Assembly: GCA_018664115.1 (NCBI GenBank)
Contig: JABJOX010000011.1
Coordinates: forward strand, 1 to 33,179
DNA length: 33,179 nt
Origin: Candidatus Woesearchaeota archaeon
GTDB lineage: Archaea > Nanobdellota > Nanobdellia > Woesearchaeales > GW2011-AR9
Reading direction: 5' to 3'
The notes beneath the pieces were generated by a model. The model worked only from the letters and a program-made list of their open reading frames with translations, was not told the origin of the DNA and did not search any database. The translations under genes and the position numbers were made by a program. This document shows, one piece after another, positions 1-33,179 of the stretch (its first letter is position 1; every line of letters begins with the position of its first letter).

Positions 1-105
1 AAAGAAGCTTTAAAATTAGCAAATGAAGATGATTTTGTTCTTGTTTCCGGTTCTTTGTATTTAGTGGGTGATATATTAAAACATAAATTTAATAAACAGA
101 TTTGA
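1..105 (+). CDS. folC: Folylpolyglutamate/dihydrofolate synthase, C-terminal end (partial)
   Basis: The window opens inside a gene in frame 1 that ends with TGA at 103-105. Thirty-four residues remain. They contain the run VLVSGSLYLVGDI, which closely matches the conserved C-terminal strand and helix of the Mur-ligase-like FolC family (typically xVxGSLYLVGEIR). FolC adds glutamate to folate-type cofactors using ATP in the cytoplasm. Only the tail is visible, so the catalytic domain cannot be checked. The gene lies 39 nt upstream of the membrane protein at 145 and may be cotranscribed with it. Confidence 0.8.
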   Translation, partial: KEALKLANEDDFVLVSGSLYLVGDILKHKFNKQI

Positions 106-144
106 TTAATAAATCTAATAAAAATTATGAACGAGGTGTCTAAC

Positions 145-852
145 ATGGATTTGAAACAGATATTTACAACAAAAAGAATAATTTTTCTACTAATATTCTT
201 TGCTTTAGTATTAATTGGAAAGAAGATTAATTTTTCGCCAGTACTTGGAGTGGAAAATCAGTTTTTTACATTGTACCAATTCTTTGGGCCAACCGCAGGA
301 GCTTTTTTAGGTCCAGTCTTTGGTGGAATTATAGTTTTCTTTGCTCAGATTGCTGATTATTTAATTGTGGGTAAAGAATGGACTTGGATTAACATGTTAC
401 GATTATTACCAATGATTTTTGCAGTAATCTATTTTGCGAATAAAAGAAAATATTGGACAGCAATCGTACCAGCAATTTGTATGGTTTTATTTATGGTTCA
501 TCCAGTAGGGAGGCAAGTTTGGTTTTATTCATTATATTGGTTAATTCCAATTTTAGGAAGTTTATTTCCTAAGAAGTTTTTGTTAATGAGAAGTTTAGGA
601 GCAACATTTACTGCACATGCAATTGGTAGTGTGTTATGGCTTTATACTATACCAATGGAAGCAGGAGCATGGGTAAGTTTAATTCCAATCGTTGCTTACG
701 AAAGAATCTTATTTGCTATGGGAATTGCTGGATCTTATGTTATTTTTAATACTGTTCTTGATTATGTTGTTGAGAGATGGAAAATAAAGTTACCTGCTCA
801 AGAATTATTGTTGAATAAGAAATATAGTTTAAGAAATTTGATTAAAGCTTAA
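145..852 (+). CDS. Polytopic membrane protein, ECF S-component-like
   Basis: This is a 235-residue hydrophobic protein with about six membrane segments. The first Met in frame is at 127, but GAGGTG at 133-138 sits 6 nt before the ATG at 145. It is a strong archaeal Shine-Dalgarno match, so 145 is preferred. A Gly-rich segment (GPTAGAFLGPVFGG) followed by aromatic membrane helices is reminiscent of substrate-binding S subunits of energy-coupling-factor vitamin transporters. No ATPase or T subunit lies next to it, so this is only a resemblance. The upstream gene is folC. The substrate is unknown. The end is followed by long T-tracts. Confidence 0.6.
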   Translation: MDLKQIFTTKRIIFLLIFFALVLIGKKINFSPVLGVENQFFTLYQFFGPTAGAFLGPVFGGIIVFFAQIADYLIVGKEWTWINMLRLLPMIFAVIYFANKRKYWTAIVPAICMVLFMVHPVGRQVWFYSLYWLIPILGSLFPKKFLLMRSLGATFTAHAIGSVLWLYTIPMEAGAWVSLIPIVAYERILFAMGIAGSYVIFNTVLDYVVERWKIKLPAQELLLNKKYSLRNLIKA

Positions 853-882
853 TTTTTTTTTAATTCTTTTTTTTTATTTTTT
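853..882 (+). terminator. T-tract terminator after the membrane protein gene
   Basis: Runs of 9, 9 and 6 T begin right after the TAA at 850-852. Archaeal RNA polymerase stops at such U-rich tracts without needing a hairpin. The site lies between two convergent genes. Confidence 0.6.
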
Positions 883-929
883 AATTCTTTATTTAATAGT
901 TTCTTTTAGTTTATTTTATTTAGAAGTTC

Positions 930-2126
930 TTATATTCCTAACCAGCCCCTAATCATAGGGTAGAATAGATTTAATAATAAAACAAGTAAGAAAAACATGC
1001 CAATTTTTCTGTACCATTTTTCGCCATTTTCTTCTCCACGTAATTTATGGAGGAATACTTGCATCATTCTACCACCATCGACAATCGGAAGAGGAAGTAA
1101 GTTAAACAAACCAATTCCTAAACTAAGAATAAATAACCATTTTAAGAAACCAGTAATCCAATCTAAAGAATAATAAGTTGCTTCCCAAGCCGGAGTTTTA
1201 AATTTTTCTTTAAGTTCGAATTCATTATGGATCTCTTGGATACCTAAAAAACTTTTTCCTGGATTATCAGGACTTTCTGCTAAAACTAAAGGATATTTTT
1301 TTTGAGGAGTATTAACAGAAATTTTATCTCCCGGATTTGTACAGAATAATTTTTCACTGAATTCTTCAAATTTGAAGGTGGTACTACTATCAATTCCGGT
1401 GATAAGGGTTCCGGGTAGAATGCCTGCTTTTGCAAAAGGATATTCTTCGTTAACATAAGCATCAAAAGTAAAACCTGTTGGTTCTACCATTGTTTGTTGT
1501 AAAGGCATAAAGAGAAAGTTAAGTAATAAAATAGCGACAATGGCTAGGAGAATATTTGAGAATGATCCTGCTGCTAAGACTGAATATTGAGCAATATCAC
1601 TTTGCTTTCTTAATTTGTTTTCGTTTGGTTCAACAAAAGCTCCAATGATGGGACCTAATAAAACAATACCAGTATTTTTAACTTCAATTTTATGTGCTCT
1701 GGCAACAATTCCATGAGCAAATTCGTGTATTAAAGCAATCATGAAAATAGCAAGAATCCAATACCAAAATGGTAACACCCCTAAACCGGGAACATTAACT
1801 CCTGGAAGAACTAATGACACTCCAGAAACTGCGCTTGGTTTTATTACCAAATCGACTAAGTTTTTGACAAGGATATAGGAGATAAAGATTAAACCAACAT
1901 AACCTGCTCCAACTCCAATATAACCTAAAAGAATAGTTGGTTCTCTAAACTTATTAACAAATTTTTCGATAAACCTTAATCCGAATTTCATTCGGTAAAG
2001 AACAATGATTTTTGCTTGAAAGTCTAATTGTTTTCTTTTAATATAAAAGAAAATTATAATTGCTAAGTAGAAAAGAATAATATACTTAAATTTTAAAATG
2101 AATGTAACTATAGGTTCAAACAACAT
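930..2126 (-). CDS. Site-2 protease-like membrane zinc metalloprotease (M50) with PDZ domain
   Basis: This 398-residue intramembrane protease cuts membrane-anchored substrates within the bilayer. The zinc motif HEFAH is at residues 134-138 inside a membrane helix. The second metal motif NLLPLPIVDGG is at about 342-352 (Asp350). Membrane helices lie near 14-30, 66-88, 120-145, 185-205, 325-348 and 375-395. Residues about 215-300 lie between the two active-site elements and have the composition of a PDZ-like domain. The gene is read away from the histone-aIF5A-eL40 unit. The substrate is not evident from the neighbours. Confidence 0.9.
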   Translation of the reverse strand: MLFEPIVTFILKFKYIILFYLAIIIFFYIKRKQLDFQAKIIVLYRMKFGLRFIEKFVNKFREPTILLGYIGVGAGYVGLIFISYILVKNLVDLVIKPSAVSGVSLVLPGVNVPGLGVLPFWYWILAIFMIALIHEFAHGIVARAHKIEVKNTGIVLLGPIIGAFVEPNENKLRKQSDIAQYSVLAAGSFSNILLAIVAILLLNFLFMPLQQTMVEPTGFTFDAYVNEEYPFAKAGILPGTLITGIDSSTTFKFEEFSEKLFCTNPGDKISVNTPQKKYPLVLAESPDNPGKSFLGIQEIHNEFELKEKFKTPAWEATYYSLDWITGFLKWLFILSLGIGLFNLLPLPIVDGGRMMQVFLHKLRGEENGEKWYRKIGMFFLLVLLLNLFYPMIRGWLGI

Positions 2127-2160
2127 CTATCACGCTCTTTTATTTTTAATGTTTATGCAA

Positions 2161-2182
2161 AAAATTTCACAGGTGAAATTTT
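2161..2182 (-). terminator. Inverted repeat with T-run, second hairpin downstream of eL40
   Basis: The arms AAAATTTCAC and GTGAAATTTT are perfect complements separated by two bases, and on the minus strand the T-run continues past the stem. With the hairpin at 2189-2214 it forms a tandem pair. It could end transcripts of the eL40 unit, or insulate the protease promoter just beyond. Confidence 0.45.
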
Positions 2183-2188
2183 GCATGC

Positions 2189-2214
2189 TAAAAATGCTAT
2201 TTCATGCATTTTTA
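2189..2214 (-). terminator. 9-bp stem hairpin abutting the eL40 stop codon
   Basis: TAAAAATGC (2189-2197) and GCATTTTTA (2206-2214) are perfect inverted repeats around an 8-nt loop. The structure begins at the base next to the eL40 stop (2215-2217). It is likely a terminator or an mRNA 3'-end stabiliser. Confidence 0.5.
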
Positions 2215-2376
2215 TCACTTCTTCCTTTTCGGACGAAGTTTTTTTGCACTGCATTTTCTACAGCTTATTTTTTTTTGTGCGACCTTAAGACTAGGAGCAC
2301 GAATTTTTGATTTACAGGATCTACAAACAAAAATGTTCTTTTGTTTTCTTGCCATTGCTTCTTCGAATTTTACCAT
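2215..2376 (-). CDS. rpl40e: Ribosomal protein eL40
   Basis: A 53-residue basic protein translated directly from the minus strand. It has two CxxC pairs (Cys18/Cys21 and Cys39/Cys42), forming a zinc ribbon of the large subunit, and ends in KKLRPKRKK, the typical KxLRPK tail of archaeal eL40. The N-terminus MVKFEEAMARK matches the family pattern MxRFPEAxAR. A GAGG site at 2385-2388 lies 8 nt before the ATG and overlaps the stop codon of the aIF5A gene, so the two are probably translationally coupled. Confidence 0.9.
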   Translation of the reverse strand: MVKFEEAMARKQKNIFVCRSCKSKIRAPSLKVAQKKISCRKCSAKKLRPKRKK

Positions 2377-2387
2377 TTTTATTTCCT

Positions 2388-2780
2388 CTACTTAACTTGT
2401 TTTATTACTTTTAGTCCCATTAAAATCCAATATAATACTTCTGAACCTTCATGCACTTGGTCTTTTAATTCAGTCGGGATTTCTAAGTCAAAAGTTTCAT
2501 AATTTTCTGTGTCCATGACATTGGCAATGTTGCCAGCAATGGATAATACTTGAGCATTTTTCTTTTCAACTACTGGTGCTTCAACTTTATCGTGACCAGG
2601 CATGACTAAATTTCTTTTTTTATCGTCAAGCATTCCAACAGCCATCATATTTACTTTGGCATGACCATGTTTTCCTGGTCTGGAAGTAGTAGTATCGGTT
2701 ATTTTACAAGCATTTCCGTCAATAATGATTGTGTCGCCTTTCTTTAAGCTTCCTACGCTAACTAATTTTTTCTCATACAT
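2388..2780 (-). CDS. eif5a: Translation initiation factor 5A (aIF5A, hypusine-containing)
   Basis: A 130-residue protein with an N-terminal SH3-like domain and a C-terminal OB fold. The motif SRPGKHGHAKV (residues 33-43) carries Lys37, the lysine that deoxyhypusine synthase modifies in this family. aIF5A relieves ribosome stalling, notably at proline runs. The start is supported by AAAGGTGG about 7 nt upstream. It sits 25 nt after the histone gene and directly before eL40, so the three form one unit. Confidence 0.96.
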   Translation of the reverse strand: MYEKKLVSVGSLKKGDTIIIDGNACKITDTTTSRPGKHGHAKVNMMAVGMLDDKKRNLVMPGHDKVEAPVVEKKNAQVLSIAGNIANVMDTENYETFDLEIPTELKDQVHEGSEVLYWILMGLKVIKQVK

Positions 2781-2805
2781 ATTAAACCACCTTTGTATTT
2801 AATTA

Positions 2806-3015
2806 TTATTTATTTGCTAAATGGATATCTTTCTCAGTTATTGTTTTTCTTCCAGCGTGTTCTGCAAATTTCTTTGCTTCAACAGAGATTTCTAAAGCTT
2901 TTTGTTCTAAAACTTCAGCTAAAGCTTCTTTAGCGTCATCTGAAACTCTTAGAGCGCCAATTTCACGCATGATTTTATCCATAGCGTTATGGGAAAGAAA
3001 TTTCTTTTTTACCAT
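2806..3015 (-). CDS. Archaeal histone (HMf-like, single histone fold)
   Basis: A 69-residue protein covering one histone fold: helix 1 (residues 8-17), the long central helix (about 25-50) and the C-terminal helix beginning at TEKDI. RVSDDAKEALAEVLE and GRKTITEKDIHLA match HMfA/HMfB-type histones. It wraps and compacts DNA as a dimer. It is the first gene of the histone-aIF5A-eL40 unit. A TATA-like box (3036-3047) about 27 nt before the ATG indicates a leaderless mRNA. Confidence 0.95.
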   Translation of the reverse strand: MVKKKFLSHNAMDKIMREIGALRVSDDAKEALAEVLEQKALEISVEAKKFAEHAGRKTITEKDIHLANK

Positions 3016-3035
3016 AAATAATTATAATTTGGCTC

Positions 3036-3047
3036 CCTTTTTAAAGC
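3036..3047 (-). promoter_or_regulatory. TATA box of the histone unit
   Basis: GCTTTAAAAAGG on the minus strand is centred about 27 nt before the histone ATG. This places the transcript start at or next to the A of the start codon. Confidence 0.55.
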
Positions 3048-3068
3048 TTACGGGAAAAATAGACTTTA

Positions 3069-3269
3069 TTACTCTCCGCTTTCAAATAAAGCTGTTATTT
3101 CTTTACAAGTTATGTAGCCTTCTGTTGTACGGATTTTTTGGTGTGTTTTTTTATTATGGCACCAATTATAAGCTTCATCTATATTTTTTGGTTCTAAACA
3201 AGAGGTTGTTCCTATACTTAGACCAACCATTATCAGGGGAATGTATAATTTTTTTGTTAAATAATCCAT
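3069..3269 (-). CDS. Tiny lipoprotein-like secreted protein of unknown function
   Basis: A 66-residue protein with a hydrophobic N-terminal segment (residues 8-22) followed by GTTSC. Cys24 is placed like a lipid-anchor cysteine, although the box is not canonical. Two further cysteines lie in YxxC motifs, YNWC (34-37) and YITCKEI (52-58). The same layout recurs in the protein at 26344-26640. TTTATTAAT, centred about 26 nt before the ATG, suggests a leaderless transcript and supports this strand over the overlapping plus-strand frame. Function unknown. Confidence 0.5.
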   Translation of the reverse strand: MDYLTKKLYIPLIMVGLSIGTTSCLEPKNIDEAYNWCHNKKTHQKIRTTEGYITCKEITALFESGE

Positions 3270-3289
3270 AGCCAGAAATTTTAATGAGT

Positions 3290-3300
3290 TATTAATAAAC
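3290..3300 (-). promoter_or_regulatory. TATA box of the tiny lipoprotein-like gene
   Basis: GTTTATTAATA on the minus strand is centred about 26 nt before the ATG at 3269, the leaderless spacing seen at several other genes here. Confidence 0.45.
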
Positions 3301-3308
3301 TTTATGAA

Positions 3309-3992
3309 TTACTTAAAGAATGAAAAGAAGCTTTGTTTCTTAGGCACTATCTTATTTCTTCTAATGATTTGGTTTATTTCTTTTTCTAGTTGGTTTTTAT
3401 TAGGATAAAGATTTTCATCTTCTTTAAATTGTTTAGTATGGAAGAAACTTCGCCCATTTTTATGTTTAAATTTATGATATTTATGTAATAGTTCATGGTA
3501 CATCAAATAATCTAATATTTCTATTTTTGCATCTTTGAAGATGGTAGAAACAGTAACAGTATCATCATGGAAATTATAACTGGCCAATTTTCTGATTGAA
3601 TCTCTACCCCAAGTTAAGTTGGGTTTTTCTATTTGGTTAAAGAAGAACTGTTGGTTAACTCTGGAGAATGAATCTGCTAGGGTAGGATCTGATTTAGTTT
3701 TTTTAGTTAACGTGGGAATATTTCTTACGAAGTTATTGTAGAGATTAATATTAGGGGTAGAAAATTTATTTTTTTTCTTAAATACTTTAAGCAGAAGAGT
3801 TTGAATCAAACCAATTTTAATTTCATTATCAATATCTTTCCATTGCAAGTTAAGATGGAGAGAAATCTTTTTTCTATTAAAATGGATATTGGCATTAAAG
3901 TCAGATAGTCTACGATTATATTCAAAATATGTTTGGTAAGAGAATTCTTTTTCTGGAAATAAACGTTGAAATGATTCTTGGATCAGGTTCAT
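3309..3992 (-). CDS. SprT-like zinc metallopeptidase
   Basis: A 227-residue predicted cytoplasmic protein. HELLH at residues 166-170 followed by His185 (RSFFHTKQF) gives the HExxH...H zinc pattern of the SprT/Spartan-like and WLM groups. Some members of those groups degrade DNA-crosslinked proteins. The first half has no recognisable domain. The start codon lies 3 nt after the stop of the release factor gene, so it is cotranscribed with aRF1, and a role in quality control would fit (inference). Confidence 0.7.
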   Translation of the reverse strand: MNLIQESFQRLFPEKEFSYQTYFEYNRRLSDFNANIHFNRKKISLHLNLQWKDIDNEIKIGLIQTLLLKVFKKKNKFSTPNINLYNNFVRNIPTLTKKTKSDPTLADSFSRVNQQFFFNQIEKPNLTWGRDSIRKLASYNFHDDTVTVSTIFKDAKIEILDYLMYHELLHKYHKFKHKNGRSFFHTKQFKEDENLYPNKNQLEKEINQIIRRNKIVPKKQSFFSFFK

Positions 3993-3995
3993 CTT

Positions 3996-5099
3996 CTATT
4001 CAATCTCAAATCTTAATATAGCAGCAATCCCACCCAAATCTCGAAGTTGTGCTCCTTCTCTTGTTTCTGTAGAAATAATTTTCACTTCTGCTCCTGAAGT
4101 TTGAGCATTTTCTTCCAATTCAAAGATTTTATTTTCAGGAATGATTTCTGAAATAAGGAGGATATCAACAGCAGCCATTTCCAAAGCTTTCAAAGTTTCT
4201 TTTTCTCCATAAGTTGTTTTTTTTGGAAAATCTCTAAGAACATTAAAGAATTGTTGCATACTTTTTTTCTCTTTAGAAACTTCTTCTTCAGCAAGAAGAT
4301 CTTCTGATCTTTCTAATAATTCTTGCAAACCAAATTCGCCAGTATAAGACAAATCTTTTGTACCAATGATTTTCTTTTTTACATCACCAGTAAGATAATC
4401 TTTATTCATAAAATCGTTAATAGTAACGCCTGGGCCACCAATGATAATCCCTTTCAAATCTTTTCCCAAATGTAAAAATTGATCTTTCATATATTCAGCA
4501 ACTTTTTTGAAATGATCTTTAGCAGCACCTTCTCTTAAACGAGCGAATCTTTGTGCGGATTGACCACCAGCTTTTGTTTTTCCGGGAACTTCTGAATGGG
4601 TTTTTTGTAAAGGAACAATAGTTTTACCTTTCAATAAAGCAATAGTGGCATCTCTTCTGTCCATAACAACTAAGCCGTAAACTTCTTTTTCTACTAACAT
4701 TTCTTCTAAAAGATCAGTCACAAAATTTTTATCACAACGATAGATTCTAGTATTTAACGGAATAGGTGGTTCAACACTCCACACGCGAACATCTTGTTTA
4801 CCTTCTCCTGCGGCAACGTTTCCCGAGAAGACAGCAAAACCATTTGCGGGCGTATTGCCAACAGTTCTTAAATGTTGAATCATTTTTTCTAAAGCGTTTT
4901 GAACATTCTTTCTAGTAGAAGCAGATTTGATGTTAGAAGCAGTACCTTGTTCTTCTGCGAGATGTTGAATGATTTTGACCATATCATAACCAGTGGGGAT
5001 GTAAACGGTTACAAACTCAGTATGAGGGGCCTTATGGCTACGTAACTCATGAACTATTTTTTTTAGTTTCAGTTTCTCTTGTGCGGTTATTGCTGCCAT
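3996..5099 (-). CDS. prf1: Peptide chain release factor aRF1
   Basis: A 367-residue class I release factor. Stop-codon recognition motifs NIKS (56-59) and YRCDKNF (YxCxxxF, 120-126) lie in the N domain. The peptidyl-tRNA hydrolysis motif GGQ is at 178-180. The C domain (about 250-367) is short: the cysteine-containing minidomain found in many archaeal and eukaryotic members is missing, so the protein is about 45 residues shorter than the usual ~410. A TATA box 26 nt before the ATG lies at the 3' end of the AK6 gene and gives it its own leaderless start. Confidence 0.97.
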   Translation of the reverse strand: MAAITAQEKLKLKKIVHELRSHKAPHTEFVTVYIPTGYDMVKIIQHLAEEQGTASNIKSASTRKNVQNALEKMIQHLRTVGNTPANGFAVFSGNVAAGEGKQDVRVWSVEPPIPLNTRIYRCDKNFVTDLLEEMLVEKEVYGLVVMDRRDATIALLKGKTIVPLQKTHSEVPGKTKAGGQSAQRFARLREGAAKDHFKKVAEYMKDQFLHLGKDLKGIIIGGPGVTINDFMNKDYLTGDVKKKIIGTKDLSYTGEFGLQELLERSEDLLAEEEVSKEKKSMQQFFNVLRDFPKKTTYGEKETLKALEMAAVDILLISEIIPENKIFELEENAQTSGAEVKIISTETREGAQLRDLGGIAAILRFEIE

Positions 5100-5120
5100 T
5101 TTAATTGAGAATGGGGGGAG

Positions 5121-5130
5121 ATTTATAAGG
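5121..5130 (-). promoter_or_regulatory. TATA box of aRF1
   Basis: CCTTATAAAT on the minus strand is centred 26 nt before the aRF1 ATG and overlaps the last codons and stop of the AK6 gene. Confidence 0.65.
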
Positions 5131-5593
5131 ATTTCTTTATCTTTTTAACCAACTCTTCTTTGCTGAATCTTTTTGCAGTATCAACAACAACAATCTGATG
5201 TTTTCTTTCTTTAGCTTCGTTCAGACAAATTTGAAAAATTTCTGCATCAAGATTTTCACGGACTTTTTTCTTTGAATATTTTCTTTCATTTAATCTTTTT
5301 TCAAGTTTTTTTAGATTAGAACAAGTTAAAACAAGACACAAATCTACTTTCTTTAACAAATGAGAGATATGAGAATCAACAAGCAGATTGTTTTCTTGAG
5401 ATTTATCTTTAACCAATTTCTCTAGTTTCTTCAAATCAATATCATAACATTGTTTACTGCGATCATAACCAGTAGAAATTTGTTTATAATAATGGTGTAA
5501 ATCTAACCGTTTAAATTTTAATTTTTTTTCTAGGTATTTAGTAAGAGTAGATTTTCCTGTTCCTGGTGTTCCGGTAATAGAGATTATTTTCAT
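5123..5593 (-). CDS. Adenylate kinase isoenzyme 6 / Fap7-like NTPase
   Basis: A 156-residue P-loop kinase. The Walker A motif GTPGTGKST (residues 8-16) sits at the very N-terminus, and NLLVDSHISH and VRENLDAEIFQICLNEA are typical of the AK6/hCINAP/Fap7 family. That family has adenylate kinase activity and helps small-subunit maturation by acting with uS11. An in-frame Met 17 codons upstream (5644) is rejected because the TATA box at 5616-5625 lies inside that extension, 27 nt before the ATG at 5593. No classical adk was seen after secY, so this may be an important nucleotide kinase (inference). Confidence 0.9.
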   Translation of the reverse strand: MKIISITGTPGTGKSTLTKYLEKKLKFKRLDLHHYYKQISTGYDRSKQCYDIDLKKLEKLVKDKSQENNLLVDSHISHLLKKVDLCLVLTCSNLKKLEKRLNERKYSKKKVRENLDAEIFQICLNEAKERKHQIVVVDTAKRFSKEELVKKIKKSL

Positions 5594-5615
5594 TGAGTAA
5601 AATAAAACTAAAGAA

Positions 5616-5625
5616 GGATATAAAT
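5616..5625 (-). promoter_or_regulatory. TATA box of the AK6-like gene
   Basis: ATTTATATCC on the minus strand is centred 27 nt before the ATG at 5593. It decides the start codon, since the longer frame would run through this promoter. Confidence 0.65.
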
Positions 5626-5640
5626 GTTTTTGTAAATTAA

Positions 5641-7353
5641 TCAAACATCGCTTTTATTTTTCTTTCCTTTTTCTCGTTGTGCTCGATGATGATGTCTCAT
5701 AAATCGTTGCATCAAATGTTTATGAAGAATAGATTCTAAGATTAGGATTATAATAAACAAGACCAGGGCATAGCCTAACAAGATAACTAAATCTAGCCAG
5801 ATTACTTTTAGGGAAGTGTTGAAAATAAAAACTTCACGAATAAGTTTTTCAGCAATTACAAAAGGATTAAAGTAGGTGAATTTTCTAAGCATGACGGAGA
5901 TACCTTCTAATGGTAAAATTGTTCCAGAGATAAACAATAACACACTACCCAAAGAAATTGATGCCAGAATTGCTGTTTCTTCTGAAATAAAGATATAGCC
6001 AATAAGCATTCCTAAAAATGTAAAGACAGAAGCAGCGATGAATAAAATTAGTGCGACGGTTGGTAATGAGGATAAAGAATCTTTCAAAAAGAATAAAGAA
6101 ATTCCTAAAATAATTACTATTTGAAGAATAATTAAAATCAAATTAGTTAAATAAGTAGAAACAATAAATGTCATTTTTCTTACTGGGAGAAAAAAGTTTC
6201 TTAAGAAAGCAGGACTATTTTTTTCCATCATCACCAAAGTTGTTCCTAACAATAAAGAACTAAACATAATTACTAACATTAAGATTGCAGGAAATAAGTA
6301 ACTTAAGAATGTACCTTCTTCACTAACTTTTTCTATTTTAGTTGTTAATGGTGAAATTAATGTTCCGGCTTCAGTAACTTTTTGTCCTTCAATATTAGCG
6401 ATAACTTCGTTTAATCCCGCTTGAACACTATCAAGAGTAGTAGAACTTTCAGATAAAGCAGAAGAAACATCGGCTAAGTTGGTATTAGAACTCTTTACGG
6501 CGGAAGAAGCTTTACTTAATTTTTCTTTAGCAGCATTAAGATCAGTTTGTAATGAAGTAATAATTCCTCCAAGACTAGTACCAGTAACATTTGTACCACC
6601 TAATTCTTCAAGTGCATCTTGTAAAGGTTTTTTAATTGCAACTTTACTGGAAGTCATATTAGAACTATCAACTGCAGTGATGGCTTGTTCAATTTTTTTA
6701 ATTGCAGTTTCCATGCCCGAAGTTACAGAACTTAGTGCTGCAACATCGTATGTCGCTGCGGGAGCAACTAAATCTAATCCAGCAAGGCTCGATTTAACAG
6801 TGTTAGTTTTTGAAGATGCAGAGGAAGTTTTTTCTTTAAGTGCTTCAACTTCAGCGTTTTTTTCAGTAATTTTTGTTTTAGTATTAACTACTCTGGTTAA
6901 AACGTCTTGCGCTAAACCTTGAGAAATTTCTTGAGATTTAATATTAAATTTTTCTTTTACAGTTTCTTGAATCATCCAAACAATATTGACTTTACTAGGG
7001 TCAATGTGGAAAACAACTTCTTTTTGTTCGTTGCCAGATATTTGTAAACTTTCTGGCAAGACAATACAAGTATGGGTCGTTCCTCTTTTAACTTCATCAA
7101 CACAATTCTCTAGTAAGTCATATTTTGTAATTGTAAATTCTTCTTCTTCTAAAATGGTGACGAAAGAATTAACATCGTCTGTGAATGAAGGGGAATAAAC
7201 GCCAATATTTAATCCAAATTGTTCAGAATTATTATAGGATAATCCTAAGAGAAGAATGATAAGCAAGGGGGCAAAAATTATAATTAAAGCAGAAGCTTTA
7301 GATCTTAATAAGATTTTGATATTTTTTTTGGTTATTAAATATAGTGCTCTCAT
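5641..7353 (-). CDS. ABC-2 type transporter permease with large external domain
   Basis: A 570-residue membrane protein. One helix at residues 20-39 is followed by a long soluble region (about 45-345) rich in Ser, Thr and Lys with heptad-like coiled-coil stretches (130-330), then about five helices (348-545) and a basic tail. This is the YhgE/Pip-like ABC-2 layout. Cys83 and Cys95 could form a disulfide in the external domain. A GAGGG site lies about 8 nt before the ATG. The gene follows its ATPase partner by 23 nt. Substrate unknown; export of a cell-envelope or lipid component is an inference. Confidence 0.85.
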   Translation of the reverse strand: MRALYLITKKNIKILLRSKASALIIIFAPLLIILLLGLSYNNSEQFGLNIGVYSPSFTDDVNSFVTILEEEEFTITKYDLLENCVDEVKRGTTHTCIVLPESLQISGNEQKEVVFHIDPSKVNIVWMIQETVKEKFNIKSQEISQGLAQDVLTRVVNTKTKITEKNAEVEALKEKTSSASSKTNTVKSSLAGLDLVAPAATYDVAALSSVTSGMETAIKKIEQAITAVDSSNMTSSKVAIKKPLQDALEELGGTNVTGTSLGGIITSLQTDLNAAKEKLSKASSAVKSSNTNLADVSSALSESSTTLDSVQAGLNEVIANIEGQKVTEAGTLISPLTTKIEKVSEEGTFLSYLFPAILMLVIMFSSLLLGTTLVMMEKNSPAFLRNFFLPVRKMTFIVSTYLTNLILIILQIVIILGISLFFLKDSLSSLPTVALILFIAASVFTFLGMLIGYIFISEETAILASISLGSVLLFISGTILPLEGISVMLRKFTYFNPFVIAEKLIREVFIFNTSLKVIWLDLVILLGYALVLFIIILILESILHKHLMQRFMRHHHRAQREKGKKNKSDV

Positions 7354-7376
7354 TTATTTCCCTCTTTTTTTCTCTT

Positions 7377-8336
7377 TTATTCTTCTTCTGGTTGATCATC
7401 CAAAGCTATTTTTTCAAAGACTTCATTTAAAGTTGGTTTACGTACATCCATATCATAAAAGTTTAGTCCTTCATCTTTAATTATATTTAATAATCCCTCC
7501 ATTGTATCTTTAATGTGCTCAGGATAAATTATTAATTTATGGTTTTTATCAATTATTTTTTTGAAGTGTAGGCCTTTTAATTTTTCAAGAATATGTGCTT
7601 TTTCTTTTCCTGAATGGACATTAATTGTAAAGTGATCTTTTAGGAAAGGTTTTTTGATATCTTCGATTAATCCATGACTCTGAACTCTACCTTTATGGAC
7701 AATAGCAACTTTATTACAAATTTTTTCAATATGTTCTAATTGATGAGAAGCGATGATAATAGAAATACCTTGCTTATTAACTTCTTCTAATAAATGTAAA
7801 ATTTCTTTTTGCAAAATTGGGTCTAAATCTGCAGTTGGTTCGTCTAAAACTAAAATTTTTGGTTTATGAACTAAACTACAAGAAATGTCTAGACGTTTTT
7901 GCATTCCTCCAGAAAGATGTTCGGCAAGTTTATTGTGATGTTGGCTTAATTTGGTAAATTCTAATAAACTAGTGATATTATTTTCTAATGTTTTTTTATC
8001 AATCTTGTAAAGTTTACCAAAATGGATTAAATTTTCTTTAACAGTTAATTTTGGATAAAAAGAGTTATGTTGGGGAGTAAAACCAAAATGTCTTTTTATT
8101 TTATGTAAGTTGTCATTAAGATCTTTTTCTTTACCTTCAACTTTTGAATAATAAACTACTTCTCCATCTGTTGGTTCAATAAAGCCAACAAGTAAATTTA
8201 GTAAAGTCGTTTTTCCGCTACCCGATTGACCAATAACTCCCAGAACGTCACCAGCTTCAACCATGAGATTTACATCTCGTAGAATTTTGTTCTTCTTATA
8301 GTTCTTTGACACCCCTTTTAAACGGATTAACTCCAT
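7377..8336 (-). CDS. ABC transporter ATP-binding protein
   Basis: A 319-residue ATPase with all nucleotide-binding elements in place: Walker A GQSGSGKTT (36-44), Q-loop Gln89, signature LSGGM (141-145), Walker B ILVLDEP (161-167) and the switch His198. A C-terminal region of about 90 residues past the core ATPase resembles that of ABC-2 exporter ATPases. It pairs with the permease at 5641-7353. A TATA box 27 nt before the ATG makes it the leaderless first gene of a two-gene operon. Confidence 0.95.
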   Translation of the reverse strand: MELIRLKGVSKNYKKNKILRDVNLMVEAGDVLGVIGQSGSGKTTLLNLLVGFIEPTDGEVVYYSKVEGKEKDLNDNLHKIKRHFGFTPQHNSFYPKLTVKENLIHFGKLYKIDKKTLENNITSLLEFTKLSQHHNKLAEHLSGGMQKRLDISCSLVHKPKILVLDEPTADLDPILQKEILHLLEEVNKQGISIIIASHQLEHIEKICNKVAIVHKGRVQSHGLIEDIKKPFLKDHFTINVHSGKEKAHILEKLKGLHFKKIIDKNHKLIIYPEHIKDTMEGLLNIIKDEGLNFYDMDVRKPTLNEVFEKIALDDQPEEE

Positions 8337-8357
8337 ACATTATAAGAAATATTATAT

Positions 8358-8368
8358 GTTTATAAATG
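8358..8368 (-). promoter_or_regulatory. TATA box of the ABC exporter operon
   Basis: CATTTATAAAC on the minus strand is centred about 27 nt before the ATPase ATG at 8336. Confidence 0.65.
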
Positions 8369-8410
8369 TTTTTATGTGTTCTTTTTGTTATTTCCTGTAT
8401 TAAATGGAGA

Positions 8411-8689
8411 TTAAACTTTGTGTTCTTTCTTTAAAGCATGGGAATAAGTTAAGTAATGATGTCTTAATTTTGTTAGAAGATGATTATGTTTTTTCATTAA
8501 TCCTTTAATATTCTCAGTTGCTTTTTTGTGTTTAAGTTTGTGTCTTAGTTTTTTATTTTCAGATTTAGTTTTATTATGTTTATGAATATGTTTATGAGCT
8601 TTCTTACTTAATTTTTTTATTTCTCTATTTATTTTAGTTAATTTTTTAGAGTATAAATACAAATAACTTGCTTCGTGGATAAGATTCAT
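8411..8689 (-). CDS. Small His/Lys-rich helical protein, unknown function
   Basis: A 92-residue, very basic protein with 13 His and about 24 Lys and no Cys. His residues cluster at 29-36 (HKHIHKH) and again near 74-92. No helix-breaking proline is present, and the heptad-like spacing suggests a coiled coil or helical hairpin. Metal or nucleic-acid binding is possible but unproven. A TATA box 26 nt before the ATG supports a real, leaderless gene. It is not part of the ABC operon, which has its own promoter. No family was recognised. Confidence 0.6.
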   Translation of the reverse strand: MNLIHEASYLYLYSKKLTKINREIKKLSKKAHKHIHKHNKTKSENKKLRHKLKHKKATENIKGLMKKHNHLLTKLRHHYLTYSHALKKEHKV

Positions 8690-8710
8690 AGTAAGAAGAA
8701 TATTTTTAAT

Positions 8711-8720
8711 GTTTATAAAT
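8711..8720 (-). promoter_or_regulatory. TATA box of the His/Lys-rich protein gene
   Basis: ATTTATAAAC on the minus strand is centred about 26 nt before the ATG at 8689. It is nearly identical to the box of the ABC operon. Confidence 0.6.
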
Positions 8721-8731
8721 TTAATTCTAGT

Positions 8732-9157
8732 TTATAATTTTTTATCAAACAAGACCCATTTTTCTTTTTTGAATTTTAATTTGTTATAGAACTCAATGGC
8801 ATTTGCTTCTTCATGGGCAAGAAGAAGAATTCCAATTTTATTATTATTTTTAGAAAATGTTTCAACTTCTGCTATTAATTTATGGCCAATACCTTGTTTT
8901 TGAAATTTTTCTGTAATCACCAATTCATCTATAAAAGTTCTGGGTCCATCATCCAAAAGAAGTTCACTAAAGATAATAAATCCAATCACTTTTTTCTCTT
9001 TTTCAGCTACTAAAATATGATTTTTTGAATATTCTTTAATTTTTTGAAAAGCACTTTCTTCTGTCCATTTTTCATGATAAGGTTTTTTCCCAAATTCTTC
9101 TTTGTAAATTAAAGAAATTTCTTTATAATCTTTTGGAGTTGCTTTTCTAATTATCAT
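8732..9157 (-). CDS. GNAT-family N-acetyltransferase
   Basis: A 141-residue protein with the GNAT fold. The acetyl-CoA pyrophosphate loop QKQGIG (residues 86-91) follows the strand ELVITEKF, and a C-terminal ANAIEFYNKLKFK segment matches the family's last helix-strand unit. The acceptor is unknown. It is the last gene of the nop5-CYTH-flpA operon, starting 6 nt after the flpA stop, so a substrate linked to translation is possible (inference). Confidence 0.88.
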   Translation of the reverse strand: MIIRKATPKDYKEISLIYKEEFGKKPYHEKWTEESAFQKIKEYSKNHILVAEKEKKVIGFIIFSELLLDDGPRTFIDELVITEKFQKQGIGHKLIAEVETFSKNNNKIGILLLAHEEANAIEFYNKLKFKKEKWVLFDKKL

Positions 9158-9163
9158 TTTGTT

Positions 9164-9838
9164 TTATTTTTTAACAATGATCATACAATGGTCTTTTTCT
9201 AACGGATCAAGAGTCTTATAATCAATGACTGTAAAGATTCTGTCCAAGTGTTTTCTGATTTCTACAAAAATATCATTCGGGTTTCGTTTAACATCAATAC
9301 TTCTAGCTTTTATAGCGAATAAACCATAACCACCTTTTTTTAGGAAGATATTACAGTTTCTAATAAAAATGTCCATTTGATTTTTTTGAGCGATATCTTG
9401 GTAAACAATATCTGCTTGACAAACTCTTTCAATATATTCTTCAGGATGATTTGCATCAGCTAGAACAGGAATAAGATTTTTTCTTTTTTGAGCAAGAAAA
9501 ACAAAGTCACGCATTACTCTCGGGGCAGGGTCAACACCGAAAATTAAACCTTCTTCACCTACAATATCAGAAACAAAACTTGGGGTATAACCATGTGAAC
9601 TTCCTAAATAAAGAACAAGATCATTTTTTCTGATACCGATATTAGTACAGCCTTTCATAATCATTGCTGCCAGTTTACTTCTTTGAGGGTCGAATTCTCG
9701 ATATTCATCATTTTTGTCACGGACGATTCTTTCTTCAAAGTGTGGTCTGCCGGGGTGGATAGATTTAGTAAAGATTCTTCTACCGCGGGCTTCCTGATAA
9801 ATTTCAAATAGTTTATGTTCTTGTATTCTTCTGCTCAT
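9164..9838 (-). CDS. flpA: Fibrillarin, C/D-box guided rRNA 2'-O-methyltransferase
   Basis: A 224-residue archaeal fibrillarin. The family signature region HPGRPHFEERIV is at residues 28-39. The SAM-binding fold shows YLGSSHGYTPS (77-87), GVDPAPR (101-107), LADANHP (127-132) and VYQDIAQ (145-151). The motif I loop reads GSSHGYT where most members have GAASGTT. Fibrillarin binds Nop5 and L7Ae on C/D-box guide RNAs to methylate rRNA, and the nop5 gene is two genes upstream. Its ATG overlaps the CYTH stop by 4 nt (ATGA). Confidence 0.96.
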   Translation of the reverse strand: MSRRIQEHKLFEIYQEARGRRIFTKSIHPGRPHFEERIVRDKNDEYREFDPQRSKLAAMIMKGCTNIGIRKNDLVLYLGSSHGYTPSFVSDIVGEEGLIFGVDPAPRVMRDFVFLAQKRKNLIPVLADANHPEEYIERVCQADIVYQDIAQKNQMDIFIRNCNIFLKKGGYGLFAIKARSIDVKRNPNDIFVEIRKHLDRIFTVIDYKTLDPLEKDHCMIIVKK

Positions 9839-10347
9839 TTTGTCTCGTAATGTTCTTCAAGTTCTAGATAACTCCAATTAGTAGTTTGGTCCATAGTAAA
9901 GCCAAGATTTTCAACATATTCTTTAACTTCTTCTGTAGTTGGAGCTTCAATTTCTAAAAAGTGAGGGATATTTTTCCAATTATCAATTTCAAATCTTACT
10001 TTTCCGAGGGTATAAGATTCTCGATGTTTCTTTCCTTCATGATATCTTATTAATCCTCCTCTTTCTAATATTTCAAGAGTATCTGCAAAATTAGTAGTAT
10101 TAACTTCAATTTCTTCTCTAGATTTAAATATTGAACCTCTATTTGGGCCTTTAAAACATAGTTCAGTAGTTTCTCCAACTTTTCTTACTCTAATAAAACT
10201 GTCTTTTTTATCTAATCTCAGATCAGGATGATCAAAAGCAATTGCATGAATTTCGCCATCGAAAACTTTTTTTGCTCCTAGATCTAATAGTTTCTTTCTA
10301 ATTTCTTCAAGATCAATGTCCAGGATTTTAACTTCGATTTCTTTCAT
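9835..10347 (-). CDS. CYTH-domain protein (class IV adenylate cyclase / triphosphatase-like)
   Basis: A 170-residue protein with the CYTH signature ExExK at residues 3-7 (EIEVK). It continues with charged strands typical of the triphosphate tunnel (SFIRVRK, ELCFKGP, EEIEV, VRFEIDNW, FLEIEAP). CYTH enzymes act on triphosphates such as thiamine triphosphate, inorganic triphosphate or ATP; which one is not shown here. It lies 1 nt after nop5 and overlaps flpA by 4 nt, embedded in the C/D-box RNP operon. Confidence 0.9.
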   Translation of the reverse strand: MKEIEVKILDIDLEEIRKKLLDLGAKKVFDGEIHAIAFDHPDLRLDKKDSFIRVRKVGETTELCFKGPNRGSIFKSREEIEVNTTNFADTLEILERGGLIRYHEGKKHRESYTLGKVRFEIDNWKNIPHFLEIEAPTTEEVKEYVENLGFTMDQTTNWSYLELEEHYETK

Positions 10348-10348
10348 T

Positions 10349-11236
10349 TTATAATTTTATGTTTAACTTTTCTCCTAATATTTTTTTGTATTCAGGGGCT
10401 TTAAATTCTCCCTTGAAGAAATCTAATCTGGCGCATAAAGATAATTTATCCGCAAGCATACGTGCAGCTTTACCTTTCTCTTTTCGGCCAGCTTTTTGAA
10501 TTAAAAGATGTTGAAAAATAACCCCATATTTTGGACTACGGGATCCAGTCTTAATATGTCTGAATAATGCTTTCTCTGCTCCAAGTAATTGCACAGTAGA
10601 AGCAGGCAACATAGCCAGATGTTTTAAACTTCTTCCTAACTCAATCAATTTAGCGCCGATAGTTACACCTGCTAATTCCAAGATGTTAGGACAATACTTG
10701 GACATTATTTTTTCCAAATAAGTTTCATGTTTCTTTCTTAATAATTGTAATTCTTTAATCTCTTTACCCAGTAATTTCATTTCTTTAAGATGAACTTCAT
10801 CTAAATCAGCACCCATACAATTATTTTCATCTAATTTTATTAATTCTAATAATTCTTTTTTATTTTTTTCAAGAACTAATTCTACAAATTTTTCTTGATT
10901 TTGCATAGAATGTTCAAATTCGGGGAGGTACAAACCATACCATTCTCTCAATCTCTTTATTAATATATTATTTATTTTATCTAATTCACTGACACTGGCA
11001 ATGGTTTGAATAATCAATAAATCTTCAGAAACTGACGCTTTTATTCCTTTCTTGGTCAATTTTAGATTTTTTTCATAAAATTCAGAATAATATTTTTTAT
11101 CTTTGAAATTGGCCAAAACTAAACTGATTTTTCCTTTTGGAACTTCTTCTAATTTCTTTTTATTTTTAGTATCAACTATCTTAAACTTTTCATCTAAAAT
11201 GAAATTTCCCAAGATATTGTTGAATGTGTATTTCAT
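10349..11236 (-). CDS. nop5: Nop5 (Nop56/58-like) C/D-box RNP core protein
   Basis: A 295-residue protein. The Nop domain (about 145-285) is clear from CMGADLDEVHLKEM, NILELAGVTIGAKLIELGRS and the GAEKALFRHIKTG segment that contacts RNA and L7Ae. A long helical segment lies before it. The frame is open to a TTG at 11248, but the ATG at 11236 is preferred because the TATA box at 11260-11267 is about 27 nt before it. It bridges fibrillarin to the guide RNA and heads the operon nop5-CYTH-flpA-GNAT. It lacks the long Lys-rich tail of eukaryotic homologs. Confidence 0.95.
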   Translation of the reverse strand: MKYTFNNILGNFILDEKFKIVDTKNKKKLEEVPKGKISLVLANFKDKKYYSEFYEKNLKLTKKGIKASVSEDLLIIQTIASVSELDKINNILIKRLREWYGLYLPEFEHSMQNQEKFVELVLEKNKKELLELIKLDENNCMGADLDEVHLKEMKLLGKEIKELQLLRKKHETYLEKIMSKYCPNILELAGVTIGAKLIELGRSLKHLAMLPASTVQLLGAEKALFRHIKTGSRSPKYGVIFQHLLIQKAGRKEKGKAARMLADKLSLCARLDFFKGEFKAPEYKKILGEKLNIKL

Positions 11237-11258
11237 ATCTAGGGTCAAAAATCGTAAG

Positions 11259-11268
11259 CTATATAAAC
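11259..11268. promoter_or_regulatory. Shared bidirectional TATA box (nop5 / zinc-ribbon gene)
   Basis: The near-symmetric sequence CTATATAAAC lies in a 55-nt gap between divergent start codons. On the minus strand TTTATATA is about 27 nt before the nop5 ATG (11236). On the plus strand TATATAAA is about 28 nt before the ATG at 11292. Both distances are right for leaderless transcripts. Confidence 0.65.
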
Positions 11269-11291
11269 CTTATCTTAGCTATTTGAAAAAA

Positions 11292-11543
11292 ATGTCTCTT
11301 GATAAAATTATCTGTAATCGTTGTGGTGAAAAACTTAATAATGAGAAATGGAACTCTGAATGGGATCCTTGTCATCCTGAGGAGCACCATTACAAATCTA
11401 TCCTCTGCGATTGTGGGAAGAAGAATTGGTTGAGGGTGAACTTTTGTGGTTCTGGCCATGATGAAGCATTAGAGAAAGACATTAATCCCATTGAATCCTC
11501 TATTAAGAGGGTGCAAGAAAATTTCAAAGAATCTTTTGATTGA
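11292..11543 (+). CDS. Small zinc-ribbon protein, unknown function
   Basis: An 83-residue protein. CNRCG at residues 8-12 and CDCG at 39-42 give a likely zinc ribbon, with additional Cys/His in DPCHPEEHH (25-33) and FCGSGHD. The second half is a charged helix. The frame is open upstream to 11103, but that would overlap nop5 on the other strand. The ATG at 11292 lies 28 nt from the TATA box, so it is preferred. It may bind nucleic acid or act as a translation accessory protein (inference). Confidence 0.65.
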   Translation: MSLDKIICNRCGEKLNNEKWNSEWDPCHPEEHHYKSILCDCGKKNWLRVNFCGSGHDEALEKDINPIESSIKRVQENFKESFD

Positions 11544-11587
11544 TTTTAACGTTATGGGATTGTTAAAACATTAATTCTACCGATATC

Positions 11588-11597
11588 TTTATAAAAG
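11588..11597 (+). promoter_or_regulatory. TATA box of the ribosomal superoperon
   Basis: TTTATAAAAG is the strongest TATA match in the 210-nt gap before uL3. Transcription would start near 11616-11620, giving a leader of about 135 nt rather than a leaderless mRNA. Confidence 0.6.
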
Positions 11598-11615
11598 GCT
11601 CCAGTTCCCATGCAT

Positions 11616-11739
11616 TAACCAGTATTAAACTGCTTTCCAAGAGGAAGTAAATGGTTCTGGTTATAATTGGCCTGAAAAGGTGAGCATCTAAGATTCAATT
11701 CTCTGATGCGATCCATGAAAAGGCTGTTTATACGAAAAA
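11616..11739 (+). promoter_or_regulatory. Structured 5' leader of the ribosomal superoperon (candidate regulatory RNA)
   Basis: Three nested pairings can be read. P1 is TAACCAG (11616-11622) with CTGGTTA (11657-11663). P2 inside it is TTTCC (11634-11638) with GGAAG (11643-11647) around AAGA. P3 is TGGCCT (11668-11673) with AGGCTG (11721-11726), containing GG/CC, a U.U, tandem G.A pairs and GCATC (11684-11688) with GATGC (11705-11709). The predicted transcript start coincides with the 5' arm of P1. By analogy with known ribosomal protein leaders, a superoperon protein might bind it and repress translation (inference). Confidence 0.5.
11651..11683 (+). CDS. Possible 10-codon leader peptide
   Basis: MVLVIIGLKR then TGA. 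GAGG at 11641-11644 lies 6 nt before the ATG, but part of it is in the P2 stem, so translation and folding would compete. There is no other evidence that it is translated. Confidence 0.2.
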   Translation: MVLVIIGLKR

Positions 11740-11753
11740 CATAGGGAAAAAAT

Positions 11754-12716
11754 ATGCCTAAAGCACATAAACCAAGATTAGGAAGTATGCAATTTTGGCC
11801 TCGGAAAAGAACAAAACATTCTTTAGTTAGAGTTAGGTCTTGGGCTAAACAAAATCAAGTGAAATTATTGGGTTTTATTGGTTATAAAGCTGGAATGACT
11901 CATTTAATGGTTATTGATAATCATCCTAAGTCTTTAACAAAAGGCAAAGAAATTGTTGTTCCAACAACAATTATTGAATGTCCACCAATGTATGTGGCTG
12001 GTGTTTCTTTTTATAAAAAAACTTTATTGGGTTTAAACAAATCAATTTCTATTTTAGCTGAAAAATTACCTAAAGAAATGGCTAAAAAAGTTCAATTACC
12101 TAAAAAAACAATTAAAAAAATTGAAGAAGTAAAAGAGTTTGATGATTTACGTTTATTAGTTGCTTCTAATCCTAAATCAACAGGGGTAGGCACAAAAAAA
12201 CCAAAATTATTAGAAATTGCTTTAGGCGGTTCTAATGAAGACAAATTAACTTATGCTAAAGAAAATTTAGGTAAAGAGGTCAAAATTTCTGACGTTTTTG
12301 AATCTGGAAAACAAGTTGATGTTCATGCTAAAACTAAAGGAAAAGGTTTCCAAGGAACAGTTAAAAGATACGGAGTTCCAATTAAACAACACAAAGGCGA
12401 GAAAACTAAACGAGGAATTGGTAACTTAGGTGCTTGGACTCCGAAAAGAGTTGACTTTAGAGTTCCTCAACCGGGAAAGATGGGTTATCATTTGAGAACA
12501 GAATATAACAAACATATTATTAAAATTGGTAATGACGGTAAAGAAGTTACTCCTAAAAGTGGTATACAAAAGTATGGGGTTGTTACTAATGACTATTTAT
12601 TATTAAAAGGTTCAGTTGCCGGGGCAAGAAAAATGCCAGTTCTTTTAACTGAAGCAATCAGAGCAAACAAAAAATTCACTAAAGAAGCACCTGAAGTTGC
12701 TTCTATCCACCTATGA
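11754..12716 (+). CDS. rpl3: Ribosomal protein uL3
   Basis: A 320-residue large-subunit protein, near the usual archaeal length. The N-terminus (MPKAHKPRLGSMQFWPRKR) and the loop segment GKGFQGTVKRYGVP, which reaches toward the peptidyl transferase centre, identify it. It is the first gene of the superoperon and follows the structured leader. uS10 is not next to it. The stop overlaps the uL4 start as ATGA. Confidence 0.97.
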   Translation: MPKAHKPRLGSMQFWPRKRTKHSLVRVRSWAKQNQVKLLGFIGYKAGMTHLMVIDNHPKSLTKGKEIVVPTTIIECPPMYVAGVSFYKKTLLGLNKSISILAEKLPKEMAKKVQLPKKTIKKIEEVKEFDDLRLLVASNPKSTGVGTKKPKLLEIALGGSNEDKLTYAKENLGKEVKISDVFESGKQVDVHAKTKGKGFQGTVKRYGVPIKQHKGEKTKRGIGNLGAWTPKRVDFRVPQPGKMGYHLRTEYNKHIIKIGNDGKEVTPKSGIQKYGVVTNDYLLLKGSVAGARKMPVLLTEAIRANKKFTKEAPEVASIHL

Positions 12717-13525
12717 AAATGAAACTACAAATATTTGATAAGGAAAAGAAACAGTTAAACGAAAAGGAGTTACCTAATCAGTTTCACGAAGAATATAGGC
12801 CGGACTTAATTAAAAGAGCAGTTCATGCTTTACAAAGTGCAGCTAGACAAGCTTACGGAGCAAATCCTAAAGCAGGTATGAGACATTCTTCAACGTTAAG
12901 TAAAAGAAGAAGAAAATATCGTGGTTGTTATGGTTTTGGAATTAGTAGAGTTAATAGAAAAATTCTTTCTAGAAGAGGAACAAGAATGTTTTGGGTTGGT
13001 GCTTTTTCTCCACAAACTCGAGGTGGAAGAAGATCTCATGCACCTAAAGCAGAAAAATCTTTTGAAAAAAATATTAATAAGAAAGAAAACAGAAAAGCTA
13101 TCCGTTCCGCAATTGCGGCTACAGTTAATAAGAATTTAGTTGAAAGTAGAGGACATAAAGTTCCTGAAGATTATCCATTTATTTTAGATTCATCCTTTGA
13201 ACAACAAGATAAAACTAAAGATGTTAAGAATACTTTACAAAATTTAGGTTTTAATGATGAACTGCAAAGATCTTTAATTAAAAAAGTTCGGGCAGGGATT
13301 GGAAAAGTTAGAGGAAGAAAATATCAACGTAAAAAAGGACTTTTAATTGTTGTCGGTGACGATTGTCCATTATTAAAGTCAGCAAAGAATATTGCAGGAT
13401 TAGATGTAGTGAAAGTAAACTCATTAAATGCAGAATTATTGGCTCCTGGTGCAATGCCTGGGCGAGTTGCTGTTTGGACAGAAAAAGCAATTGAAAGTTT
13501 AGATAAAAACAAATTATTTAATTAA
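12713..13525 (+). CDS. rpl4: Ribosomal protein uL4
   Basis: A 270-residue protein of archaeal/eukaryotic type. RPDLIKRAVHALQSAARQ near residue 28 and the Arg/Gly-rich loop (about 55-110) that lines the exit tunnel are typical. The ATG at 12713 overlaps the uL3 stop by 4 nt; a second ATG at 12719 is possible and would remove two residues. It is cotranscribed with uL3 and uL23. Confidence 0.96.
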   Translation: MKMKLQIFDKEKKQLNEKELPNQFHEEYRPDLIKRAVHALQSAARQAYGANPKAGMRHSSTLSKRRRKYRGCYGFGISRVNRKILSRRGTRMFWVGAFSPQTRGGRRSHAPKAEKSFEKNINKKENRKAIRSAIAATVNKNLVESRGHKVPEDYPFILDSSFEQQDKTKDVKNTLQNLGFNDELQRSLIKKVRAGIGKVRGRKYQRKKGLLIVVGDDCPLLKSAKNIAGLDVVKVNSLNAELLAPGAMPGRVAVWTEKAIESLDKNKLFN

Positions 13526-13526
13526 A

Positions 13527-13850
13527 ATGGTTGAAAATATCAAGAAAGGAACTGAACAAGAAAATAAGGAAGAAATAGCTATTGATAATTTTAATCCTTA
13601 TCAAATAATTAAACACCCTTTATCTACTGAGAAAGCTATTAGACAAATTGAGTTCGATAACAAACTTACTTTTGTTGTTCATCCTCGAGCAACAAAAAAA
13701 GATGTTAAAAAGGCTGTTGAAGAGTTATTTAAAGTTAAAGTTATAAAAATTAATATTCAAAATTCATTTACTGGAGAGAAGAGAGCATATGTTAAATTAG
13801 GTCCTGAAAGTTTAGCTGCAGATATTAGTGCAGATTTAGGATTGATCTAG
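13527..13850 (+). CDS. rpl23: Ribosomal protein uL23
   Basis: A 107-residue protein near the tunnel exit, where it forms part of the docking site for SRP and SecY. The core begins at IIKHPLSTEKA (residue 28), followed by the FVVHPRATKKDVKKAVEELF segment. The first ~27 residues are an acidic/Lys-rich extension. It starts 1 nt after the uL4 stop. Confidence 0.96.
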   Translation: MVENIKKGTEQENKEEIAIDNFNPYQIIKHPLSTEKAIRQIEFDNKLTFVVHPRATKKDVKKAVEELFKVKVIKINIQNSFTGEKRAYVKLGPESLAADISADLGLI

Positions 13851-13860
13851 GTAAAATAAA

Positions 13861-14568
13861 ATGGGTAAACGACTAATACAACAAAGACGGGGAAGAGGAA
13901 CCATGACCTATCGTTCACCTAGTTTTAGATTCCAAGGAAAAGTTAAACATTATAATTTAGAAACCGTAGGGAAAGTTATGGACATTATCCATTGTCAAGG
14001 CCATAGTGCGCCTTTAATTGAAGTTGAATATCTTACTGGAACAAAAGGATTATCTTTTGCTCCTGAAGGGATCAAAGTTGGCGACGAAATTGGAATTGGA
14101 ACAAGTGAAGAATTAAAAGCTGGAAGTGTTTTTTCTTTGAAAGACATTCCGGAAGGAACTTTAGTTCATAATTTAGAACTTCGACCTGGTGATGGTGGAA
14201 AATTAGTACGTGCTTCAGGTTCTTTTGCTAAAATTGTAGCGAAGACTGAGAAAGCAGTAAGAGTTAAATTACCTTCAAATAAAGAAAAATCATTTTTACC
14301 TAATTGTCGTGCGGCAATTGGAGTTATTGCTGGTGGTGGAAGATTAGAAAAACCATTAATGAAAGCCGGTACTAAATTTAGAAAAATGCGAGCAAAAAAC
14401 AAATTATATCCAAAAGTACAGGGAATTTCAATGAATGCAGTAGACCATCCTTTTGGTGGTTGTCACAGTACTCATAAAGGAAGACCTACTTTATCTCCTC
14501 GAAGTGCTCCTCCGGGAAGAAAAGTTGGTAAAATTGCTCCAAGAAGAACAGGTAGGAGAAATAAATAA
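13861..14568 (+). CDS. rpl2: Ribosomal protein uL2
   Basis: A 235-residue core protein that ties the subunits together near the peptidyl transferase centre. MGKRLIQQRRGRGTMTYRSPSFR at the N-terminus, an SH3-like middle and the C-terminal NAVDHPFGGCHSTHKGRP region identify it. Archaeal members normally read HPFGGG; here the third Gly is Cys. It starts 10 nt after uL23. Confidence 0.97.
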   Translation: MGKRLIQQRRGRGTMTYRSPSFRFQGKVKHYNLETVGKVMDIIHCQGHSAPLIEVEYLTGTKGLSFAPEGIKVGDEIGIGTSEELKAGSVFSLKDIPEGTLVHNLELRPGDGGKLVRASGSFAKIVAKTEKAVRVKLPSNKEKSFLPNCRAAIGVIAGGGRLEKPLMKAGTKFRKMRAKNKLYPKVQGISMNAVDHPFGGCHSTHKGRPTLSPRSAPPGRKVGKIAPRRTGRRNK

Positions 14569-14570
14569 AA

Positions 14571-14951
14571 ATGGCAAAAGAAATATTGTGGAAAGGCAGA
14601 ACTGAAGAGGAAGCTAAAAACATGGAAATGAAAGAGTTCATGGAATTAGTTTCATCCCGACAAAGAAGAAGTTTGAAGAGGGGCTTTACAGATGCACAGA
14701 AAAGATTAATGAAAAAAATTGAAGCTGACGACCAAAATATTAAAACACATTGTCGTGATGTTGTTATTACTCCAATAATGTTGGGAAAAACATTAAAGAT
14801 TTACACAGGTAAAGAATTTGTACCTTTAATAATCACTTTAGAAATGCTAGGACATAGTTTGGGAGAGTTTGCTCATACCAGAAAATCTGTATCACATAGT
14901 GCTGCAGGTGTTGGGGCAACAAGATCCAGTAAAGCTGTATCAGCAAGATAA
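14571..14951 (+). CDS. rps19: Ribosomal protein uS19
   Basis: A 126-residue small-subunit head protein that contacts uS13 and the A-site tRNA region. The archaeal-type segments MEFMELVSSRQRRSLKRG-like (residues about 23-40), HCRDVVITPIMLGKTLKIY and LGHSLGEFAHTRKSV are present. It starts 2 nt after the uL2 stop. Confidence 0.96.
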   Translation: MAKEILWKGRTEEEAKNMEMKEFMELVSSRQRRSLKRGFTDAQKRLMKKIEADDQNIKTHCRDVVITPIMLGKTLKIYTGKEFVPLIITLEMLGHSLGEFAHTRKSVSHSAAGVGATRSSKAVSAR

Positions 14952-14959
14952 AAATAAAA

Positions 14960-15613
14960 ATGACTACTAAAAAAACTGCAAATCCTGAACATTTTGCTCG
15001 TGCAAATAGTTTTAACGTTCCGATTTCAACTAAACAAAGTATAGAAATCAGTAAAAGTTTACGATACAAGAGAACAAATTATGCAATCAGTTTTCTTGAA
15101 GAAGTAATTGGGTTAAGAAAAGCAGTTCCTTTCAAAACTTTTAACCGTGATATGGGACATAAAGCAGGAATGTCTTCAGGTAGATTCCCACAGAAAGCGG
15201 CTAAAGAGTTTTTACGTTTAGTGAAATCTGTCGAGGCTAATGCTCAATTTAAAGGTTTGAACACTTCCAATTTAAAAATAACTAAACTTGTTGCTAATAA
15301 AGGAGTAGTTCCTATAACTGGTGGAAGACATCGAAGAGCAACTAAAAGAACAAATTTAGAAATTGAAGTTAAAGAAGTTGCTGGAAAGAAAACTGAAGAG
15401 AAAAAGAAAAAAGAAGCAAAAGTAGTTAAAAAGGAAGAGAAAAATGTTCCTGTTACTGAAACAAAAGTTGAAGAAAAAGTAGCAGAAGTTAAAGATGCAG
15501 TGGAAACTAAAGAAGTTGAAGAGAAAAAAGAAGCTGTTGTTGAAGAAACTAATAATCAAGATAATCAAAATGAAATCAAAGAACAACCTGTAGAGGAGGA
15601 GAAGAAAGAATGA
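14960..15613 (+). CDS. rpl22: Ribosomal protein uL22 with Lys/Glu-rich tail
   Basis: The globular part (residues 1-135) matches archaeal uL22, including the tunnel-lining beta hairpin and the end GGRHRRATKRTNLEI. Residues 141-217 are a low-complexity Lys/Glu/Val tail that is not part of the common fold. The stop overlaps the uS3 start (ATGA), and a GAGGAGG site for uS3 lies in this gene's end. Confidence 0.95.
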   Translation: MTTKKTANPEHFARANSFNVPISTKQSIEISKSLRYKRTNYAISFLEEVIGLRKAVPFKTFNRDMGHKAGMSSGRFPQKAAKEFLRLVKSVEANAQFKGLNTSNLKITKLVANKGVVPITGGRHRRATKRTNLEIEVKEVAGKKTEEKKKKEAKVVKKEEKNVPVTETKVEEKVAEVKDAVETKEVEEKKEAVVEETNNQDNQNEIKEQPVEEEKKE

Positions 15614-16695
15614 TTGAGAGAGAGTTTATTGCCCAAAAAACGAAAGAGTATTATATCAAGAAATTTGTTGGAACTAAATTAGATAAGGCAGGCGTATCTT
15701 CAATTAGATTAAAGAAAATTCCTTTAGGTGAAAAAATCATTATTGAAACTAGCAGACCAAGCTTAATTGTTGGGTCGAAAGGTGCTAACATCAAAGAATT
15801 AACTAGAGCATTAAAGAAAGAGTTTAAATTAGAAAATCCTCAAATCGAAATTAACGAAGTTAAAAATATATTTTTAGATCCTGCAATTGTTGCTGAAAGA
15901 ATTGCTTATTCCTTAGAACGATTTGGTTCAGCAAGGTTTAAAGGGATTGGTCACAAAACATTGGAAAATGTAATGACTGCTGGTGCTTTAGGTGTAGAAA
16001 TCATTATTTCCGGAAAAATACCAAGTACAAGAGCAAGAAATTGGCGTTTTTATCAAGGTTATTTGAAGAAATGTGGAGATGTAGCAATTCATGGAGTAAA
16101 ACATGCTCAAACTTCTGCTTTGTTAAAAAGTGGAATCATTGGAATTAAAGTATCAATTATGCCACCAGATATCGTTTTACCTGATCATATTGAAATCTTA
16201 GAAGAAGCTGAACAAGTTGTTGAAGAAATTACTGAGAAGAAAGATAAAAAAGGTAAGAAAAAAACTGCTAAGAAAACTTCAGCTGCTAAGAAGAAAACAG
16301 AAACAAAAGAAGTAAAAGAAACAGAAGAAACTAGTGAAACAAAAGTTGAAGCTACTGAAGATAAAGTTTCTGTTAATACTGAAGCAAAAGTTGAAGAAAA
16401 ATCTGAAGTTGAAGAAAAACCTACTGAAGCAAAAGCAGTTGAAGTTGAAAATGAAGAAGTAGTTAACGAATCATTATTAGAAAAAGCAGAACATGCTGTT
16501 GAACATTTAGCTCATGAAGTTAAAGAAGAAATAAAACATGTAGTTGAAGGTGTTGAGAAAGGTGTTGGAAAAGTTGTTGAGAAAGTTGAAGAAGTGCTTC
16601 ATATTAAACATGAAGAAAAATCTGAAAATGTACCTGAAGAAAAATCTGAAGAGACATCTGTAGACACACCTGAAGATAAGGAAAAATTACAATGA
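15610..16695 (+). CDS. rps3: Ribosomal protein uS3 with very long acidic/Lys tail
   Basis: Residues 1-200 form uS3: a KH domain with IVGSKGANI (53-61) and the C-terminal domain with STRARNWRFYQGYLKKCG. This protein lies at the mRNA entry. Residues about 205-361, over 40% of the protein, are a Lys/Glu/Val/Ala repeat tail, with helical stretches such as EKAEHAVEHLAHEV that could form an amphipathic helix. It overlaps uL22 and uL29 by 4 nt each. Confidence 0.95.
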   Translation: MIEREFIAQKTKEYYIKKFVGTKLDKAGVSSIRLKKIPLGEKIIIETSRPSLIVGSKGANIKELTRALKKEFKLENPQIEINEVKNIFLDPAIVAERIAYSLERFGSARFKGIGHKTLENVMTAGALGVEIIISGKIPSTRARNWRFYQGYLKKCGDVAIHGVKHAQTSALLKSGIIGIKVSIMPPDIVLPDHIEILEEAEQVVEEITEKKDKKGKKKTAKKTSAAKKKTETKEVKETEETSETKVEATEDKVSVNTEAKVEEKSEVEEKPTEAKAVEVENEEVVNESLLEKAEHAVEHLAHEVKEEIKHVVEGVEKGVGKVVEKVEEVLHIKHEEKSENVPEEKSEETSVDTPEDKEKLQ

Positions 16696-16898
16696 AAATC
16701 ACTAAAGAATTAAGATCATTATCTGACGAAGAATTGAAAGTTCGTGTAGGAGAGTTTAGAAAAGAGTTACTGAAACTGAGTGTTGAAGTGGCTAGTGGTG
16801 GTAATCCTTCCAGCCCGGGAAGAATTAGGCAAGTGAAAAAAAATATTGCAAGAACGCTTACTTTAATTAAAGAAAAAGAAACGGGGGCTAAGAAATAA
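16692..16898 (+). CDS. rpl29: Ribosomal protein uL29
   Basis: A 68-residue two-helix protein at the tunnel exit. The ELRSLSDEELKVRVGEFRKEL helix and the GRIRQVKKNIARTLTLIKEKE helix are typical. The start overlaps the uS3 stop (ATGA), and the gene is followed after 6 nt by aIF1. Confidence 0.95.
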   Translation: MKITKELRSLSDEELKVRVGEFRKELLKLSVEVASGGNPSSPGRIRQVKKNIARTLTLIKEKETGAKK

Positions 16899-16904
16899 AT
16901 AAAG

Positions 16905-17210
16905 ATGGTCGGTGTATGTAATAACTGTGGCTTGCCACAAGACCTTTGCGTTTGTGAAACAATCGCACGGGAACAACAAAAGATAACTGTTGGATTGGAA
17001 AAAAGAAAATTCGGGAAAAAGTATACCATTATAAAAGGTATCGAGAAAGAAGCTAATATCGACGAAATCTTAAAAAAACTTAAAACTAAGTTTGCTTGTG
17101 GAGGAACAGCCAAAGGTGGACAAATTGAGTTGCAAGGCAATCACAAGCCGAGAATTAAGAAAGTTTTAGTGGATTTAGGATTTGCTGAAGAAACCATTGA
17201 ACTTCGTTGA
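16905..17210 (+). CDS. Translation initiation factor aIF1 (SUI1 family)
   Basis: A 101-residue protein. The N-terminal zinc-finger-like segment CNNCGLPQDLCVC (residues 5-17) is usual for archaeal aIF1, followed by the SUI1 domain with KYTIIKGIE, KFACGGTAKGGQIELQG and the C-terminal HKPRIKKVL. It monitors start-codon pairing in the P site. Its place between uL29 and Rpp29 is conserved in many archaea. Confidence 0.96.
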   Translation: MVGVCNNCGLPQDLCVCETIAREQQKITVGLEKRKFGKKYTIIKGIEKEANIDEILKKLKTKFACGGTAKGGQIELQGNHKPRIKKVLVDLGFAEETIELR

Positions 17211-17218
17211 GGAAATGA

Positions 17219-17473
17219 ATGGTAAAGAAAAAAATCTTCCCCTATGAACTAATTGGAGAAAAAATTGAAATCCTCCATTCCAAAAACAAGAGTAATCTTG
17301 GTATTAAAGGAAAAGTAATTGACGAAACCAAAATGACCCTGAAAATTAAATGGGGAGAAAAGGTTAAGACTTTACTCAAAAACAATATCACCTTCAAAAT
17401 TGTTCGTAACGAACAAATCATTACAGGTCAAGAAATCATGAAGAGGCCTGAAGAAAGAATAAAAGGAAAATAA
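17219..17473 (+). CDS. rnp1: RNase P protein component Rpp29 (Pop4 homolog)
   Basis: An 84-residue protein with the Sm-like barrel of Rpp29/Pop4: YELIGEKIEILHSKN, LGIKGKVIDETKMTLKI and a Lys-rich end. It binds the specificity domain of RNase P RNA together with Rpp21. The length is normal for the archaeal core form. Its position between aIF1 and uS17 is the standard archaeal arrangement. Confidence 0.93.
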   Translation: MVKKKIFPYELIGEKIEILHSKNKSNLGIKGKVIDETKMTLKIKWGEKVKTLLKNNITFKIVRNEQIITGQEIMKRPEERIKGK

Positions 17474-17485
17474 AAAAATAAAAAA

Positions 17486-17881
17486 ATGACAAAAGAAATC
17501 CTGGGTGTAAAAGCACCAAAGAACAACTGTACTGATCAAAAATGTCCTTTCCATGGACAGATTAATGTAAAGAATGAACTATTCAAAGGTAAAGTAATCA
17601 AGAAAGATATTAATCGTTCCGCGACTATTGAATGGAATAGACCTTATTACATACCTAAATATGAAAGATATGAAGTTAGAAGAAGTAGAATGAGAGTTCA
17701 CAACCCTGGCTGTATTGATGCTGGAATTGGTCAAGAAGTTTTAGTCGCTAAAACAAGACCATTAAGTAAAAATAAAAATCATGTTATTATTAAAATTATT
17801 GAAGAAGAAACTAAAGAAACTAAGAAAAAAATTGTAACTAAAAAAATTAAAACTGAAGAAAAAAGTGAGGACCAAGAATAA
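17486..17881 (+). CDS. rps17: Ribosomal protein uS17
   Basis: A 131-residue small-subunit protein with the archaeal N-terminal CTDQKCPFHG segment (15-24) and an OB fold ending with VLVAKTRPLSKNKNHVIIKI. Residues about 108-131 are a Lys/Glu tail. Its stop and the uL14 start share one base (TAATG at 17879-17883). Confidence 0.96.
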   Translation: MTKEILGVKAPKNNCTDQKCPFHGQINVKNELFKGKVIKKDINRSATIEWNRPYYIPKYERYEVRRSRMRVHNPGCIDAGIGQEVLVAKTRPLSKNKNHVIIKIIEEETKETKKKIVTKKIKTEEKSEDQE

Positions 17882-18282
17882 TGAAACCAATTAGTAGCAG
17901 TATCACTAAATCATTGCCTTCACAGGCACAAATTATTACTTGTGATAACTCTGGTGCTAAAGTGCTTAAGATCATTGCAGTTAAAGGTCACAAGACTGTT
18001 AAAGGTAGAATTCCTGCTGCAGGAGTTGGAGATTTGATTTTTGCTTCAGTGAAAAAAGGAAAATTAGAAATGCGTAAAACTGTTGTTCCAGCAATTGTTG
18101 TTCGGCAAAAAAAAGAGTTTCGTCGTGCAGACGGAACAAGAGTAAAGTTTGAAGATAATGCAGCAGTGGTTTTGAAAGATACCAAAGGAAATCCAAAAGG
18201 AACAATATTTAAAGGACCAATTGCTAAAGAAGCAGCTGAACGTTGGCCAGCAGTGGCTAAAGTCGCTAACCTTATAGTTTAA
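17881..18282 (+). CDS. rpl14: Ribosomal protein uL14
   Basis: A 133-residue protein at the subunit interface. The signature ITCDNSGAKVLKIIAVKGHK (19-38) and KKEFRRADGTRVKFEDNAAV identify it. It has no tail, unlike several neighbours. It starts on the last base of the uS17 stop codon. Confidence 0.97.
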   Translation: MKPISSSITKSLPSQAQIITCDNSGAKVLKIIAVKGHKTVKGRIPAAGVGDLIFASVKKGKLEMRKTVVPAIVVRQKKEFRRADGTRVKFEDNAAVVLKDTKGNPKGTIFKGPIAKEAAERWPAVAKVANLIV

Positions 18283-18305
18283 ATGAAATATATAAAATAA
18301 AAAAA

Positions 18306-18767
18306 ATGGTAAAAACAAGTTTCGTAACATCATGGAAAAAAAGTACTCAACCTAGAAAGCAGCGTAAGTATAAATATAATGCTCCTTTACATGTTAAACA
18401 AAAGTTTTTACACGTCCATTTATCACCTAGTTTAAGAGAAAAATATGGTTTAAGAAATGTTCAAATTAGAAAAGGCGATAAAGCAAAAATCATGCGTGGA
18501 AAATTTACTAAACAAGAAGGTAAAATTGAGAAAGTTGACTTAAAAAATGGAAAAGTATATATTACTGGCATTGAAGTGATAAAAAAAGAAGGGACAAAAT
18601 TGCCAGTACCTTTAATGCCTTCAAATTTAATGATCATCGATTTAGACTTAGGTGACAAAAAAAGAAAAGCTAAATTGGAAAATAAATTGAAAACTGAGAA
18701 AAAAACTGAAAACGTTAGTAAAACTGAAACTAAGAAAGAACCAACTAAAACTGAGGATAAAAAATGA
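18306..18767 (+). CDS. rpl24: Ribosomal protein uL24 with Lys/Glu tail
   Basis: A 153-residue protein. The N-terminal part (TSWKKSTQPRKQRKY) is archaeal-type, and the KOW motif lies at about 56-82 (RKGDKAKIMRGKFTKQEGKI). Residues about 122-153 are a Lys/Thr/Glu-rich tail. It initiates 23S rRNA folding near the tunnel exit. The stop overlaps the eS4 start (ATGA). Confidence 0.95.
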   Translation: MVKTSFVTSWKKSTQPRKQRKYKYNAPLHVKQKFLHVHLSPSLREKYGLRNVQIRKGDKAKIMRGKFTKQEGKIEKVDLKNGKVYITGIEVIKKEGTKLPVPLMPSNLMIIDLDLGDKKRKAKLENKLKTEKKTENVSKTETKKEPTKTEDKK

Positions 18768-19444
18768 AGAATCACTTGAAAAGAATTGCATCACCAAGAA
18801 CTTGGGCTATTGACCGTAAGAAAAATAAGTTTATTACTAGACCAAGACCTGGAGCACATTCATTTGAAAATGGTTTAGCATTAGGAATCATTATTCGTGA
18901 CCATTTAAAGTTAGCTTCAACAATGAGTGAAGTTAAAAAAACATTGAACAATAATGAAGTTCTTGTTGATGGTAAGAGACGTAAAGATCACAGATATTTA
19001 ATTGGATTATTTGACGTATTAAAAATTGCAGGAAAATCTTACCGGATATTATTTGATAAGAAAGGAAGAATAATGGTTTCAGAAATCTCTGAAAAAGAAA
19101 GTACTATTAAACCATGTAAAATATTGGGAAAAACTGCTTTAGGAAAAGATAAAATTCAGTTCAACTTACATGATGGAAAAAATCTTATTGTCAATGTTGA
19201 CGCTAAAGTGGGAGACACTTTATTATTAAAAATTCCTCAGCAAGAAGTTATTGAAACTTTGCCATTAAAGAAAGGGGCAACAGTGTTTTTAACTAAAGGT
19301 AAACATAGTGGAGATGTAGGTGTCTTTAAAGAAATTAAAAAAGAAGAAGCAATCTACAGTAAAGATAATCAAGATATTGAAACTGCTAAAGAATATTTAT
19401 TTGTAATTGGTAAAGAAAAAGCTTTACTGGAAATAAAAAATTAA
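18764..19444 (+). CDS. rps4e: Ribosomal protein eS4
   Basis: A 226-residue protein with an N-terminal MKNHLKRIASPRTWAIDRK segment, an S4-type RNA-binding domain (about 40-105), a central domain and a C-terminal KOW unit (TKGKHSGDVGVFKEI). The family occurs in archaea and eukaryotes. Four-base overlap with uL24. Confidence 0.96.
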   Translation: MKNHLKRIASPRTWAIDRKKNKFITRPRPGAHSFENGLALGIIIRDHLKLASTMSEVKKTLNNNEVLVDGKRRKDHRYLIGLFDVLKIAGKSYRILFDKKGRIMVSEISEKESTIKPCKILGKTALGKDKIQFNLHDGKNLIVNVDAKVGDTLLLKIPQQEVIETLPLKKGATVFLTKGKHSGDVGVFKEIKKEEAIYSKDNQDIETAKEYLFVIGKEKALLEIKN

Positions 19445-19455
19445 TGATTTGAAAA

Positions 19456-19992
19456 ATGGATGAACCAAAAACTAGCCCAAAACCAAAATTGAACGTGATG
19501 AAAGAGATCAAAGTAGCGAAGCTTACGTTAAATATTGGAGCAGGTAAAAATGAAGATTTATTGAAAAAAGGTTTAATATTATTAAAAAAATTATCACCTT
19601 TAGTTCCGGTAAAGACTTTTACTCAGAAAAGAATTCCTGGTTGGGGTCTTAGACCTGGATTAGCTATTGGTTGTAAAGTTACAGTGAGAAAGAATCCAGG
19701 AGAATTATTGAAAAGACTTTTGGTTGCTAAAGAAAATCAATTAAAAGAAAAGTGTTTTGACAGTCAAGGTAACTTTTCTTTTGGTGTGCCTGAGTATATT
19801 GATATTGAGGGATTAGAATATGATCCTGATTTAAAAATTATGGGTTTAGAAGTGGCAGTGACTTTAGAACGACCAGGTTATAGGGTAAAGAAAAAGCGAA
19901 ACAAGTCTAGAGATTTAGGAAAGAACCATAAAATTACTAAAGAAGACGCAACCACTTTTATGAAAGAAAATTTTGGAGTGGAGGTAATTTAG
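19456..19992 (+). CDS. rpl5: Ribosomal protein uL5
   Basis: A 178-residue central protuberance protein that binds 5S rRNA. LTLNIGAGKNEDLLKKG, TFTQKRIPGWGLRPGLAIGCKVTVR and FGVPEYIDI are typical. The first 14 residues (Pro/Lys rich) precede an in-frame Met15; archaeal homologs often begin near there, so the start at 19498 is a possible alternative. Confidence 0.95.
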   Translation: MDEPKTSPKPKLNVMKEIKVAKLTLNIGAGKNEDLLKKGLILLKKLSPLVPVKTFTQKRIPGWGLRPGLAIGCKVTVRKNPGELLKRLLVAKENQLKEKCFDSQGNFSFGVPEYIDIEGLEYDPDLKIMGLEVAVTLERPGYRVKKKRNKSRDLGKNHKITKEDATTFMKENFGVEVI

Positions 19993-19995
19993 AAG

Positions 19996-20226
19996 ATGAC
20001 AACTAGTGACCATCAAAAAGCTTTCAAACAGTTAAATGCTAAGCCTGTGAAAAAAGCAAAGTATATCAAATTCAATCAACCCAGAGAAAGATCTTGCGGA
20101 ATTGCTTTAAAAAAATGCAAGAATTGTGGTAGAAACAAGGGACATATCAACAAATATGGTTTGCATTTGTGCCGACAATGTTTTAGAGAGATGGCTTTGG
20201 GACTTGGATTCAAGAAGTTCAGTTAA
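19996..20226 (+). CDS. rps14: Ribosomal protein uS14 (zinc form)
   Basis: A 76-residue protein with CKNCG and CRQCF pairs binding zinc, and the typical end [20 protein letters not shown]. It is about 20 residues longer than common archaeal uS14 because of an N-terminal basic extension. It starts 3 nt after uL5. Confidence 0.95.
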
Positions 20227-20248
20227 ATAAAATGAATAGGTAATAATT

Positions 20249-20293
20249 ATGAAAAATAACAATCAAATGATGAGGAAAAACGAAAAATGTTAA
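20249..20293 (+). CDS. Possible 14-codon micro-ORF before uS8
   Basis: MKNNNQMMRKNEKC then TAA. It overlaps the uS8 start codon in another frame and spans the GAGG site (20272-20275) of uS8. AGGT lies upstream of its ATG. It occupies the largest gap inside the operon. Confidence 0.25.
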   Translation: MKNNNQMMRKNEKC

Positions 20294-20676
20294 ACGATCC
20301 ATTAGCAGCTGCATTAACAAAAATATTGAACGCGGAAAAAATTGGAAAGAAAGAAGTAGTTATTAGGCCCGCTTCCAAAATGATTAAGAAAATTTTGTTA
20401 ATTATGAATGAACATCGTTACATCGGTAGTTTTGAAGAAGTAGAAGAAGGACAAAATAAAATTTTAAAATTAAGCTTATTAGGAAACATTAACAAATGCG
20501 GTGTTGTTAAACCAAGATTTTCAGCTAAACATAATGCTTTCGAGAAATGGGAAAAACGTTATTTACCTGCGCATGGATTTGGAATTTTAATGGTTTCAAC
20601 TTCAGAAGGGATTGTAACTCAATCTTCAGCTAAAGAAATGAAAATTGGAGGTAAGCTTTTAGCTTATTGTTATTAA
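20287..20676 (+). CDS. rps8: Ribosomal protein uS8
   Basis: A 129-residue protein that binds helix 21 of 16S rRNA. MLNDPLAAALTKILNAEK at the start and GFGILMVSTSEGIVTQSSAKEM near the end are diagnostic. The ATG at 20287 is preceded by GAGG 11 nt upstream. The 60-nt gap before it is unusually wide for this operon. Confidence 0.96.
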   Translation: MLNDPLAAALTKILNAEKIGKKEVVIRPASKMIKKILLIMNEHRYIGSFEEVEEGQNKILKLSLLGNINKCGVVKPRFSAKHNAFEKWEKRYLPAHGFGILMVSTSEGIVTQSSAKEMKIGGKLLAYCY

Positions 20677-20679
20677 ACT

Positions 20680-21225
20680 ATGAAAGCAGATTTAAAAAAG
20701 GAAATAGAACTTCTTGAGGGAGTGACTATAGAACTTAGTGGATCTACTTTGAAAGTTAAAGGGCCAAAAGGAGAAATTGAAAGAGATTTCATTCATCCGA
20801 AAATCAAAATTATTAGTGATGCAAATAAAATTACCTTAAGTTCAGAAAAAGCTACCAAAAGAGAAAAAATGGTTTTGGGATCTTTTGAATCTCACATTAA
20901 AAACATGTTAATAGGAGTAAAAGAATTACACACTTACAAATTAAAAATTTGTTCAGGTCATTTTCCAATGAACGTTAGTGTTAATGGAAATGAATTTATT
21001 ATCAAAAATTTCCTGGGTGAAAGTGTTCCTAGAAAAGTTGATCTTATTGAAGGGACAAAAGTTAATATTGATGGGACAGAGGTTGTTGTTAGCGGTCCTG
21101 ATAAAGAAAAAGCAGGCCAAATGGCAGCAAGAATAGAAAATCTTTGCCGGATTACTAATCGGGATACGAGAATTTTCCAAGATGGTTGTTATATCACCCA
21201 CAAATCAGGCAAAAATACAATTTAA
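20680..21225 (+). CDS. rpl6: Ribosomal protein uL6
   Basis: A 181-residue protein made of two similar domains. GVTIELSGSTLKVKGPKGE begins the first, and TRIFQDGCYI closes the second. It lies near the GTPase-associated centre. It starts 3 nt after uS8. Confidence 0.96.
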   Translation: MKADLKKEIELLEGVTIELSGSTLKVKGPKGEIERDFIHPKIKIISDANKITLSSEKATKREKMVLGSFESHIKNMLIGVKELHTYKLKICSGHFPMNVSVNGNEFIIKNFLGESVPRKVDLIEGTKVNIDGTEVVVSGPDKEKAGQMAARIENLCRITNRDTRIFQDGCYITHKSGKNTI

Positions 21226-21229
21226 AAAA

Positions 21230-21856
21230 ATGGCAGACGAAAGATTATTGAAATTGAAAGAGAAAAATAGGAAAACTAGATCAAAGTTTGTAGTTAAAGA
21301 ATCTAAGTTTTCTGCTCGAGTTAAGAGTAGATGGCGTTTTCCTAGAGGTAAACACTCAAAAGTTAGGCAAATGCACAGGGGTAGACCTAAACTTGTAAGT
21401 ACTGGGTTTAGAAGTCCTAAAGCTGTTCGAGGATTACATTCGTCTGGTTTAGAATTTACTACAATTGGTAATGTTAAAGAATTAGTTGCTTTAAATCCTG
21501 AAAAACAAGGCGCAGTTATTTCTAAAATTGGAAATAGGAAAAGATTAGAATTATTGAAACTGGCTTTAGAAAAAAAGATAGTTATATTGAATGTTAAAAA
21601 TGTTGAAGAACAAATTAAAAAAATTGAAGATTCATTTACAGCAAAGAAAAAGATAAAAGAAGAAAAATCTAAAGTTAAAAATAAGAAAGAAGAAGATAAA
21701 AAGAAGAACGCTGAAGAAAAAAAGAAAAAAGAAGAGGGTGAAAAGAAAAGTAAAGAAACAAAAGAAACACCATCTGATGATTCTTTGAATAAAGATCAAG
21801 AAGAAGTTAAAAAACAAAAGAAAGATATTGAAAAAACAATCATAAAGAAACAATAA
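21230..21856 (+). CDS. rpl32e: Ribosomal protein eL32 with Lys/Glu tail
   Basis: The ATG at 21230, 4 nt after the uL6 stop, gives a 208-residue protein; the longer frame from 21182 would overlap uL6. The eL32 core (about 15-130) shows RWRFPRGKHSKVRQMHRGRP and GFRSPKAVRGLH. Residues about 137-208 are a Lys/Glu-rich tail. Confidence 0.95.
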   Translation: MADERLLKLKEKNRKTRSKFVVKESKFSARVKSRWRFPRGKHSKVRQMHRGRPKLVSTGFRSPKAVRGLHSSGLEFTTIGNVKELVALNPEKQGAVISKIGNRKRLELLKLALEKKIVILNVKNVEEQIKKIEDSFTAKKKIKEEKSKVKNKKEEDKKKNAEEKKKKEEGEKKSKETKETPSDDSLNKDQEEVKKQKKDIEKTIIKKQ

Positions 21857-21860
21857 AAAA

Positions 21861-22313
21861 ATGAAAAGCAAAAAAAGATTAGCAGCGGACATTTTGGGTA
21901 CTTCACCTAAAAAGGTAAAGTTTGCAGCTGATGCACTCGAAGATATTAAAAAAGCTATCACTCGATCAGATTTGAGAGGGTTAATTGCAATCAAGAAAAT
22001 TGTTAAATCTAAAAAGAATGAACAATCTCGTTCCAGAGCAAGAAAAATTGCTGCACAAAAAAGAAAAGGAAGACAAAAAGGTAAGGGTAGTAAAAAAGGT
22101 TCAAAACATTCCATTGTTAGTAGAAAAGAAAAATGGATGGCTAAAGTACGGGTACAAAGAGTATTTTTGAAAGATTTAAAAGATAAAGAATTAGTGTCAG
22201 TAAAAAATTACCGATCATTATATAATAAAGTTAAAGGTGGCTTTTTTAGGAATAAAAGGCATATCAAACTTTATTTAACAGAATACCATTTAATTGAGAA
22301 GAAAGAGAAATAA
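21861..22313 (+). CDS. rpl19e: Ribosomal protein eL19
   Basis: A 150-residue helical protein. KRLAADILGTSPKKVKFAAD, SRARKIAAQKRKGRQKGKGS and the YRSLYNKVKGGFFRNKRHIKLYL segment match the archaeal family. It forms part of an intersubunit bridge. It starts 4 nt after eL32. Confidence 0.96.
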   Translation: MKSKKRLAADILGTSPKKVKFAADALEDIKKAITRSDLRGLIAIKKIVKSKKNEQSRSRARKIAAQKRKGRQKGKGSKKGSKHSIVSRKEKWMAKVRVQRVFLKDLKDKELVSVKNYRSLYNKVKGGFFRNKRHIKLYLTEYHLIEKKEK

Positions 22314-22314
22314 T

Positions 22315-22368
22315 ATGGCAACAAAAAATAAAAGATTTTTTGAACAATCTTTAGTGGAGGAACACTAA
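22315..22368 (+). CDS. Possible 17-codon micro-ORF before uL18
   Basis: MATKNKRFFEQSLVEEH then TAA, ending 2 nt before the uL18 ATG. Its first codons (ATGGCAACAAAAAA) nearly repeat the uL18 start (ATGGCTACAAAAAA). The GTGGAGG at 22354-22360, the likely ribosome site of uL18, lies within it. Confidence 0.25.
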   Translation: MATKNKRFFEQSLVEEH

Positions 22369-22370
22369 AG

Positions 22371-22877
22371 ATGGCTACAAAAAAACCAAGAACAATATTG
22401 TACAGAAGAAGAAGAGAAGGAAAGACCGATTATTCAAAAAGGTTAAAGTTATTGTTAGCTAGAAAACCAAGATTAACTGTGCGATTAACAAATCGGAAAA
22501 TAATTGCTCAATTAATAGAATTTAATCCTCAGGGAGATAAAATATTGGTTGCTGTTGATTCTCTTGCACTTAAAGAACAAGGTTGGAACCATTCATTTAG
22601 AAATTTACCTGCTGCTTATTTAACTGGTTTACTTATTGGTAAAAAAGTTTTAGAGAAAAAAATATCAGAAGCTATTTTAGATTCTGGATTTAAATCTGTT
22701 TTAAAGAAAGGTGTATTAACTTCATTTTTGAAAGGTGTAATTGATGCAGGAGTTAATATCCCTCATGGAGATGATAAAATATTTCCACCAGAGGATAGAT
22801 TAACCGGTAAACATATTCAAAATAACGATAAAATTGTTGAAGATTTTAATAAAGTTAAAGACAAAATTATGAAATAA
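22371..22877 (+). CDS. rpl18: Ribosomal protein uL18
   Basis: A 168-residue 5S rRNA-binding protein. YRRRREGKTDYSKRLKLL, KPRLTVRLTNRKIIAQLI and LIDAGV-like VIDAGVNIPHGDDKIFP are typical of the archaeal/eukaryotic type. GTGGAGG lies 10 nt before the ATG. Confidence 0.96.
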   Translation: MATKKPRTILYRRRREGKTDYSKRLKLLLARKPRLTVRLTNRKIIAQLIEFNPQGDKILVAVDSLALKEQGWNHSFRNLPAAYLTGLLIGKKVLEKKISEAILDSGFKSVLKKGVLTSFLKGVIDAGVNIPHGDDKIFPPEDRLTGKHIQNNDKIVEDFNKVKDKIMK

Positions 22878-22879
22878 AA

Positions 22880-23863
22880 ATGGCTGAAAAGAAAGACAAT
22901 AAAGGACCTGGACCACAAAATCAAAGAACTAATCAGAGAAAGAATCAAAGAAATAATTCAAGAAATGATCACAGAAATAAAAGAGAAGAAGTTCCGGTAA
23001 TAGATACATGGAAACCTGTAACCAAATTGGGTAAGAAAGTTAAAGATGGAGAAATTACAGATATAGAAAATATCTTCGGGTTAGGGGAACAAATTCTTGA
23101 ACCAGAAATAGTTGATGTACTTTTGCCTAATTTAGAAGAGGAACTTTTATTGATTGGTCAAGCGAAAGGTAAGTTTGGTGGTGGCCAAAGAAGAATTTTT
23201 AGGCAAACACAAAAGAAAACTCAAGAAGGTAATAAAATTCATTTTTTAACTTGTGCCGCTGTTGGTAATAAAAACGGTTATGTTGGTATAGGTATTGGTA
23301 AGAGTAAAGAAACAGTTCCTGCTCGAGATAAATCTAAGAGAAAAGCTAAACTTAATTTAATTCGTGCTAGAAGAGGTTGTGGAAGTTGGGAATGTAATTG
23401 TAAAGAACCGCATTCAGTGCCTTTTGCTGCTGAAGGGAAATGTGGTTCAGTTAAAGTTATTTTGATGCCTGCTCCGAAAGGTAAAGGATTATGTGTAGAA
23501 AAAGAATGTGCAAAAATTTTAGATTTAGCAGGTATAAAAGATGTCTGGAGTAAAACTTTTGGACAAACTAAAGTTAAATTAAATATGGTTGCAGCATTAA
23601 TGGACGCTTTGAAAAACTTATCAGAAATGAAAATTAAAGCAGAAGATATTGATAATTTAGGTATTGTTGAAGGGAAAATGAAAGGAACTGACGTGATTCC
23701 TACTTCTGCTGAGATGGCTGAAGAAGTCGAAGAAAAAGTTGAAGAAAAATCTGAAGAGAAAGTTGAGGAGAAAGTTGAAGAAGCTCCTGTTGTTGAAGAG
23801 ATTCCTACTGCGGAAGTTGAGGAAAAAGTTGAAGAGAAGGTTGAAGAGAAAGCTGAGGAATGA
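22880..23863 (+). CDS. rps5: Ribosomal protein uS5 with N- and C-terminal extensions
   Basis: A 327-residue protein. Residues about 1-40 are an Asn/Gln/Arg repeat (NQRKNQRNNSRND), the uS5 core (about 45-275) includes FGGGQRRIFRQ and GNKNGYVGIGIGKSKETVPA, and residues about 278-327 repeat VEEKVEEK-type units. It shapes mRNA entry and decoding accuracy. Four-base overlap with uL30. Confidence 0.95.
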   Translation: MAEKKDNKGPGPQNQRTNQRKNQRNNSRNDHRNKREEVPVIDTWKPVTKLGKKVKDGEITDIENIFGLGEQILEPEIVDVLLPNLEEELLLIGQAKGKFGGGQRRIFRQTQKKTQEGNKIHFLTCAAVGNKNGYVGIGIGKSKETVPARDKSKRKAKLNLIRARRGCGSWECNCKEPHSVPFAAEGKCGSVKVILMPAPKGKGLCVEKECAKILDLAGIKDVWSKTFGQTKVKLNMVAALMDALKNLSEMKIKAEDIDNLGIVEGKMKGTDVIPTSAEMAEEVEEKVEEKSEEKVEEKVEEAPVVEEIPTAEVEEKVEEKVEEKAEE

Positions 23864-24387
23864 AAATGGAAACAGAAAACGCCCCTGAAATGGAAGTAAA
23901 AAGTAATGAAGCTACTAATACTTCAGCAAAGCCTGCGGTAAAAGAAAATGTTAATCAAAGTAAAGGTAGATTAGCTGTAATTTTAGTTAGAGGGATGGTT
24001 AATATTACTCAATCAGTTAAAGATACATTGAAAATGTTAAAATTAAACAGAAAAAATCATTGTGTTGTTCTTGAAAACAATCCTTTAAATTTAGGGATGA
24101 TCAAGAAAGTTAAAGATTATATCACTTGGGGAGAAATTGACGAAGAAACATATAAAGAATTGGTTGCAAAGCGTGGAGAAGAGTTTCAAGGAAGATTAAC
24201 TGATTTTAAAAAGAAATATTCATATAATTATTTAGAAATTAATGGTAAAAAGTATAAACCTTATTTCAGATTAAGTCCTCCCAAAAAAGGGTTCGGAAGA
24301 AAAGGTATCAAAGTGGCATTTAAGGTTAGTGGTGCTTTAGGAGATAGAAAAGAAAAAATTAATGATTTAATTAAGAGGATGCTTTAA
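23860..24387 (+). CDS. rpl30: Ribosomal protein uL30
   Basis: A 175-residue archaeal-type uL30. The core starts at GRLAVILVRG (residue 36) and includes LKMLKLNRKNHCVVLENNP. The first ~35 residues are an extension rich in Glu, Lys and Asn, so starts at 23860 or 23866 are both possible. It overlaps uS5 by ATGA. Confidence 0.94.
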   Translation: MKMETENAPEMEVKSNEATNTSAKPAVKENVNQSKGRLAVILVRGMVNITQSVKDTLKMLKLNRKNHCVVLENNPLNLGMIKKVKDYITWGEIDEETYKELVAKRGEEFQGRLTDFKKKYSYNYLEINGKKYKPYFRLSPPKKGFGRKGIKVAFKVSGALGDRKEKINDLIKRML

Positions 24388-24391
24388 GAAA

Positions 24392-24895
24392 ATGGTTGTT
24401 CATAAGAAAAAGAAAGTTACAAAGTACAGGGCTCACACAACTCATGGCGGTGGTCACCGAAAGAAAAGACGTGGCGCTGGTAGCCGTGGAGGTAGAGGTA
24501 ACGCCGGTAGTGGAAAAAGAGCAGGACAAAAGAAAGCAGGTATTAAAGATAGAACCTTAGGGAATAAAGGATTTTCTAGTAAGAGTACTAAAAATGAAAG
24601 AATAATTAATGTTGGTTATTTTACTTTAGAAAAAGTTAACAAATTATTGGAAAAAGGTTCAATTAAAAAAGAAAATGATTTGTTTGTTATTGATCTTTCA
24701 AGTTTAGGTTACCAAAAATTGTTAGGTTCAGGAAATACTAAACTTAAACTTAAAATCACTGTTGATAATTTTGTACCAAGAGCAGAAGAAAAAGTTAAAG
24801 CTGCTGGCGGAGAAATTGTTTCTGGAAAAGTTGAAAAAATAAAAAAAGTAGAAAAAGTTGATAAAGTAGAAAAAGAAGAAAGAGAGCAGGAATAA
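24392..24895 (+). CDS. rpl15: Ribosomal protein uL15
   Basis: A 167-residue protein with the Gly/Arg-rich N-terminus typical of uL15 (THGGGHRKKRRGAGSRGGRG) and a C-terminal globular part ending in a short Lys/Val/Glu tail. It is the last r-protein before secY. Confidence 0.95.
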   Translation: MVVHKKKKVTKYRAHTTHGGGHRKKRRGAGSRGGRGNAGSGKRAGQKKAGIKDRTLGNKGFSSKSTKNERIINVGYFTLEKVNKLLEKGSIKKENDLFVIDLSSLGYQKLLGSGNTKLKLKITVDNFVPRAEEKVKAAGGEIVSGKVEKIKKVEKVDKVEKEEREQE

Positions 24896-24896
24896 A

Positions 24897-26285
24897 ATGT
24901 CTTTATTGGACACATTAATTCAGCATTTGCCTGAAGTTCGAGGACCAAAACAAAAGAGGTTACCGTTTAAAGAGAAACTTAAATGGACTTTGATTACTTT
25001 AGTGATTTTTTTTGTAATGGGTTTAATTCCGTTATTTGGTTTAGGAGAGAATGCTTTACAACAGTTTGAATTCTTATCTATTATTTTAGGAGCTTCTTTT
25101 GGTTCAATTATTAGTTTAGGAATTGGACCTATTGTTACTGCTTCTATTGTTTTACAGTTGCTTACTGGAACGGGAATGTTGAATTTAGATATGACTTCAA
25201 CAGAAGGAAAACAAAGGTTTCAGGGTTTACAGAAAATATTAGCAATATTTTTTATTATTTTTGAAGGTGGAATTTATGTTATGATGGGTGGTTTAGCACC
25301 TGCTCCTGCTTTAGCAGGGATGCCAGTTTATTTTCAATTACAAATGATATTAATTTTCCAACTAATTTTAGGTGGAATAGTAATCATGTTTTTAGATGAG
25401 GTTGTTAGCAAATGGGGTTTTGGTTCAGGAATTTCGTTATTTATTGCAGCGGGAGTTGCACAACAGATTTTCATTAGAGCGTTTAACTTTTTACCTAGTC
25501 CTACTAATCCCGAAATTGCTGCCGGAGCGATTCCAGCATTATTTCAATCTTTAGCGATTGGTGATATCACAACTGCGGGTTTACAATTGGCAGCGTTAGT
25601 TTCCACAGTGTTAGTATTTGTAATTTGTGTATATGGACAAGCAATGAAAGTTGAGATCCCATTATCTTTCGGTAAAGTTCGTGGTTATGGAATGAGATGG
25701 CCTTTAAACTTCTTTTACACTTCAAACATTCCAGTTATTTTAGTAGCAGCGTTAATGGCAAATATTCAATTAGTAGCAAGTTTATTAGATCGTTGGGGAC
25801 ATCCCTGGTTAGGTACATTTTCTGGTAATAGTCCAATTAGTGGTTTAGTTTATTGGGTAAATTCTCCTGATTTAGTTCAGAACATTATCAAAGGAAGTTT
25901 TAGTATTAGCATGTTAGGGCAAGCTTTAATTTATGTTAGTTTGTTTATTGTTGGTTCAATTATCTTTTCTATTTTTTGGATGCAGACAGCGAACATGGAT
26001 GCAAGAAGTCAGGCTAAACAAATTTTAAGTTCTGGATTACAAATTCCCGGATTTAGAAGAGATGAAAGGGTACTTGAGAAAATTCTTAGTAGGTACATTT
26101 GGCCGTTAACAATTGTTGGTGGTGCATCTGTAGGTTTATTGGCTGCTTTAGCTGATCTTACTGGGGCTTTAAGTAGAGGAACTGGTATTTTACTTGCGGT
26201 AATGATTATCTACAAACTTTATGAAGAAATTGCTAAGCAGCACATGATGGACATGCATCCGGCAATGAGAAAGTTTATGGAGTAA
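24897..26285 (+). CDS. secY: Protein translocase subunit SecY
   Basis: A 462-residue membrane protein with ten membrane helices. LPFKEKLKWTLITLVIFFVMG begins helix 1; the plug and lateral gate regions, the cytosolic loop VEIPLSFGKVRGYGMRWPLNFF and the end YEEIAKQHMMDMHPAMRKFM are typical of archaeal SecY. It forms the membrane channel for secreted and membrane proteins. It starts 1 nt after the uL15 stop and ends the superoperon. Confidence 0.98.
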   Translation: MSLLDTLIQHLPEVRGPKQKRLPFKEKLKWTLITLVIFFVMGLIPLFGLGENALQQFEFLSIILGASFGSIISLGIGPIVTASIVLQLLTGTGMLNLDMTSTEGKQRFQGLQKILAIFFIIFEGGIYVMMGGLAPAPALAGMPVYFQLQMILIFQLILGGIVIMFLDEVVSKWGFGSGISLFIAAGVAQQIFIRAFNFLPSPTNPEIAAGAIPALFQSLAIGDITTAGLQLAALVSTVLVFVICVYGQAMKVEIPLSFGKVRGYGMRWPLNFFYTSNIPVILVAALMANIQLVASLLDRWGHPWLGTFSGNSPISGLVYWVNSPDLVQNIIKGSFSISMLGQALIYVSLFIVGSIIFSIFWMQTANMDARSQAKQILSSGLQIPGFRRDERVLEKILSRYIWPLTIVGGASVGLLAALADLTGALSRGTGILLAVMIIYKLYEEIAKQHMMDMHPAMRKFME

Positions 26286-26286
26286 G

Positions 26287-26312
26287 TTTTATTATTTTTT
26301 AATTAATTTTTT
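26287..26312 (+). terminator. T-tract terminator after secY
   Basis: Runs of 6 T at 26295-26300 and 26307-26312 follow the secY stop and would end the superoperon transcript in archaeal fashion. Confidence 0.55.
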
Positions 26313-26343
26313 AGGTGGTTTTTGTTTTGTGAGGTAAATTAAA

Positions 26344-26640
26344 ATGGAATCATATGACATTAGTAAAGGAAGTTTAGAAAATGTACTTAAAATACAAGAA
26401 CGGAATAATAAAATTGGTGGTTTTGGTGCTCTGGCTATTCTTTTAGGGGGTATTACTATTGCTATAGCTTCAACTTGTTCTGCATATAAATCTGAACATG
26501 TTCCTCTAACTGAAAGGTTGGAAAAAGCTTATCAAACTTGTCAAGAGATTGAGGATAAAACTAGGGAAATTGAATTTGCTCCATCTGTTTATTCTTCTTG
26601 TCAAGAAGTTGAGGATTTGTATTTTAAAGTTAAGAATTAA
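26344..26640 (+). CDS. Small membrane or lipid-anchored Cys protein, unknown function
   Basis: A 98-residue protein with one hydrophobic segment (about 25-43) followed by Cys45, then two repeats, YQTCQEIED (63-71) and YSSCQEVED (83-91). The gene has a leader ending TGAGGTAAATTAAA before the ATG, with GAGGT 8 nt away. It resembles the tiny protein at 3069-3269 in layout. It sits where many archaea have adk. Function unknown. Confidence 0.6.
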   Translation: MESYDISKGSLENVLKIQERNNKIGGFGALAILLGGITIAIASTCSAYKSEHVPLTERLEKAYQTCQEIEDKTREIEFAPSVYSSCQEVEDLYFKVKN

Positions 26641-26700
26641 TTGTGATAATTTTTGTGATTGTTGTTTATATTCCGAAATAAATATAGAAAAAAATAAAAA

Positions 26701-27156
26701 TTAAGAATTCATTGTTCTTTTCCAGGCTTTTTCAACAGCAGAATCTAATTCAGAGATCATTTCTGAAGCTTCTTTGTCTCCTTTTTCTGCAGCAGATTTA
26801 TAGGCTTCTGTAAACTTCTTAGCTACAAGTAGTTTTACTAATTCTCTACCTAAAACTCTAGAAACATCATAACCTGCCATTAAGTCTAAAGTATGGTTTA
26901 ATTTATCGTGTGTTCCTACAATTGTTACTTTATCATCAATGGGTACTTTAAATCCATAACAAAATTCAGGAGCTCTAAAAGTTCCGTGTTTACTGTGGTG
27001 GTTAATTTCATTTCTTGGAACGGATACTTCATGGTGATTTGGTTCGTAAAATCTTTGCAAGATTGCTTCTCCTCTATGGACTGCATCTCTTGGCACTTTC
27101 AATTCTTTTGGTAAACCAGGGAATTCAACGTTTAAAATTTCATAATGTTCATTCAT
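26701..27156 (-). CDS. Conserved-looking soluble protein, unknown function
   Basis: A 151-residue protein with no membrane segment. The first half is beta-rich and His-rich (PNHHEVSVPRNEINHHSKHG); the second half (about 90-150) is helical and charged. GAGGT is 8 nt before the ATG, in a leader of about 41 nt below the TATA box at 27214-27230. It interrupts the secY-DUF106 neighbourhood on the opposite strand. No family was recognised. Confidence 0.65.
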   Translation of the reverse strand: MNEHYEILNVEFPGLPKELKVPRDAVHRGEAILQRFYEPNHHEVSVPRNEINHHSKHGTFRAPEFCYGFKVPIDDKVTIVGTHDKLNHTLDLMAGYDVSRVLGRELVKLLVAKKFTEAYKSAAEKGDKEASEMISELDSAVEKAWKRTMNS

Positions 27157-27213
27157 TTTATTTTACCTCATAAATATACACATCAGAATCAGCTCTTATT
27201 AATTAAAAATAAT

Positions 27214-27230
27214 CATATATTTATAAATGT
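27214..27230 (-). promoter_or_regulatory. TATA box of the 151-residue protein gene
   Basis: ACATTTATAAATATATG on the minus strand. The predicted transcript starts near 27197, giving a leader of about 41 nt with a GAGGT site, unlike the leaderless genes nearby. Confidence 0.55.
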
Positions 27231-27286
27231 TGTTCTGAAAAATAGGTGGGTTATTAATACAATTCTTATTCTCAAAATCCATAAGC

Positions 27287-27295
27287 TTTATATAC
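27287..27295 (+). promoter_or_regulatory. TATA box of the DUF106 gene
   Basis: TTTATATAC is centred 28 nt before the ATG at 27319, consistent with a leaderless mRNA. Confidence 0.6.
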
Positions 27296-27318
27296 AATAC
27301 ATTAAATAAAAGAGTAAA

Positions 27319-28077
27319 ATGGCATGGTTTGATTTTTTAGATCCGGTATTGATGCCGGTACTTAATTTAGGTCCGTTTTGGGCAATATTAATTTTAGGTA
27401 TTACAATTTCTTTACTGATTACGTTAGTTTACAAGTATGTTACTGATCAGAAGAAGATGAAAGTGATGAAAGATCAACAGAAAGACTTTCAGAAAAAGAT
27501 GAAAGGGTTACGTGATAACCCTGCAGAAATGATGAAAGTTCAAAAAGAAGCGATGAAAGTTAACATGGAATATATGAAGAATTCTTTCAAACCAACTTTG
27601 ATTACAATGTTACCAATTTTACTTATCTTTGGTTGGATGGCTGCTCATTTAAGTTACGAACCAATTTATCCAGGTGAAACTTATAGTGTTTCTGCGGAAT
27701 TTTTAGAAGGAATTAAAGGAGAAGCAGAATTGTTTGCTAGTGTGGGAACAGAATTAATTAGTCCTGGGAAGCAAGTGATTGAAGATTCTCAAGCTACTTG
27801 GAAATTAAAAAGTTCGGCAGGTGAACACACTTTAACGATTAAAACTGGAGATGAAGAACGGACAAAGAAAGTTTTAATCACCACAGAATTAAAGTATGAA
27901 GAACAATTTACTGCTTACGAACATTCTGATGTTAAACAAATTACAATCAATTATAACAAGTTAAAACCTTTAGGAACATTCAAAATTTTTGGTTGGCAAC
28001 CTGGTTGGTTAGGATTGTATATTATATTTTCGTTAATCTTTAGTATGGGTTTAAGGAAACTGTTAAAAATATATTGA
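27319..28077 (+). CDS. DUF106/EMC3-like membrane insertase (Oxa1 superfamily)
   Basis: A 252-residue membrane protein. Helix 1 (about 14-40), a cytosolic Lys/Met-rich coiled coil (43-87, KKMKGLRDNPAEMMKVQKEA), helix 2 (94-112) and a C-terminal helix (228-245) follow the layout of archaeal DUF106 proteins, relatives of YidC, Get1, EMC3 and TMCO1. Residues about 115-220 form a beta-rich soluble segment between helices 2 and 3. It probably helps insert membrane proteins. Proximity to secY is conserved in archaea. Confidence 0.88.
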   Translation: MAWFDFLDPVLMPVLNLGPFWAILILGITISLLITLVYKYVTDQKKMKVMKDQQKDFQKKMKGLRDNPAEMMKVQKEAMKVNMEYMKNSFKPTLITMLPILLIFGWMAAHLSYEPIYPGETYSVSAEFLEGIKGEAELFASVGTELISPGKQVIEDSQATWKLKSSAGEHTLTIKTGDEERTKKVLITTELKYEEQFTAYEHSDVKQITINYNKLKPLGTFKIFGWQPGWLGLYIIFSLIFSMGLRKLLKIY

Positions 28078-28105
28078 TTTCTGTTTTAATTTTAATTCAG
28101 AAAAA

Positions 28106-28111
28106 GGAGGT
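28106..28111 (+). promoter_or_regulatory. Strong Shine-Dalgarno site of the thioredoxin-fold gene
   Basis: GGAGGT lies 6 nt before the ATG at 28118, the best ribosome site outside the r-protein operon. It fits an internal operon gene read together with the DUF106 gene. Confidence 0.6.
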
Positions 28112-28117
28112 AAGAAA

Positions 28118-29278
28118 ATGACACATTTTGAAAATATTAAAAATGATGAAAGAAGTGATGTGATTGATCGCGAAAGAGAATTTCCAGAAGATAGAGCGAA
28201 TGAAAAAAAGAATTTTGAACCTTTTAAAGTTCATGAACCAGCTCATAAAGAACATCATAAACCTGTTCATAAGGAACATAAAGCTCATCATGAGCACAAA
28301 AGTGAGAAAAAGCCTAGAAAGAAATTGAAAGCTAGTTTTTGGCAAATTTCCACAATTGTATTATTGGCATTACTGATATTATTGAATTATTCCGATTTTA
28401 ATGGTTTATCAGAAGATGAATTATCTGCTAATACAATCAGTTTTATTAACGAGAATTTATTGCAAGCAGGCGATGAAGCACAGTTAGTTTCTGCGACTAA
28501 AGAAGGGGATTTGTACAATTTAAAGTTAAACATTGCTGGGCAGGAAATTGACAGTTATGTTACGCTTGATGGCAAGTTATTGTTTCCACAAGTAATTAAG
28601 ATGGATGAATCTTTGTCAGATACTGAACCAACTGCACCTGCTCCAGTTCCAGAAGTAATTAAATCTGCTAAACCAGTAGTAGAATTATACATAATGTCAC
28701 ATTGTCCATATGGAACGCAAGCAGAGAAAGGGATCTTACCAATAGTAAATTTAATGGGTGAGAAGATTGATTTCGAATTGAAGTTTGTCAATTATGCAAT
28801 GCATGGTAAGGTTGAATTAGATGAACAGCTTAATCAATATTGTATCCAGGAAGAACAGAATGAATTGTTTGGTGATTATTTAGAATGTTTCTTAACTGAA
28901 GGTGATGGTGAGGGTTGTTTAGTTTCAACTAAAGTTGATGTTAGTAAGATGGAAAGTTGTGTTGCCAAAGCAGATAAAGAATTTAAAGTTTCTGAATTGT
29001 ATGCAGATCAATCTACTTGGAGTGGTGGAAGATATCCACAGTTTAACACGCATGATGCTGATAATGAAAAGTATGGCGTACAGGGAAGTCCGACTTTAGT
29101 AATCAATGGGGCGCAAGTTTCTTCAGGAAGAAGTCCAGCTGCTTATTTAGCAACGATCTGTGCTGCTTTTGAGGATGCACCTGTAGAGTGTACAGAATCA
29201 ACAGGAGTAAGTTCAGAAACATATTCACCCGGATTTGGTTATGAAGTGGGAGCGGCTACAGCGGCTAGTTGTGGTTAG
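28118..29278 (+). CDS. Membrane-anchored DsbA/thioredoxin-fold protein with His-rich cytosolic tail
   Basis: A 386-residue protein. Residues 1-72 are charged and His-rich (nine His between 39 and 60), then one membrane helix (74-91), a linker domain, and a thioredoxin fold from about 186. The active site is HCPYG (Cys196, no second Cys), and the cis-Pro loop GSPTLVING is at 323-331. Extra Cys at 242, 257, 267, 281, 348, 358 and 385 could form disulfides. The catalytic part would lie outside the cytoplasm. It may reduce, isomerise or carry thiols (inference). It follows DUF106 by 40 nt. Confidence 0.8.
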   Translation: MTHFENIKNDERSDVIDREREFPEDRANEKKNFEPFKVHEPAHKEHHKPVHKEHKAHHEHKSEKKPRKKLKASFWQISTIVLLALLILLNYSDFNGLSEDELSANTISFINENLLQAGDEAQLVSATKEGDLYNLKLNIAGQEIDSYVTLDGKLLFPQVIKMDESLSDTEPTAPAPVPEVIKSAKPVVELYIMSHCPYGTQAEKGILPIVNLMGEKIDFELKFVNYAMHGKVELDEQLNQYCIQEEQNELFGDYLECFLTEGDGEGCLVSTKVDVSKMESCVAKADKEFKVSELYADQSTWSGGRYPQFNTHDADNEKYGVQGSPTLVINGAQVSSGRSPAAYLATICAAFEDAPVECTESTGVSSETYSPGFGYEVGAATAASCG

Positions 29279-29279
29279 A

Positions 29280-29317
29280 TTTTTTTCTTTTCTTTTTCTT
29301 TTAATTTATTTTATTTA
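29280..29317 (+). terminator. T-rich terminator after the thioredoxin-fold gene
   Basis: A pyrimidine tract of repeated T-runs broken by single C or A begins 2 nt after the stop and precedes the next TATA box. Confidence 0.5.
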
Positions 29318-29340
29318 TGAAGCATACTTTTTTTAACAAA

Positions 29341-29350
29341 ACATTTATAA
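29341..29350 (+). promoter_or_regulatory. TATA box of the eL34-eL14 unit
   Basis: ACATTTATAA lies 109 nt before the eL34 ATG. The predicted transcript start near 29372 leaves a leader of about 87 nt. Confidence 0.6.
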
Positions 29351-29374
29351 ATGGTCTTAAACCTGGATATAATA

Positions 29375-29421
29375 CTCTTATTAAGAGGATTCGGAGGCGA
29401 CTCGAGTCAAGATATTGACTT
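29375..29421 (+). promoter_or_regulatory. Hairpin-rich leader of eL34
   Basis: CTCTT/AAGAG (29375-29387) is followed by the perfect palindrome GACTCGAGTC (29399-29408), and by GAGTCAA/TTGACTT (29404-29421, 4-nt loop, one G.U). The palindrome and the last hairpin share bases and cannot both form. A translation site GGAG lies further on, about 12 nt before the ATG. A regulatory role is an inference. Confidence 0.4.
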
Positions 29422-29458
29422 CTAATAGCTTCTTAAAATATAATGGAGATAAACTAAA

Positions 29459-29740
29459 ATGCCGAGAGGAATGCATAAATCAAGAACATTAAGGAAAGTG
29501 TTTGTAAAAACACCGGGTGGGAAGACCACATTACATTATCGAAAGAGAAAACCTAGCAAAGCTATTTGTGCTAGTTGTAAGAAACAGTTAGCTGGTGTGC
29601 CAAGAGAAAGACCTTACAAAATGATGACCATGGCAAAAACTGCTAAAAGGCCAGAACGACCTTATGGTGGAGTACTTTGTTCTCCGTGTACAAGGAAATT
29701 GATACAACAAAAAGCCCATCAAGTGGAGGAGAAAAAATGA
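29459..29740 (+). CDS. rpl34e: Ribosomal protein eL34
   Basis: A 93-residue basic protein with CASCKK and CSPCTR pairs forming a zinc site. MPRGMHKSRTLRKVFVKTPGG and RPERPYGGVLC match archaeal eL34. GGAG lies upstream. The stop overlaps the eL14 start (ATGA). Confidence 0.95.
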   Translation: MPRGMHKSRTLRKVFVKTPGGKTTLHYRKRKPSKAICASCKKQLAGVPRERPYKMMTMAKTAKRPERPYGGVLCSPCTRKLIQQKAHQVEEKK

Positions 29741-30270
29741 GTATCTACGAAATTGGAAGGATTTGTGTAAAGATTGCTGGCAGAGATGCAGGTAGAAAAT
29801 GTGTTGTTGTAGAAAATGTTGATGACAAATTTGTAATGATTGATGGTAATGTAAGAAGAAAGAAAGTTAACATTAAACATTTAGAACCTTTAGCAGAAAC
29901 TGTTGAGATCAAAGATAAAGCTTCTCATGAAGATGTAAAAGCTGCTTTTGATAAATTAGGATTAGCTGTTTGGGATAAAAAGAGCAAGAAACCTACAGAG
30001 AGGCCTAAGAAAGTTCGGAAAGTTAAAAAGAAAGTAGTTGAAGAGAAGTCTAAGAAAGAACAGAAAGCTGAAAAAAAGGAAGCAAAAGCTGAAAAGAAAG
30101 AAGTTACAGAACAAAGCAGCGAAGCTGCTAGTTCTGAGCCGAAAGCTCCGAAATCAAAAGATTCTGAATCCTCGGACAAGCCTGCGGAAGTTAAAAAAGA
30201 AGTTTCAGTTGAAGAAAAACAAGAAGTAGAAGAACTTTCTGCTGCTAAACCTGAAGAAACAAAAGAATAG
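29737..30270 (+). CDS. rpl14e: Ribosomal protein eL14 with Lys/Glu/Ser tail
   Basis: The ATG at 29737 overlaps the eL34 stop and has GGAGG just upstream, so the longer frame from 29677 is rejected. Residues 1-80 form eL14 (IGRICVKIAGRDAGRKCVVVE, MIDGNVRRKKVNIKHLEP). Residues about 81-177 are a low-complexity tail, longer than the core. Many archaea have cmk between eL34 and eL14 and cbf5 afterward; neither is here. Confidence 0.93.
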   Translation: MSIYEIGRICVKIAGRDAGRKCVVVENVDDKFVMIDGNVRRKKVNIKHLEPLAETVEIKDKASHEDVKAAFDKLGLAVWDKKSKKPTERPKKVRKVKKKVVEEKSKKEQKAEKKEAKAEKKEVTEQSSEAASSEPKAPKSKDSESSDKPAEVKKEVSVEEKQEVEELSAAKPEETKE

Positions 30271-30294
30271 TTTTCTTTTTATTTTTTATTTTCT
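30271..30294 (+). terminator. T-rich terminator after eL14
   Basis: T-runs of 4-6 follow the stop directly and fill the 24-nt gap to the convergent pheT gene. Confidence 0.5.
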
Positions 30295-31938
30295 TTATTT
30301 TATTAATGCAAAAACTTTTTCTAATTCCAATTCAAAGCTTACAACGGGCACCATGAGCTCCCAATTGTTAAGAACTTCTGGAGATAGTTCGCCAATAAAA
30401 CCTAAGGAAAGATCATTAACTATAATCTCGCCCACTCGACCGATAATATAACTGGAATGTTCGGTTTCTTTTATTGAAATTTCTAAACCTAATGAATCAA
30501 TTAAAGCAGTTAAAACTTGTTTGATTTCAGTAAAATCATTTTTTTCATGACATATAGTTACAGCTAATTTCTCAGTTTCTTGAACGCCAGTTTCAGTATC
30601 ACCATGATTAAATGTTCGACCAATCTCAAAGATGTTTTGTGGATATTCATGATGTTGATTATCTTTTAGATTTAATAATAAACTTGGTAGAATGAAATTA
30701 CGTAAATGGTTATGCTCACCTAACGCATTTTTTAATGGAATGATTTTATTTTCTAAGAGCATTTTTTGGTTCAAATTTTCGGCAGTAGTTAAATGATAAT
30801 TCTTTACCTCTAATAATTTTAAACCAACAAGGATTTCTCTAATTTTACGGGCAAATTTTTCTAATGGATTTTCTTCACCAATCGTAGCAACATTAGGAAT
30901 TTCTTCTGTAAAGTTTTCATAGCCGTAAGCAATAGCGATATCCTCAGCTAGATCTACTTGATGCAAGATATCAGTTCGATAAGCGGGAATCATTACAATC
31001 CCATTTTCGTAATCATAACCCATTTTTTCTAAGAGATCTTTAGCTTCTTCTTCAGATAAACTTAATCCTAACCATTTATTGATATATTTCAAATCTAATT
31101 TCATTTTTTCTGGAGTTAAGTCGGGGCTGGATTTTTTATCTTCTTCATAATCTAATTCTAAAGAATAAATCTCTCCACCCATATCAGCTAGAGCAGTAAC
31201 AATGATGTTTAAACATTTTGATAACACATTATAATCAAATCCGGAACATTCAATAAAGACTTCTTTTGTTTCTTCACTAATTCTTCCTGTTAAATTTGAA
31301 TTAATAATTGGGGGCATACTAAGAATTTCATTATTGGCATCAATAAAATAAGGGAATTTATCTGATCCTTCTAAGAGATGACCAAATTCTCTGCCAGCTT
31401 TATGTTTAGAAAGTATTTGTAAAGCAGTTAATTCTTGTTCTAATTCTAATGGTTTGAATTTTATTTTATTTGGTTCATCTGCTTTATAGTTTATTGGAAA
31501 AGAAATTTTTTCCATTGGGTAAACTCCAATGGCAGCTTTCTTTCTATTTCGCCCATAAGTAATATGCAACTTTTCTTGAATTTGAATTACTTCTTTTATT
31601 TTTTCGTCATTGAATTGTAAATTTTTAACAATAGCACAAGCGGTAAATGGTCTGACATTTTTTACAGAATTATCTATAATGATTTTTTCTCCGCTACTTT
31701 TTACATCATAATGTCTTAATCCAGTTTTTACATTGATGAATGAACTGAAAGCTCGAGCAAACCCCTGTACAGATAACATATCTGGCCGATTAGGAAAGAT
31801 TTCTACTTCAATCTCATCATCTTCAACTTTTTCTAGATCCGTTCCTAACATACTGATCCGATCTTTAAGTTGATCTAGAGGAAGTTCTTTTCCGACAAGT
31901 TGTTCAAATTCTTTCTTGCTTACATTTATAGTTGGCAT
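30295..31938 (-). CDS. pheT: Phenylalanyl-tRNA synthetase beta subunit
   Basis: A 547-residue protein of the archaeal/eukaryotic beta type, of usual length. MPTINVSKKEFEQLVGK begins it; EIFPNRPDMLSVQGFARAF marks B1, the B3/B4 editing region follows, and a B5 region and synthetase-like fold occupy the rest (NIFEIGRTF). It works with PheS to charge tRNA-Phe. It starts 17 nt after the Nif3-like gene and is cotranscribed with it. Confidence 0.97.
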   Translation of the reverse strand: MPTINVSKKEFEQLVGKELPLDQLKDRISMLGTDLEKVEDDEIEVEIFPNRPDMLSVQGFARAFSSFINVKTGLRHYDVKSSGEKIIIDNSVKNVRPFTACAIVKNLQFNDEKIKEVIQIQEKLHITYGRNRKKAAIGVYPMEKISFPINYKADEPNKIKFKPLELEQELTALQILSKHKAGREFGHLLEGSDKFPYFIDANNEILSMPPIINSNLTGRISEETKEVFIECSGFDYNVLSKCLNIIVTALADMGGEIYSLELDYEEDKKSSPDLTPEKMKLDLKYINKWLGLSLSEEEAKDLLEKMGYDYENGIVMIPAYRTDILHQVDLAEDIAIAYGYENFTEEIPNVATIGEENPLEKFARKIREILVGLKLLEVKNYHLTTAENLNQKMLLENKIIPLKNALGEHNHLRNFILPSLLLNLKDNQHHEYPQNIFEIGRTFNHGDTETGVQETEKLAVTICHEKNDFTEIKQVLTALIDSLGLEISIKETEHSSYIIGRVGEIIVNDLSLGFIGELSPEVLNNWELMVPVVSFELELEKVFALIK

Positions 31939-31955
31939 TTTTTTTATTATATTTT

Positions 31956-32702
31956 TTAAATTAAAGTTGGAACATCAATAAATTCTGTTTCTACATTAAA
32001 TTTCTTTTTTAGTAATGGCATTAGAGCTTTAACTCCAAATACTTCTGTTTCATAATGGCCACCAAAGATAATATTTATTTTGTTTTCTTTGGCTAGATGA
32101 TGTTGATAATGTGCTGATTCTCCAGTAAGATATAAATCAGCACCAGCGGCAATGGCTTGATAAGATTCTTTTGATCCACCACCAGAGACAATGGCAACTT
32201 TTTTAATTTCTTGTTTACCAAAATCTAAACTTGAGTTTTGCATTCCATTTTCTTTAATGATTTGTTTGATTTTATCTAAAGTAGTATCGGTTTCTCCAAT
32301 AAAGCCAAGTGTTTTTCCATTATGATATCCAAACGGTTTAATGTTATTTAATCCTAATAATATTGCGAGAACGCCATTATTACCATAAGTTTCATGTCGG
32401 TCTAAAGGTAAATGTGACGCATAAAGAGCTAAGTTATTTTCTATTAAAAACTTAACTTTATTATAAGTATCGCCTTTGATATATTTGATGCCATCCCAAA
32501 TCATTCCATGGTGGACGATTAACATTTGGCATCCAGCTTGGGCTGCTTTTTCAAAAGATTCTAGGCAGGCATCAACGGCAAAACCAATTTTTTTTATTTC
32601 GTCAGTGTTTTCTACTTGTAATCCGTTACAAGAAGAATCTTCAATGTCATAAATCTTCAATTCTTCGTTCAAAAATTCAGTTATTTCTTTTGCATTTACC
32701 AT
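31956..32702 (-). CDS. Nif3-like dinuclear metal protein
   Basis: With the ATG at 32702 this is a 248-residue protein; an upstream ATG at 32720 would overlap the preceding gene by 17 nt. The metal ligands lie in MLIVHHGMIW and SGESAHYQHH, with GGGSKESYQAIAAGADLYLTGE typical of the family. Nif3 proteins bind two metal ions and form a hexamer; their reaction is unsettled. GGAGA lies about 11 nt upstream. It sits between a deoxyribosyltransferase-like gene and pheT. Confidence 0.92.
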   Translation of the reverse strand: MVNAKEITEFLNEELKIYDIEDSSCNGLQVENTDEIKKIGFAVDACLESFEKAAQAGCQMLIVHHGMIWDGIKYIKGDTYNKVKFLIENNLALYASHLPLDRHETYGNNGVLAILLGLNNIKPFGYHNGKTLGFIGETDTTLDKIKQIIKENGMQNSSLDFGKQEIKKVAIVSGGGSKESYQAIAAGADLYLTGESAHYQHHLAKENKINIIFGGHYETEVFGVKALMPLLKKKFNVETEFIDVPTLI

Positions 32703-32703
32703 T

Positions 32704-33132
32704 TTAGTTTTTTTCTCCAATTAAATTTAAGTTTTTATTTAAGCAAATTGGGTTCATAGCAGTGAGTTCATCATGATGGTGATCTTTTGGTAATGGGTTT
32801 AATAAAAATATTTTCTTTTCTGCACCAAAAGCATAACCCATCTCTAAAAATGTATTTGCTCCAATATAATTTTCTTTTTCATTCTTGGTATAATTTAAAA
32901 TCAAAACTGCGTCTGAAGAGTTGATTTTTTCAAAATGTAATTTGATTCTTTCACCCCTTATCCAAGAACATTCTTGAGGGTTGTTGTTCATTAAATCTTC
33001 CCAATAAGAGTTATCTTTACTTTCAATTGCTGATTTTGGCATTAGAACATCATATCCTAATTCTTTTAATTTTAGTTCTATTTCTTTCATTTCTTTCACA
33101 AATTTTAAACTTCCACAGATTGTTATCTTCAT
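32704..33132 (-). CDS. Nucleoside 2-deoxyribosyltransferase-like protein
   Basis: A 142-residue protein. MKITICGSLKF at the start and AVLILNYTKNEKENYIGANT with the following FLEMGYAFGAEKKIFLLNP fit the NDT/MazG-associated Rossmann-like fold that cleaves nucleosides or nucleotides. GANTFLEMGYA carries the catalytic-type Glu. A GTG three codons upstream (33141) is possible, but the ATG at 33132 overlaps the preceding stop as ATGA and is preferred. Confidence 0.75.
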   Translation of the reverse strand: MKITICGSLKFVKEMKEIELKLKELGYDVLMPKSAIESKDNSYWEDLMNNNPQECSWIRGERIKLHFEKINSSDAVLILNYTKNEKENYIGANTFLEMGYAFGAEKKIFLLNPLPKDHHHDELTAMNPICLNKNLNLIGEKN

Positions 33133-33179
33133 TTTAACCACACTTTCATTTCTCTTAATTGTTTTAAATCGTTCTTATA
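33129..33179 (-). CDS. Partial gene at the right edge, possibly PheS C-terminus
   Basis: Only 16 residues, YKNDLKQLREMKVWLK, then TGA, reading off the window edge. The stop overlaps the next start codon by 4 nt, so it is the upstream gene of this operon. The YxNDLxxLRE pattern resembles the C-terminal end of archaeal PheRS alpha subunits, and pheT lies three genes downstream, but the fragment is too short to be sure. Confidence 0.45.
   Translation of the reverse strand, partial: YKNDLKQLREMKVWLK

Follow-up and report, generated by a model that had tools for sequence, protein, structure and literature searches.

A conserved, structured RNA upstream of uL3 in Woesearchaeales: a putative new class of ribosomal protein leader

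What does the intergenic DNA in front of the uL3 operon of a Candidatus Woesearchaeota archaeon encode? In the stretch of DNA analysed here (33,179 nt of contig JABJOX010000011.1, referred to as a whole as the window), uL3 and the upstream 146-codon open reading frame are separated by a gap of 210 nt (11544–11753). A preliminary description had called this gap the largest in the window and proposed that it holds a new ribosomal protein leader (r-leader) RNA. The size is correct, but the ranking holds only if the short open reading frames near 2.1–3.3 kb are real genes; if they are not counted as genes, gaps of 261 and 293 nt are also present. The promoter and genes of the operon are as follows.

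Directly before 11588–11595, plus strand: BRE-like stretch CCGATATC (sequence)
11588–11595, plus strand: TATA box TTTATAAA of the uL3 operon promoter (sequence)
11754–12716, plus strand: uL3, the first gene of the operon (Pfam Ribosomal_L3, E 9.3e-72)
12713–17881, plus strand: downstream genes, including uL4, uL23, uL2, uS19, uL22, uS3, a SUI1-domain gene and uS17 (Pfam matches)

The close relatives used for comparison were Candidatus Woesearchaeota metagenome-assembled genomes, and in 40 of 43 members of the window's family the TATA box lies 75–112 nt 5′ of the sequence GCCTG. Elsewhere in the window, the TATA box of each of three genes (7377–8336, 8411–8689 and 3996–5099) starts 30 nt ahead of the start codon, so that these genes look leaderless, in keeping with what had been said of other transcription units here. 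Because the TATA-to-start spacing is about 30 nt in these genes, the uL3 transcript start can be placed near 11618, which would give a leader of about 136 nt and agrees with an earlier estimate of about 135 nt beginning at a stem, the first pair of which is at 11617. From this promoter position, we infer that the structured element lies in the 5′ UTR. The promoter region (11563–11595) also shares 88% identity over about 31 nt, including ACCGATATCTTTATAAA, with L002 1501–1531, where a different gene of this genome has its promoter; by eye, the product of that gene is an eL21-like ribosomal protein. Within the operon, Pfam places the SUI1-domain (translation initiation factor) gene at 16905–17210.

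Between the TATA box and the uL3 start at 11754, the window sequence forms two hairpins, P1 and P2 (11617–11728). Folded as a single sequence, it reaches −35.4 kcal/mol (z −2.25), and 5 of 200 shuffled sequences do as well, indicating a moderately stable fold that is only suggestive when taken by itself. The elements below are given with the evidence for each, much of it from the alignment of 30 family leaders discussed afterward.

11617–11627, plus strand: P1a 5′ strand, partner 11652–11662 (double changes at 10/11 pairs in 30 leaders)
11628–11630, plus strand: 5′ side of the P1 internal loop, AAC (consensus NAC, with A and C invariant in the alignment columns), facing 11650–11651
11631–11637, plus strand: P1b 5′ strand, partner 11643–11649 (double changes at 5/7 pairs)
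11643–11649, plus strand: P1b 3′ strand (covariation, 30 leaders)
11650–11651, plus strand: 3′ side of the P1 internal loop, AA (alignment)
11652–11662, plus strand: P1a 3′ strand (covariation, 30 leaders)
11670–11673, plus strand: P2a 5′ strand GCCU, partner AGGC 11721–11724 (paired in 100% of the family, and also in other families)
11674–11678, plus strand: GAAAA internal loop, facing 11715–11720 (near-invariant in family and order)
11679–11680, plus strand: P2b 5′ strand GG, partner CC 11713–11714 (both pairs with double changes)
11681–11683, plus strand: UGA of a 3x3 loop, facing GAU 11710–11712, the tandem G.A of the preliminary description (G.A/A.G not conserved)
11684–11688, plus strand: P2c 5′ strand GCAUC, partner GAUGC 11705–11709 (96% paired; double changes at two pairs)
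11699–11702, plus strand: UUCU element, 3′ side of the P2 apex (conserved in family and order-wide core sequences)
11705–11709, plus strand: P2c 3′ strand (covariation, 30 leaders)
11713–11714, plus strand: P2b 3′ strand (covariation, 30 leaders)
11721–11724, plus strand: P2a 3′ strand AGGC, followed by conserved NNUU at 11725–11728 (covariation and family comparison)

The longer arm is therefore present in P2 as it had been described, with UGA/GAU next to GCAUC/GAUGC. Comparison with relatives provides much firmer evidence for the structure. The leader occurs in 43 of 44 readable uL3 upstream regions of the window's family, G033 being the sole exception. In that genome (L040), a different, repeat-rich sequence stands between the TATA box and uL3. 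We aligned 30 leaders, picked for good alignment of both hairpins; P1 is diverged in part of the remaining family members. The consensus P1 is an 11-bp helix, a NAC/AA internal loop and an inner helix, and the consensus P2 comprises GCCU/AGGC around GAAAA, then GG/CC, the 3x3 loop, CCAUC/GAUGG and an apex whose 3′ side carries a conserved UUCU. Pairing is kept in 94% of cells, and 21 of the 30 pairs have changes on both sides. The covariation score is 0.537, compared with 0.218 for shuffled alignments (none of 500 shuffles reaches the observed score) and at most 0.12 when partners are slid. The preliminary description had named a covariance model of homologous leaders as the check to make, and lack of covariation as grounds for rejection; the covariation proved to be strong. 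Because the homologues covary, the structure is decisively supported, whereas the window's own fold is only suggestive. G.U pairs outnumber A.C combinations by 101 to 11 in these leaders, which points to the plus-strand RNA as the selected, functional form.

The leader extends well beyond this family. R1, a covariance model built from the leaders of the window's family, matched 29 of the 288 genomes searched within the order, and 12 of the 29 belong to other families; all 12 of these matches lie just upstream of uL3. The uL3 upstream regions of about 45 further families contain an order-wide P2 core, GCCUGAAAA - helix - CAGUAC - hairpin - UUCU - helix - A(A/U)AGGC, which has covariation of its own. 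A second model, R2, built from 27 other-family P2 cores, matches 53 of 59 other-family uL3 upstream regions, many of its source sequences being among the 59. In a scan of 371 genomes from the phylum, R2 gave 88 matches below 1e-3, all in Woesearchaeales and none in other orders of the class, and it matched none of 37 uL3 regions of other orders. By coordinate comparison, 74 of the 75 R2 matches with a known uL3 position stand directly before uL3, the exception being a borderline match in G056. As a rule, the leader is present in a single copy per genome. In an exact pattern search over the phylum, matches in other orders were near the level of a reversed-pattern control, and none of nine inspected was near uL3. 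The leader is conserved order-wide next to uL3, in nearly the whole order. Rfam searches of the window, at both gathering and permissive thresholds, returned chance matches only. With leaders that covary, an order-wide position upstream of uL3 and no Rfam match, the proposal of a new r-leader RNA before uL3 has held up.

The periphery of the leader is more variable. In other families, the leader has a plain P1 hairpin, frequently rich in A and U (mean z −2.15), and lacks the 3x3 loop, P2b forming a continuous helix. Among 50 other-family leaders, 26 have a run of at least four U within 8 nt after AGGC (for example, L090, L098, L113 and L121), with a T fraction after AGGC of 0.58, compared with 0.24 in the rest. 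This U-tract is compatible with intrinsic termination or attenuation, which is thus possible in those families. For the window, attenuation was rejected, as a U-run after AGGC is found in none of 43 members of its family.

Other orders of the class have a different conserved uL3 leader, UUUACCCUACUG...AG(C/U)CGCUGAUUCUAG (L191, L193, L196, L201, L205, L216, L219, L220, L222 and others), whose CTGATTCTA part occurs in 16 of 37 upstream regions compared with 3.6% of mononucleotide shuffles. In two related genomes only, G059 (L074) and G140 (L100), the P1 module ACACUG/UAAAU is nested inside the P2 apex, where it adjoins CUGAUUCUA/CUGUUUCUA, a sequence that resembles the sister-order motif. Taken jointly, these observations allow a speculative reading, which we regard as doubtful, of a movable NAC-UG/UA-AA recognition module, which the window's family has in its 5′ hairpin, and G059 and G140 in the P2 apex. 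The module might mimic the C-loop of 23S H96, and the leader might share ancestry with the sister-order uL3 leader (ACUG...CUGAUUCUA). It would then be an ancient archaeal r-leader whose parts have been reshuffled with no change in the operon that it regulates.

What, then, would the leader do? We consider it likely that the uL3 superoperon mRNA is transcribed from its own promoter and begins with this structured leader, which acts in cis and represents a new r-leader class, seen so far only in Woesearchaeales; a ribosomal protein of the operon would putatively bind it and lower expression. The leader is probably autoregulatory, a switch that adjusts ribosomal protein production. In such a scheme, a primary rRNA binder encoded by the operon, most likely uL3 or uL4, would attach to the leader once its amount exceeds that of free 23S rRNA, and the leader, stabilised by the bound protein, would reduce expression. 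In the window's family, the effect would probably be on translation initiation or mRNA stability, because no U-run follows the leader there; in other families, premature transcription termination is possible, because half of them have a U-tract directly after AGGC.

Several observations bear on the identity of the ligand. In E. coli, uL3, uL4, uL22, uL23, uL24 and uL29 bind 23S rRNA early (PMC9687910), and uL4 has bacterial precedent as a leader ligand and has been proposed for Archaeoglobi too (PMC7247131). We therefore favor uL3 or uL4 as the likeliest putative ligand, and gene order cannot separate these two from each other or from the remaining proteins of the operon, since it is the same gene that follows the leader every time. 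Weighing against a ribosomal protein ligand, some regulatory RNAs of ribosomal protein genes may bind no ribosomal protein (PMC7247131), and no convincing mimicry of rRNA was detected. Neither R1 nor R2 matches anything inside eight Woesearchaeota 23S genes, and two weak R1 matches lie in DNA that flanks the rRNA gene. A looser, C-loop likeness is found in the H96 region, the sole descriptor match common to all eight 23S genes, although other 23S sites match in several genes, shuffled 23S sequences give about 1.3 matches each, and in one paper the strengthening of domain VI by uL3 occupancy is reported to leave out H96; it is only a lead. An H101-like likeness, CUGAAA...GCAUCUAAG, was dropped because it is confined to the window's closest relatives, and a box C/D reading of CUGA/UGAUG was rejected because those bases sit in covarying helices.

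Rather than an operon-encoded ribosomal protein, the leader could sense another signal, for instance temperature, a small ligand (metabolite or ion) or, by way of a k-turn, L7Ae. The highly conserved unpaired NAC/AA, GAAAA and UUCU segments do look like a ligand pocket, and regulation by L7Ae through k-turns exists in archaea (PMC5539422). Nonetheless, the leader is found only before a ribosomal protein operon, and we judge this explanation improbable. The L7Ae variant, which the preliminary description had raised on account of the G.A motif, fails on the structure itself: the 3x3 loop is symmetric and lacks the 3-nt bulge of a k-turn, G.A/A.G pairs occur in only 5 of 30 leaders (A.A being commonest), and other families lack the loop, so that no k-turn signature is conserved.

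Less probable still is a separate small noncoding RNA that has its own promoter and merely sits beside uL3. Its own TATA box, its compact fold and its distance of 10–198 nt from the start codon within the family would suit such an RNA. However, all checked copies but one, a borderline match, immediately precede uL3 on the same strand, the RNA has no Rfam match, and uL3 would be left without a promoter, since no further TATA box separates the RNA from the uL3 start codon in any of 43 family members. A constitutive mRNA-stability or ribosome-loading element without a ligand appears equally remote, for although a stable 5′ hairpin stands at the transcript start in the window's family and in others, particular loop sequences are conserved across the order, which is more than a hairpin serving only for stability would require.

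The uL3 leader, read as a cis-acting r-leader, has two of the four features expected of r-leaders, a covarying conserved structure and a position before a ribosomal protein operon across genomes; the other two, binding of an operon-encoded ribosomal protein and lowered expression in response, are predicted. It can be set beside known systems. The E. coli S10 operon leader mediates autogenous control by uL4. It too precedes an operon with uL3, uL4, uL23 and uL2, but it is bacterial, its first gene is uS10, and it is likened here by operon only, not by sequence or structure. The prior L4 leader is cited in the Archaeoglobi r-leader survey, which predicts an L4 r-leader upstream of rplC, rplD, rplW and rplB (PMC7247131). 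That leader, assigned to L4 by precedent and rated borderline (PMC7247131), belongs to another lineage; it is compared with ours by lineage and operon, and Rfam, which may or may not include its motif, has no model that matches the window. The archaeal S15 and eL15 r-leaders are likewise supported by covariation, some with poly-U after hairpins (PMC7247131), but they concern other genes and lineages and are proposed to mimic rRNA, whereas the uL3 leader models are negative against 23S. The archaeal L7Ae k-turn leader also involves a ribosomal protein acting on a G.A-containing RNA motif (PMC5539422), but k-turn features are not found in the uL3 leader. Few archaeal r-leaders are known or predicted, with four in the 2020 survey by Eckert and Weinberg (PMC7247131). 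The literature we searched, which lay largely outside subscription journals, contains no description of this leader and no r-leader in Woesearchaeota.

In summary, the uL3 leader is read as a new r-leader class with strong structural evidence and a putative function. It stands before the largest ribosomal operon in almost all of an order of archaea with small genomes, and it offers a defined RNA with which the balancing of ribosome synthesis in such organisms can be tested.
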